The notes beneath the pieces are model-generated. The model did no database searches. It was given only the letters and a program-made list of their open reading frames with translations, and was not told the origin of the DNA. The translations under genes and the position numbers were made by a program. From an uncultured Clostridia bacterium (GTDB lineage Bacteria > Bacillota > Clostridia > Peptostreptococcales > Anaerovoracaceae), in contig CAMCQA010000001.1 of the NCBI GenBank assembly GCA_945876935.1, positions 62,001 to 126,000 on the forward strand: a DNA stretch of 64,000 bases. Direction: 5' to 3'. This document shows positions 1-64,000 of the stretch, piece after piece; the stretch's first letter is position 1; each line of letters starts with the position of its first letter.

Positions 1-165
1 AAAGTAACTTGTGCATGTGGCAACACATTTGAAACTAAGTCAGCTTCTGACGAAATGAGATTAGATGTTTGCTCAGCTTGCCATCCGTTCTTTACAGGTC
101 AACAGAAATTCATCAACCGTGGTGGAAGAGTTGAAAAGTTCAAGAACAAGTACAAACTTGACTAA
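1..165 (+). CDS. rpmE: 50S ribosomal protein L31, 3' part
   Basis: Open frame from base 1 to a TAA stop, 54 residues visible; the start lies outside the window. The visible part has the zinc-binding cysteines of the C+ type of L31 (CACGN near the front, then CSACH) and the conserved [10 protein letters not shown] and RVEKFKNKY segments. L31 sits in the large subunit near the inter-subunit bridge. The ORF track omits it because the start is missing. A hairpin terminator follows at once, so this is the end of its transcription unit. Confidence 0.95.
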
Positions 166-170
166 TTATG

Positions 171-201
171 AAGCAGCTTGCGTAGCAGGCTGCTTTTTTA
201 G
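171..201 (+). terminator. Rho-independent terminator after rpmE
   Basis: A 7-bp stem AAGCAGC/GCTGCTT followed by a T-run, starting 6 bases after the rpmE stop codon. Confidence 0.85.
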
Positions 202-295
202 TTAATTTGCAGAACACAATATATACATTACGTATAAATTTTGTTAAACTTATTACATGTGACTTTGATTAACTTTAACAGAAAGGAAAGTTTTT

Positions 296-1616
296 ATGGA
301 GAGATATAAAGAAGTTTTAGTTGAGATAAATAAGCTTAGACTCGGTAATGACAACTTAAAATATCAAGTTAATAAATTAGTCTATAATGGTACACCTAAT
401 TTTTGGGATATTATAGAATATGGAACAAGCAAAAATGGCATGGATAGAAGTGCTCACGAAACTAGATATTCCAGGATGATACGATGGTTAATGGATCCAG
501 GTGAAAACCACAATCAAGGGATTTTTTTTTGTAAGAGCATTAATTAAATCGGTTTCAGAGCAAAATTCAGAGCTAATGGATATAGAAAGTTTATTTCAAG
601 ATAATGAAGATACAATAGAGTGTTATACAGAGAAAGATAATATTGATATTTACTATGTTAATAAAGATAAGAATATCCATGTAGCTATTGAGCTAAAACA
701 GAACTCAAAGGAACATAAAAGAAGCGGTGAAGAGCAATCTCAACTGGCTTATTACAAGTCTAAAGTTGAGGAGTATAGTAGCGCAATTGATAAAGAAACA
801 GCTAAATGTTTTTTCATCTATCTTACACCGATGGGAGAAGAACCAAGTGAAGGTAATAATGACTGGTTTGCCATGGATTATCGAACTATAATGGATATTA
901 TAGATCAGATGGTTGCGCAAAACCATGATTTGGATTTTATAAAAATTGTTAAGGATTTCAGATTAGATTTAGAAAGAACTAGTGCGATTGTCGAAACAAG
1001 CGAAACAAAAGATAGTTTACAGGGAGAAGTTGAAAAATACAAAAAACAGATAGAGGAATTGAGCGATATTATTGATGATGAGAGCGACAACTCTAAAACT
1101 ATTGAACTATCTAAGCTTGCTGTGGAACTTTCTCTAAACAAAGAGGAATTATTTGCTACTATCAAGATTCTGAGAAACATGATTGTTAAACAGGATCATT
1201 CCCCTAATGAGGAAGTAATCAAATTGATTGAAAAAATGATGGAAAAATATGTAGGAGATTCTGAAGCTGCGAAAAATGTATATCATAAAGTAAAGGGATT
1301 GGAAAATTTAGTTTTTAACTATGTTAGAAGAACGAGCAGAAAAGGTCAAGGAATTCAATTTTACTATATAGACTCAGATGGAAACCATATAGCCTCCACA
1401 TATATTTCTGGAGATAAGAGAGGTCTCGTTCCAAACGATAGTTTTTCCTTGTCTTATCACATGGGAGATAAAAGTATAAAATCAGAAATGAAAGCACAAG
1501 ATGTTAAGAAATGCTTAGAAAATTTTGATGGTTTTATTGAAGAATATGAAAAATATCTTAAAGGATTTTCCGACTATATATTGATAGAAGAAAATAAAAG
1601 AAAGAAATCCTATTAA
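296..1616 (+). pseudogene. PD-(D/E)XK nuclease superfamily protein, split by a frameshift in a T9 tract
   Basis: Two overlapping reading frames (296-547 and 501-1616) form one gene. The first ends in DPGENHNQGIFFCKSIN and the second carries on in the +1 frame as FFVRALIKSVSEQNSELMD. With eight Ts instead of nine at 522-530 the frames fuse to NHNQGIFFVRALIKSV, giving about 439 residues, which resembles the N-terminus of the PDDEXK_4 family. The likely catalytic core is IDIYYV followed by IELKQ (D...ExK). A predicted coiled coil (EVEKYKKQIEELSDIIDD region) follows, then an unrecognised C-terminal domain. Such proteins are putative DNA nucleases, often in restriction or defence settings, but the substrate here is unknown. 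There is a weak GGAAAG ribosome-binding site before ATG 296. The break could be a real mutation, phase variation or a sequencing error. A terminator follows. Confidence 0.7.
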
Positions 1617-1628
1617 GTAAGATTTAAG

Positions 1629-1660
1629 CTCTAGTCTATTACCGAGACTAGAGTTTTTTA
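1629..1660 (+). terminator. Rho-independent terminator after the nuclease-like gene
   Basis: Perfect 9-bp stem CTCTAGTCT/AGACTAGAG with a 7-base loop, followed by TTTTTT. Confidence 0.9.
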
Positions 1661-1747
1661 TTGAGAATATCGCAAAGATGACTATAACTAATAAATGTGT
1701 TAAAATTTAATGAGGTATTTTATCTATATTAGCATGGAGATATTTTT

Positions 1748-3913
1748 ATGAAAAGAAAAATAAGTTTATTTTTAATATTTACATTGGCCATAGTAGGTGT
1801 TTTCTCATGGAATCTGATGGCTAAAGATGATGAAGAGGTGTCTATTTTATTTACTCATGACATGCATAGTCATCTTGATGTAGATTTAGTCTATAAAGAT
1901 GGGGAAGTTACTGAAAGAGGTGGCTTTGCAAAGATTAAGACTTTCAAAGATCAGATAGAAGAATCATACCCAGGAACTTTTCTACTTGATGGGGGTGACT
2001 TTGCCATGGGAACGCCTTTTCAGACTATTTTTAGAGAAAAAGCTTCTGAATTAAAAGGGATGGCTGAAATAGGCTTCGATGTCACAACTCTAGGAAATCA
2101 TGAATTTGATTATAGAGCCAAGGGTCTTGCACAAATGTTAACTGAGGCCACAAACTTTGAAAGCCAGAGGGAAGAGCTTGAGAAAAGCAAAAATAATAAA
2201 AATAAAGGCTTAAAGAAAGCTGAAAATAAAAATAAAGAAGATAAAAAATCTAAAGATAGTATAGATAAAAAACATGAAAATAGTAAGGAAGAAGCAGCTG
2301 AAGAAACTCCCAAATACAAGCTTCCTATAATGGTAGCTTCAAATGTTGACTGGGAAGCTTCTATGGATGATAAGAAGCTTCAGAAAGATGCAAAAGAACT
2401 TTATGAAGCTTTCAAAACTTATGGTGGCAAAGAGTATACAATAATAGAAAAAAAGGGCGTTAAGATTGGAGTTATTGGGCTTTTAGGAGAAGAGGCCATA
2501 GAAGATGCACCGTTAGCAGGGTTGAAGTTTGAAAACTATATAGATTGTGCTAAACGTCTTGTAAAAGAAATAAAAGATAAAGAAAAGGTTGATATGATTG
2601 TCGCTTTAAGTCACTCTGGTACAAACCCAGAAAAATGGGAAGAGTCTGAAGATTATAAATTAGCAAAAGAAGTTCCAGAGCTAGATTTGATAATAAGTGG
2701 CCACAGTCATACTGTTTTAGAGGAAGGCAAGCAGGTTGGAGATACACTTATAGCCTCTTGTGGAGCATACAACCAAAATATTGGACATATTGTTTTAGAA
2801 AAGAAGGATGACAGGTGGAAAGCTAAAGAATATAAGATAGTACCGCTTGATAAAAATATAGAAAATGATGAGATAACAGCAAAGATTATAGAAGGCTATA
2901 AGAAAGAAATTGATGAGACATTTTTTAGTAAGTATGGACTAAAAAGCGATCAAGTTATTGCTACTAGTGACTTTGACTTTAAACCTATTGAAGAAATAGG
3001 CGTAGAGCAAGGCGAAGAACCTTTAGGTAATCTTATTACTGATGCATATTTGTATGTAGCAAACCAAAATTTAAAAGAAGGAGAACGCCCTTTTGATCTG
3101 GCCGTTTCGCCGTCTGGAACTATAAGGTCATCTTTTATGGCAGGAGATATAACTGCTACGGACATATTTAATACAAGTTCTCTAGGAATAGGAGAGGATG
3201 AGAAAGTAGGATACCCACTAGTAGATGTATATTTGACTGGTAAAGAATTGAAGGCGATGGCAGAAGTGGATGCAACAGTATCAGATAAGAAAACTGCCGC
3301 TAGAATATATACTAGTGGACTTAGCTATACAATAAATAGACATAGATTATTTTTAAATAGAGCTGTTGACTTCTCATTTGTAGATAAAGATGGAAACAAG
3401 GTTGCAGAAGTTGAAAATGACAAGCTGTATAGAGTTGCAGGAGGCTTATATACATGCCAAATGCTCAGCCTAGTGAAAGATAACTCCTTTGGTCTTTTAT
3501 CAGTTGAGCCAAAAGATGAAAATGGAGAGATAATAACAGATTTCAACAAGAGAATAATAAAGGATAGTAGCGGCGAGGAAATAAAGGAATGGTGGGCACT
3601 AAATCAGTATATGGCAAGCTTTGATGGTAAGGTACCTGAATATTACAAGAGTACTCATAATAGAAAAGTTGTTAATGATACTTATAACCCAGTAGAACTT
3701 TTAAAGCAACCTAACAATATAGCTATAATGCTGCTTTGCATAGTCCTTATACCAATTATTATTATCGTCGGTTTAATAGTTTGGCTTGTAAAGAGGCGAA
3801 ATGATAGAAGAGGATTTGCAAGAAGCATATTTAGAGATGGTGGAAGACACTATAAGCCTTCGAAATTCAATAGAAGGTCAAGTCGATGGAACAAGAAAAG
3901 GAAAAGATGGTAA
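1748..3913 (+). CDS. Surface 5'-nucleotidase / 2',3'-cyclic phosphodiesterase (UshA-like), membrane anchored
   Basis: A 721-residue calcineurin-like metallophosphoesterase joined to a 5'-nucleotidase C-terminal domain. Metal-site motifs are in order: THDMHSHLD, LLDGGDFAMG, TLGNHEFDY, ALSHSG and SGHSHT. The C-terminal substrate domain begins around EPLGNLITDAYL. The N-terminus is a signal-anchor-like hydrophobic segment. Near residue 660 a second membrane span (NIAIMLLCIVLIPIIIIVG) is followed by a very basic tail, so the catalytic part should lie outside the cell, tethered at the C-terminus rather than sorted by LPXTG. A lysine/glutamate-rich low-complexity insert of about 50 residues (near 137-190) interrupts the phosphoesterase domain. 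Probable role is dephosphorylation of external nucleotides for salvage. It has a GGAGAT ribosome-binding site, and its stop codon abuts the rdgB start. Confidence 0.85.
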   Translation: MKRKISLFLIFTLAIVGVFSWNLMAKDDEEVSILFTHDMHSHLDVDLVYKDGEVTERGGFAKIKTFKDQIEESYPGTFLLDGGDFAMGTPFQTIFREKASELKGMAEIGFDVTTLGNHEFDYRAKGLAQMLTEATNFESQREELEKSKNNKNKGLKKAENKNKEDKKSKDSIDKKHENSKEEAAEETPKYKLPIMVASNVDWEASMDDKKLQKDAKELYEAFKTYGGKEYTIIEKKGVKIGVIGLLGEEAIEDAPLAGLKFENYIDCAKRLVKEIKDKEKVDMIVALSHSGTNPEKWEESEDYKLAKEVPELDLIISGHSHTVLEEGKQVGDTLIASCGAYNQNIGHIVLEKKDDRWKAKEYKIVPLDKNIENDEITAKIIEGYKKEIDETFFSKYGLKSDQVIATSDFDFKPIEEIGVEQGEEPLGNLITDAYLYVANQNLKEGERPFDLAVSPSGTIRSSFMAGDITATDIFNTSSLGIGEDEKVGYPLVDVYLTGKELKAMAEVDATVSDKKTAARIYTSGLSYTINRHRLFLNRAVDFSFVDKDGNKVAEVENDKLYRVAGGLYTCQMLSLVKDNSFGLLSVEPKDENGEIITDFNKRIIKDSSGEEIKEWWALNQYMASFDGKVPEYYKSTHNRKVVNDTYNPVELLKQPNNIAIMLLCIVLIPIIIIVGLIVWLVKRRNDRRGFARSIFRDGGRHYKPSKFNRRSSRWNKKRKRW

Positions 3914-4522
3914 ATGAACTTAAGAAATGTAGTGATAGCTAGTCAAAATAAGCATAAAATAGAAGAAATAAACGAAATTTTAAAAGAGTTTAATATGGTA
4001 GGCCTCTCGCTTAAGGATGTTGGCTTAGCCTCTGTGGAAGTGATAGAAGATGGCTTAACTTTTGAAGAGAACTCTTATAAGAAAGCTTATGAGATTATGA
4101 AACTGACTAAAAAGATTACTTTGGCAGATGATTCAGGTTTAGAAGTGAAGGCTTTAAACTGGGAGCCTGGTGTATTTAGTGCTAGGTATGCAGGTGATAA
4201 TGCTACGGATGAGGATAATAATGAGAAACTGATGAAAGCTCTTGAAGGAGTAGCTTTCGAAGATAGAGATGCAAGATATGTTAGTGTTATCACAATGATT
4301 TACCCTGATGGAAGGAAGCTAGTTGCTAGAGGAGAGGTAAAAGGGAAGATAGCTCTTGAAAAATCTGGAGACAAAGGTTTTGGCTACGATCCTTATTTTA
4401 TACCGGAAGGCTATGATAAGACTTTTGGTTGTTTTGAAATGGATGAGAAAAACAAGATAAGTCATAGAGGAGAGGCTCTCATCAAGTTGAGGGATCTTAT
4501 AGAGTCTGAGGAAAGGAAGTAG
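3914..4522 (+). CDS. rdgB: Non-canonical purine NTP pyrophosphatase (RdgB/HAM1, XTP/dITP diphosphatase)
   Basis: 202 residues, usual family length. The N-terminal VVIASQNKHKIEEINEIL matches the family's (T/S)xNxxK substrate loop. LADDSGLEVKAL, GVFSARYAG, KGFGYDPYF and SHRGEAL are the other family blocks. It removes ITP, XTP and dITP from the pool so that they are not built into DNA or RNA. The ATG directly follows the stop of the nucleotidase, so the two are almost certainly co-transcribed; the pairing of two nucleotide-hydrolysing enzymes is functionally coherent, although one is outside and one inside the cell. Confidence 0.93.
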   Translation: MNLRNVVIASQNKHKIEEINEILKEFNMVGLSLKDVGLASVEVIEDGLTFEENSYKKAYEIMKLTKKITLADDSGLEVKALNWEPGVFSARYAGDNATDEDNNEKLMKALEGVAFEDRDARYVSVITMIYPDGRKLVARGEVKGKIALEKSGDKGFGYDPYFIPEGYDKTFGCFEMDEKNKISHRGEALIKLRDLIESEERK

Positions 4523-4528
4523 TATTCT

Positions 4529-5371
4529 GTGAAAACTTTTTTTAAAAGATTAAAAGATATGTTATTACTTTCTAAGGAATTGCTACAAAAACCTTATTAT
4601 CAAGGTTTTGCAGCTCAAATTTCCTTTTACTTCATAATGTCTCTAGTTCCATCTCTTCTAATTATTTCTCAAGTAGCATATAGTGTGTTTCAGTCTGATT
4701 GGGATAGAGGAGTTGCATTTATTCTGAATTATTTAAAGGATATTCCTTTTGCTAGTAATTTAGAATCCTTAATAGCCGGAAACAGTGGGGGAGTAAGCAG
4801 CATAGTATTTTTGGTTGTGGCTCTTTGGTCGGCTTCCAAAGCTCAATTTTCACTAATTCGCCTTGCGAATTATACTATGTCAGGTGGTGAATTTACTGAG
4901 AAAAATTTCTTTAGAGAGAGAATAAAAGCGATGCTGAGCATGATGATTCTTTTAGTTATGATTATTTTTGCTATCGTCGTATTGTTATATGGAGAGGGAA
5001 TCTTACTATTTATACTTGGTATATTGTCTTTGGATACAGCTCTAGCTAATATTTGGCTTATTTTGAGATGGCCTTTAGCTATTTTCATATATTTTCTTAT
5101 GATAAGTTACATATATTATATTTTGCCTAGTATGAAAGTTAGATACAAAGATATAATACCGGGAAGCATTTTTGCATCCACAGGGCTTTTAATAGTAACA
5201 TATGCTTACTCTATATACGTTAAAAGTTTTGCCAAGTACAATATTTTATATGGGTCTATGGCTAATATAATAGCAATTTTATTATGGTTCTTCTTCCTCG
5301 CATGGGTCTTATGCATAGGAATGTTATTTAATAAATCATGGATAGAGACTAAAGATAAAGTTGAAAACTAG
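4529..5371 (+). CDS. YihY/virulence factor BrkB family membrane protein
   Basis: 280 residues with about six hydrophobic segments. The conserved opening is QGFAAQISFYFIMSLVPSLLII, with a later LWSASKAQFSLIRLANYTM block and a C-terminal WFFFLAWVLCIGMLFN segment. The family was once called RNase BN, but that activity belongs to another protein and the true function of YihY/BrkB remains unsettled. The start is GTG at 4529, chosen because AGGAAAGGAAG lies just upstream inside the end of rdgB and no better start fits. It is the third gene of the nucleotidase-rdgB unit and is closed by a bidirectional terminator. Confidence 0.85.
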   Translation: MKTFFKRLKDMLLLSKELLQKPYYQGFAAQISFYFIMSLVPSLLIISQVAYSVFQSDWDRGVAFILNYLKDIPFASNLESLIAGNSGGVSSIVFLVVALWSASKAQFSLIRLANYTMSGGEFTEKNFFRERIKAMLSMMILLVMIIFAIVVLLYGEGILLFILGILSLDTALANIWLILRWPLAIFIYFLMISYIYYILPSMKVRYKDIIPGSIFASTGLLIVTYAYSIYVKSFAKYNILYGSMANIIAILLWFFFLAWVLCIGMLFNKSWIETKDKVEN

Positions 5372-5377
5372 CAGTAT

Positions 5378-5417
5378 AAAAAAGACGGATACATATCAAT
5401 CAGTATCCGTCTTTTTG
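5378..5417 (+). terminator. Bidirectional terminator between yihY and hcp
   Basis: Perfect 12-bp stem AAAGACGGATAC/GTATCCGTCTTT flanked by an A-run on the left and a T-run on the right, so it can stop transcription of the plus-strand yihY and the minus-strand hcp. Confidence 0.9.
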
Positions 5418-5473
5418 TTTTCGTACATATTCTTATTCTATTTCATATATTATCATTATTTTAGATATAGATT

Positions 5474-7105
5474 TTAGAAGAACTTTTCTATATCTTCCTC
5501 TACAGTTCCAATTGGTGCGATACCGAAGTTTTCTACTAGTACGTTAGCAACATTTGGTGATAAGAAAGCTGGAAGAGTAGGACCTAAGTGAATGTTCTTT
5601 ACTCCTAAGTATAAAAGTGATAGAAGAACAATTACAGCTTTCTGTTCATACCAAGCAATATTATAAATGATTGGTAGATCGTTTATATCATCTAGTTCAA
5701 ATACTTCTTTTAGCTTTAGTGCTATAAGAGCTAGAGAGTATGAGTCGTTACACTGTCCAGCATCTAGAACTCTTGGAATACCACCAATATCGCCTAATGG
5801 CAATTTATTATACTTGTATTTTGCACAACCTGCAGTAAGAATTACTGTATCTTCTGGAAGGGCTTTAGCAAAATCGGTATAGTAGTTTCTATCCTTGTGT
5901 CTTCCATCGCAGCCACCCATTACAACAAACTTTTTGATTGCACCGCTCTTTACAGCATCAACTACTTTATCAGCAAGAGCAAATACTTGATTATGAGCAA
6001 AGCCACCAACGATTTCTCCTGTTTCTATTTCTGTAGGAGGCTGGCATGTCTTTGCAAGTTCAATAATCTGAGAGAAATCTTTTTCTCCGTCCTTGCCATC
6101 TATATGAGTGCAACCTGGGAAACCTGCAGATCCAGTTGTGAATACTCTTGATTTGTAGCTTTCTTTTGGAGGCACTATACAGTTTGTAGTCATAAGGATT
6201 GGGCCGTTGAATGACTCAAATTCTTCTTTTTGCTGCCACCAAGCATTTCCATAGTTACCAACGAAGTGAGAGTACTTTTTGAAAGCTGGATAGTAGTGTG
6301 CTGGGAGCATTTCTGAATGAGTATATACATCTACACCTGTTCCTTCTGTCTGTTTTAGAAGCTGCTCCATATCTCTTAAATCATGACCTGAGATAAGAAT
6401 TCCAGGGTTTTTACCTACACCTAGATTTACTGTAGTCATTTCTGGATGTCCGTAGCTTTGAGTATTTGCTCCATCTAATAGAGCCATTCCCTTAACTCCA
6501 CATTCTCCAACCTGAAGAACTAGTGCAGTAAGCTCATCAGCAGAAAGGCTGTCATCTAAAGTTGCTGCAAGGGCTTTCTGTAGAAAAGCATCTACTTCTT
6601 CATCTGTAAATCCTAGAGCATTAGCGTGTTTATTATAAGCTGAAAGTCCTTTCAAGCCATAGATTGTAAGCTCTCTAAGGCTTCTCACATCTTCGTTTTC
6701 AGTAGCTAAAACTCCTACTGTACCAGCAACTTCTTTAATTTTTAATTCGTCTTTATCTGTCCATAGTGCTGGAGCTGCAAGACCTTCTTTATTGTTTAAT
6801 TTAGATAATAGTTCTTCTTTAACATCAATAGTATTTGATATTCTATTTAGGAAAACTTTATCATCAAAGTTTGCATTAGTTATAGTTGTAAATAAATTTA
6901 AAGTAATTAAATAATTTACATCTTTGTTAACTTCTGTTCCTTCTTCTCTAAGTCTTGTTGTAACTTGGGAAAGACCTTTTGTAATATATATTAGAAAATC
7001 CTGAAGGTTAGCTACTTCTGGACTCTTTCCACATACTCCTGCTCTTGTACAACCAACATTTCCAGCCGTTTCCTGACACTGGTAACAAAACATCTTTTCA
7101 TTCAT
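5474..7105 (-). CDS. hcp: Hybrid cluster protein / hydroxylamine reductase
   Basis: 543 residues, typical for the family. The N-terminus [22 protein letters not shown] carries four cysteines (CxxC, then C and C) for the proximal Fe-S cluster. Downstream ligands of the hybrid Fe-S-O cluster are visible in [32 protein letters not shown] and DAGQCND. Family members reduce NO and hydroxylamine and protect anaerobes from nitrosative stress; there is no hcr reductase partner beside it. The start has a strong AAAGGAGA site 8 bases upstream. It is preceded by a Crp-type palindrome and -10 box with class II spacing (separate entries), and by a Crp/Fnr regulator gene in the same orientation. Control by that regulator is inferred. 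Confidence 0.95.
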
Positions 7106-7155
7106 AATCTATATCTCCTTTGCTTTATATATTTAACAATATCATACATAAGTTG

Positions 7156-7205
7156 TGAGCTTATTATAAAATAAAAATAAACCTGTGTATGTAACAAATG
7201 TTACA
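7156..7205 (-). promoter_or_regulatory. hcp promoter with Crp/Fnr-type operator centred at -41.5
   Basis: Bases 7190-7205 are TGTAACAAATGTTACA, a 7-bp inverted repeat with a 2-base centre. On the minus strand a perfect TATAAT lies at 7168-7163, which predicts a start near 7156, and no good -35 box is present. The palindrome centre is then 41.5 bases upstream, the classical class II position for Crp/Fnr activators. The regulator encoded just upstream is the obvious candidate ligand. Confidence 0.7.
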
Positions 7206-7263
7206 AAAACAGATTTATTTAGAATTTATTTTTATTTTAATTTAAGACGGGATAACCATATCT

Positions 7264-7929
7264 TTAGTCATATAATATATCATCCAACAAGTCTAAATTT
7301 ACAACAGTTACAGTTTTTCCTGATAAGCTTATTATTCCCTCATCAGCCATATTATTTAGCTCTCTAGATAGAGATGGTCGTGCTACGCCAAGATAGGAAG
7401 CTAAAGATTCTCTATTGAATGGAAAAGTATAGGTGTTATTTTCATCTATACCATTTGAAATCATCATAGCTAGTTTTTGTCTTAGGCTACCAATAGATAG
7501 AATTTTTACTTTCTCTGTTAGAAAATATGCTTTTTCTGCAAAAATTGTTAGAAGGTTATTAGATATAGTTGAGCTTTTCTCCATAGAGAAGAAAGTCTTT
7601 GGAATGAGTAACACCTCAGTGCCTTTTACATTTGCCATAGTAAAGAAAGAATAGTCTTGATTATTTAAAAAAGCATAAACCTCCCCAAACATTTCTCCCT
7701 TTTTCTCGATGGAAGTTAGCATCACAGCATTGCCAGAGAAAGTATATTTGTTGATAGATACACTGCCATTTAGCAAAATATATATGTACATGGGTTCTTC
7801 GCCTAGATTAAATATAATATCGCCTTTTTCATATGACTTTACTTTTGATCCTGATTGGTCTAGAAACTCGTTTATATCCTTTTCTGATACATTTTTAAAT
7901 AGAGTACTTTCTGATAATACTTGTAGCAT
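7264..7929 (-). CDS. Crp/Fnr family transcriptional regulator (HcpR-like)
   Basis: 221 residues. An N-terminal cyclic-nucleotide-binding-type beta-roll (GDIIFNLGEEPMYIYILLNG, GEMFGEVYAF) is joined by a long helix to a winged helix-turn-helix with the recognition region RESLASYLGVARPSLSREL. There is no N-terminal cysteine cluster of the Fnr type. The gene lies directly upstream of hcp on the same strand, and such neighbours are commonly HcpR-type regulators of nitrosative stress genes; the effector (NO via haem in some relatives) cannot be read from sequence. It has a strong AAAGGAGGG site. An extended -10 TGGTATAAT lies upstream on the minus strand (7977-7985). Confidence 0.88.
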   Translation of the reverse strand: MLQVLSESTLFKNVSEKDINEFLDQSGSKVKSYEKGDIIFNLGEEPMYIYILLNGSVSINKYTFSGNAVMLTSIEKKGEMFGEVYAFLNNQDYSFFTMANVKGTEVLLIPKTFFSMEKSSTISNNLLTIFAEKAYFLTEKVKILSIGSLRQKLAMMISNGIDENNTYTFPFNRESLASYLGVARPSLSRELNNMADEGIISLSGKTVTVVNLDLLDDILYD

Positions 7930-8022
7930 AAGCCCTCCTTTCTTCTTATGACTTTTTCTTTTGGTATATGTGTTCCATTATACCATATATTTGTAATTGG
8001 TATGTTAATGCCTAGATTGAGT

Positions 8023-8046
8023 GGGAATTATAATGGGAATTATAAA
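8023..8046. repeat. Tandem 12-bp direct repeat in the crp-queT divergent spacer
   Basis: GGGAATTATAAT followed directly by GGGAATTATAAA. The 278-base spacer between the divergent regulator and transporter genes otherwise holds only the promoters and riboswitch described separately. No function is assigned. Confidence 0.5.
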
Positions 8047-8114
8047 AAGACTTTTTATATGTAAATTTTAGTTTATTTATAGTTTTTAATTTCCTATTTA
8101 TAGGTCTGTAACCA

Positions 8115-8143
8115 TTGAAAAAAATAGGTCTTTTCTATATAAT
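8115..8143 (+). promoter_or_regulatory. Sigma-A type promoter of queT
   Basis: TTGAAA at 8115-8120 and TATAAT at 8138-8143 with a 17-base spacer, placing the transcription start near 8150, just upstream of the preQ1 aptamer. Confidence 0.8.
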
Positions 8144-8158
8144 TATAATGTTAAGCTA

Positions 8159-8202
8159 AAGACAGTTCGAGACCATCCTGTCTATAAACAAAACTAAGGA
8201 GG
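8159..8202 (+). promoter_or_regulatory. preQ1-I riboswitch
   Basis: A compact H-type pseudoknot layout: P1 stem AGACAG (8160-8165) with CTGTCT (8178-8183), a TTC after the first strand, a cytosine-containing loop, and an A-rich tail ATAAACAAAACTAAGGAGG. The tail contains the Shine-Dalgarno sequence 5 bases before the ATG, so control is probably translational: ligand binding would lock up the ribosome-binding site. The downstream gene is a queuosine-precursor transporter, exactly the expected target. Confidence 0.88.
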
Positions 8203-8207
8203 AAAAA

Positions 8208-8906
8208 ATGAATAATGAATTATCACTTTGTATGTCTGTGCTAGTCATATATGGAGGCACACTGCTGTTTTTTAAGTTTTTTGGGCTTGAAGGCTTATAT
8301 GGTTGGACTATAATAGCTACCATTCTAGCTAATATTGAAGTTCTGATTTTAATCGACGCCTTTGGAATGGAGCAAACCCTGGGCAATGTCATGTTTGCCT
8401 CATCATTTCTAGTGACAGATATTGTAAGTGAGGTATATGGTAAGAAACAGGCGCAGAAAGCTGTTAATATAGGAATTGCTACATCCATTTGTTTTGTAGT
8501 TCTTTCTCAGATATGGTTGCTTTATACACCATCATCAAATGATTTTGCTATGGATAGTATAAGAAATATATTTTCTAATACGCCTAGGCTGATGATTGCT
8601 AGCCTGCTTGTTTATGCCGTTTCACAAAAGTTAGATGTATTTTTATATCATAAGTGGTGGCAGATTACTGAAAAGAAATCGGGCGAAAAAGATAAATACC
8701 TTTGGGTTAGAAATAATGGATCTACTTTAATATCTCAGCTTATAAATATTGTGTTATTTAATTTAGGAGCTTTTGCTGGAGTATTTGATACAGCTACCCT
8801 TATAAATATCACGATTTCAGGGTATGTAATATACATTATTACTAGTCTTCTTGATACACCGTTTGTGTATATTGCTAGAAAGATTAGTAAATCTAAACAA
8901 AATTAA
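8208..8906 (+). CDS. Queuosine precursor transporter (YhhQ/VUT family)
   Basis: 232 residues, six or so membrane segments. Family features include an N-terminal LANIEVLILIDAFG, the FLVTDIVSEVYGKKQAQKAV block typical of YhhQ proteins, and a C-terminal RNNGSTLISQLINIVLFNLGAF with LLDTPFVYIARK. The family imports preQ1, preQ0 or queuine for tRNA wobble modification. The preQ1-I riboswitch in its leader supports the substrate class independently of homology. It precedes aroD by about 40 bases and may be read through into the following cluster. Confidence 0.93.
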   Translation: MNNELSLCMSVLVIYGGTLLFFKFFGLEGLYGWTIIATILANIEVLILIDAFGMEQTLGNVMFASSFLVTDIVSEVYGKKQAQKAVNIGIATSICFVVLSQIWLLYTPSSNDFAMDSIRNIFSNTPRLMIASLLVYAVSQKLDVFLYHKWWQITEKKSGEKDKYLWVRNNGSTLISQLINIVLFNLGAFAGVFDTATLINITISGYVIYIITSLLDTPFVYIARKISKSKQN

Positions 8907-8947
8907 AAGACTGTTTAAAATAATTTATAGAATAAAGAAGAAAAGAT

Positions 8948-9637
8948 ATGAAAAACTGTTTACCATTGATGGCTAGGACTTTCGATGAGCTACGAGAGCT
9001 AATAAATAAGTATAATGAAGTTGAAGATATAGATTTGTATGAATTTAGACTCGATGCAATCGATGAAATGCCAAATGAGAAAACCCTAAAAAAAGAGTGG
9101 ATAAGAGCTAGAAAGATTAGCGAGAAGCCTATTGTTTTAACATATAGAACAAGAAGCGAGGGCGGTTATGGCACCATTGAGCTAGGGCGATACAATGACT
9201 TTATTTTAAAGTCTATAAGCAAGCTTGATATAGAGTATATAGATATTGAATTATTCTCATGTATAGAAGATGCTAAAGCCAAAATGTATATGAATATGTG
9301 CCGAAAAAAAGGTATTAAAACTATTTTAAGTAGACATGAGATGCATTTTCCAAAAGAAGCGAGAGATGTTGAACTTTTGCTTATGAGAATGAAATATATA
9401 GGGTGTGATATTCCTAAGCTGGTAGTGTTTGCTCATGACGATGAAACCGCAGATAAACTTTGGGAAGGCGCAAAACAGGCTAAGCTGAACCTTGATAAAG
9501 TTATAGCCATAGCTTCTGGAGAAAAGGGAAGTTGGACTAGAGTTAAAGGAAAAGAGCTTGGTATTTACATGAATTTTCTTAAGTCAGTGGGATCAAGGTC
9601 TGATGATGGAAATAAATTGGGTCAATTACAGTTATAG
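8948..9637 (+). CDS. aroD: Type I 3-dehydroquinate dehydratase
   Basis: 229 residues, normal for type I enzymes. Visible active-site regions are YEFRLD (substrate binding), TYRTRSEGG, the catalytic histidine in LSRHEMHF, and the Schiff-base lysine expected in IPKLVVFAHD. The C-terminal GSRSDDGNKLGQL corresponds to the lid ending in PGQ in relatives. The enzyme converts 3-dehydroquinate to 3-dehydroshikimate in the shikimate pathway. No other shikimate gene is adjacent. The upstream AAGAAGAAAAG is a modest ribosome-binding site. Confidence 0.92.
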   Translation: MKNCLPLMARTFDELRELINKYNEVEDIDLYEFRLDAIDEMPNEKTLKKEWIRARKISEKPIVLTYRTRSEGGYGTIELGRYNDFILKSISKLDIEYIDIELFSCIEDAKAKMYMNMCRKKGIKTILSRHEMHFPKEARDVELLLMRMKYIGCDIPKLVVFAHDDETADKLWEGAKQAKLNLDKVIAIASGEKGSWTRVKGKELGIYMNFLKSVGSRSDDGNKLGQLQL

Positions 9638-9693
9638 CAACAACTTCTAAGAATAAAAATTTGTAGTTAATTCGCTTCAGAAAGGAAGCTTAT

Positions 9694-10527
9694 ATGGAAA
9701 AAATTGTACGAATAGAAAATTTGATATTCAAATATGCTAACAATAACGATGAGAAAAGAGTTTTAGATGATATTAGCATAACAATTGATAAGGGTAGTTT
9801 CACAGCCATTATAGGCAAGAACGGTTCTGGAAAATCAACTATTGCAAAGAATATAAATGCCCTTCTTTTGCCTACTGAAGGGAATGTCTTTGTTTACGAA
9901 TATAATACGAAAGCTGATGAGCATATATGGGATATACGTCAGTGTGCTGGAATGGTCTTTCAAAATCCCGACAACCAAATAGTATCTAGCGTTGTTGAAG
10001 ATGATGTAGCTTTTGGCCCTGAAAATCTTGGGATTGAACCACAAGAGATAAGAAGAAGGGTAGATTATGCTCTTAAAGAAGTTGACATGGAAAACTTCAG
10101 AAAAAGGCCGCCTCATATGTTGTCAGGTGGTCAAAAACAGAGGGTTGCTATAGCGGGTGTTGTTGCTATGAAGCCGGACTGTATAATATTTGATGAGCCT
10201 ACTGCCATGCTAGATCCAAGGGGACGTAAAGAAGTTATGAAGATAATAAAGGAACTTCATAGAGAAGGAATAACAGTTATTCTGATTACTCATTTTATGG
10301 AAGAAGCTGCTCAGGCTGATAGAATTATAATAATGGATGATGGAAAAATTGAAATGGATGGAAGTCCAGTAGAAATTTTTGAAAAATCTAACAGATTGAA
10401 AGAGTTAAATCTAGATGTACCTTTAGCTGTTGAGCTTAGAGATAGGCTTTTAAGGAAAGGTCTAAACATATCAAAGGACATCATAGATAAAGAAAGTATG
10501 GTAGATTATTTATGTCAATTAAAGTAG
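9694..10527 (+). CDS. ecfA1: ECF transporter ATPase A1
   Basis: 277 residues. ABC ATPase with Walker A GKNGSGKST, Q-loop FQNPDNQIVS, signature LSGGQKQRVAIAG, Walker B CIIFDEPTAMLD and switch histidine in LITHFMEEA. The FQNPDNQ form of the Q-loop marks energy-coupling-factor ATPases. It forms the A-A'-T energising module with the next two genes and powers several substrate-binding S components for vitamins or metals. No S gene is adjacent, so it is probably a shared (group II) module. Its 3' end overlaps ecfA2 by 16 bases, indicating coupled translation. Confidence 0.95.
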   Translation: MEKIVRIENLIFKYANNNDEKRVLDDISITIDKGSFTAIIGKNGSGKSTIAKNINALLLPTEGNVFVYEYNTKADEHIWDIRQCAGMVFQNPDNQIVSSVVEDDVAFGPENLGIEPQEIRRRVDYALKEVDMENFRKRPPHMLSGGQKQRVAIAGVVAMKPDCIIFDEPTAMLDPRGRKEVMKIIKELHREGITVILITHFMEEAAQADRIIIMDDGKIEMDGSPVEIFEKSNRLKELNLDVPLAVELRDRLLRKGLNISKDIIDKESMVDYLCQLK

Positions 10528-11366
10528 AAAATTTATGTCACGTATATAGAAAAGGCCTTCCGGAAGAGTCAAAAGCTTTAGATGAAGTTTCATTTGATGT
10601 TTCAGATAATCAAATTCTTGGAGTTATAGGCCATACGGGATCTGGCAAATCAACTTTGTTGCAGCATTTGAATGGACTTTTAAAAGCAGATAGCGGAGAG
10701 ATTTCAATAGATGGAATGAGGCTATACGCCCCAGAGGTTTCAATGCTCGATATAAGAAAAAAAGTTGGACTAGTTTTTCAATACCCAGAGTATCAGTTAT
10801 TTGAAGAAACTGTTGCAAAGGACATCGCTTTTGGACCTAAAAACTTAGGACTCACAGAAGAAGAGATAGATAGTAGGGTTAGAGAAGCTATGTCTCTTGT
10901 TAACTTGGACTATGATACCTTTTCCGAGAAGAGCCCGTTTGACTTATCAGGAGGACAGAAGAGAAGAGTTGCTATAGCGGGAGTTCTTGCTATGAAACCG
11001 AAGATTTTGATACTTGATGAGCCTACAGCTGGTCTGGATCCTAAAACTCACAAGGATATTTTGAACATGGTTGTAGATATTCATAGAAAAGAGAAGAACA
11101 TAACTGTTTTTGTATCTCATAATATGAATGATATAGCCAATATAAGTGATAACATCATAGTTATGGATAAAGGAAAATGTGTTCTTCAAGGAAAACCGGA
11201 AGAGGTATTTTCTCATAGTGACTTTATTAAGAGTATAGGTTTAGATCTTCCTGATGTAACTCAGCTAATGAAGGATTTAGGAATAGAGAGGGAAGATGGA
11301 AAGGCTATCTTTTCTTTAGATGAGGCAGAAAATATGATTTTCAATATGATAGGAGGTTCTAAGTAA
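10512..11366 (+). CDS. ecfA2: ECF transporter ATPase A2
   Basis: 284 residues, second ABC ATPase of the ECF module. Walker A is GHTGSGKST, Q-loop FQYPEYQLFEETV, signature LSGGQKRRVAIAG, Walker B ILILDEPTAGLDP and switch VSHNMNDIA. The FQYPEYQLFEETV motif separates A2 from A1 in this family. It overlaps ecfA1 by 16 bases and shares one base with the ecfT start, so the three proteins are likely made in fixed proportion. Confidence 0.95.
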   Translation: MSIKVENLCHVYRKGLPEESKALDEVSFDVSDNQILGVIGHTGSGKSTLLQHLNGLLKADSGEISIDGMRLYAPEVSMLDIRKKVGLVFQYPEYQLFEETVAKDIAFGPKNLGLTEEEIDSRVREAMSLVNLDYDTFSEKSPFDLSGGQKRRVAIAGVLAMKPKILILDEPTAGLDPKTHKDILNMVVDIHRKEKNITVFVSHNMNDIANISDNIIVMDKGKCVLQGKPEEVFSHSDFIKSIGLDLPDVTQLMKDLGIEREDGKAIFSLDEAENMIFNMIGGSK

Positions 11367-12166
11367 TGATAAGAGATATCACTTTAGGACAGTATTATAA
11401 TGTTGAATCATTAATTCATAGGCTAGACCCACGTGTTAAGATGGCGTGGACATTTATGTATATCATTGGGTTGTTTATAATAAATGATTTTATTGGATTC
11501 GTATTTGCTGGAATTTGTCTTGCTCTAGTAATATATATGTCAAAAGTACCTGTTAAATTTATGGTAAGAGGCTTAAAACCAATATTCTTTATTATAGTCA
11601 TAACCTTTATACTGAATATGCTTATGATAGGCGGCGAAGTTTTAGTAAAGTGGTGGATATTTTCTATAACTAAGGAAGGTTTAAAACAAGCTAGTATAAT
11701 GGCTATAAGATTGATAATGCTTATTATAGGCTCATCTATCCTGACTTTAACAACAAAGCCGATAAATTTAACAGACGGTATAGAAAAAGCGTTGAGTCCA
11801 TTTAAACGTTTTGGATTTCCAGCACACGAAATAGCTATGATGACAACTATTGCGCTAAGATTCATACCTACTTTGCTTGAAGAAACTGATAAGATTATGA
11901 AAGCTCAGCAAGCGAGAGGCGCAGACTTTGAATCTGGAAATATTTTAAGAAGGGCCAAACAGCTGATACCTATTTTGGTTCCTTTATTTATAGGAGCATT
12001 TAGAATAGCTAACGATATGGCTATGGCTATGGAAGCTAGATGTTATAGAGGTGGCGATCACAGAACAAAGATGCACTCTATGCAGTATGAAAAGAGAGAC
12101 TTTGTTGCATATGGTTTAATAGTGGTTTTCTTGGCTGCTATCATATTGTTGAGAATATATTTTTAG
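11366..12166 (+). CDS. ecfT: ECF transporter transmembrane T component
   Basis: 266 residues with five or more hydrophobic spans. The cytoplasmic coupling region has the two T-component motifs: QQARGADF and, further on, EARCYRGG (Ala-Arg-Gly type motifs that dock onto the two ATPases). The N-terminal SLIHRLDPRVKMAW is also typical. It completes the ecfA1-A2-T module. In many Firmicutes this trio lies between rplQ and truA-rplM-rpsI; here rplM-rpsI are over 40 kb away and the trio is followed by trmB. Confidence 0.94.
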   Translation: MIRDITLGQYYNVESLIHRLDPRVKMAWTFMYIIGLFIINDFIGFVFAGICLALVIYMSKVPVKFMVRGLKPIFFIIVITFILNMLMIGGEVLVKWWIFSITKEGLKQASIMAIRLIMLIIGSSILTLTTKPINLTDGIEKALSPFKRFGFPAHEIAMMTTIALRFIPTLLEETDKIMKAQQARGADFESGNILRRAKQLIPILVPLFIGAFRIANDMAMAMEARCYRGGDHRTKMHSMQYEKRDFVAYGLIVVFLAAIILLRIYF

Positions 12167-12175
12167 GAGAACAAC

Positions 12176-12880
12176 TTGAGACAAAGACGAGTGAAGGATC
12201 TTGATATTAGATTAGATAAGTTAAAGCATTTATATGTGACCGAGCCAAAAAGCAAAAAAGGGTTATGGAAAGACTTATTTGAAGAACTAAGACAAGACAG
12301 AAAAGAAAGAAGAATATTTTTAGAGATTGGTTGTGGTAAAGGAAGCTTTATAAGAGAGCTTGCTAAGAGATATCCTGAGGACAACTTTATTGCCATAGAG
12401 GCCCAACCAAGCGTTATCCTCATGGCTATGGAAAAAGCCAACAGTGACAAACTAGATAATTTGATATTCATACAAGATCATATTAAGGATATAAGAGATT
12501 ATTTTGAAAATGGTGAAATCTCAGGAATATATTTAAATTTCAGTGATCCGTGGCACAAGAAGAGACATGCTAAAAGAAGACTTACTCATAGAAAGTTTTT
12601 AGATAGATATAGAGAAATAATGGGGCAAGGTTTTATAAAGATGAAAACAGACAACGATAATTTGTTCAATTTTACTATTGATGAATTGTCAGATGTCTCA
12701 GAAAAGCTAGATATGAAAATAGTAAGCTTTACAAGAGATCTCCATATTTCTCCTTACTCTGAAGGCAATATAATGACAGAATATGAATCTAAGTTTTCAT
12801 CTAGAGGTAAGAATATAAACTATGTAAATATAAGTGTGGGAGGCCATAAGATCAATGAAGATAGCGTTAGAGAACGATAG
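12176..12880 (+). CDS. trmB: tRNA (guanine-46-N7)-methyltransferase
   Basis: 234 residues. SAM-binding motif LEIGCGKGSFI, acidic motif AIEAQPSV, then the family signature LNFSDPWHKKRHAKRRLTH and MKTDNDNLF. It methylates G46 in the variable loop of tRNAs. The start is TTG at 12176, chosen because AGGAG lies 6 bases upstream and the sequence MRQRRVKDLDIRL matches the family N-terminus. The 3' end overlaps the aminotransferase start. Confidence 0.93.
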   Translation: MRQRRVKDLDIRLDKLKHLYVTEPKSKKGLWKDLFEELRQDRKERRIFLEIGCGKGSFIRELAKRYPEDNFIAIEAQPSVILMAMEKANSDKLDNLIFIQDHIKDIRDYFENGEISGIYLNFSDPWHKKRHAKRRLTHRKFLDRYREIMGQGFIKMKTDNDNLFNFTIDELSDVSEKLDMKIVSFTRDLHISPYSEGNIMTEYESKFSSRGKNINYVNISVGGHKINEDSVRER

Positions 12881-14081
12881 AGTAATACCTGTAAGAGATA
12901 AAATTTTTGAATTAAATAACAGAGCCAAAGCCATGATAGAGGAGCAGGGAAAAGAAAACGTTATAAATGGTACGATAGGGGCTCTTTTAGATGATGATGG
13001 AAGTCTTGCAGTTATGAAGTCCGTTACAGATGAAATATATAAGCTAGAACCAGAAGTTTTTGCTGAGTATGCACCTATTGGAGGAACTGCTAATTTTAAA
13101 GAAGCAATAGCAAAAGCTGCTTTTGGATCATCAGATATGGGCAAGTTAAAACATAGTGTAGTTGCAACACCTGGAGGCACAGGAGCTATTAAAAATGCTG
13201 TTTCAAACTATACAAAACTTGGTGATAGAGTTTTAACTTCAGATTGGTATTGGGCGCCATATAACAGTATATGTCAAGAACAAGGAAGAAAGCTTGAGAC
13301 TTATGAGCTGTTTGATGAGAATGGCAGTTTTAATTTTGAGTCTTTTGAAGATAGTCTTCTAGATATTGCAACAAATCAGGAAAACCTTTTAATACTTTTG
13401 AACACTCCGGCTCACAACCCTACAGGATATGAGCTTGATACGAATCAGTGGAATAAACTTATTGAAATTATAAACTCAGAAAAGTTAGAAAAAAATAAAG
13501 TTGCACTATTTATAGATGTTGCTTATATTGATTTTGCAGGAGAACCAAAAAAAGTCAGAGAATTCTTGCCTTTATTAAATAATCTTAATGAAAATATTTT
13601 ATCGATAATAGGATATAGTGCTTCTAAGACATTCACTCTTTATGGTATGAGAACAGGTGCTATGATTTGTCTTCATAAAGATGAAGAGGTTGTTGAAGAG
13701 TTTAGAAGAGTATGTGAGTTTTCTTCAAGAAATACATGGTCTAATTGCAATAGAAGCGGTCAGGAGTTAATTGCTAGACTTTATGCAGATAATCATATTT
13801 TAAAGAAGGTAGAAGCTGAAAGAAAAGCTTTTAGAGATATGCTTCTGAGAAGAGGTAAGGTCTTTGAAGAATATGCAAAAGAGAAAGGTCTTTCTGTAGT
13901 ACCTTTTGTTTCAGGCTTTTTTATCTGTATGGAACATGATGATCCTGCAGAGCTTTCCGAAAAATTGGCTGAGAAAGGAATTTTCGTAGTTCCTTTAGCA
14001 AAGGGCATAAGAATATCAATAGCATCTATAAGTGAAGAACAGTGTAAAAAAGTTGTAGACGCACTATTGGAACTTTTATAA
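12855..14081 (+). CDS. PLP-dependent aminotransferase class I/II
   Basis: 408 residues from ATG 12855. The ORF track starts at 12834, but a GGGAGG site lies 11 bases before ATG 12855 and the sequence MKIALENDRVIPVRDKIFELN looks like a natural N-terminus. Fold-type I aminotransferase motifs: NTPAHNPTGYEL (cofactor Asn region), the PLP lysine in GYSASKTFTLYGMRTGAM, and a C-terminal arginine in GIRISIASI for the substrate carboxylate. SKTFTLYGMRTGA resembles aspartate/aromatic aminotransferases of the Ialpha type; exact substrate unresolved. It overlaps trmB by 26 bases and ends the cluster with a terminator. Confidence 0.85.
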   Translation: MKIALENDRVIPVRDKIFELNNRAKAMIEEQGKENVINGTIGALLDDDGSLAVMKSVTDEIYKLEPEVFAEYAPIGGTANFKEAIAKAAFGSSDMGKLKHSVVATPGGTGAIKNAVSNYTKLGDRVLTSDWYWAPYNSICQEQGRKLETYELFDENGSFNFESFEDSLLDIATNQENLLILLNTPAHNPTGYELDTNQWNKLIEIINSEKLEKNKVALFIDVAYIDFAGEPKKVREFLPLLNNLNENILSIIGYSASKTFTLYGMRTGAMICLHKDEEVVEEFRRVCEFSSRNTWSNCNRSGQELIARLYADNHILKKVEAERKAFRDMLLRRGKVFEEYAKEKGLSVVPFVSGFFICMEHDDPAELSEKLAEKGIFVVPLAKGIRISIASISEEQCKKVVDALLELL

Positions 14082-14085
14082 AATT

Positions 14086-14118
14086 AAAGCCATCCTTTAA
14101 GAGAGGATGGCTTTTTTT
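14086..14118 (+). terminator. Terminator after the aminotransferase gene
   Basis: 10-bp stem AAAGCCATCC/GGATGGCTTT with a 9-base loop, leading into a run of seven Ts. Confidence 0.9.
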
Positions 14119-14121
14119 GTA

Positions 14122-14158
14122 CAAAAAAGCCACTGACTACTGTTGCAGCCGGTGGCTA
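14122..14158 (-). terminator. Terminator of the minus-strand EamA transporter
   Basis: Read on the minus strand: AGCCAC (14157-14152), an 18-base loop, GTGGCT (14133-14128), then TTTTTT. It lies just downstream of the EamA gene's stop codon. Confidence 0.75.
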
Positions 14159-14171
14159 AGTTTTTATAATA

Positions 14172-15086
14172 TTACTTTTGTTCTAGAGCTTTTTTGTCAG
14201 GAAGTTGTGCTAAAACGATTGCTACAAACATTACGACACAACCTATTATTTCTCTCATATTTAGTATTTCTCCAAGGAGTAAAGCACCAGAAACTGCTGC
14301 AAATACTGACTCTAGACTTAGTATTAGAGAAGTAACTGTAGGATCCGCATCTTTCTGTGCCAAAATCTGAAGAGTGTATCCTATGGAAGATGAGCCTATA
14401 CCTGTGTATAGAAGGGAAGGTATAGCTAAGTAAACATCTCCCCATGTAAATGTTTCAAACAATAACATAGCTACAGTTGATATTATTCCTACGACAAGGA
14501 ACTGCATACATGAAAGAGCAACACCATCTGTCTTAGGTGAGAAATAATCAATAAACAGTATATGGATACTGAAGAATACTGCGCATAGCAGAACTAGAGT
14601 ATCTCCTTTTGTTAGAGTGAATGTTCCAGGCTGGATAGACAGCAGATACAGTCCAACAACAGCAAGAACGGCACAGAACCAAGTTAGTAGCGAAACTCTC
14701 TTTTTTACAAATAGTCCTAAAAAAGGAACTAGTATAACGTATAGAGTAGTTATGAAACCACCTTTTGCAGCTGTTGTAAATGCCATTCCATATTGCTGAA
14801 GACTAGTTGCTATAAACAATATTAAACCAAGTATTAAACCACCTATAAATAAAGCTTTCTTACTTTCTCTCTTCTCTTCATCAGTGTGACCGAAGTTATT
14901 TCCGCCATTTTTCTTATTTAAGAACCATGCCACTGGAGCCAATGATATTACTGCTAAGAAATATCTAATAGCATTGAATGTGAAAGGCCCAAGTAAATCA
15001 GCACCCTTGCTTTGCGCTATGAATGAAGATCCCCAAATAAATGCTGTTAGAATTAAGAGAAGATCACTTTTTAACTTTTTACTCAT
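14172..15086 (-). CDS. DMT superfamily transporter, EamA type
   Basis: 304 residues from the MSKKLKSD start. The ORF track begins 10 codons earlier, but TTTGGAGGTT lies 5 bases before the internal ATG at 15086, which decides the start. About ten membrane helices form two EamA repeats: first repeat ILTAFIWGSSFIAQSKGADLLGP, second repeat from around DTLVLLCAVFFSIHILFID with GIGSSSIGYTLQI and the family-typical SLESVFAAVSGALLLGE. Members export metabolites, often amino acids; the substrate here cannot be inferred. Single-gene unit, convergent with the aminotransferase. Confidence 0.9.
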   Translation of the reverse strand: MSKKLKSDLLLILTAFIWGSSFIAQSKGADLLGPFTFNAIRYFLAVISLAPVAWFLNKKNGGNNFGHTDEEKRESKKALFIGGLILGLILFIATSLQQYGMAFTTAAKGGFITTLYVILVPFLGLFVKKRVSLLTWFCAVLAVVGLYLLSIQPGTFTLTKGDTLVLLCAVFFSIHILFIDYFSPKTDGVALSCMQFLVVGIISTVAMLLFETFTWGDVYLAIPSLLYTGIGSSSIGYTLQILAQKDADPTVTSLILSLESVFAAVSGALLLGEILNMREIIGCVVMFVAIVLAQLPDKKALEQK

Positions 15087-15239
15087 TTTAACCTCCAAAT
15101 TTTCATATAGATTCATTATACCATAGCAATTAATATTCTACTAATTATAAATTTAGATAAATATACGATAAACATAATAAAATTCAATAAATATGTGGTA
15201 AAATATAAGGATAAATTATTTATTTCGTAGGAGGTGGTT

Positions 15240-16391
15240 ATGAACTTTACAGAAATTAGAAATATGTCAGAAAAAGATATGGAAAGAGAGCTAAATCAGG
15301 TTATATCAGATATAAAGCCTCTTGATGAAGCAGCTTTGAATGAAGCGAGAGCTAGACAAGGTGAACTTGCAAAGCCACCGGGATCCCTAGGAACTTTGGA
15401 GGAAATTTCCATCAAACTGGCAGGTATAACAGGAAAAGTAAAAAATAATATAGATAAATCGGTTATAGTTATTTGCTCAAGTGATAATGGAGTAGTAGAA
15501 GAGGGTGTAACTCCTACACCACAATCTGTAACTATGGCTCAAACAATAAATTTCACTAAAAGAAAGACGGGAGTTGGTGCGCTCGCAGATGGCTTTGGTA
15601 TAGATCTTTGTGTGATAGATGTGGGCGTAGCTGCATACCTTCCGAAAGAGCTACTTTCAGATACTATGGAAGACTTTGCACAAAATAAAATTATAGACAG
15701 GAAGATTCAATTTGGTACAAAGAATCTAGCCATAATGCCAGCTATGACTAGACGAGAAGCTCTTGTAGCAATTATGAGCGGTATAGAAGCAGTAAAGGCT
15801 GCTAAAGATTTGAATTACGATTTAATTGGTACAGGAGAAATGGGTATTGGTAACACTACTACAAGCGCCTGTGTTCTTACTGCAATAACTAAAGAGTCTG
15901 TAGATAAAACGGTAGGCAGAGGTGGCGGCCTAAATGATGAAGGCTTTGCAAGAAAGAAAGCTATAGTAAAAGAGAAGGGCCTAGATACTGAATATACTGA
16001 TATTTTAGATATTTTATCTAAGGTAGGAGGTTTAGATATTTGTGCTATGGTAGGTGTATTCTTAGGTGCAGCTATTTACAGGATGCCGGTTATTATAGAT
16101 GGATATATCTCTTCTGTGGCAGCGTTAGCAGCATCAAAACTTGCACCGATAACAAAAGATTTTATGCTGACTTCCCATGTATCAGCCGAGGCAGGCTATA
16201 AAGTTGCTATGGATGCTTTAGTTATGGCTGGAATACTTGACTTAGGAATGAGACTTGGTGAAGGTAGTGGATGTCCTTTGGCTATAGAAATAATCAAGGG
16301 TGCAACATACGCTATGAATAACATGGCGACTTTCGATGAAGGAAAGATTGACGAGAACTATCTTGAACTTATGGCAGATGCAAAATTTTAG
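15240..16391 (+). CDS. cobT: Nicotinate-nucleotide:dimethylbenzimidazole phosphoribosyltransferase
   Basis: 383 residues from ATG 15240. A TAGGAGG site ends just before the alternative GTG at 15234 and favours the ATG. Family blocks: RQGELAKPPGSLGTLEEI, SSDNGVVEEGVTPTPQSVT, GEMGIGNTTTSA, VGRGGGLNDEG, and the catalytic-glutamate region GEGSGCPLAIEIIKGA near the C-terminus. It makes alpha-ribazole phosphate, the activated lower ligand of cobalamin. First gene of a nucleotide-loop assembly cluster. No cobalamin riboswitch fits in the short upstream spacer. Confidence 0.95.
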   Translation: MNFTEIRNMSEKDMERELNQVISDIKPLDEAALNEARARQGELAKPPGSLGTLEEISIKLAGITGKVKNNIDKSVIVICSSDNGVVEEGVTPTPQSVTMAQTINFTKRKTGVGALADGFGIDLCVIDVGVAAYLPKELLSDTMEDFAQNKIIDRKIQFGTKNLAIMPAMTRREALVAIMSGIEAVKAAKDLNYDLIGTGEMGIGNTTTSACVLTAITKESVDKTVGRGGGLNDEGFARKKAIVKEKGLDTEYTDILDILSKVGGLDICAMVGVFLGAAIYRMPVIIDGYISSVAALAASKLAPITKDFMLTSHVSAEAGYKVAMDALVMAGILDLGMRLGEGSGCPLAIEIIKGATYAMNNMATFDEGKIDENYLELMADAKF

Positions 16392-16400
16392 GATAAATAT

Positions 16401-16937
16401 ATGAATATTTTAGTTACTGGTGGATGTAAAAATGGCAAATCACTATACGCGCAGAGACTAGCTAGAGACTTGGCTAAGGAACATGGTGGTAGACTCTATT
16501 ATTTTGCAACGATGATTCCGAAAGGCGTTGAAGATGAAGAGAGAGTTGAGAAACACCTTCAAGAAAGAGCTGGCTGGGGATTTGAGACTGTAGAAGTAAA
16601 AAGAGGATTTTTTGCTCAGGCTAAACTCTTAAACCTTTCTAAAAAAGACGCTGTATTATTTGATAGCTTAACAGCGGCCTTGGAAAATGTTATATTCAAA
16701 TGTGACTATAGTATAGATGAAGAGGCTATAGAATATCTTGAAAAAGATTTGGCTGAGCTTGCTAATCTAGGTACCAATATAGTATTTGTCAGTGACAATA
16801 TTTACTGTGACGGAGTTATATATGATGACTCTACAGAAAGGTATAGAAAAGCTCTTGCCAATATAGATAAGCTCATAGCTAGGTTATCTGACAAGGTTGT
16901 AGAAATTTCATTTGGAAACGAAATAGTTTTCAAATAG
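16401..16937 (+). CDS. cobU: Adenosylcobinamide kinase / cobinamide-phosphate guanylyltransferase
   Basis: 178 residues, close to the usual 180. It has a P-loop GGCKNGKS at residues 7-14, the ATMIP strand, and the HLQERAGWGFETVE block. The histidine near residue 52 is the likely GMP-carrying residue. It phosphorylates adenosylcobinamide and transfers GMP to it, giving the substrate for CobS. A shorter CobU-like gene lies on the other side of cobS. Confidence 0.92.
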   Translation: MNILVTGGCKNGKSLYAQRLARDLAKEHGGRLYYFATMIPKGVEDEERVEKHLQERAGWGFETVEVKRGFFAQAKLLNLSKKDAVLFDSLTAALENVIFKCDYSIDEEAIEYLEKDLAELANLGTNIVFVSDNIYCDGVIYDDSTERYRKALANIDKLIARLSDKVVEISFGNEIVFK

Positions 16938-16996
16938 TTTAGTATTTCATATATTTTTTAAATTTTAAGGTAAAGATATATTTTAATAGGAGGAGT

Positions 16997-17785
16997 ATGA
17001 AGGGTTTTATAGAAGGCTTTTTCATGGCATGGGGAAACTTTTCCATAATACCTTGCCCGTATAAAGTCTGGACTGACAGAGGAAAAAAATGGATGCTTGC
17101 CTTGATGCCTTTAATGGGTTTTGTAATAGGAGGAATCAACTATGGTATAGGCTATCTTTCTATGGAGATTTTACCTTCAATTCCACTGTTTTTCATGGCG
17201 GCTGTGCTTGCTTTACTACCAAATATTTTAACAGGATTTATTCACCTTGATGGTTTCATGGACTGTTGTGATGCTATTCTATCTAGGAGAGATCTTGAAA
17301 CAAGACAGAGAATTCTCAAAGACAGCACAGTAGGTGCATTTTCAGTTATATGCGTGTGTATAGCTTTTTTGCTCGCTGTTACAGCATCAGCAGATATTCT
17401 TATAAATGGAGGATTTTACGAGGGATTCCTCGTAATGATGTTCGTTCAATTTTTCAGTAGAAATTTTGCTGCAGGCGATGTTTTGAGACTGAAGCCTATG
17501 GAAACGAGCCAGTACGCATATAAAAATGAAGAAATAAGGCAGAAAGATGTATCTGTTTTAAATTATCTTCTCTTTGTATTAGTTTTCGTATTAGGTGCTG
17601 GGATTTCCTACTTCCTTGGTATAGTAGATAAGTTTATTATCTCAACAGTAACTGTAATAGTAGTTCAGAAAATATTCAGATATAGAGCTGTAAAAAGTTT
17701 AGGTGGCATAAATGGTGATATTGCAGGATATACGATTGTTTTAAGTGAAATAGCTGGATTAATAAGCTTGAGCTTCTTATTATAG
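16997..17785 (+). CDS. cobS: Adenosylcobinamide-GDP ribazoletransferase (cobalamin synthase)
   Basis: 262 residues with multiple membrane spans. Signature regions are GNFSIIPCPY near the N-terminus, LTGFIHLDGFMDCCDAILSRRD (metal-binding DGFxDxxDA motif) and RILKDSTVGAFSV. The C-terminal GGINGDIAGYTIVLSEI is also typical. It joins alpha-ribazole (phosphate) to adenosylcobinamide-GDP at the membrane. Strong AGGAGG site before ATG 16997. Confidence 0.95.
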   Translation: MKGFIEGFFMAWGNFSIIPCPYKVWTDRGKKWMLALMPLMGFVIGGINYGIGYLSMEILPSIPLFFMAAVLALLPNILTGFIHLDGFMDCCDAILSRRDLETRQRILKDSTVGAFSVICVCIAFLLAVTASADILINGGFYEGFLVMMFVQFFSRNFAAGDVLRLKPMETSQYAYKNEEIRQKDVSVLNYLLFVLVFVLGAGISYFLGIVDKFIISTVTVIVVQKIFRYRAVKSLGGINGDIAGYTIVLSEIAGLISLSFLL

Positions 17786-17794
17786 GAGGGTAAT

Positions 17795-18178
17795 ATGATT
17801 CTAATATTTGGAGGGTTCTATCAAGGTAAGCTAGATTTTGCAAAGGAAACATTTAAACTATCTGAAGAAGATATATTTTTCTGTGAAAATGACAGCTTAG
17901 TAGTTGATGAAAATAAAAAATGTATCTATAATATAGAACATCTTGTAAAATCTTATATAAAAAGTGAAAAAGAAGAAAAAGAATTAAATAAATATATAGA
18001 AAACATAAGTATGACAAATAAAGTCATTATAGCTACGGATATGAGCCAAGGAATTGTTCCGCTAGATAAGCAGGATAGAATGGCTAGAGATTGGACAGGG
18101 CGACTATTAACAAAACTTGCAAATCAGTCTGATGAAGTTTATCGTGTGTTCGCTGGACTAGGACAAAAACTAAAGTAA
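17795..18178 (+). CDS. Short CobU-like protein
   Basis: 127 residues. It opens with MILIFGGFYQGKLDFAKE, a P-loop variant (GGxYQGK), and ends with IIATDMSQGIVPLDKQDRMARDWTGRLLTKLANQSDEVYRVFAGLGQKLK, which matches the C-terminal part of CobU. The central histidine/arginine/tryptophan block that carries GMP in full-length CobU is missing and the protein is about 50 residues short. It may supply the kinase half only, a regulatory role, or work with the other cobU. Starts 9 bases after cobS with a GGAGGG site, inside the cluster. Confidence 0.75.
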   Translation: MILIFGGFYQGKLDFAKETFKLSEEDIFFCENDSLVVDENKKCIYNIEHLVKSYIKSEKEEKELNKYIENISMTNKVIIATDMSQGIVPLDKQDRMARDWTGRLLTKLANQSDEVYRVFAGLGQKLK

Positions 18179-18216
18179 TAGTGAAAGGCAGTATACGTAG
18201 TGTATTTGGAGAAATA

Positions 18217-18849
18217 ATGAGATCAAAAATACATATAATAAGACACGGAACAACAGAAGGAAATAAAAAAGGATGGTACTATGGAGATCTGGACATTCCG
18301 CTTCTTGAAGAAGGAATAAAAGATATTGAAGCAAAGAAAGCTGGTGGAGTATATCCGGAAGTGTCCGGAGGGTTTTTCACAAGTGGAATGACGCGCACAA
18401 ATCAAACGCTAGACTTGATATACGGAAAAGTAGAAAGAACTCATATTTTAGAGCTATCAGAGCTTAAGTTTGGTATCTTCGAAGGTAAGACATACGATGA
18501 GATAAAAGATCAGAAAGAATTTAATGACTGGGTTTATGATGAGGAGGGCAATATACATGTTCCTGGAGGAGATAGCAGAAACTCCTTTAGGGAGAGGGTT
18601 ATGAAGGGCTTGGATAAGCTCATATCTCTTCATAGGCTGGAAGAATTAAAGTATAGACATGTAGAAAAGGAAGCAGAAAGTATCTGTGTATGTCACGGTG
18701 GCGTAATTGGCTGCATTATGAATGAAGTATTTAATGATGAGAAAGACTTTTTGAGCTGGATTCCAAATCAAGGAGAAGGCTACACACTCATCTTAGATAA
18801 TGGGATTATAGTAGATTTTGAAGAACTTGGAGGGAGGTATGCGAATTGA
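18217..18849 (+). CDS. cobC: Histidine phosphatase family protein, probable alpha-ribazole phosphatase
   Basis: 210 residues from ATG 18217, preceded by TTTGGAGAAATA; the ORF track begins earlier at a GTG without a good site. N-terminal catalytic IIRHGTTEGN, second arginine/histidine-type region in TSGMTRTNQTLDLIY, ELKFGIFEGKTYDEI, and the C-terminal histidine in CVCHGGVIGCI. These fit the phosphoglycerate-mutase-like fold. Position in the cobT-cobU-cobS cluster points to CobC, removal of the phosphate from alpha-ribazole-5'-phosphate or adenosylcobalamin-5'-phosphate. Homology alone would not separate it from other phosphatases. Confidence 0.8.
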   Translation: MRSKIHIIRHGTTEGNKKGWYYGDLDIPLLEEGIKDIEAKKAGGVYPEVSGGFFTSGMTRTNQTLDLIYGKVERTHILELSELKFGIFEGKTYDEIKDQKEFNDWVYDEEGNIHVPGGDSRNSFRERVMKGLDKLISLHRLEELKYRHVEKEAESICVCHGGVIGCIMNEVFNDEKDFLSWIPNQGEGYTLILDNGIIVDFEELGGRYAN

Positions 18850-19138
18850 ATACTACAGGCAAGAGCTAGAGGAAATAAAGTGGGAGCTAGAAGAGACGGA
18901 CAACATTGACTCTATGGCAATAGATGATCTTCTTCAAAGGTTTGAACAGTTTGATATGGAGCTGATTTTTCTAACTAAGCTTCTAAAGGAGGCGCTCGTT
19001 GATAAGGGGCTTTCAGATGAAGAAAGAGAATATGTTCAAAAGGAGATAAAATTTTTATGTGAGGAATATTTATCTAATATAATCGATGAAGAAAAGATTG
19101 AAGAGGCTTTTAGGGAGGCGTACAGTGTAGTTTTATAG
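18839..19138 (+). CDS. Small acidic helical protein, unknown
   Basis: 99 residues if it begins at ATG 18839, overlapping cobC by 11 bases. The AGGGAGG site is only one base from this ATG, so a TTG a few codons upstream (18818 or 18827) is possible. The protein is rich in Glu, Leu and Ile and should be mostly helical (ELEEIKWELEETDNIDSM, then ERYVQKEIK-like helices). No domain is recognised. Translational coupling to cobC suggests co-expression, but does not prove a corrinoid role. Confidence 0.6.
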   Translation: MRIEYYRQELEEIKWELEETDNIDSMAIDDLLQRFEQFDMELIFLTKLLKEALVDKGLSDEEREYVQKEIKFLCEEYLSNIIDEEKIEEAFREAYSVVL

Positions 19139-19265
19139 CCAATAACTATGAATATAAATAGTTAAAAATATTTATTTCAAATATATTTGGTTAACATCAA
19201 GCTTTTAGGGTAAATGAGAAGCAGATAGGTAACACTTATTTGCAGCACAGAAAGAGGAATGGCAT

Positions 19266-20147
19266 ATGTATATAGAAGAATTTAGAGCCTATCTTAGAGA
19301 TAGAAGAGGTATGTCTGAAATATCTATACAGGCATATCTGGCAGACATAAAAGAATTTGAAGAGGAATGTCAAAGCTGTGGTATCGATGATATGGCTAAA
19401 GCATCAAATAGCCATGTTGCAAGCTTTTTGATGAGTTTGAGAGATAAGGGTAGAAGTACATCAACTGTAAATAGAAAGTTGGCTTCAGTTAGAGCTTTTT
19501 ATAAGTTTCTTATGGCTGAAGGAAAGATTGATGGAAATCCTACAAAATCTCTTAAGACAGCAAAGCTAGAAAGAAGAAACATAGACTTTTTAACAGTTGA
19601 ACAAATTGAAGAAATTCTTGATAAGCCAAATAATACACTGAAGGGCAAGAGAGATAAAGCTATTTTAGAGCTTCTCTATGCTACAGGAATAAGAGTAAAT
19701 GAGCTTATTAATGCTGATGTTTGTGACGTTAATACAAAAATTGGTTTCTTTACATGTAGAGGAACCGGCGGTAAGGCGAGAATAGTTCCTTTAGGTGGAC
19801 CGGCTAGAGAAGCCATAGAGGATTACTTTGAGCATACTAGAGACATGTTCGTTAAGAACAATAAGTTTGAAGATGCTCTGTTTGTAAATTCTAATGGTGG
19901 AAGAATCACAAGACAGGGACTTTGGAAAATTCTAAAGAATTATGGAAAGATGGTAGGGTTAGAAGACAGAATAACTCCTCATATATTTAGAACATCTTTC
20001 GCAGTACACATGGTACAAAATGGAGCTGACTTAAAGTCTCTTCAAGAACTTTTAGGGCACGAAGATGCCACTGCAACTCAGATATACTTATTTGTAACTA
20101 AAAATAGGATAAAGGATGTCTATGATAAGACTCATCCTAGAGCATAG
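19266..20147 (+). CDS. xerD: Site-specific tyrosine recombinase XerD
   Basis: 293 residues, standard Xer length. N-terminal SAM-like core-binding domain (FRAYLRDRRGMSEISIQAYLADIKEF) and C-terminal catalytic domain with arginine in YATGIRVNEL, lysine in GTGGKARIVPLG, HIFR, GHEDATATQIY carrying the tyrosine nucleophile. HxxR appears as HIFRTSF instead of the common HxLRHxF. It resolves chromosome dimers at dif together with XerC. Monocistronic with a strong terminator; nothing nearby suggests a phage integrase. Confidence 0.9.
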   Translation: MYIEEFRAYLRDRRGMSEISIQAYLADIKEFEEECQSCGIDDMAKASNSHVASFLMSLRDKGRSTSTVNRKLASVRAFYKFLMAEGKIDGNPTKSLKTAKLERRNIDFLTVEQIEEILDKPNNTLKGKRDKAILELLYATGIRVNELINADVCDVNTKIGFFTCRGTGGKARIVPLGGPAREAIEDYFEHTRDMFVKNNKFEDALFVNSNGGRITRQGLWKILKNYGKMVGLEDRITPHIFRTSFAVHMVQNGADLKSLQELLGHEDATATQIYLFVTKNRIKDVYDKTHPRA

Positions 20148-20186
20148 TTCAATAAGGATATAAAGAGTTTACTAACTTTAAGAAAT

Positions 20187-20221
20187 AAAAAAGGACTTCC
20201 TTTGATGAAGTCCTTTTTTTA
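20187..20221 (+). terminator. Bidirectional terminator between xerD and purC
   Basis: 9-bp stem AAGGACTTC/GAAGTCCTT with A-run before and T-run after, serving both converging genes. Confidence 0.9.
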
Positions 20222-20232
20222 TGTATTAAAAC

Positions 20233-20907
20233 TTAAAATAATAGGTCTAATAGTTCTAGTGGCTGTACATAGTTACCGTCTTTGTAAACTCTCATGTTTC
20301 CGCCAGAGATTTCATCAACAAGAGCAACCTTGCCATCAATTATACCAAACTCTAATTTAATGTCATAAAGATCTAGCCATTTATTCTTTAGCTCTCTTTC
20401 AACAATCTTTGTGATATTCTTTGTAAGTTCTTTTAGCTCTTCATATCTATCTTCTGAAAGGATTCCTAAAGTTGCAAGAGCGTCCTTTGTTATAGGTGGA
20501 TCTTCTCTGTCGTTATCTTTTAGAGTAACTTCTACAAAATAGTTTAGATCCTGACCTTCTTCACAGTAATCTCCATATCTTCTGAAAAAGCTTCCTACAG
20601 CTTTAACTCTGCATATAACTTCTAGACCTTTTCCAAAAAGCTCAGCTGGTTTTACAACCATTTCAGCATTTTCTACATCTGCGCTAACATAGTGTGTTGG
20701 ATAATTTTCAGCATTGATTTTTCCAAAGAAAAAGTCAGTTAATTTTACACAAGCCTTTCCCATTCCATCGATTGATAGTCCTACTGTGTTTGCACCTGGA
20801 TCAAATACTCCATTTTCTCCTGTTACATCGTCTTTAAACTTTAAAAGGAAGTTGCCATCTTCCAACTGAAATACGTTTTTTGTTTTTCCTGAGTAAACTA
20901 GATTCAT
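20233..20907 (-). CDS. purC: Phosphoribosylaminoimidazole-succinocarboxamide synthase (SAICAR synthase)
   Basis: 224 residues. VYSGKTKNVFQ at the N-terminus is the ATP-binding opening, followed by LLKFKDDVTG, FGKGLEVICRVKAVGSFFRRYG, EDPPITKDAL and a C-terminal KLEFGIIDGKVALVDEISGGNMRV. It joins aspartate to CAIR in de novo purine synthesis. It stands alone here instead of in a pur operon, and its sequence is somewhat off the common form (VYSGKTKNVF rather than YEGKAKxIY). Strong AGGAGG site before the start. Confidence 0.88.
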   Translation of the reverse strand: MNLVYSGKTKNVFQLEDGNFLLKFKDDVTGENGVFDPGANTVGLSIDGMGKACVKLTDFFFGKINAENYPTHYVSADVENAEMVVKPAELFGKGLEVICRVKAVGSFFRRYGDYCEEGQDLNYFVEVTLKDNDREDPPITKDALATLGILSEDRYEELKELTKNITKIVERELKNKWLDLYDIKLEFGIIDGKVALVDEISGGNMRVYKDGNYVQPLELLDLLF

Positions 20908-21087
20908 AAATGTCCTCCTGGTTTGAATACAATATTTATAATAAAAGAGTATAGCACTTAAGTTTAAAAAAATCTATATCAAAGTTACCAGTATAGAAAA
21001 AATATATAATGGAAAACTTTTTCTTTAGAAACTAATTATAATGATTTAAAGATTTGTAATGACTCTTAGTATTGTTAGACCTTTATA

Positions 21088-22896
21088 TTAAAGCTCCAGC
21101 AGCCATTCGTTATAATGAATGTCGCTATCCATTAGCCATTTATCGTAGTTTAGGCTTATATCAGACATTATAACAGGGCTATCCGGTGAGCAGTTTCTCT
21201 TAAACTGCTGTGTAAAGAATCTCTTATAGAATACCTTTAACCATTTTCTAACGAATTCTTCGTCATACTGTCCTTCAAATGCTTTTGTTGCTAGATACAA
21301 CAGCTTCTTTGGAGGTGCTCCGTAAAGAAGCGTATGATATATGAAAAAGTCATGGAGAGGATAAGGTCCAACTTTATCTTCTGTTTTTTGACTCATATTT
21401 CCATCGCTATTAGGCGATAAAAGTTCTGGCGAGATAGGTGTAGCAAGTACATCTTCAAGGGCTTCCTTGAGCGAAACAGTATCTTTAAGGAAGTAGTCTG
21501 ATGTAGATAAAGGGAAGTCTATGAACCATCTTATAACATACTGCATAAGAGTTTTAGGTATTCCTGAATTTACTCCATACATGGACATATGATCGCCGTT
21601 ATATGTACACCAGCCTAATGCAAGCTCGCTTAAATCTCCCGTTCCTATAACTAGCCCTGAAACTTTGTTTGCATAATCCATAAGGATTTGAGTTCTTTCT
21701 CTTGCCTGAGAATTTTCAAAAGTTATATCTTCAACTTCTCTAGAATGATTTATATCTTCAAAGTGCTGCATTACGGCTTTTTTAATAGATATCTCTTTAA
21801 AAGTAACACCTAATGATTTAATCATTTTAACAGCGTTATTGTAAGTTCTTCCCGTAGTACCAAAGCCAGGCATGGTAATGGCTATGATATTCTCAAGAGG
21901 AAGTCCTAATTTTTTATGGGCAAAAACGCTTACGAGCAATGCTAAAGTTGAATCAAGACCTCCTGATACACCAACAACAGAATGTTTGCTATGAGTGTGA
22001 GCCAGCCTTTTTGATAGAGCATTTACTTGAATGTGGAATATTTCTTCCATAGTAGCGATAGCTTCTTCTCTATTTGAAGGAATGAAAGGAAGTTTTGAAA
22101 CCTCTCTAATGAGTCTTCCTCCTGCCCACATTGATATAGGCGAAATCTTATCTAGGCTCATAGTCTCTATATTTGTAAAAGTTTTCTTGTGAAGTCTTTT
22201 AGCTTTTATAAGATTTGCATCTACATCCCACAGAACACCGTTCTTATCTTCGAAAGGACTTGAACTATCTAGAATAACACCATTTTCACTTACTATGGAA
22301 ATTCCATTAGAACTGTTAAGGATAGTTATATTGTTATTTTCTAGGCTCATTGAAGTTGACAGATTTTTATAATAAGCCGACTTTCCTAGAGTATAGCTTT
22401 GGCTATCTAAAAGGATTTGTATATCAGCATCTTTATTTGCTCCAATAGTTATCTGATTCCTTTCATCAAAGAAAAGCTTGTCGCTGAAAAGCTCATCGTG
22501 AGATGGTGAAAAGAACTCGTTTTCTCTAGAAGTTGCATTGTTAAGAGCAACGCTAGAGCAGATTGCTCCCTTTTGGATTATAGATAGCTTTTGTATAAGT
22601 CTTCCGCAGAAGAAATCGTAATGATGCATTACTATTGTAGTAGAGCTTTGTGCATTAGCTTTTAAAATTTGCTTTATACCGCTGTTTTGTCTATCTAAAA
22701 GATGATGGTTGAAAAACAGGCTTCCGCAATTTGGAGAAGTTACCGAAAAAGGCGGAAGAACTAAAAGCCCAACACCTTCCCTATCAGCTATTTTCATAGC
22801 AGATAAAATCTCTTGTGTATTGTGTTCAATATCTGCTTTTTGAGCATCTATCTTAGGTAGAAATACTCTTAAAAAACCAAAATTATTATTTACCAT
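21088..22896 (-). CDS. nadE: NAD+ synthase, two-domain form with a degenerate glutaminase domain
   Basis: 602 residues. The C-terminal half is an intact N-type ATP pyrophosphatase: [57 protein letters not shown]. The N-terminal half aligns with the nitrilase-type glutaminase, but the catalytic triad is gone: the expected Glu in LPE is Pro ([15 protein letters not shown], residue 49), the VPK lysine region reads SSVALNNAT, and the ICED cysteine region reads IQILLDSQS. The enzyme should amidate nicotinate adenine dinucleotide with free ammonia or ammonia from a partner. GGGGGAAT precedes the start. Single-gene unit. Confidence 0.88.
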
Positions 22897-23173
22897 AATT
22901 TTTTATTCCCCCTGAAAATTTAAATAAAAAATTCTTAATGTTATATATTTTTGTTAAGTTACTTTAATATTATATATCAACTTTTAGGATAAATATATAA
23001 AAAGGTTGAAATAAGCTGTTTTTAGTTGAGTTCACAGAAGGGATGGAGAGGGTGTAAATATTGATTTTAATAGGGTTTTAAAGTATAATTAACCATACTA
23101 AATTTGATGTATAACTAATTGGATAAATAGAATATATGAATGTATAGTTTTATTATATAGAAAGGAAATTTTA

Positions 23174-24133
23174 ATGAAATCGACCTTTATACAAGATATA
23201 AAAGATCAGAGTGTAGTGCAGGATTTTTTTCTTGTTAAGACTTGCTCTATAAAAGTTGGATCTACAGGTAAGCAATATCTAGATTTGATAGTTGCAGATA
23301 ATACAGGAGAAATGTCTGCAAAAAAATGGGATATTGAAGAAGATTTAGAAAATATAAAAGAACTTAGCTCAGGCGATATCATAAAGCTGAGAGCGCAGGT
23401 ATCTGAGTGGAATAAAGCCAAGCAACTTAAGGTTACGAAATTTAGAAAGTCTATACCTAATGACAATTTAAGAATAGGTGATTTTGTTCAAGCAGCTCCA
23501 GAAGAACCAGAAGAAATGTATGAATTTATTAAAGGTGTGGCTGAAAGTTTTGAAGATCAAGAGTTGAGAGACTTGTGCTTAGGTAGATTAGAACGAGAGA
23601 GAGAAAGACTTCTTTACTATCCTGCAGCTACAAGGAATCATCATGCCTTATTGGGAGGACTTTTATACCATATGAAAAGAATGTTAATAGCAGGAGACAA
23701 GCTATGTGAGGTGTATGAGACTTTAAATAGAGATCTTCTCTTAACAGGAGTAATGATGCATGATATGGAGAAGCTTAACGAAATTATGGCTAACGAACTT
23801 GGATTAGCTGATGAATATTCTTTCGAAGGCAATATGTTAGGACATTTAGTATTAGGTGTTAGAGAGTTAGATAGAGAAATGAGAGAATTAGGCATAGGAA
23901 GGGAAAAAGCTGTTATGATTGAGCATATGGTTTTATCTCACCATTATGAGCCAGAATTCGGATCTCCAAAGAGACCTCTTTTTCCAGAAGCGGAAGTTCT
24001 TCACTATCTAGATGTTATGGACGCCAAAATATATGATATGGAAGAGGCTTTAAAGAAGACTGAGCCAGGTCAATTTAGCGAGAAAGTATGGACCTTGGAT
24101 AGCAGAAGAATATACAAGAGAAAAGATTTTTAA
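23174..24133 (+). CDS. yhaM: 3'-5' exoribonuclease YhaM
   Basis: 319 residues, usual YhaM length. An N-terminal OB-fold (VQDFFLVKTCSIKVGSTGKQYLDLIVADNTGEMSAKKW) precedes an HD domain with NHHALLGGLLYHM, MMHDMEKLNEI and the downstream ISHH-equivalent VLSHHYEPEFGSP. It trims RNA 3' ends and can act on single-stranded DNA in relatives. GAAAGGAA site before ATG. First gene of a run with cca, recD2 and comF. The 277-base spacer to divergent nadE is AT-rich and shows no structured RNA that I can support. Confidence 0.92.
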   Translation: MKSTFIQDIKDQSVVQDFFLVKTCSIKVGSTGKQYLDLIVADNTGEMSAKKWDIEEDLENIKELSSGDIIKLRAQVSEWNKAKQLKVTKFRKSIPNDNLRIGDFVQAAPEEPEEMYEFIKGVAESFEDQELRDLCLGRLERERERLLYYPAATRNHHALLGGLLYHMKRMLIAGDKLCEVYETLNRDLLLTGVMMHDMEKLNEIMANELGLADEYSFEGNMLGHLVLGVRELDREMRELGIGREKAVMIEHMVLSHHYEPEFGSPKRPLFPEAEVLHYLDVMDAKIYDMEEALKKTEPGQFSEKVWTLDSRRIYKRKDF

Positions 24134-24169
24134 TAGATACAATATTTTAAGAAGAGGAAGTATTAAGTT

Positions 24170-25474
24170 ATGATCAAAATGCCTAGAGAAGTTACCGAAT
24201 CCATAAATCTTCTTGGACACAAAGGGTATAAAGTTTATGCTGTAGGAGGCTGCGTAAGAGATAGTTTGCTGGGGGAAAAACCAATAGACTGGGATTTATG
24301 TACAGACGCTCCTCTATCTATAATGCAGGAAACTTTTCCTAAGGGAAAGGTTATGAATGAAGCTTTGGAGGTAATAAGGCTAGATTTTACAAAAAATGAA
24401 GATGACTTGAAAAGCCCTGTAATAGATATTGCAAGGTTTAGAGAAGAATATGCTTACGATTTAAAAGGAAGTCCTATAGATTTTAAATTTGTAGAAAATA
24501 TAGAAGCGGATTTAAAGAGAAGGGACTTTACTATAAATGCATTGGCAGATAATGCATCTCTTGGATTTGTTGACATTTTTGATGGAAAAAAAGACTTGAA
24601 AGAAAAGAGAATCAAGATTATAGGTGATTCCGATAAGAGATTTAGTGAAGATCCTTTAAGAATGCTTAGAGCCGCTAGATTTGCTGCAGAAAAAGGCTTT
24701 GTCATAGAGGAAGAAACCTATATGGCAATAAAGAGGAATTGCAACCTTTTATCTCAAGTTAGCATAGATAAGGTGAGGGAAGACTTCATGAGACTTGCTA
24801 AAGCTAGATTTGCAAGTAAGGGCTTTGAGATTCTTTTTGACACTGGGCTTATATATACGATTGCTGAGGTTACAACTGAAGACTTTAAATTTAAGAAAAA
24901 AGTGCTATTATCAAAATTTTTAAGAAATATAGATAGCACATACCCGTATATTGAAAGAAGATTAGCTCTATTTTACTCTCTTTTAAACAAATCAGATGCG
25001 GTTGCTTCTATTGAAAAGCTTAATTACAGAAAAGAACTGAAGAAAAAGTTAATGTTCACAATAAATAATATAAGTTATTTGGGAACGATCAAAAGTGATG
25101 TAGCTCTAAAAGACTATATTTCTGAGATTGGATTTGAGTATTACGAAGCTTTAGATCACCTTGCACAGGATAAGATCGTAGTTTATGGTGGCAGTCCAGC
25201 TAGAGTTAACAAAAGAGAAAAAATCATAAACAGAATAAAGGATAGAAACGAGCCTGTTTTGCAAAGAGATTTAGTTATAAATGGTGATGATTTGAAAGAA
25301 GCAAATATAGAAGAAAAGCTTATAGGCAATGTTTTATTCTGTCTTCTTTTGGATGTTCATAGAAAGCCTTTCTTAAATAATAGGGGGAGCCTTCTAACGC
25401 TTGCAAAGTCTTATGAAAAGAGTTCTTTAAAGAGATTTTTAAAGACCAACTCCCTTATGAGAAAGTTAAGATAG
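24170..25474 (+). CDS. cca: CCA tRNA nucleotidyltransferase
   Basis: 434 residues. Nucleotidyltransferase head with VYAVGGCVRDSLLG and the metal-binding DWDLCTDA, flexible-loop RREDFTINA equivalent RRDFTINALAD, and the EDPLRMLRAARFAAEKGF neck motif. It adds or repairs the CCA end of tRNAs. The tRNA-Lys in this window encodes its own CCA, so repair may be a main task. The gene ends one base before the recD2 start. Confidence 0.93.
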   Translation: MIKMPREVTESINLLGHKGYKVYAVGGCVRDSLLGEKPIDWDLCTDAPLSIMQETFPKGKVMNEALEVIRLDFTKNEDDLKSPVIDIARFREEYAYDLKGSPIDFKFVENIEADLKRRDFTINALADNASLGFVDIFDGKKDLKEKRIKIIGDSDKRFSEDPLRMLRAARFAAEKGFVIEEETYMAIKRNCNLLSQVSIDKVREDFMRLAKARFASKGFEILFDTGLIYTIAEVTTEDFKFKKKVLLSKFLRNIDSTYPYIERRLALFYSLLNKSDAVASIEKLNYRKELKKKLMFTINNISYLGTIKSDVALKDYISEIGFEYYEALDHLAQDKIVVYGGSPARVNKREKIINRIKDRNEPVLQRDLVINGDDLKEANIEEKLIGNVLFCLLLDVHRKPFLNNRGSLLTLAKSYEKSSLKRFLKTNSLMRKLR

Positions 25475-25475
25475 T

Positions 25476-27698
25476 ATGAATGATTTGTTGGAAATTGAAG
25501 GTGTCCTTGAAAAGATTATTTTTCACAGCAAAGATAGTGACTTTTTAATAGCTAGCTTTTTATCAGAGGATGATAGAATCACGGTTACAGGTCCTATACA
25601 TAGAGCTGTAGAGGGAAATAATTATAGGCTTTATGGGGAGTTTATCCTTCATAAGAAGTATGGTGAACAATTTAAGATAGATAGGTCTGAAGCTTCGCTA
25701 CCTAGAGGAGAAGAAGCTATAATAGCTTTTCTTTCGTCAAGATTTATCAAAGGTATAGGTAAGGCGAAAGCCAAGTCTATAGTAGCTATGTTTGGTGAAA
25801 GAACATTTGAAATTATTGAGAACTCACCAGATGAGCTTTTAAGAGTTAAGGATATAGGGGAAAAAACTGTAGAGGCAATAATTGAAGGTTATGCAGCCTA
25901 TGGTCATAGCTCAAGAGTTTATTCTTACTTTCACAGTATAGGACTTAGCTCAAAAATGATAGATTCTGTATACAGACTTCATGGTGACAAAGCTATAGAG
26001 TTATTTGAACAAAGCCCTTATGATTTTGCTAGAGATGTAAAAGGTTTGGGCTTTTTAAAGGTTGATAAAATAGCTCTTAAAAATGGAATAGCTCAAGATG
26101 ATTCGCAAAGGCTTAAAATGGGCATAGAGCATATTCTTCAAAGGGAAGCTTCAAATGGACATGTGTATGTAGAAAAGCATAAACTTATATCTAAAGGAGC
26201 TGATTTGCTACAAGTTGAATCAGAACTTTTGGAAGAAGTAATAAGAGATATGGCGTTAGAGCTAACTTTGAAAATAGATTTTTCTTATCAGGACAATGTT
26301 TATTTGATGCAAAATTATGCTATGGAAGAGCTTATTGTAGAAAAGGTATTTTCCATGGTTAAAGATAATACCAAAACCTTACCTTACAAAATAGAGAATT
26401 TGATAAAGGATACTGAAAAAAAATATGATATTTCCTTTTCTGATGAGCAAAAAAAAGCTATAGAAGGATCTATAAATTCATCGATAAGCATAATAACCGG
26501 TGGCCCTGGGACAGGTAAAACGACTATAATTAGAGGACTTATAAATATTTTTTCTCATGCTGATATGGAAGTAGCGTTGACTGCGCCTACGGGAAGAGCA
26601 GCGAAGAGAATTACAGAAACTACAGGAAAGACTGCCTCTACTATACATAGATTATTGGAATACTATGCAGATGAAAATCAAAATATGAGATTTAATAGGA
26701 ACTTTGATAACCCCTTAGATGAAGAAGTTATTATTTTAGATGAAGCATCTATGGTAGACCTGCAGCTTATGCATAGCTTGATGAAAGCCATAAAAACAGG
26801 ATCTAGGTTGATAATAGTGGGAGACGAAGACCAGCTTCAATCTGTAGGTATAGGAAATGTTTTAGGTGATTTAATAGAGTGTAGCTATGTTCCATGCTTT
26901 AGACTTAAAGAAATATTTAGGCAGGCCAAGGAGAGTAATATCATTATTCATTCTCACGAAATAAATCAAGGAATAAGCCCTACTTTTTCAAATAGTAGGG
27001 AGGGTGATCTATTTTATATAGAGAGAATGAAAGAAGATGAGGCTGTAGAGATAATAAAGGATTTGGCTTCCCACAGATTGGAAAGTTATTTTCCTATAGA
27101 AAATAAAATTATGGATATACAAGTGGTATCTCCTAGTAAAAAGGGTTACCTTGGAAATGAAAATATGAACAGAGTTCTTCAAGAACTATTGAATCCTCCA
27201 TCCTCCGATAAGACTGAAATCTCCATTGGGGATAAGGTTATAAGAGTTGGAGACAAAGTTATGCATACAAAAAATAACTACAATATTCCTTGGTCCAATA
27301 TTGTTGACCATACTGAAGGGAAAGGTGTTTTTAACGGAGAAGTTGGATTTGTTCAGGAAATAGATAGTGAGGAAGAGGCTATATACATACTATTTGATGA
27401 TGAAAAACTGGCATTTTATGATTATGAAGAAGCTAAAGAGCTAAGTTTAGGTTATAGTATGACTGTACACAAAAGTCAGGGAAGCGAATTTCCAGTAGTT
27501 ATAATTCCTCTGTACAGAGTTCCATATATTTTATCTCATAGAAATTTGATATATACTGCCATAACTAGAGGAAAAAGGGGAGTCGTTCTTGTTGGGGATA
27601 GACGATTTCTAGATAATATGGTGAAAAATGTAAATAATAATAAACGAAATTCAGGGCTTTCATCTCGCATAAGAGCTAGATTTGAAAGAAATATATAG
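25476..27698 (+). CDS. recD2: ATP-dependent 5'-3' DNA helicase RecD2
   Basis: 740 residues. The extended N-terminal region typical of RecD2 has helix-hairpin-helix repeats (FIKGIGKAKAKSIVAMFG, RVKDIGEKTVEAIIEGY). Helicase motifs follow: Walker A ITGGPGTGKTTII, motif Ia TAPTGRAAKRI, Walker B VIILDEASMVD, motif III GDEDQLQSVGIGNVL, and C-terminal SMTVHKSQGSEFPVV with TAITRGKRGVVLVGD. RecD2 acts outside a RecBCD complex and aids replication-fork integrity. It overlaps comF by 17 bases. Confidence 0.95.
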   Translation: MNDLLEIEGVLEKIIFHSKDSDFLIASFLSEDDRITVTGPIHRAVEGNNYRLYGEFILHKKYGEQFKIDRSEASLPRGEEAIIAFLSSRFIKGIGKAKAKSIVAMFGERTFEIIENSPDELLRVKDIGEKTVEAIIEGYAAYGHSSRVYSYFHSIGLSSKMIDSVYRLHGDKAIELFEQSPYDFARDVKGLGFLKVDKIALKNGIAQDDSQRLKMGIEHILQREASNGHVYVEKHKLISKGADLLQVESELLEEVIRDMALELTLKIDFSYQDNVYLMQNYAMEELIVEKVFSMVKDNTKTLPYKIENLIKDTEKKYDISFSDEQKKAIEGSINSSISIITGGPGTGKTTIIRGLINIFSHADMEVALTAPTGRAAKRITETTGKTASTIHRLLEYYADENQNMRFNRNFDNPLDEEVIILDEASMVDLQLMHSLMKAIKTGSRLIIVGDEDQLQSVGIGNVLGDLIECSYVPCFRLKEIFRQAKESNIIIHSHEINQGISPTFSNSREGDLFYIERMKEDEAVEIIKDLASHRLESYFPIENKIMDIQVVSPSKKGYLGNENMNRVLQELLNPPSSDKTEISIGDKVIRVGDKVMHTKNNYNIPWSNIVDHTEGKGVFNGEVGFVQEIDSEEEAIYILFDDEKLAFYDYEEAKELSLGYSMTVHKSQGSEFPVVIIPLYRVPYILSHRNLIYTAITRGKRGVVLVGDRRFLDNMVKNVNNNKRNSGLSSRIRARFERNI

Positions 27699-28464
27699 CT
27701 TCAATAAATATGAAAAAGATAGTATACTTATAGGGGTTAGGAATATTGGAAATTATTTTGCTAACCTAATATATCCGACAAGTTTATACTGCATTTGTTG
27801 TGAAAGCTTCATAGGTGAAAACAACAGATATAGTCTGTGCACTAGCTGCTTTCAGAAAATAAGGTGGAATAATGAACGAGTCTGTAAAAAATGTGGAAGA
27901 CCGTTAAGAATTAACAATCATACTGAATTTTGTAATGACTGCTTGATGGAAGAGAGGTCATTTGTGAGAGGAAGCATGGCAACAGGGTATGACTTATTAG
28001 AACGAATAATCATATCTAAGTTCAAAAATGGTAAGAGAGAATTTATTGGAAGAAGCGTAGGATCTATTTTAGCGGATAAACTTTCTGAAGAGCTATGGAT
28101 TGAAGAGATTGATTTTCTTAGTTATGTTCCTATATCTAAAGAAAAGCTCAAAATTAGAGGTTTTAATCAAAGCGAGACAATATGTAAATTTTTAGGGAAA
28201 AAACTTGAAATTTCGGTCATCAATACTTTGATTAAGAAAAAAGATTTGAGTTCTATGAAGCGATTGAATAGATTAGATAGAAGTAGAATTATTAAAGGCA
28301 GTATCGCTTTAGACTTAAAATGTAAAAATATAATATTAAATAAGAATATTTTAATTGTTGATGATGTGTTTACAACGGGAGCAACTATGGAGGAGTGCAG
28401 TAAGATTTTACTCAGGAATGGAGCTAAATCAGTAAGTGTAGCTTGTTTTTCTGCAGCGTGGTAA
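27682..28464 (+). CDS. comF: ComF family protein (phosphoribosyltransferase fold)
   Basis: 260 residues from TTG 27682; a stop 10 bases upstream in the same frame and no internal ATG before the conserved region make TTG the only credible start, with a poor ribosome-binding site and probable coupling to recD2. Two Cys pairs form a zinc ribbon (YCICCESF, LCTSCF, then CKKCGRPL and CNDCL). The C-terminal PRTase domain has YVPISKEKLKIRGFNQS and ILIVDDVFTTGATM. ComF is linked to DNA uptake in naturally competent bacteria, with a helicase/primosome link; its role outside competence is uncertain. Confidence 0.88.
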   Translation: MKEIYSFNKYEKDSILIGVRNIGNYFANLIYPTSLYCICCESFIGENNRYSLCTSCFQKIRWNNERVCKKCGRPLRINNHTEFCNDCLMEERSFVRGSMATGYDLLERIIISKFKNGKREFIGRSVGSILADKLSEELWIEEIDFLSYVPISKEKLKIRGFNQSETICKFLGKKLEISVINTLIKKKDLSSMKRLNRLDRSRIIKGSIALDLKCKNIILNKNILIVDDVFTTGATMEECSKILLRNGAKSVSVACFSAAW

Positions 28465-28495
28465 ATTGAAAAAATATTCTTTAAAAGATTTTGTT

Positions 28496-28667
28496 ATAGT
28501 GGTCGCCTAGGTCTGTGATTGAAAGGCCAGGCTAGCTACGGGCGAAAGGTCCCACGTAAGCTGTACGCAGGGCGGCAGTGATCATGGCGTAGTTTAGAAG
28601 TAAGTCCTCTGAGAAACTCAGGTAAAGGCAGGTGTGGGGGCAAAGATCAGGTCAGCTAGGCGACTAT
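28496..28667 (+). ncRNA. raiA-motif noncoding RNA
   Basis: About 172 bases closed by a long terminal stem (ATAG..TCGCCTAG at 28496-28510 with CTAGGCGACTAT at 28656-28667). The interior is GC-rich and much more structured than its surroundings, with a GGGCGAAAGGTCCCAC segment, CTGAG-AAA-CTCAG hairpin at 28609-28621 and conserved-looking purine-rich single-stranded stretches. It lies directly upstream of the HPF/RaiA gene, the defining context of the raiA motif in Firmicutes and Actinobacteria. Work in Clostridium links this RNA to sporulation and aggregation. Assigned from memory of the motif and context; no covariance search was run. Confidence 0.8.
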
Positions 28668-28684
28668 TATATATATTGCAAATA

Positions 28685-28713
28685 TGTACTTGAAAAGCTA
28701 ATTGTGATATAAT
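28685..28713 (+). promoter_or_regulatory. Candidate promoter between raiA RNA and hpf
   Basis: An extended -10 TGATATAAT (TATAAT at 28708-28713) with a poor -35 (TGTACT) 17 bases upstream. It lies after the 3' strand of the RNA, so hpf can be transcribed independently of the RNA. Confidence 0.5.
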
Positions 28714-28758
28714 AAAACCATACAATTTCATATTTTTTATGATAAGGAGGGCGTTATT

Positions 28759-29283
28759 ATGAAGATTATATTAGTTAATAAGAACGTTAATGTAACTGAA
28801 GAGTTAAGAGATATTATCGATAAGAAGTTTGATAAGCTATCAAAGTATTTTGATGATGATATAACGGCTCAAGTATTGCTCTCAAAAGAAAAGCACTTTG
28901 AAAAGATAGAGGCAACAATATCTGTAAAAGGTACTTTGTTCAGAGCTGAAAGTCGTGGAGAAGATGTACATTTCGGCATAGACAAGGTTATAGATAAGCT
29001 TTCTTCTCAGATTTCTAAATATAAAGGGCGTCTTGCAAAAAGGCACAAGGGTAAAGTTGGAATTCAGTTTGATGCAATACCGGACTATCATGTGGAGACT
29101 AAAGACGAAACACCCGTAAAGAGAAAGAAAGTAGAGACTAAGGTTATGTCTATTGCAGATGCTATTATGAGCATGGAACTGGTAGGCCATGATTTTTATC
29201 TTTTCAAAGATGATGAAAGTGGAAACTCTGCTGTAGTATACAAAAGAGAATCCGGAGGTTATGGTCTGTTAGAAATGGATTAA
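28759..29283 (+). CDS. hpf: Ribosome hibernation-promoting factor, long form
   Basis: 174 residues. The N-terminal domain (VNKNVNVTEELRDIIDKKFDKLSKYFD, AHVxLSKEK-type strand VLLSKEKHFEKIEATI) binds the ribosomal decoding region. A linker with a basic patch leads to the C-terminal dimerisation domain (VMSIADAIMSMELVGHDFYLFKDDESGNSAVVYKRESGGYGLLE), which makes it a long HPF able to form 100S dimers. Strong AAGGAGGG site. Placed directly behind the raiA-motif RNA. Confidence 0.95.
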   Translation: MKIILVNKNVNVTEELRDIIDKKFDKLSKYFDDDITAQVLLSKEKHFEKIEATISVKGTLFRAESRGEDVHFGIDKVIDKLSSQISKYKGRLAKRHKGKVGIQFDAIPDYHVETKDETPVKRKKVETKVMSIADAIMSMELVGHDFYLFKDDESGNSAVVYKRESGGYGLLEMD

Positions 29284-29284
29284 T

Positions 29285-29314
29285 CATAGATGATGCCTTT
29301 AGGCATCATCTATG
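29285..29314 (+). other. Strong T-less hairpin between hpf and cdaA
   Basis: Perfect 13-bp stem CATAGATGATGCC/GGCATCATCTATG with loop TTTA, starting just after the hpf stop. No T-run follows, so it may be a weak terminator, an mRNA stabiliser or a processing site. Confidence 0.65.
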
Positions 29315-29337
29315 ACTATATAGATTAGTGAGAAGCT

Positions 29338-30189
29338 ATGGGGAATTTTTTAAATGAGTTTACATCAGGGATTGGGCTTAATGATGTCTTAGACATTCTT
29401 GTTGTAGCTTTCGTCTTATATAAAATTTTAGGATTTATAAAACAAAGCAGAGCGGAACAATTAGTTAAAGGTCTGCTTATTATTTTAATTGCAACATTAT
29501 TATCAGATGTGTTAAAGCTATACACTTTCAACTGGATGCTAAAGAGCAGTTTGGCTGTTGGAGTTATAGCTCTTGTTGTGGTTTTCCAACCGGAGCTTAG
29601 ACGAGGGCTCGAGTCGCTTGGAAGAAGTAAACTTATAAAAAACAGATTTGGGAATGTAGATAAAGGAAAAGCAGAGCTGCTCTCAGAAAAAATCGTTACT
29701 GCTGCTACTAATATGAGCAAACAAAGGGTTGGAGCTCTAATTATTGTTGAAAGAGAGACGGCTCTTACAGATATAGCAGAGACGGGAACTAAGATAGATG
29801 GTGAAATTTCTGTGGAACTCATAGAAAATATTTTCTATGAAGGAGCTCCTCTTCATGATGGAGCAGTTATTTTAAGAGGAGATAGACTGTACGCTGCCGG
29901 ATGTGTGCTTCCTTTAACTCAGAACACTAATCTTCCTACAGAATTAGGAACTAGACATAGAGCTGCAATAGGAATTACAGAGCATTCAGACTGTATTTCA
30001 ATAGTAGTATCAGAAGAAAGTGGTACTATATCAGTTGCTGTTGATGGGAAACTTCAGAGGGGATTTAATGATGCAAGCTTGAAGAGCAAGCTTATATATA
30101 GCTATTCATATGAAGACACAGCAGATAGCATTTCAAATATTAAGCAGATTTTTAAAAGAATAGGAGGATCTAAAGATGCTCCAAAGTAA
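29338..30189 (+). CDS. cdaA: Diadenylate cyclase CdaA
   Basis: 283 residues. Three N-terminal membrane helices (NDVLDILVVAFVLYKILGF onward) precede a DAC domain with the DGA motif in GAPLHDGAVILRGDRLYAAG and the RHR motif in GTRHRAAIGITE. It makes c-di-AMP from two ATP at the membrane. It overlaps the regulator gene cdaR by 14 bases and heads the conserved cdaA-cdaR-glmM-glmS cluster. No other DAC is in the window. Confidence 0.96.
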   Translation: MGNFLNEFTSGIGLNDVLDILVVAFVLYKILGFIKQSRAEQLVKGLLIILIATLLSDVLKLYTFNWMLKSSLAVGVIALVVVFQPELRRGLESLGRSKLIKNRFGNVDKGKAELLSEKIVTAATNMSKQRVGALIIVERETALTDIAETGTKIDGEISVELIENIFYEGAPLHDGAVILRGDRLYAAGCVLPLTQNTNLPTELGTRHRAAIGITEHSDCISIVVSEESGTISVAVDGKLQRGFNDASLKSKLIYSYSYEDTADSISNIKQIFKRIGGSKDAPK

Positions 30190-31369
30190 AAAGATAAATT
30201 TATTAATTGCTTTCATTGCAGCCATAGCGCTATGGTTCTATGTTAGTGGGAGTATATCTCCAGATAGTACAAAAAAATTTAAAGATATAAAAGTTCAACT
30301 TATCAATCAAAATAGCCTTATTGAAGAAGGGTTTGCAGTTGAGAAGATTGAGCCAGCAACTATAGATTTAACAGTTATAGGCTCAAGATCAGCAATTAAT
30401 GACATTGAGGAATCAGATATAAAAGTAACAGCGGATGTATATTCTAGATATAAGGGTAGGAATTTTGTAAATATTGATGTAGAACTCCCAAAGGGCGTTA
30501 AGATTGAAAGCAAATCAGCAGATAAAATACTGGTTGAAATAGATAACCTAGTAACTGCAGAAAAAACTATAGAAGCTGTTGTCGATGGCGAATTGCCAGA
30601 AGGAACGGTTTTAGCTCAGAGCGATATTGAGCCTAAGACAGTAAAAGTCTTTGGAACAAAAAACAATATTGCTAAAATACTTAACGTAAAGGCTACTTTA
30701 GATAGCAGCAAGTTAAAGCAGGATAAGACCAGCCAGACTGTAAAGCTTCTACCTGTTGATCAGAATGGAAAAGAAGTAGATTTTATAAGCCTTTCTTCCG
30801 ATGAAGCTGTAGTTTCGGCAAACCTTGAACACTTTAAGAAGGTTCCTTTGAAAGTTAATACTATAGGAGAATCTGATAACACGAACATAGACAGTGTCAA
30901 GGCTCCAGAGTTTATTGAAATTCAAGGTTCTGAAGAAAATTTAAAAGGAATAACATCTATTAAGAGCAGTGAGATAGACCTTTCAGACATAAAAGAAGCA
31001 TCTAAAATAAAGATAAACTTAGACCTTCCAGATGGAATAAAATTAAAAACAGGAAGTGAAGAGCCTTATCTTACAGTAACGATGAGGACAAATTCATCAG
31101 CTCAATTTACACTTAAATCTAACGATATAGATATAAAAAATCTTAACAATAAATATACTGCTAAGGTTTTAACAGATGGCATTACTGTTTCTGTTAAATC
31201 GACAGATGGTAAAAATGTATCTTTGAAAAAGGGTGATATTAATTTGTGGATAGATTTAGGTAAAGCTGTTGTAGGAAAATCAAACCATAAAGTACATGTA
31301 GATGAGATAAATGGATATTCCATAGAAATTAAGCCTACAAAAGTCGAAGTGGAAGTTATGGAGGAATAG
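30176..31369 (+). CDS. cdaR: CdaR / YbbR-domain regulator of diadenylate cyclase
   Basis: 397 residues. One N-terminal membrane helix (INLLIAFIAAIALWFYVSG) and an extracellular part built of YbbR repeats; recurring strands such as FKDIKVQLINQNSLIEEGFAV and TVKVFGTKNNIAKI mark them. It modulates CdaA at the cell surface. An AGGAGG site lies inside the end of cdaA, 8 bases before the ATG. Confidence 0.9.
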   Translation: MLQSKKINLLIAFIAAIALWFYVSGSISPDSTKKFKDIKVQLINQNSLIEEGFAVEKIEPATIDLTVIGSRSAINDIEESDIKVTADVYSRYKGRNFVNIDVELPKGVKIESKSADKILVEIDNLVTAEKTIEAVVDGELPEGTVLAQSDIEPKTVKVFGTKNNIAKILNVKATLDSSKLKQDKTSQTVKLLPVDQNGKEVDFISLSSDEAVVSANLEHFKKVPLKVNTIGESDNTNIDSVKAPEFIEIQGSEENLKGITSIKSSEIDLSDIKEASKIKINLDLPDGIKLKTGSEEPYLTVTMRTNSSAQFTLKSNDIDIKNLNNKYTAKVLTDGITVSVKSTDGKNVSLKKGDINLWIDLGKAVVGKSNHKVHVDEINGYSIEIKPTKVEVEVMEE

Positions 31370-31370
31370 T

Positions 31371-32723
31371 ATGACGAGACTTTTCGGAACAGATGGAGTT
31401 AGAGGTATAGCAAACCTAGAATTAACACCAGAATTAGCTTTTAGATTAGGCAAGGCTGGTGGCTATGTGCTAGGTAAAGAGAGAAAAGATAGACCGGTAT
31501 TTGTAATAGGTATGGATACTAGAATCTCTGGGGATATACTAGAGAGTGCTTTAACTTCAGGAATTTTAGCCGTAGGTGGCGATGTAATAAAGGTTGGAGT
31601 TATTCCAACACCTGCCATAGCTTACTTGGTTAAAAAGTACGGCGCAGATGCGGGAGTTGTAATATCAGCTTCTCACAATCCATATGAATACAATGGCATA
31701 AAGTTCTTCAATAGTGAAGGCTTTAAGTTAGATGACGATATAGAAGAAGAAATAGAGAATTTAATACTTAGTCATATAGATGCGGCAAAGCATGTTACTC
31801 ATGATAAGGTTGGAGTTGTAAGAGAAGCAGAAGAAAGCGCTATAGAGTTGTACGCGCAGTACCTTCTTGATATTGTTGACTTCTCTCTTGAAGGAAAGAA
31901 AATAGTTCTTGACTGTGCTAACGGAGCCTCTTATCAGGTAGCACCAAAGGTTTATAACGCTTTAGGAGCAAAAGTTGTTGTTATAGGTGATAAACCTAAT
32001 GGCATTAACATAAATGATGGATGTGGCTCAACACATGTAGAGCTTCTTCAGAATACTGTCTTAGAAGAAGGCGCTTTTATGGGATTAGCTTTTGATGGAG
32101 ATGCGGATAGACTTATAGCTGTTGACGAAGAAGGACAAGTTATAGATGGTGATAAGTTAATATGCATATGCGCAGCTATGCTGAAAGAAGAAAATAGACT
32201 GAATAACAATATAGTTACAGGAACACTTATGAGCAATATAGGCTTCCATAAATATCTTGAAGAAATAGGATGCGAAACTAGAAGCACAAACGTAGGAGAT
32301 AGATATGTTCTTGAAGATATGCTTAAGACAGGCAGTTTAATCGGTGGAGAACAATCAGGTCATATGATATTCTTAGAAAACTCTACTACTGGAGATGGAC
32401 TTTTATCATCTTTGCAGGTTGTAAGAGCAGTGCTTAAATCAGGCAAGAAAGCTTCTGAGTTATCGGATGAAATAAAGATATACCCTCAGGTATTGAAAAA
32501 TGCTAGAGTTACAAATTTAAATAAGAATAAGTATGAAAAGGATCCTGAAATTGTTGAGATGTTAAGCCAAATAGAAGAGCAATTGAAGGATAGAGGAAGA
32601 GTATTAGTTAGACCTTCAGGTACGGAACCTCTTGTTAGAGTAATGATAGAAGGTGACGATATAGAAGAAATAACTGAGCTTGCAGAGAAAGCTGCAGAAT
32701 TAATAACTAGAAAACTAGGATAA
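31371..32723 (+). CDS. glmM: Phosphoglucosamine mutase
   Basis: 450 residues. MTRLFGTDGVRGIANLELTPE at the start, the phosphoserine loop VISASHNPYEYNGIKFF, metal loop AFDGDADRLIAVDE, sugar loop GGEQSGHMIFL and phosphate loop RPSGTEPLVRVMIEG. It converts glucosamine-6-phosphate to glucosamine-1-phosphate for peptidoglycan. GlmM also binds and inhibits CdaA in several Gram-positives, which fits the operon. It begins one base after the cdaR stop. Confidence 0.97.
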   Translation: MTRLFGTDGVRGIANLELTPELAFRLGKAGGYVLGKERKDRPVFVIGMDTRISGDILESALTSGILAVGGDVIKVGVIPTPAIAYLVKKYGADAGVVISASHNPYEYNGIKFFNSEGFKLDDDIEEEIENLILSHIDAAKHVTHDKVGVVREAEESAIELYAQYLLDIVDFSLEGKKIVLDCANGASYQVAPKVYNALGAKVVVIGDKPNGININDGCGSTHVELLQNTVLEEGAFMGLAFDGDADRLIAVDEEGQVIDGDKLICICAAMLKEENRLNNNIVTGTLMSNIGFHKYLEEIGCETRSTNVGDRYVLEDMLKTGSLIGGEQSGHMIFLENSTTGDGLLSSLQVVRAVLKSGKKASELSDEIKIYPQVLKNARVTNLNKNKYEKDPEIVEMLSQIEEQLKDRGRVLVRPSGTEPLVRVMIEGDDIEEITELAEKAAELITRKLG

Positions 32724-32737
32724 GGAGATACAGTACT

Positions 32738-34567
32738 ATGTGTGGAATTATTGGATTTATAGGTAAAGACAAAGCTAAAGAATCCCTTTATGATGGTCTG
32801 AAAAGCATGGAATACAGAGGTTATGACTCTGCAGGCATGGCTATAAATACAGGTCATGGGATTGAAGTGAGAAAACAAATTGGTGGTGTTGAAGAACTTG
32901 CAGCTATTATAGAAGATTCAGATTTTGACGGAAATGTTGGAATAGGACATATTAGATGGGCTACACACGGGGTTCCTTCTACGCCTAATGCTCACCCTCA
33001 TCAGAGTCAGAATAAAGAGATAGCTATTGTACATAACGGTATCATTGAAAACTACATAGAAATTAAAGAATGGCTAATAAAAGAGCATAATATAGAGTTT
33101 TTATCAGAAACAGACTCTGAAGTTATAGCGCAGCTTATAGGTATTTTTTATGAAGGAGACCTATTGAAAGCTGTAAATAAGGCTGTTGAACAGATGAGAG
33201 GTGCTTATGCTATAGCTGTTATGGCAAATAGTGAGCCAGATAAACTTATTGCAGTGAGAAAAGATGCACCTTTAATAGTAGGTTTGGGTGAATCAAATAA
33301 CTTCATAGCTTCAGATATACCAGCTGTTTTAAAGCATACTAGGGATATCTATCTAATAGAAAACAACGAGACAGTTCTGCTAAAAGAGAACGAAGTTAAA
33401 ATTTTTGATGGAGAAGGAAAAGAAGTTTCAAGAGAAATTTTCCATGTAACGTGGGATGCTAGTGCAGCTGAAAAAGGTGGTTACGAACATTTTATGATAA
33501 AAGAAATCATGGAGCAGCCACATGCAATTGCAGAGACTTTAAACCAGAGAATCAATGAGGATGGGGAAGTTTCTTTAGATGGAATTAACTTAAGCGAAGA
33601 AGATATAAATAATATTAATAAAATATATATCGTTGCTTGTGGTACTGCTTATCATGCTGGACTTACAGGAAAATATCTAATAGAGAAGTTTGTTAAGATT
33701 CCTGTAGAGGTTGATATAGCTTCTGAATTTAGATATAGAGAGCCTTTAGTTGATGATAAGACTTTATTTATCGCAATTAGCCAATCTGGAGAAACGCTAG
33801 ACACATTGGAAGCTCTTAGAGAAGCTAAAAGACAGGGAGCAAGAATTCTTTCTGTTGTAAATGTTGTAGGAAGTTCTGTTGCAAGAGATTCTGATGATGT
33901 TTTCTACACGTGGGCAGGTCCTGAAATTTCAGTGGCATCTACAAAGGCGTATACTACTCAGCTTGTTTGTATGTACTTAATAGCTTTATACATGGCTACA
34001 AAAAAGAAAAGTATATCAAAGGAAGAGCGCGCTAGAATAATATCAGAGCTTCAGAGTGTTCCTGCTAAATTAGAATCTTTGCTTGAAAATGTGGATCACA
34101 TAAAAGCGCTAGCTGATAAATATTATGAAAGAGAGAGCGTATTCTTTATAGGTAGAGGCTTAGATGTTGGAGCTTCTTATGAAGCATCTTTGAAGCTTAA
34201 AGAAATTTCATATATCAATTCTATGGCTATAGCAGCTGGAGAATTAAAGCATGGAAGTATAGCTTTAGTAGAAGATGGAACACTTATTTTCACTTTGGCT
34301 AGCCAGGATAAATTGTTTGAAAAGACTCTATCAAATATAGAAGAAGTAAAAGCTAGAGGCGCTGAAGTTATAGGTGTAACAAAGGATACTAACTTAGTAA
34401 TAGAGAAAAAGGCGGATCAGGTTATCTATGTTCCAGCAGCAACAGATGAAGTGATGCCTCTTATAACAGTAGTTCCTATGCAGTTATTTGCATACTATGT
34501 TGCTAAGAATAGAGGTACTAACGTAGATCAACCAAAGAATTTAGCAAAATCGGTAACTGTAGAATAA
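32738..34567 (+). CDS. glmS: Glutamine:fructose-6-phosphate aminotransferase (isomerising)
   Basis: 609 residues. N-terminal MCGIIGFIGKDKA with the cysteine nucleophile after Met removal, RWATHGVPSTPNAHPH and HNGIIENY; two SIS domains with ACGTAYHAGL, ISQSGETLDTL, STKAYTTQ and SYEASLKLKEISYI; C-terminal DQPKNLAKSVTVE. It makes glucosamine-6-phosphate, the substrate of GlmM. The 14-base spacer excludes a glmS ribozyme. Confidence 0.97.
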   Translation: MCGIIGFIGKDKAKESLYDGLKSMEYRGYDSAGMAINTGHGIEVRKQIGGVEELAAIIEDSDFDGNVGIGHIRWATHGVPSTPNAHPHQSQNKEIAIVHNGIIENYIEIKEWLIKEHNIEFLSETDSEVIAQLIGIFYEGDLLKAVNKAVEQMRGAYAIAVMANSEPDKLIAVRKDAPLIVGLGESNNFIASDIPAVLKHTRDIYLIENNETVLLKENEVKIFDGEGKEVSREIFHVTWDASAAEKGGYEHFMIKEIMEQPHAIAETLNQRINEDGEVSLDGINLSEEDINNINKIYIVACGTAYHAGLTGKYLIEKFVKIPVEVDIASEFRYREPLVDDKTLFIAISQSGETLDTLEALREAKRQGARILSVVNVVGSSVARDSDDVFYTWAGPEISVASTKAYTTQLVCMYLIALYMATKKKSISKEERARIISELQSVPAKLESLLENVDHIKALADKYYERESVFFIGRGLDVGASYEASLKLKEISYINSMAIAAGELKHGSIALVEDGTLIFTLASQDKLFEKTLSNIEEVKARGAEVIGVTKDTNLVIEKKADQVIYVPAATDEVMPLITVVPMQLFAYYVAKNRGTNVDQPKNLAKSVTVE

Positions 34568-34580
34568 TTTTTAATGAACA

Positions 34581-34616
34581 GGTGGTGCTATGTAGTTCTT
34601 CTAGAGCACCATCTTT
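34581..34616 (+). other. Hairpin between glmS and ahcY
   Basis: 9-bp stem GGTGGTGCT/AGCACCATC (one G-T pair) and a 15-base loop. Only TTT follows, so it may act as a weak terminator or a processing element. Confidence 0.5.
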
Positions 34617-34634
34617 CAATTGATAGGGGTTAAT

Positions 34635-35882
34635 ATGAAATATGAGATTAAAGATATAGCCTTAGCACCTAAAGGTCATCAAAAGATACAGTGGGTTAAG
34701 GACAATATGCCAGTATTATCAAGGCTGGAAGAAGAATTTAAAATTACTAGACCTTTTGAGAATGTTAAAATTTCTCTTTCTATACATATGGAAGCGAAAA
34801 CTGCTTATTTGTGTAAGGTATTGGCGGCAGGTGGTGCTATACTTTCAGCTACAGGTAGCAATGTTTTAAGTACTCAAGATGATGTAGTTGCAGCATTAGC
34901 AGATAGTGGCATCAGCGTTTTTGCAGTTCACGGTGAGAGTGAAGAAGACTATTTTAAACACATAGAAATGGCTCTTGAGCAAAAATCAAATATTATTATT
35001 GATGATGGTGGAGACTTAGTTGCTATGCTTCACAAAAATCGTAAGGATTTAGCCGAAGAAGTATGGGGTGGCTGTGAAGAAACTACTACAGGCATTGTTA
35101 GACTTAAAGCTATGGAGAAGGAAGGCCTTTTGAAATTTCCTATGATTGCTGTAAATGACGCAGATTGTAAGCATCTTTTTGATAATAGATACGGAACGGG
35201 ACAGTCTGTTTGGGATAGTATAATGAGAAATACAAACCTTGTTGTTGCTGGCAAAAGAGTTGTTGTTGCTGGATACGGCTGGTGCTCTAGAGGAATAGCT
35301 ATGAGAGCAGCAGGACTGGGAGCAAAAGTTATTGTTACAGAAATAAACCCTATAAAAGCTATGGAAGCAAAAATGGATGGCTTTGATGTAATGCCTATGA
35401 AAAAAGCTGCACCATTAGGAGATATATTTGTTACAGCAACTGGATGTGTAGCTACTATAGATATAGAAGATATGAAACTGATGAAGGATGGTGCCATCTT
35501 AGCAAATGCAGGTCACTTTAATGTTGAAATAGATATGGAAACTTTAGAAAGTACAGCGTCAGATAAACGCGAAAGTAGACCTAATATAATGGGATACAAA
35601 CTGGATGGAAAGTGGATCCATGTTATAGCCGAAGGTAGACTTGTAAATATAGCAGCAGCTGATGGACATCCGGCAGAAATAATGGACTTAAGCTTCGCTG
35701 TTCAGGCTTTAAGTGCTCTATACATTAAAGAAAACTATAAGGAATTAGAATCTGGAAAAGTAATTGAAGTTCCTAGGGAAATAGATGAAAAAATAGCAAG
35801 AAGAAGGCTAGAAGCTTGGGATATAGAAATTGATAAGCTTTCAGAAGAGCAAGAATCTTACTTAAATAGTTGGAATGTATAA
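34635..35882 (+). CDS. ahcY: S-adenosylhomocysteine hydrolase
   Basis: 415 residues from ATG 34635; AGGGG lies 6 bases upstream, while the track's TTG start has none. Motifs: SIHMEAKTAYL (substrate histidine), NVLSTQDDVVAAL, IDDGGDLVAML, EETTTGIVRL, and the NAD-binding VVAGYGWCSRGIAMRAAGLGA. It splits SAH into adenosine and homocysteine using bound NAD. Shorter than the animal/plant form, as in many bacteria and archaea. Followed 15 bases later by a TIGR01440 gene, probably co-transcribed. Confidence 0.93.
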   Translation: MKYEIKDIALAPKGHQKIQWVKDNMPVLSRLEEEFKITRPFENVKISLSIHMEAKTAYLCKVLAAGGAILSATGSNVLSTQDDVVAALADSGISVFAVHGESEEDYFKHIEMALEQKSNIIIDDGGDLVAMLHKNRKDLAEEVWGGCEETTTGIVRLKAMEKEGLLKFPMIAVNDADCKHLFDNRYGTGQSVWDSIMRNTNLVVAGKRVVVAGYGWCSRGIAMRAAGLGAKVIVTEINPIKAMEAKMDGFDVMPMKKAAPLGDIFVTATGCVATIDIEDMKLMKDGAILANAGHFNVEIDMETLESTASDKRESRPNIMGYKLDGKWIHVIAEGRLVNIAAADGHPAEIMDLSFAVQALSALYIKENYKELESGKVIEVPREIDEKIARRRLEAWDIEIDKLSEEQESYLNSWNV

Positions 35883-35897
35883 TAGGGGGTGTTTTAA

Positions 35898-36452
35898 ATG
35901 AAGGCTTTAAAGGAAGAAACTGCTAAGGCAGTTAGAGAAGTTCTTGAAGAGGCTTGCTTAAATAAAGGCGATATATTTGTAGTAGGATGCTCTACAAGTG
36001 AAGTTATGGGCGGGCGCATTGGAAAAAATTCTAGTATGGAAGCTGCTAGCTATATTTATGAGGCTCTAGATGAAGAACTTAGAAAAAAAGAGGTTTTTCT
36101 TGCAGTACAGTGCTGTGAACACTTAAATAGGGCTATTGTTATAGAAAGAGATGCACTTTTGAATTTGGATCAAAGAGTTAATGTAGTTCCTCATGAACAT
36201 GCAGGCGGCTCTTTAGCTACAACAGCTTATAGCCATATGAAAAGTCCTGTTGTTGTAGAAACTATAGTAGCAGATGCAGGGCTTGATATAGGTGATACCC
36301 TTATAGGTATGCATCTTAGAAGAGTTGCTGTGCCGCTAAGAATACCTACTAAGACTATAGGAGAAGCTCATATTTTAGGAGCTAGAACAAGACCTAAATT
36401 TATAGGTGGTAACAGAGCCGAATACGATAGCAAGTTAGCTAAAGGCAAGTAG
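35898..36452 (+). CDS. TIGR01440 family (DUF436, YwlG-like) protein
   Basis: 184 residues. Conserved blocks are IFVVGCSTSEVMGGRIGKNSS, AVQCCEHLNRAIV, VVPHEHAGGSLATTAY, ADAGLDIGDTLIGMHLRRVAVP and LGARTRPKFIGGNRAEY. These are diagnostic of the family; its biochemical function is unknown to me. Elsewhere it often lies near upp/glyA or rpiB; here it follows ahcY. Confidence 0.85.
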   Translation: MKALKEETAKAVREVLEEACLNKGDIFVVGCSTSEVMGGRIGKNSSMEAASYIYEALDEELRKKEVFLAVQCCEHLNRAIVIERDALLNLDQRVNVVPHEHAGGSLATTAYSHMKSPVVVETIVADAGLDIGDTLIGMHLRRVAVPLRIPTKTIGEAHILGARTRPKFIGGNRAEYDSKLAKGK

Positions 36453-36484
36453 TGCTCTACTCTAAAAAAGAAAATACAATCATG

Positions 36485-36518
36485 AAGAGGCTTATTTTAA
36501 TCAAATAAGCCTCTTTTT
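36485..36518 (+). terminator. Terminator after the TIGR01440 gene
   Basis: Stem AAGAGGCTTATTT/AAATAAGCCTCTT with a 5-base loop followed by TTTTT. Confidence 0.92.
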
Positions 36519-36633
36519 ATATATATAGTGGTTTAATGGCAAAAATACATAAAAAATACACTATATATTTTAAAATTTCTCTTGAAAATAATATAACTAA
36601 ATAATATAATATATAATGCACAATATATAGATG
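36516..36633 (+). promoter_or_regulatory. nrdD promoter with three candidate NrdR boxes
   Basis: TTGAAA at 36582-36587 and TATAAT at 36605-36610 with a 17-base spacer predict a start near 36617. Three imperfect matches to the NrdR consensus ACACwATATATwGTGT occur: TTTATATATATAGTGG (36516-36531), ACACTATATATTTTAA (36558-36573) and GCACAATATATAGATG (36618-36633). The first two are 42 bases apart (about four helical turns) and the third covers the start site. The region is AT-rich, so chance matches are possible. Confidence 0.5.
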
Positions 36634-36717
36634 AATAGGAAAGCCTAACACAGAAGATATGGTGGAAAGTGAATAGAAAGTAGTTATAACACTTTGTTAA
36701 GAATAGGATGTGAAACT

Positions 36718-38835
36718 ATGTTTGTAATTAAGAGAGACGGAACGGGCGTTGCTTTTGATGGTAAAAAAATAGAGGTTGCAGTTGAAAAAGCTATGAAATA
36801 CGGTAGCGGCATATATCATGCAGATATAGCAAAGGCTGTTGCTAGAGATTGTGAAGAACATTTTAAGAGTAAAGGTATGAATCCTACTATATATCAGATT
36901 GAGAGTTTGGTATATGATAGATTAATGCATTATGATCATACAGAGACAGCTAGAGCATATGAAGGCTACAGAGCAGTTCAACAGTTTAAAAGACAAGTAA
37001 ACACAACGGATACTTCGATTTTGGAGTTAATGCAGAAAGCTAATGAAGACGTAATGATGGAAAACTCAAATAAGAACGCTATCATTTGTTCTACTCAGAG
37101 AGATTTAATTGCAGGAGAAGTTTCTAAGGATATAGCTAGAAGAAAGCTTATACCACCTCATATTGTTCAAGCTCATGATGAGGGATCAATTCATTGGCAT
37201 GATATGGACTACACTATTCAGCCAATATTTAATTGTTGTCTAATCAATATAGAAGATATGTTGAGCCACGGTACAGTAATAAATGAAAAGCTAGTAGAAA
37301 GCCCTAAATCTTTTTCAACTGCATGTACAGTTACCACACAGATTATGGCTCAGGTAGCAAGTAATCAGTATGGTGGACAGAGCATTACAATCAAGCATCT
37401 TGCACCATATTTAAGAAAGACAAAAGAAAAGTTCTTTACTTTCTTTAAAGAAAAATATAAAGATGAAGAGTTAGCAGAGAGTCTAGCAGAAGATATGATG
37501 CTCAAAGATCTAAAGGATGGCGTTCAGACTATAAGATATCAGCTATCTACTCTTATGACTACAAACGGTCAGGCTCCTTTTGCTACAATATATCTAGAAA
37601 TTGAAGAGGGAAGCCCTTTTGAAAGGGAAGAAGCTCTTATAAGTGAAGAAATGATAAAACAGAGACTGGAAGGTATGAAAAATTACAGAGGTCAAAATGT
37701 TGGAGAAGCCTTCCCTAAGCTAGTTTATCTTCTTGACGAGCACAACTGCCTTGAAGGTGGTAAGTACGACTATATCACAAAGCTTGCTGCAGAGTGTACT
37801 GCTAAGAGGCTTGTTCCAGATTATCAGAGTGCAAAAATGATGAGACAAAATTACGAAGGATGTACTTTCCCGCCGATGGGATGTAGATCTCATTTATCAC
37901 CATTTATGGAAGATGGAAAACACAAGTGGTACGGAAGATTTAATCAGGGTGTAGTTTCTCTAAATTTACCTCAGATTGCAATTAAATCTGAAGGCAAGAT
38001 GGGAAATTTCTGGAAGATTCTAGATCAGAGACTAGATTTATGTAAAGAAGCGCTTATGTGTAGACATGAAATGCTTCTAGGAACTCTATCTGATGTTTCT
38101 CCTATTCACTGGCAACATGGTGCCATAGCTAGAATGGAAAAGGGTGAGAAGATAGACCGTCTTTTAAAGGATGGATATTCAACACTTTCTCTAGGCTATG
38201 TAGGAATCTATGAGATGGTTTATGCAATGTTAGGGATAAGTCATACTGAGCCAGAAGGAGAAAGATTTGCTCTAGATGTAATGAACCATATGAAAGAGGC
38301 ATGTAACAGATGGAGAAAAGATACTGGATTAGGCTTTAGTTTATATGGAACACCTGCGGAATCACTTGTTTATAGATTTTGCAGATTGGATAGAGCAAGA
38401 TTTGGAGAAATTCCAAATGTTACTGATAAGCTTTATTATACAAACTCATATCATGTGAATGTTAGAGAAGAAATTGATGCTTTTGAGAAGTTGAGTTTTG
38501 AGTCTAAGTTCCATGGAATTTCTACAGGTGGATGTATCTCTTATGTGGAAGTTCCTGATATGACAAAGAATTTAGAGGCTGTAGAGCAGATTATAAACTT
38601 TATTTATCATAATATTCAGTATGCCGAAATAAACACTAAGCCGGATGTTTGCTATAAGTGTGGTTTCACAGGTGAAATGACTTTAGGTGAAGATTTGGAG
38701 TGGAGTTGTCCGGATTGTGGAAACACAAATAAAGATGAAATGCAGGTTATGAGAAGAACTTGTGGATACATTGGTACAAACTTCTGGAATAAGGGAAGAA
38801 CTCAAGAGATTGGAGATAGAGTTCTTCATCTATAA
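36718..38835 (+). CDS. nrdD: Anaerobic ribonucleoside-triphosphate reductase (class III)
   Basis: 705 residues from ATG 36718; the track's start lies 8 codons upstream, but MFVIKRDGTGVAFDGKKIEVAVEKA is the natural ATP-cone opening. Substrate-site regions include HDMDYTIQPIFNCCL and CRSHLSPF. C-terminal zinc ribbon CYKCGFTGE...CPDCGN and the glycyl radical loop RRTCGYIGTNFWNKGRTQEI. It reduces NTPs to dNTPs without oxygen after activation by NrdG, encoded next. The ATP cone gives dATP feedback control. Confidence 0.96.
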   Translation: MFVIKRDGTGVAFDGKKIEVAVEKAMKYGSGIYHADIAKAVARDCEEHFKSKGMNPTIYQIESLVYDRLMHYDHTETARAYEGYRAVQQFKRQVNTTDTSILELMQKANEDVMMENSNKNAIICSTQRDLIAGEVSKDIARRKLIPPHIVQAHDEGSIHWHDMDYTIQPIFNCCLINIEDMLSHGTVINEKLVESPKSFSTACTVTTQIMAQVASNQYGGQSITIKHLAPYLRKTKEKFFTFFKEKYKDEELAESLAEDMMLKDLKDGVQTIRYQLSTLMTTNGQAPFATIYLEIEEGSPFEREEALISEEMIKQRLEGMKNYRGQNVGEAFPKLVYLLDEHNCLEGGKYDYITKLAAECTAKRLVPDYQSAKMMRQNYEGCTFPPMGCRSHLSPFMEDGKHKWYGRFNQGVVSLNLPQIAIKSEGKMGNFWKILDQRLDLCKEALMCRHEMLLGTLSDVSPIHWQHGAIARMEKGEKIDRLLKDGYSTLSLGYVGIYEMVYAMLGISHTEPEGERFALDVMNHMKEACNRWRKDTGLGFSLYGTPAESLVYRFCRLDRARFGEIPNVTDKLYYTNSYHVNVREEIDAFEKLSFESKFHGISTGGCISYVEVPDMTKNLEAVEQIINFIYHNIQYAEINTKPDVCYKCGFTGEMTLGEDLEWSCPDCGNTNKDEMQVMRRTCGYIGTNFWNKGRTQEIGDRVLHL

Positions 38836-38844
38836 TATAAATGA

Positions 38845-38872
38845 AAGTGCATCGCCTAAAAACGATGCACTT
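38845..38872 (+). other. Hairpin between nrdD and nrdG
   Basis: Perfect 10-bp stem AAGTGCATCG/CGATGCACTT with an 8-base loop and no T-run. It could set the NrdD:NrdG ratio by mRNA processing or partial termination. Confidence 0.65.
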
Positions 38873-38890
38873 ATAAATTGAGGAAATTTT

Positions 38891-39394
38891 ATGAAATATA
38901 GTACTATAAGAAGATATGATGTAACAAATGGTCCAGGCGTTCGAACTACTTTATTTGTATCGGGCTGTACCCATAATTGTAAGGAGTGCTTTAATTTAGA
39001 ACTCCAGGACTTTAATCATGGCAAAGATTGGACTGAAAAAACTCATAAAGAGTTTATGTCATATGCTTCTAAAAATGAAGTTAAGGGTATTAGCATATTA
39101 GGTGGTGAACCATTACAGCAAATTATGGATGATAGTTTACTAAATCTACTCAAAGAATTTAAATGTGAGATGCCTGAGAAAAGCATATGGCTTTGGACAG
39201 GGGATATATTTGAAGAAGCTATTAAAAATCCTAAGAAACTGGACATAATTAAATGCTGTGATATTATAGTAGATGGACCATTCATTTTAGAGAAAAAGAA
39301 TCTTAAACTTAAATACAGAGGCTCAGAAAATCAAAGAGTAATAGATGTTCAGAAAACTCTAAATGAAGGAAATACAGTATTATTGGAGGTATAG
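38891..39394 (+). CDS. nrdG: Anaerobic ribonucleotide reductase-activating protein (radical SAM)
   Basis: 167 residues. Radical SAM cluster motif CTHNCKEC (Cx3Cx2C), preceded by DVTNGPGVRTTLFVSGC and followed by the SAM-binding GISILGGEPLQQ. It generates the glycyl radical on NrdD. Length is normal for NrdG. A TTGAGGAAA site precedes the ATG. Confidence 0.96.
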   Translation: MKYSTIRRYDVTNGPGVRTTLFVSGCTHNCKECFNLELQDFNHGKDWTEKTHKEFMSYASKNEVKGISILGGEPLQQIMDDSLLNLLKEFKCEMPEKSIWLWTGDIFEEAIKNPKKLDIIKCCDIIVDGPFILEKKNLKLKYRGSENQRVIDVQKTLNEGNTVLLEV

Positions 39395-39397
39395 AAT

Positions 39398-39808
39398 ATG
39401 AATACTTACTACCCAGATTCTAAAATTCCCATAGGAATATGGGATGGAGAGGCAAAAATGCATTATGCTAACTTTACAGTAAATATAGAGTTTGCTGCAG
39501 AGCCTCCTTTTGGAGACTTAATTTATAGAGTTAAAATAGGAGAAGATAAACTTCTTAACAGGTGGATTTATGGTAGAGCTATGATATTCTTTGATGATAG
39601 ATATGCTCTGTTTGAATCGGTTGAAGAAAATACATTTGGACCTATAAATACTATATTGGTTGATCTTCATGAGAATAAATATGCAGAACTAGATGGTTGG
39701 TATGATAAGGTAAAGAGTTTTGACAAACCTATTATTTTAATTTCATCTCACTCAGGTGAAGAAAAAATTATAGAGGATATAAATAGTTTGTCATGGATAA
39801 TAATATAG
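39398..39808 (+). CDS. Unknown protein, third gene of the nrdDG operon
   Basis: 136 residues, not recognised. It starts 3 bases after the nrdG stop, with a GGAGG site inside the end of nrdG, so it is translated from the nrd mRNA. The sequence alternates short beta-like strands (FTVNIEFAAEPPFGDLIYRVKIG, YALFESVEENTFGPINTILVDL) with no membrane span, signal peptide or Cys motif. A terminator follows immediately. Anaerobic co-expression with ribonucleotide reductase is the only clue. Confidence 0.7.
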   Translation: MNTYYPDSKIPIGIWDGEAKMHYANFTVNIEFAAEPPFGDLIYRVKIGEDKLLNRWIYGRAMIFFDDRYALFESVEENTFGPINTILVDLHENKYAELDGWYDKVKSFDKPIILISSHSGEEKIIEDINSLSWIII

Positions 39809-39823
39809 CAAAAATATACTTGA

Positions 39824-39850
39824 AAAGGGCTTGATAGGCTCTTTTTTATT
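39824..39850 (+). terminator. Terminator of the nrd operon
   Basis: Stem AAAGGGC/GCTCTTT (one G-T pair) with a 7-base loop and a T-run. Confidence 0.75.
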
Positions 39851-39871
39851 GCATAACTATACCCGTACAAT

Positions 39872-39926
39872 AAAAAGAATCCTTTCAATAGAGGATAGTA
39901 AATCTATTGAAAGGATTCTTATTTTT
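39872..39926 (-). terminator. Long bidirectional terminator hairpin
   Basis: Perfect 18-bp stem AAGAATCCTTTCAATAGA/TCTATTGAAAGGATTCTT with a 10-base loop, A-run on the left and ATTTTT on the right. It should stop the minus-strand lemA-DUF2207 unit and back up the nrd terminator. Confidence 0.88.
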
Positions 39927-39946
39927 ACAAAATTTATTAGTTTACT

Positions 39947-41893
39947 TTACCAGCTTCCGCCGCCACCGCCACCGAAGCCGCCACCTGAGAAGCCACCGCC
40001 GCCGGAAGATCCTCCTGTCTCTGCAGAAATCTTATTGGCAAGAGATGTTGCGTAGGCTCTTGATGTGCTTGCAGTCAGACTCCTGAATAAGAAATAATTA
40101 TAGTAAAAGCCACCACCATACCAGCTAGGTTGAACTGGTGGAATTTCTAGTTTCTCGAAAGTTTTTATCCATTGGTCGCTTAAGCCTAGAACGTATGCAT
40201 AAGGAAGGATATGGAAAAAGTACTCAGGATTTGTATTTAAAAGAGCTTTTAGTCTATCCTTTTCACAAGTTTCTATAAAATGTCTGAAGCCAATTATTCT
40301 GGCTTTAAGACCTAATAACTCCTTAGAGTCAGATAATACTAAAGCTGTCTGCGCAAATAGTCCACTAAATGAGAATAATACAGTTGCTATTGAAATTAAA
40401 ATGTAGTTGCTGTAGGCTTCTTTAAATAAGAAGAAAGCAAGTATATTTGATATTGTCATGAAAGTTAGACTGTATATAATGCCAAATTTGTATTTCGCTT
40501 TGGATAAAACTTCTTTCTTAAGTCTATTTCTTTTGAACCTGATAGGTCCAGAAAAGAAGGTTAGTAAAGAGATAACTCCAAGCCATATTTCTGTTACCCC
40601 ACCAGCAATTAAGCTGTTATATAGAGTAAGACCAAATATTAAAGTTGATATTAAGCATAAGAAAAGAGAAAAAGTTCTTCTGCTTCGAGATACAAGCTTA
40701 TCTCTGTATGTGGCTTCTAAATAAGGTTTTGATGTAGAAACAGCCTCAGCAAAATCAGTTGATTCCTCTGAAGTTATAAAATAATCGTATTCATCAAATA
40801 ACCTATTAAAAAGAACGATAGCATAAGTAGGCTCGCTAGGATCTATATCTTTGATTTTTCTGAACTCAAAATCTTCTGGCTCTGTACTTTTATCAGAAGA
40901 GTTGTTTATAGGTGTTACTTTTAAGTATCCTTTATTTGCAAAGTATATCAGCATAGACGATAGGTCACCACCATCTATCGTACTATCTATAACATATCCT
41001 ATGTCAGCAGGTGGAAGATTATTCGGAGGATAAAACTCTACTGTTGGAGCTGGTAACTTTTCTCTTCCATTTCTAAGTATGATGAATAAAAATAAAAGGG
41101 TCATAATAGCAAATGAAAAAAGAATAATGTAACTATACATGCCAAAATTATAAGGGTTGACCCATAGACTGCTATCTATTGGAATTTGTATAGTTATGCC
41201 TTTGTTTGCAGATAAGTTCAAACCTTCTATTTCTGCACTTGTATCGTTTATTTTTCTAAAGTGCAGGTTTGAGACATCTTTTATAGGTATTTTCGAACCG
41301 TAAGAGCCGGTGAATATTTCAGCTTTATCCCAATCTAAAGGAGTGAAGCTGTTTATATTAATTTTGGAATAATTTATATTAGTTGGCCATTTAGAAGGCA
41401 GTAAATCCAGGATAATCATGTTCCCTTCATTATTTTTACCCACTCTGCCAACTAATTGATATTTTATTTGGTAACGTTGAGGACCTATAACGTAAGCTGC
41501 AGGATCTCCTATTTTTGCGACGAATATCTCTGTAATTGGGAAGGTAAAATCCTTTTCATAAGATGTTTCGTACATATGATTTAGGATATTTACATTGCTC
41601 ACAGAGTATTTGCTTTTATCTATAGGAATATATCTGAATATACCGTGTCTACTATTTATAAAATTGACATCTATAGTTTCCTCAAAATCAAAAGAATAAT
41701 TTTCATTGATATTTATATTGACGAGGAAGCTATCAGTAGTGTAGTTATTATCTATTTCATAATCAGCAAAGGACTTTTCTGGAAATGATAATAGCAATGT
41801 TAATATAAAAGAAAAGCATAAAAAGTATCTGCAGAACTTTGCAGATACTTTTTGTTTTGATGTTTTTTTATTGTTAAAATTGTACTTTAACAT
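39947..41893 (-). CDS. DUF2207 family membrane protein with glycine-rich C-terminus
   Basis: About 648 residues from ATG 41893, which overlaps the lemA stop; the track's start lies 22 codons further upstream, inside lemA. A signal peptide ends near SFPEKSFA. The outer domain is DUF2207 (YEIDNNYTTDSFLVNININENYSFDFEETIDVNF, HGIFRYIPID). Then comes a membrane span (YSYIILFSFAIMTLLFLFIIL), a cytoplasmic region, two more spans, and the family-typical GGSSGGGGFSGGGFGGGGGGSW tail. Function unknown; pairing with LemA is widespread. The start lacks a strong ribosome-binding site, suggesting translational coupling to lemA. Confidence 0.85.
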   Translation of the reverse strand: MLKYNFNNKKTSKQKVSAKFCRYFLCFSFILTLLLSFPEKSFADYEIDNNYTTDSFLVNININENYSFDFEETIDVNFINSRHGIFRYIPIDKSKYSVSNVNILNHMYETSYEKDFTFPITEIFVAKIGDPAAYVIGPQRYQIKYQLVGRVGKNNEGNMIILDLLPSKWPTNINYSKININSFTPLDWDKAEIFTGSYGSKIPIKDVSNLHFRKINDTSAEIEGLNLSANKGITIQIPIDSSLWVNPYNFGMYSYIILFSFAIMTLLFLFIILRNGREKLPAPTVEFYPPNNLPPADIGYVIDSTIDGGDLSSMLIYFANKGYLKVTPINNSSDKSTEPEDFEFRKIKDIDPSEPTYAIVLFNRLFDEYDYFITSEESTDFAEAVSTSKPYLEATYRDKLVSRSRRTFSLFLCLISTLIFGLTLYNSLIAGGVTEIWLGVISLLTFFSGPIRFKRNRLKKEVLSKAKYKFGIIYSLTFMTISNILAFFLFKEAYSNYILISIATVLFSFSGLFAQTALVLSDSKELLGLKARIIGFRHFIETCEKDRLKALLNTNPEYFFHILPYAYVLGLSDQWIKTFEKLEIPPVQPSWYGGGFYYNYFLFRSLTASTSRAYATSLANKISAETGGSSGGGGFSGGGFGGGGGGSW

Positions 41894-42440
41894 TTTCTCT
41901 CTCATCATTATCAGAAACCTCAAACATTGGTTTTGATGTGAAGTTGAACATGTTTGCAACTATGCTCGCAGGAAATACTAATATAGCCGTATTAAATTGT
42001 TTTACTGTTCCGTTATAATACTTTCTGGACATAGCTATATCTTCTTCAACGCTTTTTAGAGAATTCTGTAAATCAATGAAATTCTCATTAGCTTTTAGAT
42101 CAGGATATGCTTCAGATACAGCAAATAGTGAACGAAGAGTAGATGTCAATTGATTTTCTGCCTCTAATTTTTCTTCTATACTTGAAGCGTTAGATATATT
42201 ATTTCGTGCTTGAATAACTTTTTCTAAAGTTTGTGACTCATGACTTGCGTAGCCTTTAACAGTTTCCACGAGATTTGGTATAAGGTCAAATCTTTTCTTT
42301 AAGTAGACATCCATAGTTGAAAAAGCTTCTTCAACATTTAATCTTAACTTTATGAAAGAATTATATTTGCTTACCAGCCACAAGCCTATAATTCCGATGA
42401 TAGCTATAATTATAACTAGAGTTATTAATGTGTAGTTCAT
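41874..42440 (-). CDS. lemA: LemA family protein
   Basis: 188 residues. A single N-terminal membrane helix (LITLVIIIAIIGIIGLWLV) is followed by YNSFIKLRLNVEEAFSTMDVYLKKRFDLIPNLVETVKGYASHE, the hallmark of LemA, and a helical body with AYPDLKANENFIDLQNSL and SRKYYNGTVKQFN. It is probably an outward-facing helical protein of unknown function. AGGAGG lies upstream. First gene of a two-gene unit with DUF2207. Confidence 0.93.
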   Translation of the reverse strand: MNYTLITLVIIIAIIGIIGLWLVSKYNSFIKLRLNVEEAFSTMDVYLKKRFDLIPNLVETVKGYASHESQTLEKVIQARNNISNASSIEEKLEAENQLTSTLRSLFAVSEAYPDLKANENFIDLQNSLKSVEEDIAMSRKYYNGTVKQFNTAILVFPASIVANMFNFTSKPMFEVSDNDERENVKVQF

Positions 42441-42581
42441 AGTGAATTCCTCCTCATGATATTTTTATAGTAATTATATATTAATAAAATTGAAATTTAA
42501 AGATACTGAAACTATAAAAATTGTCACTTTAAAAGGATTAGTTTCTATAATGATTATATGAGGGGCAAGAAGTTTATATAA

Positions 42582-42610
42582 TTGAAAAAACAATATGCTT
42601 GTGTTAAAAT
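42582..42610 (+). promoter_or_regulatory. Promoter of the prfA cluster
   Basis: TTGAAA (42582-42587), 17-base spacer, TAAAAT (42605-42610); predicted start near 42617, 30 bases before the prfA ATG. Confidence 0.75.
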
Positions 42611-42646
42611 GAAATGATAAATTAATTGTTATATAAGGAGTTAAGA

Positions 42647-43714
42647 ATGTTTGATAAATTGGCATTTATTTCAGATAAATACAAAGATTTGACTGATAAA
42701 GTTTCAGATCCAGAAATAATAGCAGATCAGAGCAAATGGCAAAAGTATGCTAAAGAACTTGGCGAGCTTGAGCCTATTGTAAAAAAATATGAGGAATATA
42801 AAAAGACTAAAGATACTATAGTAGAAAGCAAGGAACTTTTGAAAGAAAGTGGAATTGAAGAAGATTTCAGAGAACTTGTTAAAATGGAGCTGAATGAAGC
42901 GGAGTCCAATATAACGGGGATTGAGGAAGAACTTAAAATCCTTCTGCTTCCAAAGGACCCTAATGATGAAAAGAATGTAATTTTAGAAATTAGAGCTGGA
43001 ACAGGTGGTGATGAGGCGGCTCTTTTTGGTGCAGATCTTTTGAGAATGTACAGCAGATATGCTGAAAGAAAGGGCTGGAAAACAGAACTTATGGAGTTCA
43101 GTGAAACAGGTATAGGAGGTCTTAAGGAAGCAATCCTTTTAATAAAAGGTAAGGGCGCATACTCAAGACTTAAATACGAATCAGGCACTCATAGAGTACA
43201 GAGAGTACCTGAGACAGAATCATCAGGCAGAGTTCACACATCAGCTGCAACTGTGGCAGTACTTCCTGAAGTTGATCAGGTAGAGGTAGATTTAAATCCA
43301 AACGACGTTAGAGTAGATGTTTATAGATCGTCTGGAAATGGTGGACAATCAGTAAATACAACTGATTCGGCTGTTAGACTTACTCACTTACCTACAAATA
43401 TAGTGGTTACTTGTCAGGATGAAAAATCTCAGATAAAGAATAAGGAAAAAGCTTTTAAGGTATTGGCTGCAAGACTATATGACCTTAAAATGCAAGAACA
43501 GACTGATGAAATTTCTCAGCAGAGAAAAAGTCAGGTAGGATCTGGAGATAGATCTGAAAGAATAAGAACATATAACTTCCCTCAAGGAAGAGTTTCTGAA
43601 CATAGAACAGGAGTAACTTTATATAAGTTGGATTATTTCTTAGATGGAGATCTGGATGAGATAATAGACGGACTTATAACTTCTGATCAAGCTGAAAAAA
43701 TGAAAGACTTTTAA
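42647..43714 (+). CDS. prfA: Peptide chain release factor 1
   Basis: 355 residues from ATG 42647 (AAGGAG 7 bases upstream; the track start is 7 codons earlier). [24 protein letters not shown] contains the PxT-type stop-codon reading motif of RF1 (PET, not SPF of RF2), and [20 protein letters not shown] contains the GGQ catalytic loop. It reads UAA and UAG. The methylase gene prmC, often adjacent, is absent; tsaC follows 7 bases later. Confidence 0.95.
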
Positions 43715-43721
43715 AGATATC

Positions 43722-44726
43722 ATGGATAAATCAATATTAGATACAAAACTCTTAACTAATGAGGATGAAGATTTAAGATTTGCTGGAAGACTTTTAGCAG
43801 AAGGAAAAGTTGTAGCTTTTCCTACAGAGACTGTTTATGGTCTAGGTGCAAATGCTTTAGATGCAGAAGCTGTAAAGAAAGTTTATGAAGCTAAAGGAAG
43901 ACCTAGTGACAATCCTATGATAGTTCATATTTCAGATATTCATCAGGCTAGAAGTCTTTGGAGCGTTAAATCCGAAATTGCTGAGAAACTTATGGAGGCA
44001 TACTGGCCAGGTCCGTTAACGATAGTGATGAAGTCTTCTGATATAGTTCCTCTTGAAACGAGGGGAGGCCTTGATACTGTGGCTGTCAGAATGCCTGCAG
44101 AGAATGATGCTTTAAAGCTTATAGATTTTGCTAAGGTTCCTATAGCGGCACCTAGTGCAAATATATCTGGACGACCTAGCCCAACAAAGTATGAACATGT
44201 CATAGAGGATATGAACGGAAAAGTTTCTGCAATTGTAAAAGGTAGAGATTGTAAGATAGGTATAGAATCTACAGTTGTTCTTGTAGAGCATGATAAAATC
44301 CTTCTTCTTAGACCGGGCTTTATAACTCCTGATGAAATGATGAATGTGACGGGATGTGAAGTAGATATTATAGCATCGGATATAGAGTCACAAAGTTCTA
44401 AAGCACCACTATCTCCGGGGATGAAGTATAAGCACTATGCCCCTAAAGCAGAGATGACTATCTTTAGAGGAGATAGAAAAAAGGTTTCACAGGTTATTAA
44501 TGAACGAAAACATATACTGGAAGAAGATGGCTATAAGGTTGGAATAATTGACTTTTCATCTGATGATATGAGCTATGCTGCACAAAATTTATTTGCTAAG
44601 CTTAGAGATATGGATAACTTAGAAGTTGATTACATATTGGCAACAGGTTTACCGGAGGAAAACCTTGGTATGGCTGTAATGAACAGGATGATTAAATCAG
44701 CAGGATACAAAATTGAGGATGTTTAA
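43722..44726 (+). CDS. tsaC: L-threonylcarbamoyladenylate synthase (Sua5/YwlC type)
   Basis: 334 residues, the longer Sua5 form. YrdC-like domain with GKVVAFPTETVYGLGANAL, KGRPSDNPMIVHI, WPGPLTIVMKSS and AAPSANISGRPSPT, then the linker SPGMKYKHYAPKAEM and a C-terminal Sua5 domain. It makes threonylcarbamoyl-AMP for the t6A37 modification of ANN-decoding tRNAs, which include the tRNA-Lys in this window. Weak ribosome-binding site, so probably coupled to prfA. Confidence 0.94.
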   Translation: MDKSILDTKLLTNEDEDLRFAGRLLAEGKVVAFPTETVYGLGANALDAEAVKKVYEAKGRPSDNPMIVHISDIHQARSLWSVKSEIAEKLMEAYWPGPLTIVMKSSDIVPLETRGGLDTVAVRMPAENDALKLIDFAKVPIAAPSANISGRPSPTKYEHVIEDMNGKVSAIVKGRDCKIGIESTVVLVEHDKILLLRPGFITPDEMMNVTGCEVDIIASDIESQSSKAPLSPGMKYKHYAPKAEMTIFRGDRKKVSQVINERKHILEEDGYKVGIIDFSSDDMSYAAQNLFAKLRDMDNLEVDYILATGLPEENLGMAVMNRMIKSAGYKIEDV

Positions 44727-44808
44727 TATATTTGATATTATTTCGATATAATTTATTTTATTTAAGATATAATGTGTTTATACTGTGGTATAAACGAGAG
44801 GAAGGGTT

Positions 44809-45243
44809 ATGAAAAAAGTAGCAATTGCTTGTGACCATGGTGGATTCAAGCTAAAAAATGAAATTCTAAAACATTTAGAAAAAAAGAACTATGAAATTAT
44901 AAACCTTGGTACAGACAGTGAGGAGTCTGTAGATTACCCAGACTATGGTAGACGCTGTGCGGAAACTGTAGCGAGAGGAGAAGCTGATACAGGGATAGTT
45001 GTATGTGGAACAGGCATAGGCATTTCTATAGCAGCAAACAAAGTTAAAGGCATTAGATGTGGTCTTTGCACTTCAAGAGAAATGGCTGAATTAACAAGAC
45101 TTCATAATGATGCAAATGTATTAGCCCTAGGAGGAAGAATTCTAAGGGTGGAAGAGGCTCTAGAGATTGTTGATGTATTTTTGAACACTGAGTTTGAGGG
45201 TGGACGTCATCAGCGAAGAGTAGATGCTCTAGATAATTATTAA
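44809..45243 (+). CDS. rpiB: Ribose-5-phosphate isomerase B
   Basis: 144 residues. VAIACDHGGFKLKNEIL, VDYPDYGRRCAETV, CGTGIGISIAANKVKGIRCG and LTRLHNDANVLALGGR are the RpiB/LacAB blocks; the catalytic cysteine is in VVCGTGIG. It interconverts ribose-5-phosphate and ribulose-5-phosphate. The order prfA-tsaC-rpiB-upp is common in Firmicutes, here without ywlE. Confidence 0.95.
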   Translation: MKKVAIACDHGGFKLKNEILKHLEKKNYEIINLGTDSEESVDYPDYGRRCAETVARGEADTGIVVCGTGIGISIAANKVKGIRCGLCTSREMAELTRLHNDANVLALGGRILRVEEALEIVDVFLNTEFEGGRHQRRVDALDNY

Positions 45244-45313
45244 ACCAGGATAATTTAAATAATAAATGCAGGAAAAGATAGTATAGTTATTGAAATTTAT
45301 GGAAAGGATTGCT

Positions 45314-45943
45314 ATGGGGAAAATATACGTTTTTGATCATCCGTTAATTCAACATAAAACAGCATTGTTGAGACTTAAGGAGACGACTACAAAAGATTTT
45401 AGAGATCTTGCTAGAGAAATTGGTTTATTGATGGGCTTTGAAGCTACAAGAGACCTTCCTTTAAAGAAAATTAAGATAGAAACTCCTATGTGTGAAACAG
45501 AGGTAAATGTTCTTGAAGGAGAAGATGTAGCTATAGTACCTATTTTAAGAGCAGGACTTGGAATGGTTGATGGCATGCTGTCACTTATTCCGAATGCAAA
45601 GGTAGGACACGTAGGTCTTTATAGAGACCCAGAGACACATAAGCCGGTAGAATATTATTGTAAGATGCCTAACGATATTGAGCATAGAAAAATATTTGTA
45701 GTTGACCCTATGCTTGCAACAGGTGGTTCTGCTATAGATGCGGTTGAGCTAGTTAAGCAGAAAGGTGGAAAAGATATTACATTTATGTGTCTAATTGCTG
45801 CACCAGAAGGTATAGAGGCTCTATCAAAGGCACATCCTGATATCGATATTTTAATAGCAGCAAAGGATGAGAGACTTAATGAAAATGCCTATATTTTACC
45901 TGGTTTAGGAGATGCAGGCGACAGGTTATATGGAACTAAATAA
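45314..45943 (+). CDS. upp: Uracil phosphoribosyltransferase
   Basis: 209 residues from ATG 45314 (GAAAGGATT upstream; the track starts 8 codons earlier). [67 protein letters not shown] (PRPP loop) and [12 protein letters not shown] match UPRT. It salvages uracil to UMP. Confidence 0.96.
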
Positions 45944-45956
45944 GGAGGAAAATAAA

Positions 45957-47753
45957 GTGAAAAAGTATGAAATTAAGGAGAACGAGCACACGAGTAACAG
46001 GATTCTTCTTGATTGGATAAAAGAGGTGGCAGATCTTACTCAGCCAAAGAATATTGTTTGGATTACAGGTGAAGAAGAGCAGCTTGAAGAACTTAGACAG
46101 GAAGCTCTTTCTACAGGTGAGTTAATAAAACTGAATGAAGAAAAGCTACCGGGATGCTATCTACATAGAAGTCATAAAAATGATGTTGCTAGAGTAGAAG
46201 GCAGAACTTTTATATGTACTACTAAAAAAGGAGATGCTGGTCCAACAAATAATTGGATGGATCCAGATAAAATGCACGATAAGTTAGAAAAGCTTTACAA
46301 GGACTCAATGAAAGGAAAGACTATGTATATTATTCCTTTCTCAATGGGTATAGTAGGATCTCCTTTTGCAAAATATGGAATTGAAATCACTGATTCTATA
46401 TATGTTGTTCTAAATATGAACATAATGACGAGAATTGGAAGCAAGGTTTTAGATGATCTTGGAGAAAGTGGAGACTTTACTAAAGGGCTTCATGCTCAGG
46501 CAGATCTTAATCCTGATGAAAGATATATTGTACATTTCCCAGAGGAAAACTCTATTATGTCAATTAACTCTGGTTATGGCGGAAATGTTCTTTTAGGTAA
46601 AAAATGCCTTTCTTTAAGAATTGCTTCATATATGGGAAGCCAAGAAGGGTGGCTAGCCGAACACATGCTTATTTTGGGTGTTGAAGATCCAGAAGGAAAT
46701 AAACATTATATTGCAGGTGCATTTCCTTCAGCTTGTGGAAAGACAAACTTAGCTATGCTTATTCCACCAGAGGGATATCAGAAGGATGGATGGAAAGTAT
46801 CTTGTGTAGGAGATGATATAGCTTGGATAAGAGTTGGTGAAGATGGTAGACTATGGGCTACAAATCCTGAAAATGGATTCTTTGGAGTAGCACCAGGAAC
46901 TAATGAAAAATCTAATCCTAATGCTTTATCAACAACTAAGAAGGATACAATATTTACAAACGTTGCACTTAATGCAGATGATAATACTGTTTGGTGGGAA
47001 AAACTAGATAAAAATCCACCGAAAAATGCTGTAGATTGGACTGGAAAAAAGAGAGATGGTAGTATTCCGAGCGATGAGCCTTTGGCACATCCAAACTCAA
47101 GATTTACTTCTCCTGCTGTAAACTGTCCATCTATTTCAAGAGCATTTCACAGCCCAGAAGGTGTTCCTCTAACAGCAATTATATTTGGTGGAAGAAGAGC
47201 AAAGACAGCCCCTCTTGTTTACCAATCTAAGGATTGGGAGCATGGAGTATTTGTCGGATCTATTATGGCTTCTGAGCAGACAGCTGCTGCTGATGGAAAA
47301 GTAGGAGTTATAAGAAGAGACCCTATGGCTATGCTACCGTTTTGCGGATACAATATGGGAGACTACTGGCAGCACTGGTTAAATATGAAAGAAAAAGTTG
47401 AAAATCCTCCAGCTATATTCAATGTTAACTGGTTTAGAGCTGATGAAGATGGAAACTTTATTTGGCCAGGTTTTGGAGATAATTTAAGAGTAATAGAATG
47501 GATTATCAGAAGAGCTAGAGGTGAGGTTGATGCTAAGCTTACAGAGATTGGATACTTGCCTTTCCCAACAGATATCAATATAGATGCCTGCGATATAGAT
47601 TTAGAGAAGCTAGAGAAAATTCTAGATGTAGATAAAGACGGATGGCTAGAAGACATAGAAGATATAAGAGAGTTCTATGGCAAATTTGGTGATAGACTAC
47701 CTAACGAGCTAGTTCGACAGGTTGAGTCTATGGCAAAGAGACTTAAAGGATAA
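45957..47753 (+). CDS. pckG: Phosphoenolpyruvate carboxykinase (GTP)
   Basis: 598 residues from GTG 45957, with AAGGAGG 7 bases upstream; the track's ATG lies inside upp without a site. Signature FPSACGKTNLAML is the P-loop/reactive cysteine region of GTP-dependent PEPCK, followed by VSCVGDDIAWIRV, NPENGFFGVAPGTN and FGGRRAKTAPLVYQ. It interconverts oxaloacetate and PEP with GDP/GTP. Many Clostridia and other anaerobes carry the ATP-type enzyme, so the GTP form is a useful taxonomic clue. In a fermenting anaerobe it may run in the carboxylating direction. A terminator follows. Confidence 0.94.
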   Translation: MKKYEIKENEHTSNRILLDWIKEVADLTQPKNIVWITGEEEQLEELRQEALSTGELIKLNEEKLPGCYLHRSHKNDVARVEGRTFICTTKKGDAGPTNNWMDPDKMHDKLEKLYKDSMKGKTMYIIPFSMGIVGSPFAKYGIEITDSIYVVLNMNIMTRIGSKVLDDLGESGDFTKGLHAQADLNPDERYIVHFPEENSIMSINSGYGGNVLLGKKCLSLRIASYMGSQEGWLAEHMLILGVEDPEGNKHYIAGAFPSACGKTNLAMLIPPEGYQKDGWKVSCVGDDIAWIRVGEDGRLWATNPENGFFGVAPGTNEKSNPNALSTTKKDTIFTNVALNADDNTVWWEKLDKNPPKNAVDWTGKKRDGSIPSDEPLAHPNSRFTSPAVNCPSISRAFHSPEGVPLTAIIFGGRRAKTAPLVYQSKDWEHGVFVGSIMASEQTAAADGKVGVIRRDPMAMLPFCGYNMGDYWQHWLNMKEKVENPPAIFNVNWFRADEDGNFIWPGFGDNLRVIEWIIRRARGEVDAKLTEIGYLPFPTDINIDACDIDLEKLEKILDVDKDGWLEDIEDIREFYGKFGDRLPNELVRQVESMAKRLKG

Positions 47754-47760
47754 AAATGAC

Positions 47761-47792
47761 AAAAAGCTATATCGTAAAGATATAGCTTTTTA
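47761..47792 (+). terminator. Terminator after pckG
   Basis: Perfect 13-bp stem AAAAAGCTATATC/GATATAGCTTTTT with a 5-base loop. Confidence 0.9.
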
Positions 47793-47810
47793 ATTGATTG
47801 GGAGAAACTT

Positions 47811-49598
47811 ATGATACATGAGAGACTTAAAAGACTCAGAGAGGAAATGAAAAAAAGAAATATAGATTTTTACTATATTCCTACTGCTGACTACCACAAC
47901 ACAGAGAGCGTATCTTCTTATTTTAAATCTAGAGAATATATGAGTGGATTTACAGGTTCAGAAGGAGATCTGCTTGTATCTAGCACTTCGGCTTGGCTTT
48001 GGGTAGATGGCAGATATTACCTTCAAGCAGAAAAGGAGTTAGCTGGCAGCAGCATTATAAAAATGGAAGATGGCGAGCCAGATGTTTTATCTATAAATCA
48101 GCTTTTAAAAGAATATTGTGGAGAAAATTCTATTATTGGCATGGACGGTAAAGTCGTTAGTACAGCCTTTGTAAATGAAATAAAGAAAGAACTCTCGTTA
48201 AAAGATGAGCAGTTAGCTACGGAAGAGGATTTAGTTGGTATTATTTGGAAAGATAGGCCGAATTTATCAAGAGCTAAAGCAAATTTTATTGAAGATGCCG
48301 GTGAGAACAGTAGAAATAAGCTAACTAGAGTTCAAAATTATTTAAAAGAGAATGATATAGATGCTATTGTATTTAATCAGCTTGATGATATTGCATGGCT
48401 TACTAATATGAGAGGAAGAGATGTTGAATTTTTCCCAGTTGCTTTTGCTTTTATGATTGTTATGCAAAGAGGGGCTTATTTGTTTATAGATGAAAATAAG
48501 CTTTCTTATGAAGACAAAGAGAGAGTGATGAATGATAGTATAGCTATACATCCCTATGAAGATTTCAATGAATTTTTGAAAACTATGGATGCCCGAGTAG
48601 TGAGTTTTGATGATAATACCCTAAGTTACTATGCATTTAAGAAGCTAAATGAAAGCGTTAAGAGAAAATTTGTAATCGAGGAGTCTCCAGTAGTTTTATG
48701 GAAGTCTATGAAAAATTCTAAGGAGATAAGAGATACAAAGCAAGCCCATATTAGAGATGGTGTAGCTATGGTAAAATTTTTGCGCTGGCTTGAAGAAATA
48801 GATGACAAAACTATTTTAAGCGAAGTCGATATAGCCAATAAAGTAGATAACCTTAGAAGAGAACAAGAAGGTTTTATAGAGCCAAGTTTCAGTACCATAG
48901 CTGGATATGGAAAAAATGGGGCAATTATACACTATCACCCTCAAAAAGAAAAATGTCTTTCTTTAGAAAATAAAAGTTTCCTTCTTCTAGATAGTGGAGG
49001 CCAATACTGTGATGGTACTACTGATGTTACTAGAACCATAGCTCTCGGAGAGCTTTCAAAAGAAGAAAAAACCAACTATACAGCTGTTTTAAGGGCGATG
49101 ATAAGGCTAAGTAAAGCTAAATTTTTAGAAGGCTGTAGAGGTATTAACCTGGATATTTTGGCAAGAGGGATTTTGTGGGATATGAACCTAGACTACAAGC
49201 ATGGAACAGGTCATGGAGTAGGACATGTTTTAAATGTTCATGAAGGACCTATCGGAATCAGATGGAAGAAAGTTGCCGGCTTAAATGATATGGAGATTCT
49301 TAGGGAAGGCATGATTTTATCTAATGAACCAGGTGTGTATATAGAAGATGAATACGGCATAAGAATTGAAAATGAACTTCTTGTAGTTAAAGATATAAAA
49401 AACGAATACGGACAGTTCTTAAAGTTTGAAGAGCTAACTTTAATTCCTATAGATAAAAAAGGAATTATTTTAGAAAATATGACAAAAGATGAAATAGAGT
49501 GGTTGAATGATTACCATAAAAGGGTATATAATTCATTAGAGAAATTTTTGTCACAGGAGGAGAAAAATTGGCTTAAGAAGGCCACAAGTCCTCTATAG
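47811..49598 (+). CDS. M24 family Xaa-Pro aminopeptidase (APP1-like, three-domain)
   Basis: 595 residues, the long form with two creatinase-like N-terminal domains (RLKRLREEMKKRNIDFYYIPTADYHNTESV, and a second starting near LTRVQNYLKENDIDAIV) and a pita-bread catalytic domain. Metal ligands: LLDSGGQYCDGTTDVTRT (two Asp), KHGTGHGVGHVLNVHEGP (His), LSNEPGVYIEDEYGIRIENEL (two Glu). It releases N-terminal residues preceding proline; probably cytoplasmic, as no signal is seen. GGGAGAAA site; own transcription unit after a terminator. Confidence 0.92.
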   Translation: MIHERLKRLREEMKKRNIDFYYIPTADYHNTESVSSYFKSREYMSGFTGSEGDLLVSSTSAWLWVDGRYYLQAEKELAGSSIIKMEDGEPDVLSINQLLKEYCGENSIIGMDGKVVSTAFVNEIKKELSLKDEQLATEEDLVGIIWKDRPNLSRAKANFIEDAGENSRNKLTRVQNYLKENDIDAIVFNQLDDIAWLTNMRGRDVEFFPVAFAFMIVMQRGAYLFIDENKLSYEDKERVMNDSIAIHPYEDFNEFLKTMDARVVSFDDNTLSYYAFKKLNESVKRKFVIEESPVVLWKSMKNSKEIRDTKQAHIRDGVAMVKFLRWLEEIDDKTILSEVDIANKVDNLRREQEGFIEPSFSTIAGYGKNGAIIHYHPQKEKCLSLENKSFLLLDSGGQYCDGTTDVTRTIALGELSKEEKTNYTAVLRAMIRLSKAKFLEGCRGINLDILARGILWDMNLDYKHGTGHGVGHVLNVHEGPIGIRWKKVAGLNDMEILREGMILSNEPGVYIEDEYGIRIENELLVVKDIKNEYGQFLKFEELTLIPIDKKGIILENMTKDEIEWLNDYHKRVYNSLEKFLSQEEKNWLKKATSPL

Positions 49599-49634
49599 TT
49601 CGGATAAAATAGCTATTATTGAAAGGAGAACAAT

Positions 49635-50006
49635 ATGTTAAAGGAATTTAAAGAGTTTGCTTTTAAAGGTAACGTGATTGATTTAGCAGTCGGCGTTATC
49701 ATAGGTGCTGCATTCGGTAAAATCGTATCATCATTAGTAAATGATATATTAATGCCATTAGTTGCACTTTTATTCCCAACAAAGCCAGATTTCACTACTC
49801 TAGCTTGGAATGGAATTAGCTACGGTAACTTCATTCAGGTAACTTTCGACTTCCTAATTACAGCATTTGCTATATTTATGGTAATTAAGCTGATAATGAA
49901 GGCTAAGAAAGAAAAGGTTGAAGAAGTAGTAGAGGCTGCGCCAGAGATTGATGCTAAGGAAGAGCTTCTAAAAGAAATCAGAGATTTACTTAAAGAAACT
50001 AACTAA
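49635..50006 (+). CDS. mscL: Large-conductance mechanosensitive channel
   Basis: 123 residues. [43 protein letters not shown] is the N-terminal amphipathic helix and first membrane helix; the second span is [24 protein letters not shown], followed by a charged cytoplasmic helix. It releases solutes under hypo-osmotic shock. Single-gene unit with a strong GAAAGGAGA site and a strong terminator. Confidence 0.97.
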
Positions 50007-50014
50007 GAATTGGT

Positions 50015-50052
50015 GTAAAAGCTTATACTATGTATAGGCTTTTACTTTTTTT
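50015..50052 (+). terminator. Terminator after mscL
   Basis: 14-bp stem GTAAAAGCTTATAC/GTATAGGCTTTTAC (one G-T pair) with a 3-base loop, then TTTTTTT. Confidence 0.93.
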
Positions 50053-50087
50053 GATTGAAATTCCTTTTAATGATGAGGTTATAAGAT

Positions 50088-50309
50088 ATGAGAGAATTAA
50101 GAATAGGCAAATATAGACATTTTAAAGGCAAGCACTATGAAGTGATTGGACAAGCTACTCATAGTGAAACTAGGGAGCAACTCGTTGTATACAGAGCTCT
50201 TTATGATGATTTTGCCCTCTACGTTAGACCGCTAGATATGTTTTTATCAGAAGTGGATAAAGAAAAGTATCCGGACGTAACTCAGCAATATAGATTTGAA
50301 GAAATATAA
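50088..50309 (+). CDS. DUF1653 domain protein
   Basis: 73 residues. [35 protein letters not shown] followed by [12 protein letters not shown] is the complete DUF1653 fold, a small beta-rich domain of unknown function. It lies 40 bases before the ABC exporter genes and may share their transcript. Confidence 0.88.
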
Positions 50310-50349
50310 TTTGTCTTAGATAGACTTAGATGATAGAAGGAAAAGACTT

Positions 50350-52095
50350 ATGAAAAAAGTTTTTAAGGAACTTAAAGATTTTAAAAAGCATATATTCATA
50401 TTGCTAGCACTCATTATGATAAATGTTTTATCAAACCTGTTTGTTCCAACTTTACTTGCAGATGTTATAAACGATGCCATTCCAAAAGGTAGTAAGATGG
50501 AAGTTTTCATAATAGGCTTGGAAATGTTGGTGATCGGATTTGTTGGACTTGTTGCTGCTATAGCTGCAGGTTATTTTTCATCTACAATTTCCGTTGGAGT
50601 CGCTAGAAATATTAGAAAGAAAGTATTTTACAAAGTTCAGGAATTTTCAGAAAAAGAATTTGATGAGATTTCAGTATCTTCTCTTATTACAAGAACAAAT
50701 AATGATGTTATACAAGTTCAGACATTTTTGAACTTCCTTTTCAGAATTTCTTTGATGGCTCCTATAATGGCAATAGGAGGAGTTTTTATGGCTCTACAGA
50801 AGAGTGTTGAACTTTCTTTAGTTGTCCTTGCTTCTGCACCAATAATGATAGTATTCATACTTTATATAGGGAGAAAGACGATTCCTATTTCTACTGAAAT
50901 GCAAGAACGATTGGATGATATGAATATGGTCGTTAGAGAAAAGCTTACAGGTATAAGAGTAGCTAGAACTTTTGGAACAGAAGAATATGAAGAAAAAAGA
51001 TTCAGACTTGTAAATGAGGCCTTTAGGGAGAGAGCCGAAGCGCTTTACAATCTTATGATTGTTTTATTCCCTGGACTTCATGTTATTTTGTATGGAACAA
51101 CTGTTGCGATTATGATATTTGGAGGATATAGCATCGTAGGAGGTTCAGGTCTATTAGTTGGTGATGTAATAGCAGTAATACAGTATGTTGGACTAATTAT
51201 GATGTCTGTAGTTTTGCTTTCTGTTATGTTTTTGATCTATCCGAGAGCATCTGTTTCCATGGGAAGAATAAATCAGGTTCTCGATATGAATATATCTATA
51301 GAAAATAATCCGAGACCTCTTAGAAAGTGCTCGAGCTTGGATGACGATGCCGAGCTTAGATTTGAAAATGTTAGCTTCTCCTTTGAAGGTGCAACGAAGA
51401 AGGCTTTGGACGATATTTCATTTTCATTAAAAACAGGAGAGGTAACAGCGATTATAGGCTCTACTGGCTCTGGAAAGTCAACTATAGCAAATCTTATTCC
51501 TAGATTTTTTGATGTGACAGAAGGAAGAATAACTTTAGAAGGTGTTGATATAAGAGATTGGGATTTACATAGCCTAAGATCTCTAATAGGAATAGTTCCG
51601 CAGAAAGCAGTTCTGTTTAAAGGTACTATTTTGAGTAATGTATCATGGGGAAGTGAAAATATTTCCATAGAAGATGTTAATAAAGCTATAGAGATAGCTC
51701 AAGCTAAAGATTTTGTTGGTGCAAGTGAAGAAAAATTAGAGAAAGAAGTTTCTCAAGGAGGAGCAAATTTATCTGGTGGACAGAGACAAAGGCTATCGAT
51801 TGCCCGCGCAGTTGCGAGAAAACCTAAGATATATATTTTTGATGATAGTTTTTCAGCCCTTGACTTTAAAACAGATAGTAAACTTAGAAAAGCTTTGTAT
51901 GAAAATACTAAGGATGCTGCAGTGCTTATGATAGCCCAAAGAGTATCCACTATAAAGAATGCAGATAATATAATAGTAATCGAAGGTGGTAAAGTTGTTG
52001 GACAAGGAACACATGAATACCTTCTTGAAAATTGTCATGTATATGAAGAAATTGTTCAATCTCAGTATAGAGAGGAGGAGTTAGCTAATGAATAA
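50350..52095 (+). CDS. Heterodimeric ABC exporter subunit, degenerate-Walker-B type
   Basis: 581 residues: six-helix exporter domain, then a nucleotide-binding domain. Walker A is IGSTGSGKST, signature LSGGQRQRLSIARA, Walker B IYIFDDSFSALD, where the catalytic Glu is Asp. This matches the non-hydrolysing half-site of heterodimeric exporters such as LmrCD, EfrCD and TM287/288. Substrates of relatives are drugs, lipids or peptides; not defined here. It overlaps the next gene by 8 bases. Confidence 0.92.
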   Translation: MKKVFKELKDFKKHIFILLALIMINVLSNLFVPTLLADVINDAIPKGSKMEVFIIGLEMLVIGFVGLVAAIAAGYFSSTISVGVARNIRKKVFYKVQEFSEKEFDEISVSSLITRTNNDVIQVQTFLNFLFRISLMAPIMAIGGVFMALQKSVELSLVVLASAPIMIVFILYIGRKTIPISTEMQERLDDMNMVVREKLTGIRVARTFGTEEYEEKRFRLVNEAFRERAEALYNLMIVLFPGLHVILYGTTVAIMIFGGYSIVGGSGLLVGDVIAVIQYVGLIMMSVVLLSVMFLIYPRASVSMGRINQVLDMNISIENNPRPLRKCSSLDDDAELRFENVSFSFEGATKKALDDISFSLKTGEVTAIIGSTGSGKSTIANLIPRFFDVTEGRITLEGVDIRDWDLHSLRSLIGIVPQKAVLFKGTILSNVSWGSENISIEDVNKAIEIAQAKDFVGASEEKLEKEVSQGGANLSGGQRQRLSIARAVARKPKIYIFDDSFSALDFKTDSKLRKALYENTKDAAVLMIAQRVSTIKNADNIIVIEGGKVVGQGTHEYLLENCHVYEEIVQSQYREEELANE

Positions 52096-53968
52096 AAATA
52101 GTAATGCTAAGTCCCATGGACAGATAAATGCTATGAGAGGTGGACGACATTCTTTTGGAGGAGGAAATATCTCTTTTACAGAGAATGGTAAGGATAGACC
52201 AAGTTTCAAAGCTGTATACAAAAGACTATACAATTTCATGAAACCGTATAGATTATTTTTAATAGGAAGCTTAATACTCATCATAATATCTAGCTTTCTA
52301 GTAAGCTTAGGCCCTCTTCTTTTAGGTAAGGCGACAGATAAGATGTACTTTATAATTAAAGCAGGAAGTCCTAATTATGAATCATTTAGTGAGTTCTTAA
52401 AGATAGTCTATATAATGGCGGCAGTTTACTTTGCGGGTTTTGTTATAAAATATTTAAGCTCTAAACTTCTCTTAAAAGTTTCTCAAAGTACTCTTTTTGA
52501 TCTTAGAAACACAGTCGATGAGAAATTTAAGAAGCTTCCGCTAAAATACATAGATAGCAATGAATATGGCGATATATTAAGCAGAATAACAAATGATGTT
52601 GATACAATATCAAATAGCTTGCAGCAGAGCCTAGAGCAGGTTGTAGGTGCCATGACAACAGTTATTTTCATACTAGTGTTGATGATAATGATTAGTCCTC
52701 TGTTGACTGTTGTAAGCTTAATAACTATTCCTCTCACAATGTTTGTGACTATGAAGGTGATGAGATTATCGCAAAAATACTTTGATAGACAGCAAAAAGC
52801 TATAGGTGCGTTAAATGGATATGTGGAAGAGATGTATACAGGTCATACGATAGTATCTGCTTTTGGAATGGAAGAAGAAGTTAAATCGGTATTTGACGAT
52901 AAAAATGAGGAGCTATACTCTACAGGTAAGAAGGCTCAATTTTTATCTAGCACCATGATGCCGCTTGCTCAAGGTATGAATGATATTGGTTTTGTGGCAG
53001 TAGTATTTGTAGGTGCAATGATGGTAATAGGTGGCAGTGCCTCCATAGGTACGATTCAGGCTTTCATACAGTATTTAAAGCAGTTTTCACAGCCTATTAT
53101 GCAGACAGCACAAATTATGGGTATTATGCAGTCTACTCTTTCAGCATCAAATAGAGTATTTGAGTTTTTAGATGAAGAAGAGGAAGTTTCAGATGAAAAC
53201 GGTATAGATGATTTAAAACTAGATACATTGGATGTAGAATTTGATAGTGTTAAATTCGCATATTCTGATGAAAATACCCTTATGAAAAATGTTAATTTCA
53301 AAGTTGATCAAGGACAGATGATAGCTATCGTAGGCCCTACTGGTGCAGGAAAGACTACCCTTGTTAATTTGCTTCTTAGATTTTATGATATATCTGAAGG
53401 AAGCATCAAAATAGGTGGTGTAGATATAAGAGATATAAGGCGAAAAGATCTTAGAAAGCTATTTGGCATGGTTTTACAAGATAGCTGGATTTTCACTGGT
53501 AGCATTATTGAAAATATAAGATATGGAAGACTTGATGCAACTGATGAAGATGTTGTAAGGGCAGCAAAGGCAGCTAGAGCAGATGAATTTATTGAAAGAT
53601 TGCCTGGAGGGTATAACTTTAAGCTCTATGAAGGGGGTACTAATATTGCACAGGGAGAAAGACAGCTTATTACAATAGCTAGAGCTATTCTCTCAAATTC
53701 TCCGATAATGATTTTAGATGAAGCAACAAGCTCTGTAGATACTAGAACAGAAGTGCTTATTCAAGAAGCTATGGGAAGACTTATGGAAAATAAAATGAGC
53801 TTTGTTATAGCCCATCGTTTATCTACGATTAAGGGAGCAGATAAAATTATGTATATGGAAAATGGCGATATTAAGGAAATAGGTTCACATGAGGAGCTTC
53901 TAGAGAAAAATGGTAAGTATGCTTCTCTTTACAGAAGCCAATTTGAAGGAGAAGAAAATGAAGTTTAA
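52088..53968 (+). CDS. Heterodimeric ABC exporter subunit, catalytic type
   Basis: 626 residues with a glycine/histidine-rich N-terminal extension of about 35 residues (MRGGRHSFGGGN). The NBD has Walker A GPTGAGKTT, Walker B PIMILDEATSSVD with the catalytic Glu, but signature NIAQGERQLITIARA in place of LSGGQ. This signature deviation complements the Asp in the partner: together they make one degenerate and one active ATP site. AGAGGAGGAG precedes the start. Confidence 0.92.
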   Translation: MNKNSNAKSHGQINAMRGGRHSFGGGNISFTENGKDRPSFKAVYKRLYNFMKPYRLFLIGSLILIIISSFLVSLGPLLLGKATDKMYFIIKAGSPNYESFSEFLKIVYIMAAVYFAGFVIKYLSSKLLLKVSQSTLFDLRNTVDEKFKKLPLKYIDSNEYGDILSRITNDVDTISNSLQQSLEQVVGAMTTVIFILVLMIMISPLLTVVSLITIPLTMFVTMKVMRLSQKYFDRQQKAIGALNGYVEEMYTGHTIVSAFGMEEEVKSVFDDKNEELYSTGKKAQFLSSTMMPLAQGMNDIGFVAVVFVGAMMVIGGSASIGTIQAFIQYLKQFSQPIMQTAQIMGIMQSTLSASNRVFEFLDEEEEVSDENGIDDLKLDTLDVEFDSVKFAYSDENTLMKNVNFKVDQGQMIAIVGPTGAGKTTLVNLLLRFYDISEGSIKIGGVDIRDIRRKDLRKLFGMVLQDSWIFTGSIIENIRYGRLDATDEDVVRAAKAARADEFIERLPGGYNFKLYEGGTNIAQGERQLITIARAILSNSPIMILDEATSSVDTRTEVLIQEAMGRLMENKMSFVIAHRLSTIKGADKIMYMENGDIKEIGSHEELLEKNGKYASLYRSQFEGEENEV

Positions 53969-54326
53969 AATGATACATAATAATATAAATGTACTCGATT
54001 TAGAGAAGAGCATGAAGTTTTATGAAAATGCTTTGGGACTGAAGGAGCAAAGAAGAAAAGTTGCATCAGATGACAGCTTTATCCTTGTTTATATGGGAAA
54101 TGAAGAAGCACCACATCAGCTTGAGTTAACATGGCTTGCTGACAGAAAAGAACCATATAATTTGGGAGAAAATGAGTTTCATTTGGCTTTTCAAGTAGAT
54201 GACTTTGATAAGGCTTATGAATACCATAAGGAGATGGGTGTAATCTGCTATGAGAATCCTACTATGGGAATCTATTTTATTTCAGATCCTGATGGATATT
54301 GGCTTGAAGTCTTGCCAGTTAGATAA
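53958..54326 (+). CDS. Glyoxalase I-like VOC protein
   Basis: 122 residues from ATG 53958, which overlaps the exporter by 11 bases and has GAAGGAGAAG upstream; the track's start lies 16 codons earlier. Metal ligands expected for glyoxalase I are visible: His in MIHNNINVLDLEKS, Glu in HQLELTW, His in EFHLAFQVDD and Glu in YWLEVLPV. The set supports lactoylglutathione lyase-like activity (methylglyoxal detoxification, with whatever thiol the cell uses). Confidence 0.85.
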   Translation: MKFKMIHNNINVLDLEKSMKFYENALGLKEQRRKVASDDSFILVYMGNEEAPHQLELTWLADRKEPYNLGENEFHLAFQVDDFDKAYEYHKEMGVICYENPTMGIYFISDPDGYWLEVLPVR

Positions 54327-54384
54327 ACTGATCATATTTCATTAGGATTAAATGGACTTTGCTCTATAAAATGAATTTTTGGTG

Positions 54385-54413
54385 TTGACAATGAGCTGTA
54401 AAGGTGGTAAACT
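54385..54413 (+). promoter_or_regulatory. Promoter of tRNA-Lys
   Basis: Consensus TTGACA (54385-54390), 17-base spacer, TAAACT (54408-54413); start predicted near 54420, 12 bases before the tRNA. Confidence 0.8.
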
Positions 54414-54431
54414 CTTATAGTAATTTGATGA

Positions 54432-54507
54432 GCACCATTAGCTCAGCTGGCAGAGCACCTGACTCTTAATCAGGGTGTCCACAGTTCGATCCTGTGATGG
54501 TGTACCA
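54432..54507 (+). tRNA. tRNA-Lys (anticodon CTT)
   Basis: 76 bases including encoded CCA. Acceptor GCACCAT/ATGGTGT, D arm GCTC-AGCTGGCA-GAGC, anticodon arm CCTGA-CTCTTAA-TCAGG with anticodon CTT, T arm CACAG-TTCGATC-CTGTG. All stems pair. Confidence 0.98.
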
Positions 54508-54513
54508 AATATA

Positions 54514-54550
54514 AAACCGTTGAAATTCTAAGGGTTTCAACGGTTTTTCT
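54514..54550 (+). terminator. Terminator after tRNA-Lys
   Basis: Perfect 12-bp stem AAACCGTTGAAA/TTTCAACGGTTT, then TTTCTTTT. Confidence 0.88.
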
Positions 54551-54595
54551 TTTGCTTGATTTTTAGTTTTTTCATATTTTAACTGTAAAATACAA

Positions 54596-54678
54596 GCCTA
54601 TTTCTGCCTATTTTTGCCTAAAAAGTGTTGCACAAAGTGTTGCAGTAAAATAAAAAAAGGGAGAATTTTATCCCTCCA
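54596..54678. repeat. Direct-repeat cluster downstream of tRNA-Lys, possible integration scar
   Basis: Three 10-base-period units GCCTATTTCT, GCCTATTTTT and GCCTAAAA (54596-54623) are followed by two GTGTTGCA copies 12 bases apart (54625-54632, 54637-54644). After them, read on the minus strand, GGGATAAAATTCTCCC plus a T-run (54678-54648) forms a terminator with no gene feeding it. Such repeats beside a tRNA 3' end resemble arm-type integrase sites. The remaining sequence of the 387-base gap (54508-54894) shows no gene apart from the possible 5' fragment described next. Confidence 0.45.
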
Positions 54679-54784
54679 TAGTTCTTATGAAAATTATTTA
54701 ATGGATTTATTGTGTTTTGGGCTGATTCATTGAATAAAAGATTATTGAAAAATATGATATAAAAAATATACTAGTTTATAAAAT

Positions 54785-55137
54785 ATGAGTGAAACTAAAA
54801 TGCAAGGCATGAATAATAATATATTATTTGAAAATTACTTTAGAAGCATTATAATATATATAATACTAATAAAGATATAGAAGAAATAATAGATATGACA
54901 TTTAACTGTATGGTTACAAAAGAAGAAGATGAACTCCTATCTAAATCAGGTCTTCGTTCAGATATGGGCTATAGTGACGATATTAAATTTATGGATATCA
55001 ATGATCCTTGGAGAAGATATAGGTTAGCAGGTTTATATAATGAAATACTAGTAATAGATTGGGGTCCACCAACATACTCAAAAAAAGTTTTTTATCCAAA
55101 ACCTAAATTGATTGGGCCATTAAATGACAATGAGTAG
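54785..55137 (+). pseudogene. Small unknown gene, probably frameshifted
   Basis: The track gives 80 residues from ATG 54895 (MTFNCMVTKEEDELL...), but that ATG has no ribosome-binding site and the frame is open further upstream as NIYNTNKDIEEIID. A second frame begins at ATG 54785 with MSETKMQGMNNNILFENYFRSI and breaks in the AT repeat near 54850. Adding one base there yields a coherent protein of about 117 residues, LFENYFRSIYNIYNTNKDIEEIIDMTFN. The C-terminal part holds DPWRRYRLAGLYNEILVIDWGPPTYSK. No family is recognised. It could be a decayed accessory gene. Confidence 0.45.
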
Positions 55138-55201
55138 TAAGCAAAACAAGATTAATAAAGAGACTGTTATGAATAAGTAAATATAAATAAAAAGGAGTTT
55201 T

Positions 55202-55630
55202 ATGTTTGAATATACTAGAGCGTTTATAATAATGCTTAGAGCCCATTATGGACAGAAAGATAAGGGTGGCAATTTCTATTTCCTACACCCTTTAAGAGTT
55301 TCTATGGATGTTAAAAGTAAATCATCCAAAATTGTGGCTTTATTGCATGATACTTTGGAAGACTCTAATAAATACACTATTGATGATTTTACTTTTCTTG
55401 ATGATGAGCAGAGCGCTGCCTTATTGCTTTTAAGCCATAAAGAATCAGATGATTATTTTGAGTATATAGATAAAATAAAGTCAAATAAAATTGCTAGAGA
55501 AGTAAAGATGAGCGATTTGAAAGATAATATGAACTTAAAAAGGATTGCTAACCCGACAGCGAAGGATTTTAGGAGAATAGAGAAATATAAAATGGCTATG
55601 AAAAAGTTAAAATCTGATTATAGGCACTAG
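55202..55630 (+). CDS. Stand-alone HD-domain protein, SpoT-hydrolase-like
   Basis: 142 residues. FLHPLRVSMDVKSKSSKIVALLHDTLEDS holds the His, HD and ED residues of the RelA/SpoT-type HD fold, and REVKMSDLKDNMNL corresponds to the conserved (K/R)xADRxxN helix. No synthetase or TGS/ACT domain is present. It may be a small alarmone hydrolase or hydrolyse another nucleotide. Good AAAAAGGAG site. It sits in the accessory-looking patch after tRNA-Lys. Confidence 0.75.
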   Translation: MFEYTRAFIIMLRAHYGQKDKGGNFYFLHPLRVSMDVKSKSSKIVALLHDTLEDSNKYTIDDFTFLDDEQSAALLLLSHKESDDYFEYIDKIKSNKIAREVKMSDLKDNMNLKRIANPTAKDFRRIEKYKMAMKKLKSDYRH

Positions 55631-55664
55631 ATAATAATTTAATCATTGAAAAGCCATAAATTTC

Positions 55665-55693
55665 TTGACTTTTAGCAAATAAGAATATAAAAT
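55665..55693 (+). promoter_or_regulatory. Promoter of rplM-rpsI
   Basis: TTGACT (55665-55670), 17-base spacer, TAAAAT (55688-55693); start near 55700, leaving a leader of about 135 bases. Confidence 0.78.
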
Positions 55694-55699
55694 AAATAG

Positions 55700-55830
55700 A
55701 TGTGAGTTCAGGATGGGATCCGTCCGTGACTTGCAACTAAGATATTTAGCAGGTATCGAAAAAAATTCTTAGAATTTCAGTAGATACGTCCGAAAAAGAT
55801 GGTAATCATCCTAGTAGGAAGAAAGGAAAG
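55700..55830 (+). promoter_or_regulatory. L13 ribosomal-protein leader
   Basis: A structured leader before rplM: outer pairing AGGATG (55710-55715) with CATCCT (55807-55812), inner pairing GTATC (55753-55757) with GATAC (55783-55787), and an unpaired GTCCGTGACTTGCAACTAAG stretch. Position and size fit the Firmicute L13 leader, thought to mediate autoregulation of rplM-rpsI by its product. No covariance model was run. Confidence 0.62.
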
Positions 55831-55835
55831 AGACA

Positions 55836-56264
55836 ATGAAATCATTTATTGCAAAACCTCATGAAGTTGAGCGCAAATGGTATGTTATCGATGCTGAGGG
55901 TAAGACTCTTGGTAGAATGGCATCAGAAGTTGCAGCTATCTTAAGAGGAAAGAAAAAGCCAACTTACACTCCACACGTTGACTGCGGTGACTATGTAATC
56001 GTTATCAATGCAGACAAGGTTGTTGTAACAGGCAAGAAGAGAAAGGAAAAAATCTACAAGAGACACACAGGTTATCCAGGTGGTCTAAGAGAGATGACTT
56101 TCGAACAGCTTTTAGAAAAGCACCCAACAGAAGTTGTAAGACATGCTGTAAAGGGAATGATGCCAAACGGAAAGCTTGGTAGACAGATGTTTAAGAAGCT
56201 AAAAGTATATGCTTGCGCTGAGCACGGTCACGAAGCTCAGAAGCCAAAAGTGTGGAATTTTTAA
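55836..56264 (+). CDS. rplM: 50S ribosomal protein L13
   Basis: 142 residues. [47 protein letters not shown] and the C-terminal [19 protein letters not shown] are classic L13. GAAAGGAAA site before the ATG. It is followed 16 bases later by rpsI. Codon choice is more C-rich than its neighbours, as expected for a highly expressed gene. Confidence 0.98.
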
Positions 56265-56280
56265 TTGGGAGGTATAACAA

Positions 56281-56676
56281 ATGGCAAAAGTTCAATACAG
56301 AGGAACAGGAAGAAGAAAATCTTCAGTTGCAAGAGTTAGACTAATCCCTGGCACTGGCAACATAATAGTAAACAAGAAGCCTTTAGACGACTACATCGCT
56401 CTTGAAATCGTTAAGAGAGAAGTTAAGAGACCTTTTGAGGTTGCTGGTTGTGAAGGTAAGTTCGATGTTATCGCTACTGTAAATGGTGGTGGTTACACAG
56501 GACAGGCGGGAGCTCTAAGACACGGTATTTCTAGAGCTTTATGCGAAGCTGATAGAGAAGCTTACAGAGCACCTCTAAAGGCTGCAGGATTTTTAACAAG
56601 AGATTCAAGAATGAAGGAAAGAAAGAAGTACGGTTTAAAGAAGGCGAGAAAAGCTTCTCAGTTCTCAAAGAGATAG
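56281..56676 (+). CDS. rpsI: 30S ribosomal protein S9
   Basis: 131 residues. [65 protein letters not shown]: the C-terminal tail that reaches the P-site tRNA is complete. GGGAGG site in the spacer from rplM. Confidence 0.98.
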
Positions 56677-56725
56677 TACTTTTTACAATCTTGAAAATCT
56701 TAATAAAGTTAAGAATGATGATTAT

Positions 56726-56751
56726 AAGACCTCTTTTAGAGGTCTTTTTTC
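56726..56751 (+). terminator. Terminator after rpsI
   Basis: 8-bp stem AAGACCTC/GAGGTCTT with a 5-base loop and a T-run. Confidence 0.9.
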
Positions 56752-56858
56752 ATTTTTTGAATATTACATCATGAGTTTCTTGTAAAAAAGTGAAAAAATT
56801 TCACAATATGGTAAGTATATAAAAAAAGTGGTATATGTATGCAAGAAAGGAGGCTATT

Positions 56859-57566
56859 ATGGGAGGAGATAATATTTTTATGATAACGGCTTTCTCTGCA
56901 GGTTTAATATCTTTCTTTTCTCCGTGTATATTACCGGTTATACCTATATATACAGCTATTCTTACAGAGGATACGGGAGATAAGAAAATCAGCATTGGAA
57001 AGTTTCATATATATTTAAGACCAGTTGTCAGAACATTGCTCTTTGTATTTGGATTATCGGTAGTATTTTTGGCTTTAGGTTTCAGCGCAGGAGCAGTGGG
57101 ATCTTTGTTTAATAGCAAGTATGTTCCTATTGTTATGGGAATTTTAGTAGTTGTTTTAGGTCTTCATCAGATGGAGATTATTAACTTTAAGAAGTTGCAG
57201 AAACAAAAACAATTTGAACTATCAAATCGAGGTGGCAAAGGATATTTGGGAGCCTTTATACTAGGCTTAGGCTTCAGCTTAGGGTGGACACCGTGTATCG
57301 GTCCAGTTCTAAGTGCTATCGTCGCTATATCTGCTACAGAAAGTGGCGCTTACGGAGTTATACTAACAGGGTTATACTCCCTTGGTCTAGCATTGCCATT
57401 TATAATTATTTCCATACTATCATCTGCTGTAATTAAGCATTTTGTTAAGCTTAGAAAATACATGTCAGCTATGAAAAAGATAGGTGGAGCTTTGGTAGTT
57501 ATTATGGGGATACTTCTTATAACAGGACAGCTTAGTGCAATATCTGGATTCTTTTTAAGAATGTAA
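56859..57566 (+). CDS. ccdA: CcdA-type thiol-disulfide membrane transporter
   Basis: 235 residues from ATG 56859 (AAGGAGG upstream; the track starts 8 codons earlier). Six membrane helices with two conserved cysteines in proline contexts, FFSPCILPVIPIY and GWTPCIGPVL, which carry electrons across the membrane. It lies 19 bases before a secreted thioredoxin-like lipoprotein, the natural electron acceptor. Upstream is a 15-base inverted repeat GTGAAAAAATTTCAC (56790-56804) that might be an operator. Confidence 0.93.
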   Translation: MGGDNIFMITAFSAGLISFFSPCILPVIPIYTAILTEDTGDKKISIGKFHIYLRPVVRTLLFVFGLSVVFLALGFSAGAVGSLFNSKYVPIVMGILVVVLGLHQMEIINFKKLQKQKQFELSNRGGKGYLGAFILGLGFSLGWTPCIGPVLSAIVAISATESGAYGVILTGLYSLGLALPFIIISILSSAVIKHFVKLRKYMSAMKKIGGALVVIMGILLITGQLSAISGFFLRM

Positions 57567-57585
57567 TATGAAGAAAGGAAATATT

Positions 57586-58134
57586 ATGAAGAAATTAAGT
57601 ATATTTTTAGTAGCCTTAATCTGTGTTTTTACTTTAGGTGCTTGTGGAAAGGCAGATGATAATAAGATGGAAAACAAGAATGAAAGCAAAATGGAACAGA
57701 GTTCAGATAAGGAGAGACCGGCTGTAGATTTTGAACTCAAAGATTTAGAAGGAAATATTCATAAATTAGAAGATTATAAAGGAAAGAAAGTTCTGATAGA
57801 GTTCTGGGCTTCTTGGTGCCATATTTGTGTAGATAATATGCCACATATAAGCGAGCTTGTAAAGGATGAGAATAAAGGCTTTGAAGTTATCACTGTCATT
57901 GCACCTGAAATTGGTGGAGAGCAGTCTTTAGATAATTTTAAAAAGTGGTTTAAAGAAAAGGGATACACAAATATTCCTGTGCTTGTTGATGAAGGTGGTC
58001 AGCTTCAGCGTGCTTACGGTGTTAGAGCCTTCCCAACAAATGTTATTTTAGATAGTAACCACAATGTGGATACAGTGATACCGGGTGCAATTCCTGATGA
58101 AAATCTAAGACAAATATTCTCAGAACTAAAATAA
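57586..58134 (+). CDS. TlpA-like thioredoxin-fold lipoprotein
   Basis: 182 residues from ATG 57586 (GAAAGGAAAT upstream; the track's ATG 57568 has a poorer site). Signal peptide with lipobox LGAC at about residue 20, a Lys/Asn/Glu-rich tether, then a TlpA/AhpC-TSA-type thioredoxin domain with active site FWASWCHICVDNMP and cis-proline in VRAFPTNVIL. Anchored on the outer face of the membrane and probably re-reduced by CcdA. Resembles extracellular thiol-disulfide oxidoreductases of Gram-positives; no msrAB is adjacent, so the client is unknown. Confidence 0.9.
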   Translation: MKKLSIFLVALICVFTLGACGKADDNKMENKNESKMEQSSDKERPAVDFELKDLEGNIHKLEDYKGKKVLIEFWASWCHICVDNMPHISELVKDENKGFEVITVIAPEIGGEQSLDNFKKWFKEKGYTNIPVLVDEGGQLQRAYGVRAFPTNVILDSNHNVDTVIPGAIPDENLRQIFSELK

Positions 58135-58183
58135 ATATATAAAAAGAAATAGTTTAAGCAGATAAATAAATGATAAGGTGATA

Positions 58184-58218
58184 AAAGGGAGGTAAATTGA
58201 TTTATACCTCCCTTTGCT
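58184..58218 (+). terminator. Terminator after the ccdA unit
   Basis: Stem AAAGGGAGGTA/TACCTCCCTTT with a loop of about 10 bases; the T-run is short, so it may be moderate. Confidence 0.7.
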
Positions 58219-58263
58219 GTATACTCTAAATATATTGATTATTATCATAGAGAGGAAGATATT

Positions 58264-59466
58264 ATGCTTAAGAATAAAAATATTGTAGTTGGAATAACAG
58301 GTGGTATTGCAGCTTATAAGGCGTGTGATGTCATTAGCGGTCTAAGAAAGCTAGGAGCAAATATACATCCTATTATGACTACGTCAGCGAAGGAGTTTAT
58401 AACACCTATGACGGTGCAGACTATCAGCAATAACAAAGTTACTTATGATATGTTCAAAGAAGTAGATAGTTGGGAAGTTGAGCACATTGAGTTAGCTAAG
58501 AAAGCTGATCTTTTTTTAATTGTGCCGGCAACAGCTAACTTCATAGGTAAGATGGCAAATGGAATAGCTGATGATATGCTCAGCACAACAGTAATGGCTA
58601 CGAAAGCAGACGTTATGTTAGCTCCTGCTATGAATACTAATATGTTTGAAAATAAAGTTGTTCAGGGGAATATAAATAAGTTAAAGGATATGGGAAGCCT
58701 TGTAATTGAGCCGGATAGTGGACTTCTAGCCTGTGGAGATGTGGGTAAAGGAAAGCTAGCTAAACCGGAAGATATTATCGAAGAAGTAGTTACTTATTTT
58801 ACAAAGAAGCAATATGACCAAGACTTTAAAGGAAAGACGATAGCTGTTACAGCAGGACCGACTTGTGAATCTATAGACCCGGTAAGATATATTACAAATA
58901 GATCTTCAGGGAAGATGGGATATGCCATAGCAAAGGCTGCTGTTCTTAGAGGTGCGGAAGTTACTTTGGTATCAGGAAAGACAAGTCTTGATAAGCCGAA
59001 AGGTCTTGTCAATTTTGTAGATATTGAAAGTGCAGATGACCTTTATCTAGCGATGCTAGAGGAGATTAAAAAGAACGATATACTTATACAGAGTGCGGCA
59101 GTAGCAGATTATCGACCAAAAGAGTATTCCGATAAAAAGATAAAGAAGAAGGATGGAGATTTGTCTATTGAGCTTACTAGGAATAAGGATGTTGCTCTTG
59201 AATTGGGTAAAATGAAAGGAAATAAAATCCTTATAGGCTTTGCTGCAGAGACCAACGACATTACAGATAATGCTAAACGAAAAATAGAAAAGAAAAATTT
59301 AGACTTTATTGTAGCCAATGATCTTAAACAGGAAGGTGCTGGATTTAAGGGAGATACTAATATCGCTAAAATTATAGACAAAGAAGGTAATATAGAGCAG
59401 CTGGATCTTATGAGTAAAGATGAATTGGCACATAAGATTTTAGATAGGGTGGCAAAACTTCTTTAG
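58264..59466 (+). CDS. coaBC: Bifunctional phosphopantothenoylcysteine decarboxylase / phosphopantothenate-cysteine ligase
   Basis: 400 residues. CoaC half: VGITGGIAAYKACDVISGLRKLGA, WEVEHIELAKKADLFLIVPATANFIGK (active-site His), APAMNTNMF, and GLLACGDVGKGKLA (Cys). CoaB half: AVTAGPTCESIDPVRYITNRSSGKMGYAIA and SAAVADYRPKEYSDKKIKK, ending in VANDL...GF. Two successive steps to CoA. AGAGGAAG site. The aldehyde dehydrogenase gene starts 14 bases later. Confidence 0.96.
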   Translation: MLKNKNIVVGITGGIAAYKACDVISGLRKLGANIHPIMTTSAKEFITPMTVQTISNNKVTYDMFKEVDSWEVEHIELAKKADLFLIVPATANFIGKMANGIADDMLSTTVMATKADVMLAPAMNTNMFENKVVQGNINKLKDMGSLVIEPDSGLLACGDVGKGKLAKPEDIIEEVVTYFTKKQYDQDFKGKTIAVTAGPTCESIDPVRYITNRSSGKMGYAIAKAAVLRGAEVTLVSGKTSLDKPKGLVNFVDIESADDLYLAMLEEIKKNDILIQSAAVADYRPKEYSDKKIKKKDGDLSIELTRNKDVALELGKMKGNKILIGFAAETNDITDNAKRKIEKKNLDFIVANDLKQEGAGFKGDTNIAKIIDKEGNIEQLDLMSKDELAHKILDRVAKLL

Positions 59467-59480
59467 GAGGCGCAAGTAAA

Positions 59481-60851
59481 ATGCTAGCAAATGTATTAAA
59501 AGAACAAAAAGAATATTTTTTAGGAGGATCTACAAGGGCTTATAGAAGCAGAATGACTGCTATTCATAAACTAGAAAAAGCCATAAGAGCTAATGAAATG
59601 AAGTTTTATAAAGCCTTTTTAGATGATTTTGGCAAATCCTCATTTGAGGTCTATATGACGGAAATGGGGAGAATCTATAAATGTTTTAGAGATATAAAGA
59701 AAAACTTGGCTGACTGGATGTCGGTAGAACAAGTAAAAACTCCATTCAATATGTTGCCAGCAAAGAGTTTTATAATGAAAGATCCCTATGGGTCAGTATT
59801 GATCATTGCTCCAAACAATTACCCTCTAGCTCTCGCCATAGAGCCGCTTATAATGGCCATTGCAGCAGGAAACACAGCCTGTCTAAAGCTGGCGGAAGCT
59901 ACTGTCAGAGTTTCAAATCTAATTGAGGAAATAATAAGTTCAACCTTTGATAGAAAATTTGTATATGTTATAAGAGGAGCTGTCAAGGAGACTGAGGAGG
60001 CAATACACCTTCCCTTCGATAAGATATTTTTTACAGGAAGCACAAGAGTTGGAAAGCTTGTTATGAGAGCAGCATCTAATCATCTTACTCCTATAGCTTT
60101 AGAGCTTGGAGGTAAGAGCCCAGCTATTGTTGGGAAAAGTGCAAACTTATCACTTTCGGCTAAAAGAATAGCGAGAGGGAAACTGATTAACTGTGGACAA
60201 ACATGTATAGCTCCTGATTATGTCTTAGTTCATAAATCTGTAAAAGATAGATTTATTAACGAATTAAAAAAAGCGTTTATATCTTTTTACGGAACAGATC
60301 CACAAAATAATGAAGAGTTTACTAAAATGATAAACACTGACTATACTCACAGAATGAAAAGGCTTCTTGAGGAAACGTCAGGAGAGACAGTTTTTGGTGG
60401 AAGAGTAGATATGTCTTCTTCCTATGTTGCACCTACTATTGTGGATAAGGTTGATTGGGAAGATACATTGATGAAGGAGGAAATTTTTGGACCTATTCTT
60501 CCTATAATAACTTTTGATGATATTGATGTTGAAATAAGTCGATTAGGTAAGATGGATAAAGCATTATCTCTATATATTTTCTCAAGAAGTAGAAAAGAAA
60601 TTATGAAGATATTGAAAACTATATCTTTTGGAGGAGGAATGGTGAACGATACTCTTCTTCACTTTGCAAATGATAATTTGCCTTTTGGTGGAGTTGGAGC
60701 ATCAGGTATGGGAAAAAGTCATGGAAAATGGGGTTTTGATGAATTTGTGCATAAAAAGGCTATAGTTAAAAGACCTAGCATATTTCAAATTGACTTTTTA
60801 AAACCACCATATAGAAATAGGCATAAACTTTTAAAATTCTTTTATAGATAA
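59481..60851 (+). CDS. Aldehyde dehydrogenase, class 3 type
   Basis: 456 residues. Motifs: IIAPNNYPLALAIEPLIMAIAAGN, FFTGSTRVGKLVMRAA, LELGGKSPAIVGKSA (catalytic Glu), NCGQTCIAPDYVLVH (nucleophilic Cys), EEIFGPILPIITFDD and LPFGGVGASGMGKSHGKWGFDEFVHKKA. The C-terminal PYRNRHKLLKFFYR is typical of class 3 enzymes, which oxidise fatty or aromatic aldehydes. AGGAGG site 10 bases before the ATG. Probably co-transcribed with coaBC, though no metabolic link is evident. Confidence 0.92.
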   Translation: MLANVLKEQKEYFLGGSTRAYRSRMTAIHKLEKAIRANEMKFYKAFLDDFGKSSFEVYMTEMGRIYKCFRDIKKNLADWMSVEQVKTPFNMLPAKSFIMKDPYGSVLIIAPNNYPLALAIEPLIMAIAAGNTACLKLAEATVRVSNLIEEIISSTFDRKFVYVIRGAVKETEEAIHLPFDKIFFTGSTRVGKLVMRAASNHLTPIALELGGKSPAIVGKSANLSLSAKRIARGKLINCGQTCIAPDYVLVHKSVKDRFINELKKAFISFYGTDPQNNEEFTKMINTDYTHRMKRLLEETSGETVFGGRVDMSSSYVAPTIVDKVDWEDTLMKEEIFGPILPIITFDDIDVEISRLGKMDKALSLYIFSRSRKEIMKILKTISFGGGMVNDTLLHFANDNLPFGGVGASGMGKSHGKWGFDEFVHKKAIVKRPSIFQIDFLKPPYRNRHKLLKFFYR

Positions 60852-60854
60852 AAT

Positions 60855-60892
60855 AAACACCAAACTACATAATGCAGTTTGGTGTTTTTTCT
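60855..60892 (+). terminator. Terminator between the convergent aldehyde dehydrogenase and phosphomutase genes
   Basis: 12-bp stem AAACACCAAACT/AGTTTGGTGTTT with a 9-base loop and T-run; on the minus strand the trailing T-rich bases (TTTATTTTATC) may also serve the opposite gene. Confidence 0.88.
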
Positions 60893-62475
60893 TACAGTTT
60901 AGATGTATCGATACCATTAAATTGTTTTAAAAAGTTTCTTAGCTTCATTCTTATTTGATCAGCTCCGCCTTTAATATTACTTTCTATATTTACCGGCATA
61001 ATAGGATCGTGAAGTGATTTTCTCACAAGAGCCCATCCATCACCATTATCCTTATCAAACTTTATTCTGATACCTTCAAAATTTGGCTCTACTAAGCTAG
61101 TACCACAATGACATTTTGAGCAGACTGATGCTACATCGTCTGGATCTACAGGGCTTCCGATGCAGTCCTCCGCATTTACCCATGCCTTGAGCCAAGCTAT
61201 GATATTATCGCCATAAGCTGAGAAGTCGGAATGTACTATAGGAAGTCTTATTTCAGCAATTTCTTCAGCTTCCTTTAATGAAGAGATAAGAGTTGATATG
61301 GAAGAGCCTTGATCTTTTAGCTGAGCTGCCTTAATAACAATTTTTGTTGCAAGGTATGCACCATCGTCAAGAAAGAAGTTTTCTTTCATAGCTGCATGAC
61401 CTGATGTTTCAATAGCAAGCTGGCAGTCCTGTCCCTCTTTATTAAGTTCTATAGCCTTATCGATAACATTCTTATAGCCTCTCTTATATCTCAGATGTTT
61501 AAGCTTAAGATCGTTTTCTATGAACTCTGTTAGAAAATCAGAAGTTATAGAGTCAGTAACTATTGTTGTTTCAGGATAATCATCCGCAACTAGAGCAGCA
61601 GCTAAAGCCACTATTTTGTTTCTAGATATTTCATTTCCTGTATTATCTACGGCGGAAGACCTATCAACATCTGTATCAAAAATGATTCCAATGTCGGCAC
61701 TATTTTCTATTACAGCTGAAGAAATGGCTTTCATAGCATCCTTATCCTCAGGGTTTGGTATATGATTTGGGAAATTTCCATCTGGATCAAGGTATAGACT
61801 TCCATCTATATTAGCTCCAAGAGGTTTAAGTACACTCTCTGCGTAGAATCCACCGGAACCATTTCCTGCATCTACAACAATTTTCATGCCTTTTAGAGGC
61901 AATTCCCCTTTATTTAATGAGTCTTTTATAAAAGCTTTAAGATGATTAGAATAAAGCTCCATTAAATTTGTAGTTTGAATATTTGCATTAGATATAGATA
62001 AATCAGTTTTTAAGTCTTCTATATTATCCATATATTCTTCAGCGTAATTTAATATAGTGCTGATATCGTTTTTATTTGCGCCACCCTCTTCGGTGAAAAA
62101 TTTAAATCCATTTCTATTGGTTGGTAGATGAGAGGCTGTAATCATAATTCCGGCATCAGCTTTTATAGAATCAAACTTGGTAGACATAAACATTGCCGGT
62201 GTTGAAGCAAGACCGCAATCAAGTACAGTTGCACCTGCACTGGAAAGAGCTTTTGATAGACTGTTAAGTAGACTTTCTCCAGAAAGCCTGCTGTCTCTAC
62301 CAACAGCAATTTTTAGACTTTTAGCTTCTTTATTAAGTTTTTCTGATAATAATTTAACGTGCGAAAATCCTATGGCAATAGTCTCATTTTCCCCTAAATT
62401 TACAGCTTCATGAGGGTTGGTGTCAAGTGCAACTCCTCTTATATCACTACCATTTTGCAACTTTTTTATTGTCAT
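60892..62475 (-). CDS. Phosphomannomutase / phosphoglucomutase family protein
   Basis: 527 residues. Alpha-D-phosphohexomutase with active-site serine loop IMITASHLPTNRNGFKFF, metal loop IIFDTDVDRSSAVD (DTDVDR in place of the usual DGDxDR), and sugar loop AIETSGHAAM. The fourth domain's phosphate loop is not as clear as in GlmM. Likely interconverts hexose 1- and 6-phosphates for polysaccharide synthesis; GlmM is separately present. AAAGGAGC site before the start. Single gene. Confidence 0.88.
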   Translation of the reverse strand: MTIKKLQNGSDIRGVALDTNPHEAVNLGENETIAIGFSHVKLLSEKLNKEAKSLKIAVGRDSRLSGESLLNSLSKALSSAGATVLDCGLASTPAMFMSTKFDSIKADAGIMITASHLPTNRNGFKFFTEEGGANKNDISTILNYAEEYMDNIEDLKTDLSISNANIQTTNLMELYSNHLKAFIKDSLNKGELPLKGMKIVVDAGNGSGGFYAESVLKPLGANIDGSLYLDPDGNFPNHIPNPEDKDAMKAISSAVIENSADIGIIFDTDVDRSSAVDNTGNEISRNKIVALAAALVADDYPETTIVTDSITSDFLTEFIENDLKLKHLRYKRGYKNVIDKAIELNKEGQDCQLAIETSGHAAMKENFFLDDGAYLATKIVIKAAQLKDQGSSISTLISSLKEAEEIAEIRLPIVHSDFSAYGDNIIAWLKAWVNAEDCIGSPVDPDDVASVCSKCHCGTSLVEPNFEGIRIKFDKDNGDGWALVRKSLHDPIMPVNIESNIKGGADQIRMKLRNFLKQFNGIDTSKL

Positions 62476-62575
62476 AATAGCTCCTTTGCTTTATAATTAG
62501 TAATGAAAATATTATATTACATAGTAAGATAAAAAGAAAGTTAATGCAATTATTAAGTTTAAAAGGAGAGATTTT

Positions 62576-63997
62576 ATGAAGGGATTTGAACAAGCTCTTA
62601 ATGAGTATCTTAACGTAATAAATGACTTCATGTATGGAAAATTCCTTATTTTCCTATTAGTTGTTTGTGGTTTGTACTTTACAATAAGAACTAAAGGTGC
62701 TCATATTAGATTATTCCCTGAGTCTATCAGATGTGTTAGAGAAAAGGGTGAAGAAGGAAAGATTTCATCATTCCAGGCTTTGATGGTAGCGACAGCTTCA
62801 AGAGTAGGTACTGGTAACATCGCAGGTGTAACATCAGCTATCGTACTGGGTGGAGCAGGTGCTATATTCTGGATGTGGGTTATGGCAATAGTAGGTGGAG
62901 CTTCTGCTTTCATTGAGTCAACACTTGCTCAGGTTTATAAAGAAAAAGATGGAGACACTTATAAAGGTGGTCCAGCTTACTATATAGAAAGAGCTTTAGG
63001 CATGAGATGGTTAGGAATCATATTTGCTGTATTCTTAATCCTAACTTTTGCTTTTGGATTTAATGGATTACAGTCTTATACTATAGCATCAGCGTTCCAG
63101 ACATATGTACCTGACTTTAGTAACTCTATGGCTCCAATGATCATCGGTGCTATACTAGCGGTTTATGCAGCAGTTATGTTCTTTGGTGGAGCTAAGACTA
63201 TAGGTACAATTTCATCTATACTAGTTCCAATTATGGCTGTTTTATATATCTTAGCTGGTTTAGCAGTACTTGTGTTAAATATAGATAAGCTAGGTGCAGC
63301 TTTTGGATACATATTTGAATCAGCATTTGACTTCAAGGCTATATTTGGTGGATTTGCAGGTTCTGCTATGGTACTTGGAATAAAGAGAGGTCTATTCTCT
63401 AACGAAGCTGGTATGGGTTCTGCTCCTAACGCAGCTGCTACAGCAGATGTTTCTCACCCAGCTAAGCAGGGTCTAGTACAGGTTCTTTCTGTATTCATCG
63501 ATACTATTATTATCTGTACAACTACAGGCTTTATTGTTCTTCTAGCTGGTCCTCTAGGTGCTATGGGTCCAGATGGAAAACCATTAAACGGTATTCCTTT
63601 TGTTCAGGAAGCTTTAAATAGCCAGTTCGGTTCTTTAGGTATACATTTCGTTACAGTTTGTATCGTTCTATTTGCAGCTACATCAATCATTGGTAACTTC
63701 TACTATGTAGAAATCAACATTAAATACATAAGCGAAAATAAAACATTCATGCTAATCATGAAAGTTCTTGCTGTAGCTATGGTATTTGTTGGTGCTATGG
63801 TTGACCTAACAACTGCTTGGAACTTAGCAGACGTAATCATGGGTGGAATGGCAGCTATCAATATTTTAGCGATGTTCCTACTAGGCAAGAAGGCTATCCT
63901 TGTTATTCAGGACTATGAAAGACAGAGAAAAGAAGGAAAAGATCCAGTATTTAAAGCAGCAGATGTTGGTATAACAGATACTGATTACTGGAAATAA
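62576..63997 (+). CDS. Alanine/glycine:cation symporter (AGCS family)
   Basis: 473 residues with about ten membrane helices. The AGCS signature is plain: SFQALMVATASRVGTGNIAGVTSAI, GPAYYIERALGMRWLG, KRGLFSNEAGMGSAPNAAATADVSHPAKQGLVQ and FYYVEINIKYI. It imports alanine or glycine with Na+ or H+. AAAAGGAGA site; complete, ending three bases before the window edge. The 100-base upstream spacer is too short for a glycine riboswitch. Confidence 0.95.
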   Translation: MKGFEQALNEYLNVINDFMYGKFLIFLLVVCGLYFTIRTKGAHIRLFPESIRCVREKGEEGKISSFQALMVATASRVGTGNIAGVTSAIVLGGAGAIFWMWVMAIVGGASAFIESTLAQVYKEKDGDTYKGGPAYYIERALGMRWLGIIFAVFLILTFAFGFNGLQSYTIASAFQTYVPDFSNSMAPMIIGAILAVYAAVMFFGGAKTIGTISSILVPIMAVLYILAGLAVLVLNIDKLGAAFGYIFESAFDFKAIFGGFAGSAMVLGIKRGLFSNEAGMGSAPNAAATADVSHPAKQGLVQVLSVFIDTIIICTTTGFIVLLAGPLGAMGPDGKPLNGIPFVQEALNSQFGSLGIHFVTVCIVLFAATSIIGNFYYVEINIKYISENKTFMLIMKVLAVAMVFVGAMVDLTTAWNLADVIMGGMAAINILAMFLLGKKAILVIQDYERQRKEGKDPVFKAADVGITDTDYWK

Positions 63998-64000
63998 TTA

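What the first reader, a model, noticed from the sequence alone, without database searches (positions are those of the whole stretch)
28496..28758. raiA-motif RNA upstream of long-form hpf with a separate downstream promoter
A GC-rich, highly structured 172-base RNA closed by a long terminal stem sits directly before the hibernation factor gene. An extended -10 between them suggests the RNA and hpf can be made as separate transcripts, supporting a trans-acting or structural RNA and not a simple leader. The RNA's molecular mechanism is still not settled.
Basis: partly seen in the sequence, partly recalled or inferred. Interest (0 to 1): 0.6.

Follow-up and report, generated by a model that had tools for sequence, protein, structure and literature searches.

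The report
raiA (ModT) RNA beside hpf gene
A known but poorly understood folded RNA sits just before a ribosome-hibernation gene that has its own promoter, and it is kept in a non-sporulating bacterium that has no gene for making cyclic di-GMP, so its core job cannot be the c-di-GMP and sporulation control reported for it so far.

Summary
Confirmed. Window 28502-28664 (+) is a raiA-motif (ModT) RNA, RF03072, 126.9 bits, E 7.7e-31, the only copy in this 1.29 Mb genome. It is the compact form (163 nt, short P6, no P7/P8). The cryo-EM-type helices and pseudoknot pk-1 pair, and most covary, in 66 aligned RNAs. It lies between comF and a true long-form hpf.

It belongs to hpf, so hpf can be made separately. 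No terminator separates them, so read-through remains possible, and the RNA's own promoter in the window is unresolved.

Beyond the finding: (1) this genome and 45 other high-quality raiA-positive relatives lack any GGDEF domain, and 20 of the 46 also lack Spo0A, so c-di-GMP or sporulation cannot be the RNA's core output. (2) In relatives the closing stem runs up to about 13 bp past Rfam's ends, often into a U-rich tract. (3) A 110-121 nt "mini-raiA" in Thermosediminibacter/Tepidanaerobacter relatives, below Rfam's cut-off, keeps only P1, P3, P4, a hairpin and pk-1.

Known RNA family; this locus is a new member.

The parts
28502..28664 (+). raiA-motif (ModT) RNA, compact form: P1, P3a/b, P4, P5, short P6, pseudoknot pk-1
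   Evidence: RF03072 126.9 bits; helices hold in 66 aligned RNAs: P1a 97%, P1b/P3/P4 100%, pk-1 98.5%, P6 93% of cells paired, with compensatory changes in P1, P1b, pk-1, P5 and P6
28495..28501 (+). 5' arm of the closing-stem extension beyond the Rfam boundary (7 bp, 2 of them G-U, weak in the window)
   Evidence: 7 contiguous pairs in register with 28665-28671; family mean 6.8 of 8 paired against 3.9 null, maximum of 2000 permutations 4.54; flank duplex energy of the window alone is not above null
28665..28671 (+). 3' arm of the closing-stem extension
   Evidence: as above
28705..28713 (+). extended -10 (TGATATAAT) of an hpf promoter; predicted start about 28720 (inferred)
   Evidence: 32/41 relatives against 2.7 expected; 0/24 loci without hpf
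28744..28751 (+). Shine-Dalgarno AAGGAGGG of hpf
   Evidence: sequence
28759..29283 (+). hpf, long-form ribosome hibernation promoting factor
   Evidence: PF02482 E 1.4e-21 and PF16321 E 5.2e-21; TIGR00741 above cut-off
27682..28464 (+). comF-family gene (start codon uncertain), stop 37 nt before the RNA
   Evidence: TIGR00201 E 2.6e-26, below its curated cut-off; PF18912 + PF00156; comF upstream in 64 of 74 family loci
28492..28500 (+). TGTTATAGT, doubtful -10 for the RNA (overlaps the stem arm)
   Evidence: a start about 7 nt on would remove covarying P1 positions, so probably not the RNA's promoter (inference)

Best explanation
The locus encodes a raiA-motif (ModT) RNA of the compact class, made as an independent stable RNA (from a promoter in or before the 3' end of comF, or by processing of the comF message), followed by hpf with its own extended -10 promoter. 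Shown here: family membership, fold with pk-1, the conserved hpf promoter, absence of c-di-GMP synthesis and Spo0A in this genome. From published orthologues: abundant, stable, trans-acting, affects entry into stationary phase. Inferred: the RNA works through its P1/P3/pk-1 core, most likely by binding a protein or ligand, in a general growth-transition or translation-related role; c-di-GMP and sporulation effects in C. difficile are downstream consequences. Neighbouring hpf is functionally related but not controlled in cis by the RNA.
For: CM hit. Covarying helices and pseudoknot. hpf-specific extended -10. RNA kept where hpf is gone: followed by fumarase, malic enzyme, MATE or cdaA genes. 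Own genome lacks GGDEF and Spo0A; of 127 high-quality raiA+ relatives 46 lack GGDEF and 20 lack both, while all 5 high-quality raiA-negative genomes have GGDEF. Promoters ahead of the RNA are enriched: extended -10 in 18/74 against 2.0 expected in the family, sigma-A-like pairs in 22/28 against 2.7 elsewhere. Trans complementation, abundance, growth-phase phenotype and protein-dependent DMS changes: PMC11706538.
Against: No expression data for this organism. No recognisable promoter for the RNA and no terminator after it in the window. hpf is the downstream gene in 50/74 family loci, more than a purely unrelated neighbour would suggest, so some co-expression may matter. GGDEF absence rests on one Pfam model over draft genomes (own genome 98.8% complete).
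Confidence: 0.72

Rival explanations
1. The RNA is a cis-acting riboswitch or leader that regulates hpf in its own mRNA.
For: Adjacent and co-oriented in 50/74 family loci; no terminator between them in the window; Rfam type is 'Cis-reg; riboswitch'.
Against: hpf has its own extended -10 inside the gap in 32/41 loci; gap varies from 61 to 606 nt; hpf absent downstream in 24/74, with unrelated genes there; the RNA closes on itself with an extended stem; trans complementation in C. difficile (PMC11706538).
Confidence: 0.1
2. The RNA is a trans-acting regulator whose conserved output is c-di-GMP level and sporulation, as reported for C. difficile.
For: modT deletion raises c-di-GMP and removing dccA-01583 links it to sporulation (PMC11706538).
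Against: RNA present in genomes with no GGDEF domain (46 of 127 high-quality raiA+ relatives) and with neither GGDEF nor Spo0A (20), including all four genomes of this genus.
Confidence: 0.07
3. The RNA is excised from the recD2-comF operon transcript; the long closing stem is a processing stalk and/or the arm of an intrinsic terminator formed by the RNA's own ends.
For: RNA starts a median of a few tens of nt after comF in 64/74 loci, leaving little room for a promoter outside comF; closing stem extended and covarying; T-rich tract right after it: 34/74 loci against 18 and 7 in the next two 28-nt bins; separate hairpin terminators in only 3/74.
Against: Extended -10 or sigma-A-like pairs do occur ahead of the RNA in a minority, well above chance; window stem extension is weak and lacks a U-run; C. 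difficile uses a single sigma-A start (PMC11706538). It is compatible with the best explanation, differing only in how the RNA is made.
Confidence: 0.35
4. The RNA is a ribozyme acting on tRNA or rRNA precursors.
For: Compact, highly conserved fold; tRNA and 5S levels rise in the modT mutant (PMC11706538); hpf neighbour.
Against: No activity shown; mini-raiA keeps only P1/P3/P4/pk-1, so any active site must lie there.
Confidence: 0.1

Closest known systems
raiA-motif RNA / ModT (RF03072); C. difficile ModT and C. acetobutylicum raiA
   Same: CM score above cut-off, comF upstream and hpf downstream, P1/P3/P4/P5/P6 and pk-1 of the cryo-EM fold (PMC11751092)
   Different: Compact P6 form (called variant 1, 32% of sequences, in PMC11751092); host lacks GGDEF and Spo0A; hpf has its own conserved extended -10; closing stem extended beyond Rfam ends
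Mini-raiA found here (Thermosediminibacter, Tepidanaerobacter, Fervidicola, Thermovorax)
   Same: P1, P3, P4 and pk-1 core; each model finds the other's members
   Different: 110-121 nt, no P6-P8, no pk-2 segment; clear sigma-A promoter; next gene is a zf_Tbcl (PF13451) protein
OLE, GOLLD, ROOL large structured RNAs
   Same: Large, conserved, structured, largely unexplained bacterial RNAs
   Different: Those form multimers; raiA is a monomer in cryo-EM (PMC12286853); no sequence relation tested

Membership tests
raiA-motif RNA (RF03072) | Covariance-model score over Rfam gathering threshold | tested here: met
   126.9 against 101.3 bits, full model span
raiA-motif RNA (RF03072) | P1, P3, P4, P5, P6 helices and pk-1 as in the cryo-EM structure | tested here: met
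   Pairs hold in the window and 65 other RNAs; P1a, P1b, P3a, P5, P6 and pk-1 exceed all column shuffles and strand swaps; P3b and P4 vary too little to test
raiA-motif RNA (RF03072) | pk-2 (two pairs between pk-loop and J4-1c) | not tested
   Too short to test by covariation; the J4-1c consensus is present in the CM alignment
raiA-motif RNA (RF03072) | Gene context comFC upstream, raiA/hpf downstream (common, not universal) | tested here: met
raiA-motif RNA (RF03072) | Own sigma-A promoter as in C. difficile | tested here: inconclusive
   None clear in the window; enriched across relatives
raiA-motif RNA (RF03072) | Abundant, stable, trans-acting transcript | not testable with these tools
   Needs RNA work; shown for orthologues in PMC11706538
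cis-acting riboswitch/leader of hpf | Shared transcript with an expression platform (terminator or SD-masking helix) between RNA and gene | tested here: not met
   No terminator; hpf-specific promoter lies between; a shared read-through transcript is not excluded
c-di-GMP/sporulation regulator (ModT model) | Host makes c-di-GMP and sporulates | tested here: not met
   No GGDEF, no Spo0A_C in the genome

The most novel reading that the evidence does not exclude
raiA RNA has a core function independent of c-di-GMP and sporulation, carried by a roughly 110-nt P1/P3/P4/pk-1 core that survives alone as mini-raiA, and acting on translation or RNA housekeeping at growth transitions, which would explain its recurrent company with hpf.
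Probability: 0.3. Interest if true: 0.75.

Novelty: new member of a known kind. Interest (0 to 1): 0.45.

Why it matters
[quoted passage not shown] The comparison here separates what is constant (P1/P3/P4/pk-1, comF company) from what is not (P6-P8, hpf linkage, c-di-GMP, sporulation). Genomes that keep the RNA without GGDEF or Spo0A, relatives that lost the RNA but kept comF, and a natural minimal RNA give direct tests of mechanism. The hpf promoter result removes the simplest cis explanation.

Tried and rejected
Single-sequence folding energy as evidence: not significant. Generic -35/-10 and terminator scan: finds neither promoter and no terminator; too blunt. TGTTATAGT at 28492-28500 as the RNA's promoter: rejected as likely, because its start would remove stem positions that covary in the genus. 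Extended -10 as an AT-richness artefact: rejected by shuffles, reverse strand and the 0/24 control. The extended -10 as part of the RNA gene: rejected by the same control. All relatives lacking the RNA as assembly gaps: two high-quality genomes (G010, G063) have comF with both flanks and no RNA, so real loss occurs; the other three had no convincing comF hit and stay unclear. Conserved UCCU in the pk-loop/P6 masking the hpf SD: by inspection it is equally conserved where hpf is absent, so not pursued. Soares et al. 2024 (PNAS): not held, cited only through PMC11706538.

Full report
OBSERVATION. The Rfam covariance model for raiA RNA (RF03072) matches window 28502-28664 on the + strand over its whole length, 126.9 bits against a curated cut-off of 101.3, E 7.7e-31. 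It is the only copy in the genome (1.29 Mb, 98.8% complete). The RNA is 163 nt and skips 43 model positions in the P7/P8 region, which is the short-P6 'variant 1' that the cryo-EM paper gives as 32% of sequences (PMC11751092). Its GC is 55% in a 34.5% GC window, and the gap to hpf is 22%. Upstream is a comF-family gene ending 37 nt before it; downstream is hpf with both the S30AE and the S30AE C-terminal domain, so long-form. Folding energy of the single sequence is not exceptional (z -0.8), so structure was tested by comparison.

RELATIVES. raiA RNA is present in 225 of 249 genomes of the window's family and 127 of 132 high-quality ones, and in all four genomes of the genus. I compared 74 loci. 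comF is directly upstream in 64, hpf downstream in 50 with a gap of 61 to 606 nt. In the other 24 the RNA stands before other genes or none close by; by reading of the translations these include fumarase, malic enzyme and MATE-type transporters, and cdaA in L029 and L070, where hpf seems to have dropped out of a comF-RNA-hpf-cdaA order.

STRUCTURE. On an alignment of 66 compact RNAs the helices taken from the cryo-EM description hold: P1a 97%, P1b, P3a, P3b and P4 100%, pk-1 98.5%, P6 93%, P5 80% of cells paired. P1, P3a, P5, P6 and pk-1 exceed every one of 300 column shuffles and strand swaps; P3b and P4 vary too little to test. pk-1 shows true compensation (for example C-G, G-C and A-T at one position). 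The sequences are related, so shuffle counts are not probabilities.

CLOSING STEM. The closing stem does not stop at Rfam's boundary. In the first 8 positions outside it 6.8 are paired against 3.9 for flanks swapped between loci (maximum of 2000 permutations 4.54), and pairing stays above 70% out to about position 13. The tract after it is T-rich: at least 6 T in 8 in 34 of 74 loci for +1..+28, against 18 and 7 in the next two bins. Separate hairpin terminators are rare (3 of 74). My inference is that in many relatives the RNA's own ends form the terminator or a processing stalk. In the window the extension is 7 bp, AU-rich, with two G-U pairs and no U-run, so there this is weak.

PROMOTERS. 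Of 41 loci with hpf within 260 nt, 32 carry TGN plus at least 5 of 6 of TATAAT, against 2.7 (sd 1.5, maximum 8 of 300) in dinucleotide shuffles and 4 on the reverse strand; its distance from the RNA and from hpf varies. In the first 120 nt after the RNA it occurs in 29 of 50 loci with hpf and 0 of 24 without (Fisher p 3e-7; relatedness is not corrected for). So it is the hpf promoter and it goes when hpf goes. Ahead of the RNA, extended -10s occur in 18 of 74 loci (2.0 expected) and sigma-A-like pairs in 22 of 28 loci of other families (2.7 expected), so the RNA usually has its own promoter. In the window the only candidate, TGTTATAGT (28492-28500), overlaps the stem, and its start would remove P1 positions 2-3, which change in compensation among the four genus members (sequences). 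The RNA's promoter here is therefore open; read-through from recD2-comF with processing is a real alternative.

FUNCTION. Published work on C. difficile shows an abundant, stable, trans-acting RNA whose loss delays entry into stationary phase, lowers sporulation and raises c-di-GMP, with orthologues that complement (PMC11706538). This genome has no GGDEF domain and no Spo0A C-terminal domain. In the family sample, 46 of 127 high-quality raiA-positive genomes lack GGDEF and 20 lack both; all five high-quality genomes without the RNA have GGDEF. The RNA therefore outlives c-di-GMP signalling and sporulation. That the RNA is in non-spore-formers was known and noted by those authors; the c-di-GMP test I did not find in the literature held. 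I take the c-di-GMP and sporulation effects as downstream of a more general role. The RNA is not indispensable: G010 and G063 keep comF with both flanks but have no RNA.

MINI-RAIA. A phylum sample gave full-span but sub-threshold matches of 113-119 nt in two families (one search finds no other Rfam family there). A pattern search found 13 named records, among them Thermosediminibacter litoriperuensis, Fervidicola ferrireducens, Thermovorax subterraneus and Tepidanaerobacter. Sixteen distinct RNAs of 110-121 nt keep P1, P3, P4, a variable P5 hairpin and a pk-1 of 4-6 pairs, and lack P6-P8 and the pk-2 segment (helix assignment by inspection). They have a clear sigma-A promoter and sit before a zf_Tbcl protein gene (PF13451), the same place that full-length raiA RNAs hold in related families. 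A model built from them hits, in 399 genomes, only loci the Rfam model also hits, the window included (39.7 bits, E 4.7e-7). They are the only copy in their genomes. This looks like natural reduction to a core.

VERDICT. Known RNA family, new member; observation confirmed, interpretation supported with the two qualifications above (possible read-through, RNA promoter unresolved). What is new here is comparative: an hpf-specific promoter, an extended covarying closing stem, persistence without c-di-GMP synthesis, and a minimal RNA form. Molecular mechanism remains inferred.

Noticed in passing
L135-L139, L141-L145, L150-L162: Mini-raiA RNAs of 110-121 nt, below Rfam's cut-off, only copy in their genomes, between flagellar genes and a zf_Tbcl (PF13451) gene in Thermosediminibacter/Tepidanaerobacter relatives.
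   Followed up: yes
L115, L117, L119-L122, L124-L126, L128-L131, L133, L140, L148, L149: In several other families full-length raiA RNA lies about 30-40 nt before a zf_Tbcl (PF13451) gene; in L122 and L124 the order is RNA - zf_Tbcl - hpf. A recurrent neighbour I did not find mentioned in the papers held.
   Followed up: partly
L029, L070: By reading of the translation, comF - raiA RNA - cdaA with hpf and its promoter missing: natural deletions of hpf with the RNA kept.
   Followed up: partly
window 29285-29314: Perfect 13-bp inverted repeat (loop TTTA) right after the hpf stop, before cdaA, without a U-run.
   Followed up: no
L076 (G010), L084 (G063): comF with both flanks but no raiA RNA in genomes over 90% complete: probable true losses.
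   Followed up: yes
L002-L009: A minority of genera in the same family carry the long 206-nt form of the RNA with much higher scores, while most carry the compact form.
   Followed up: no
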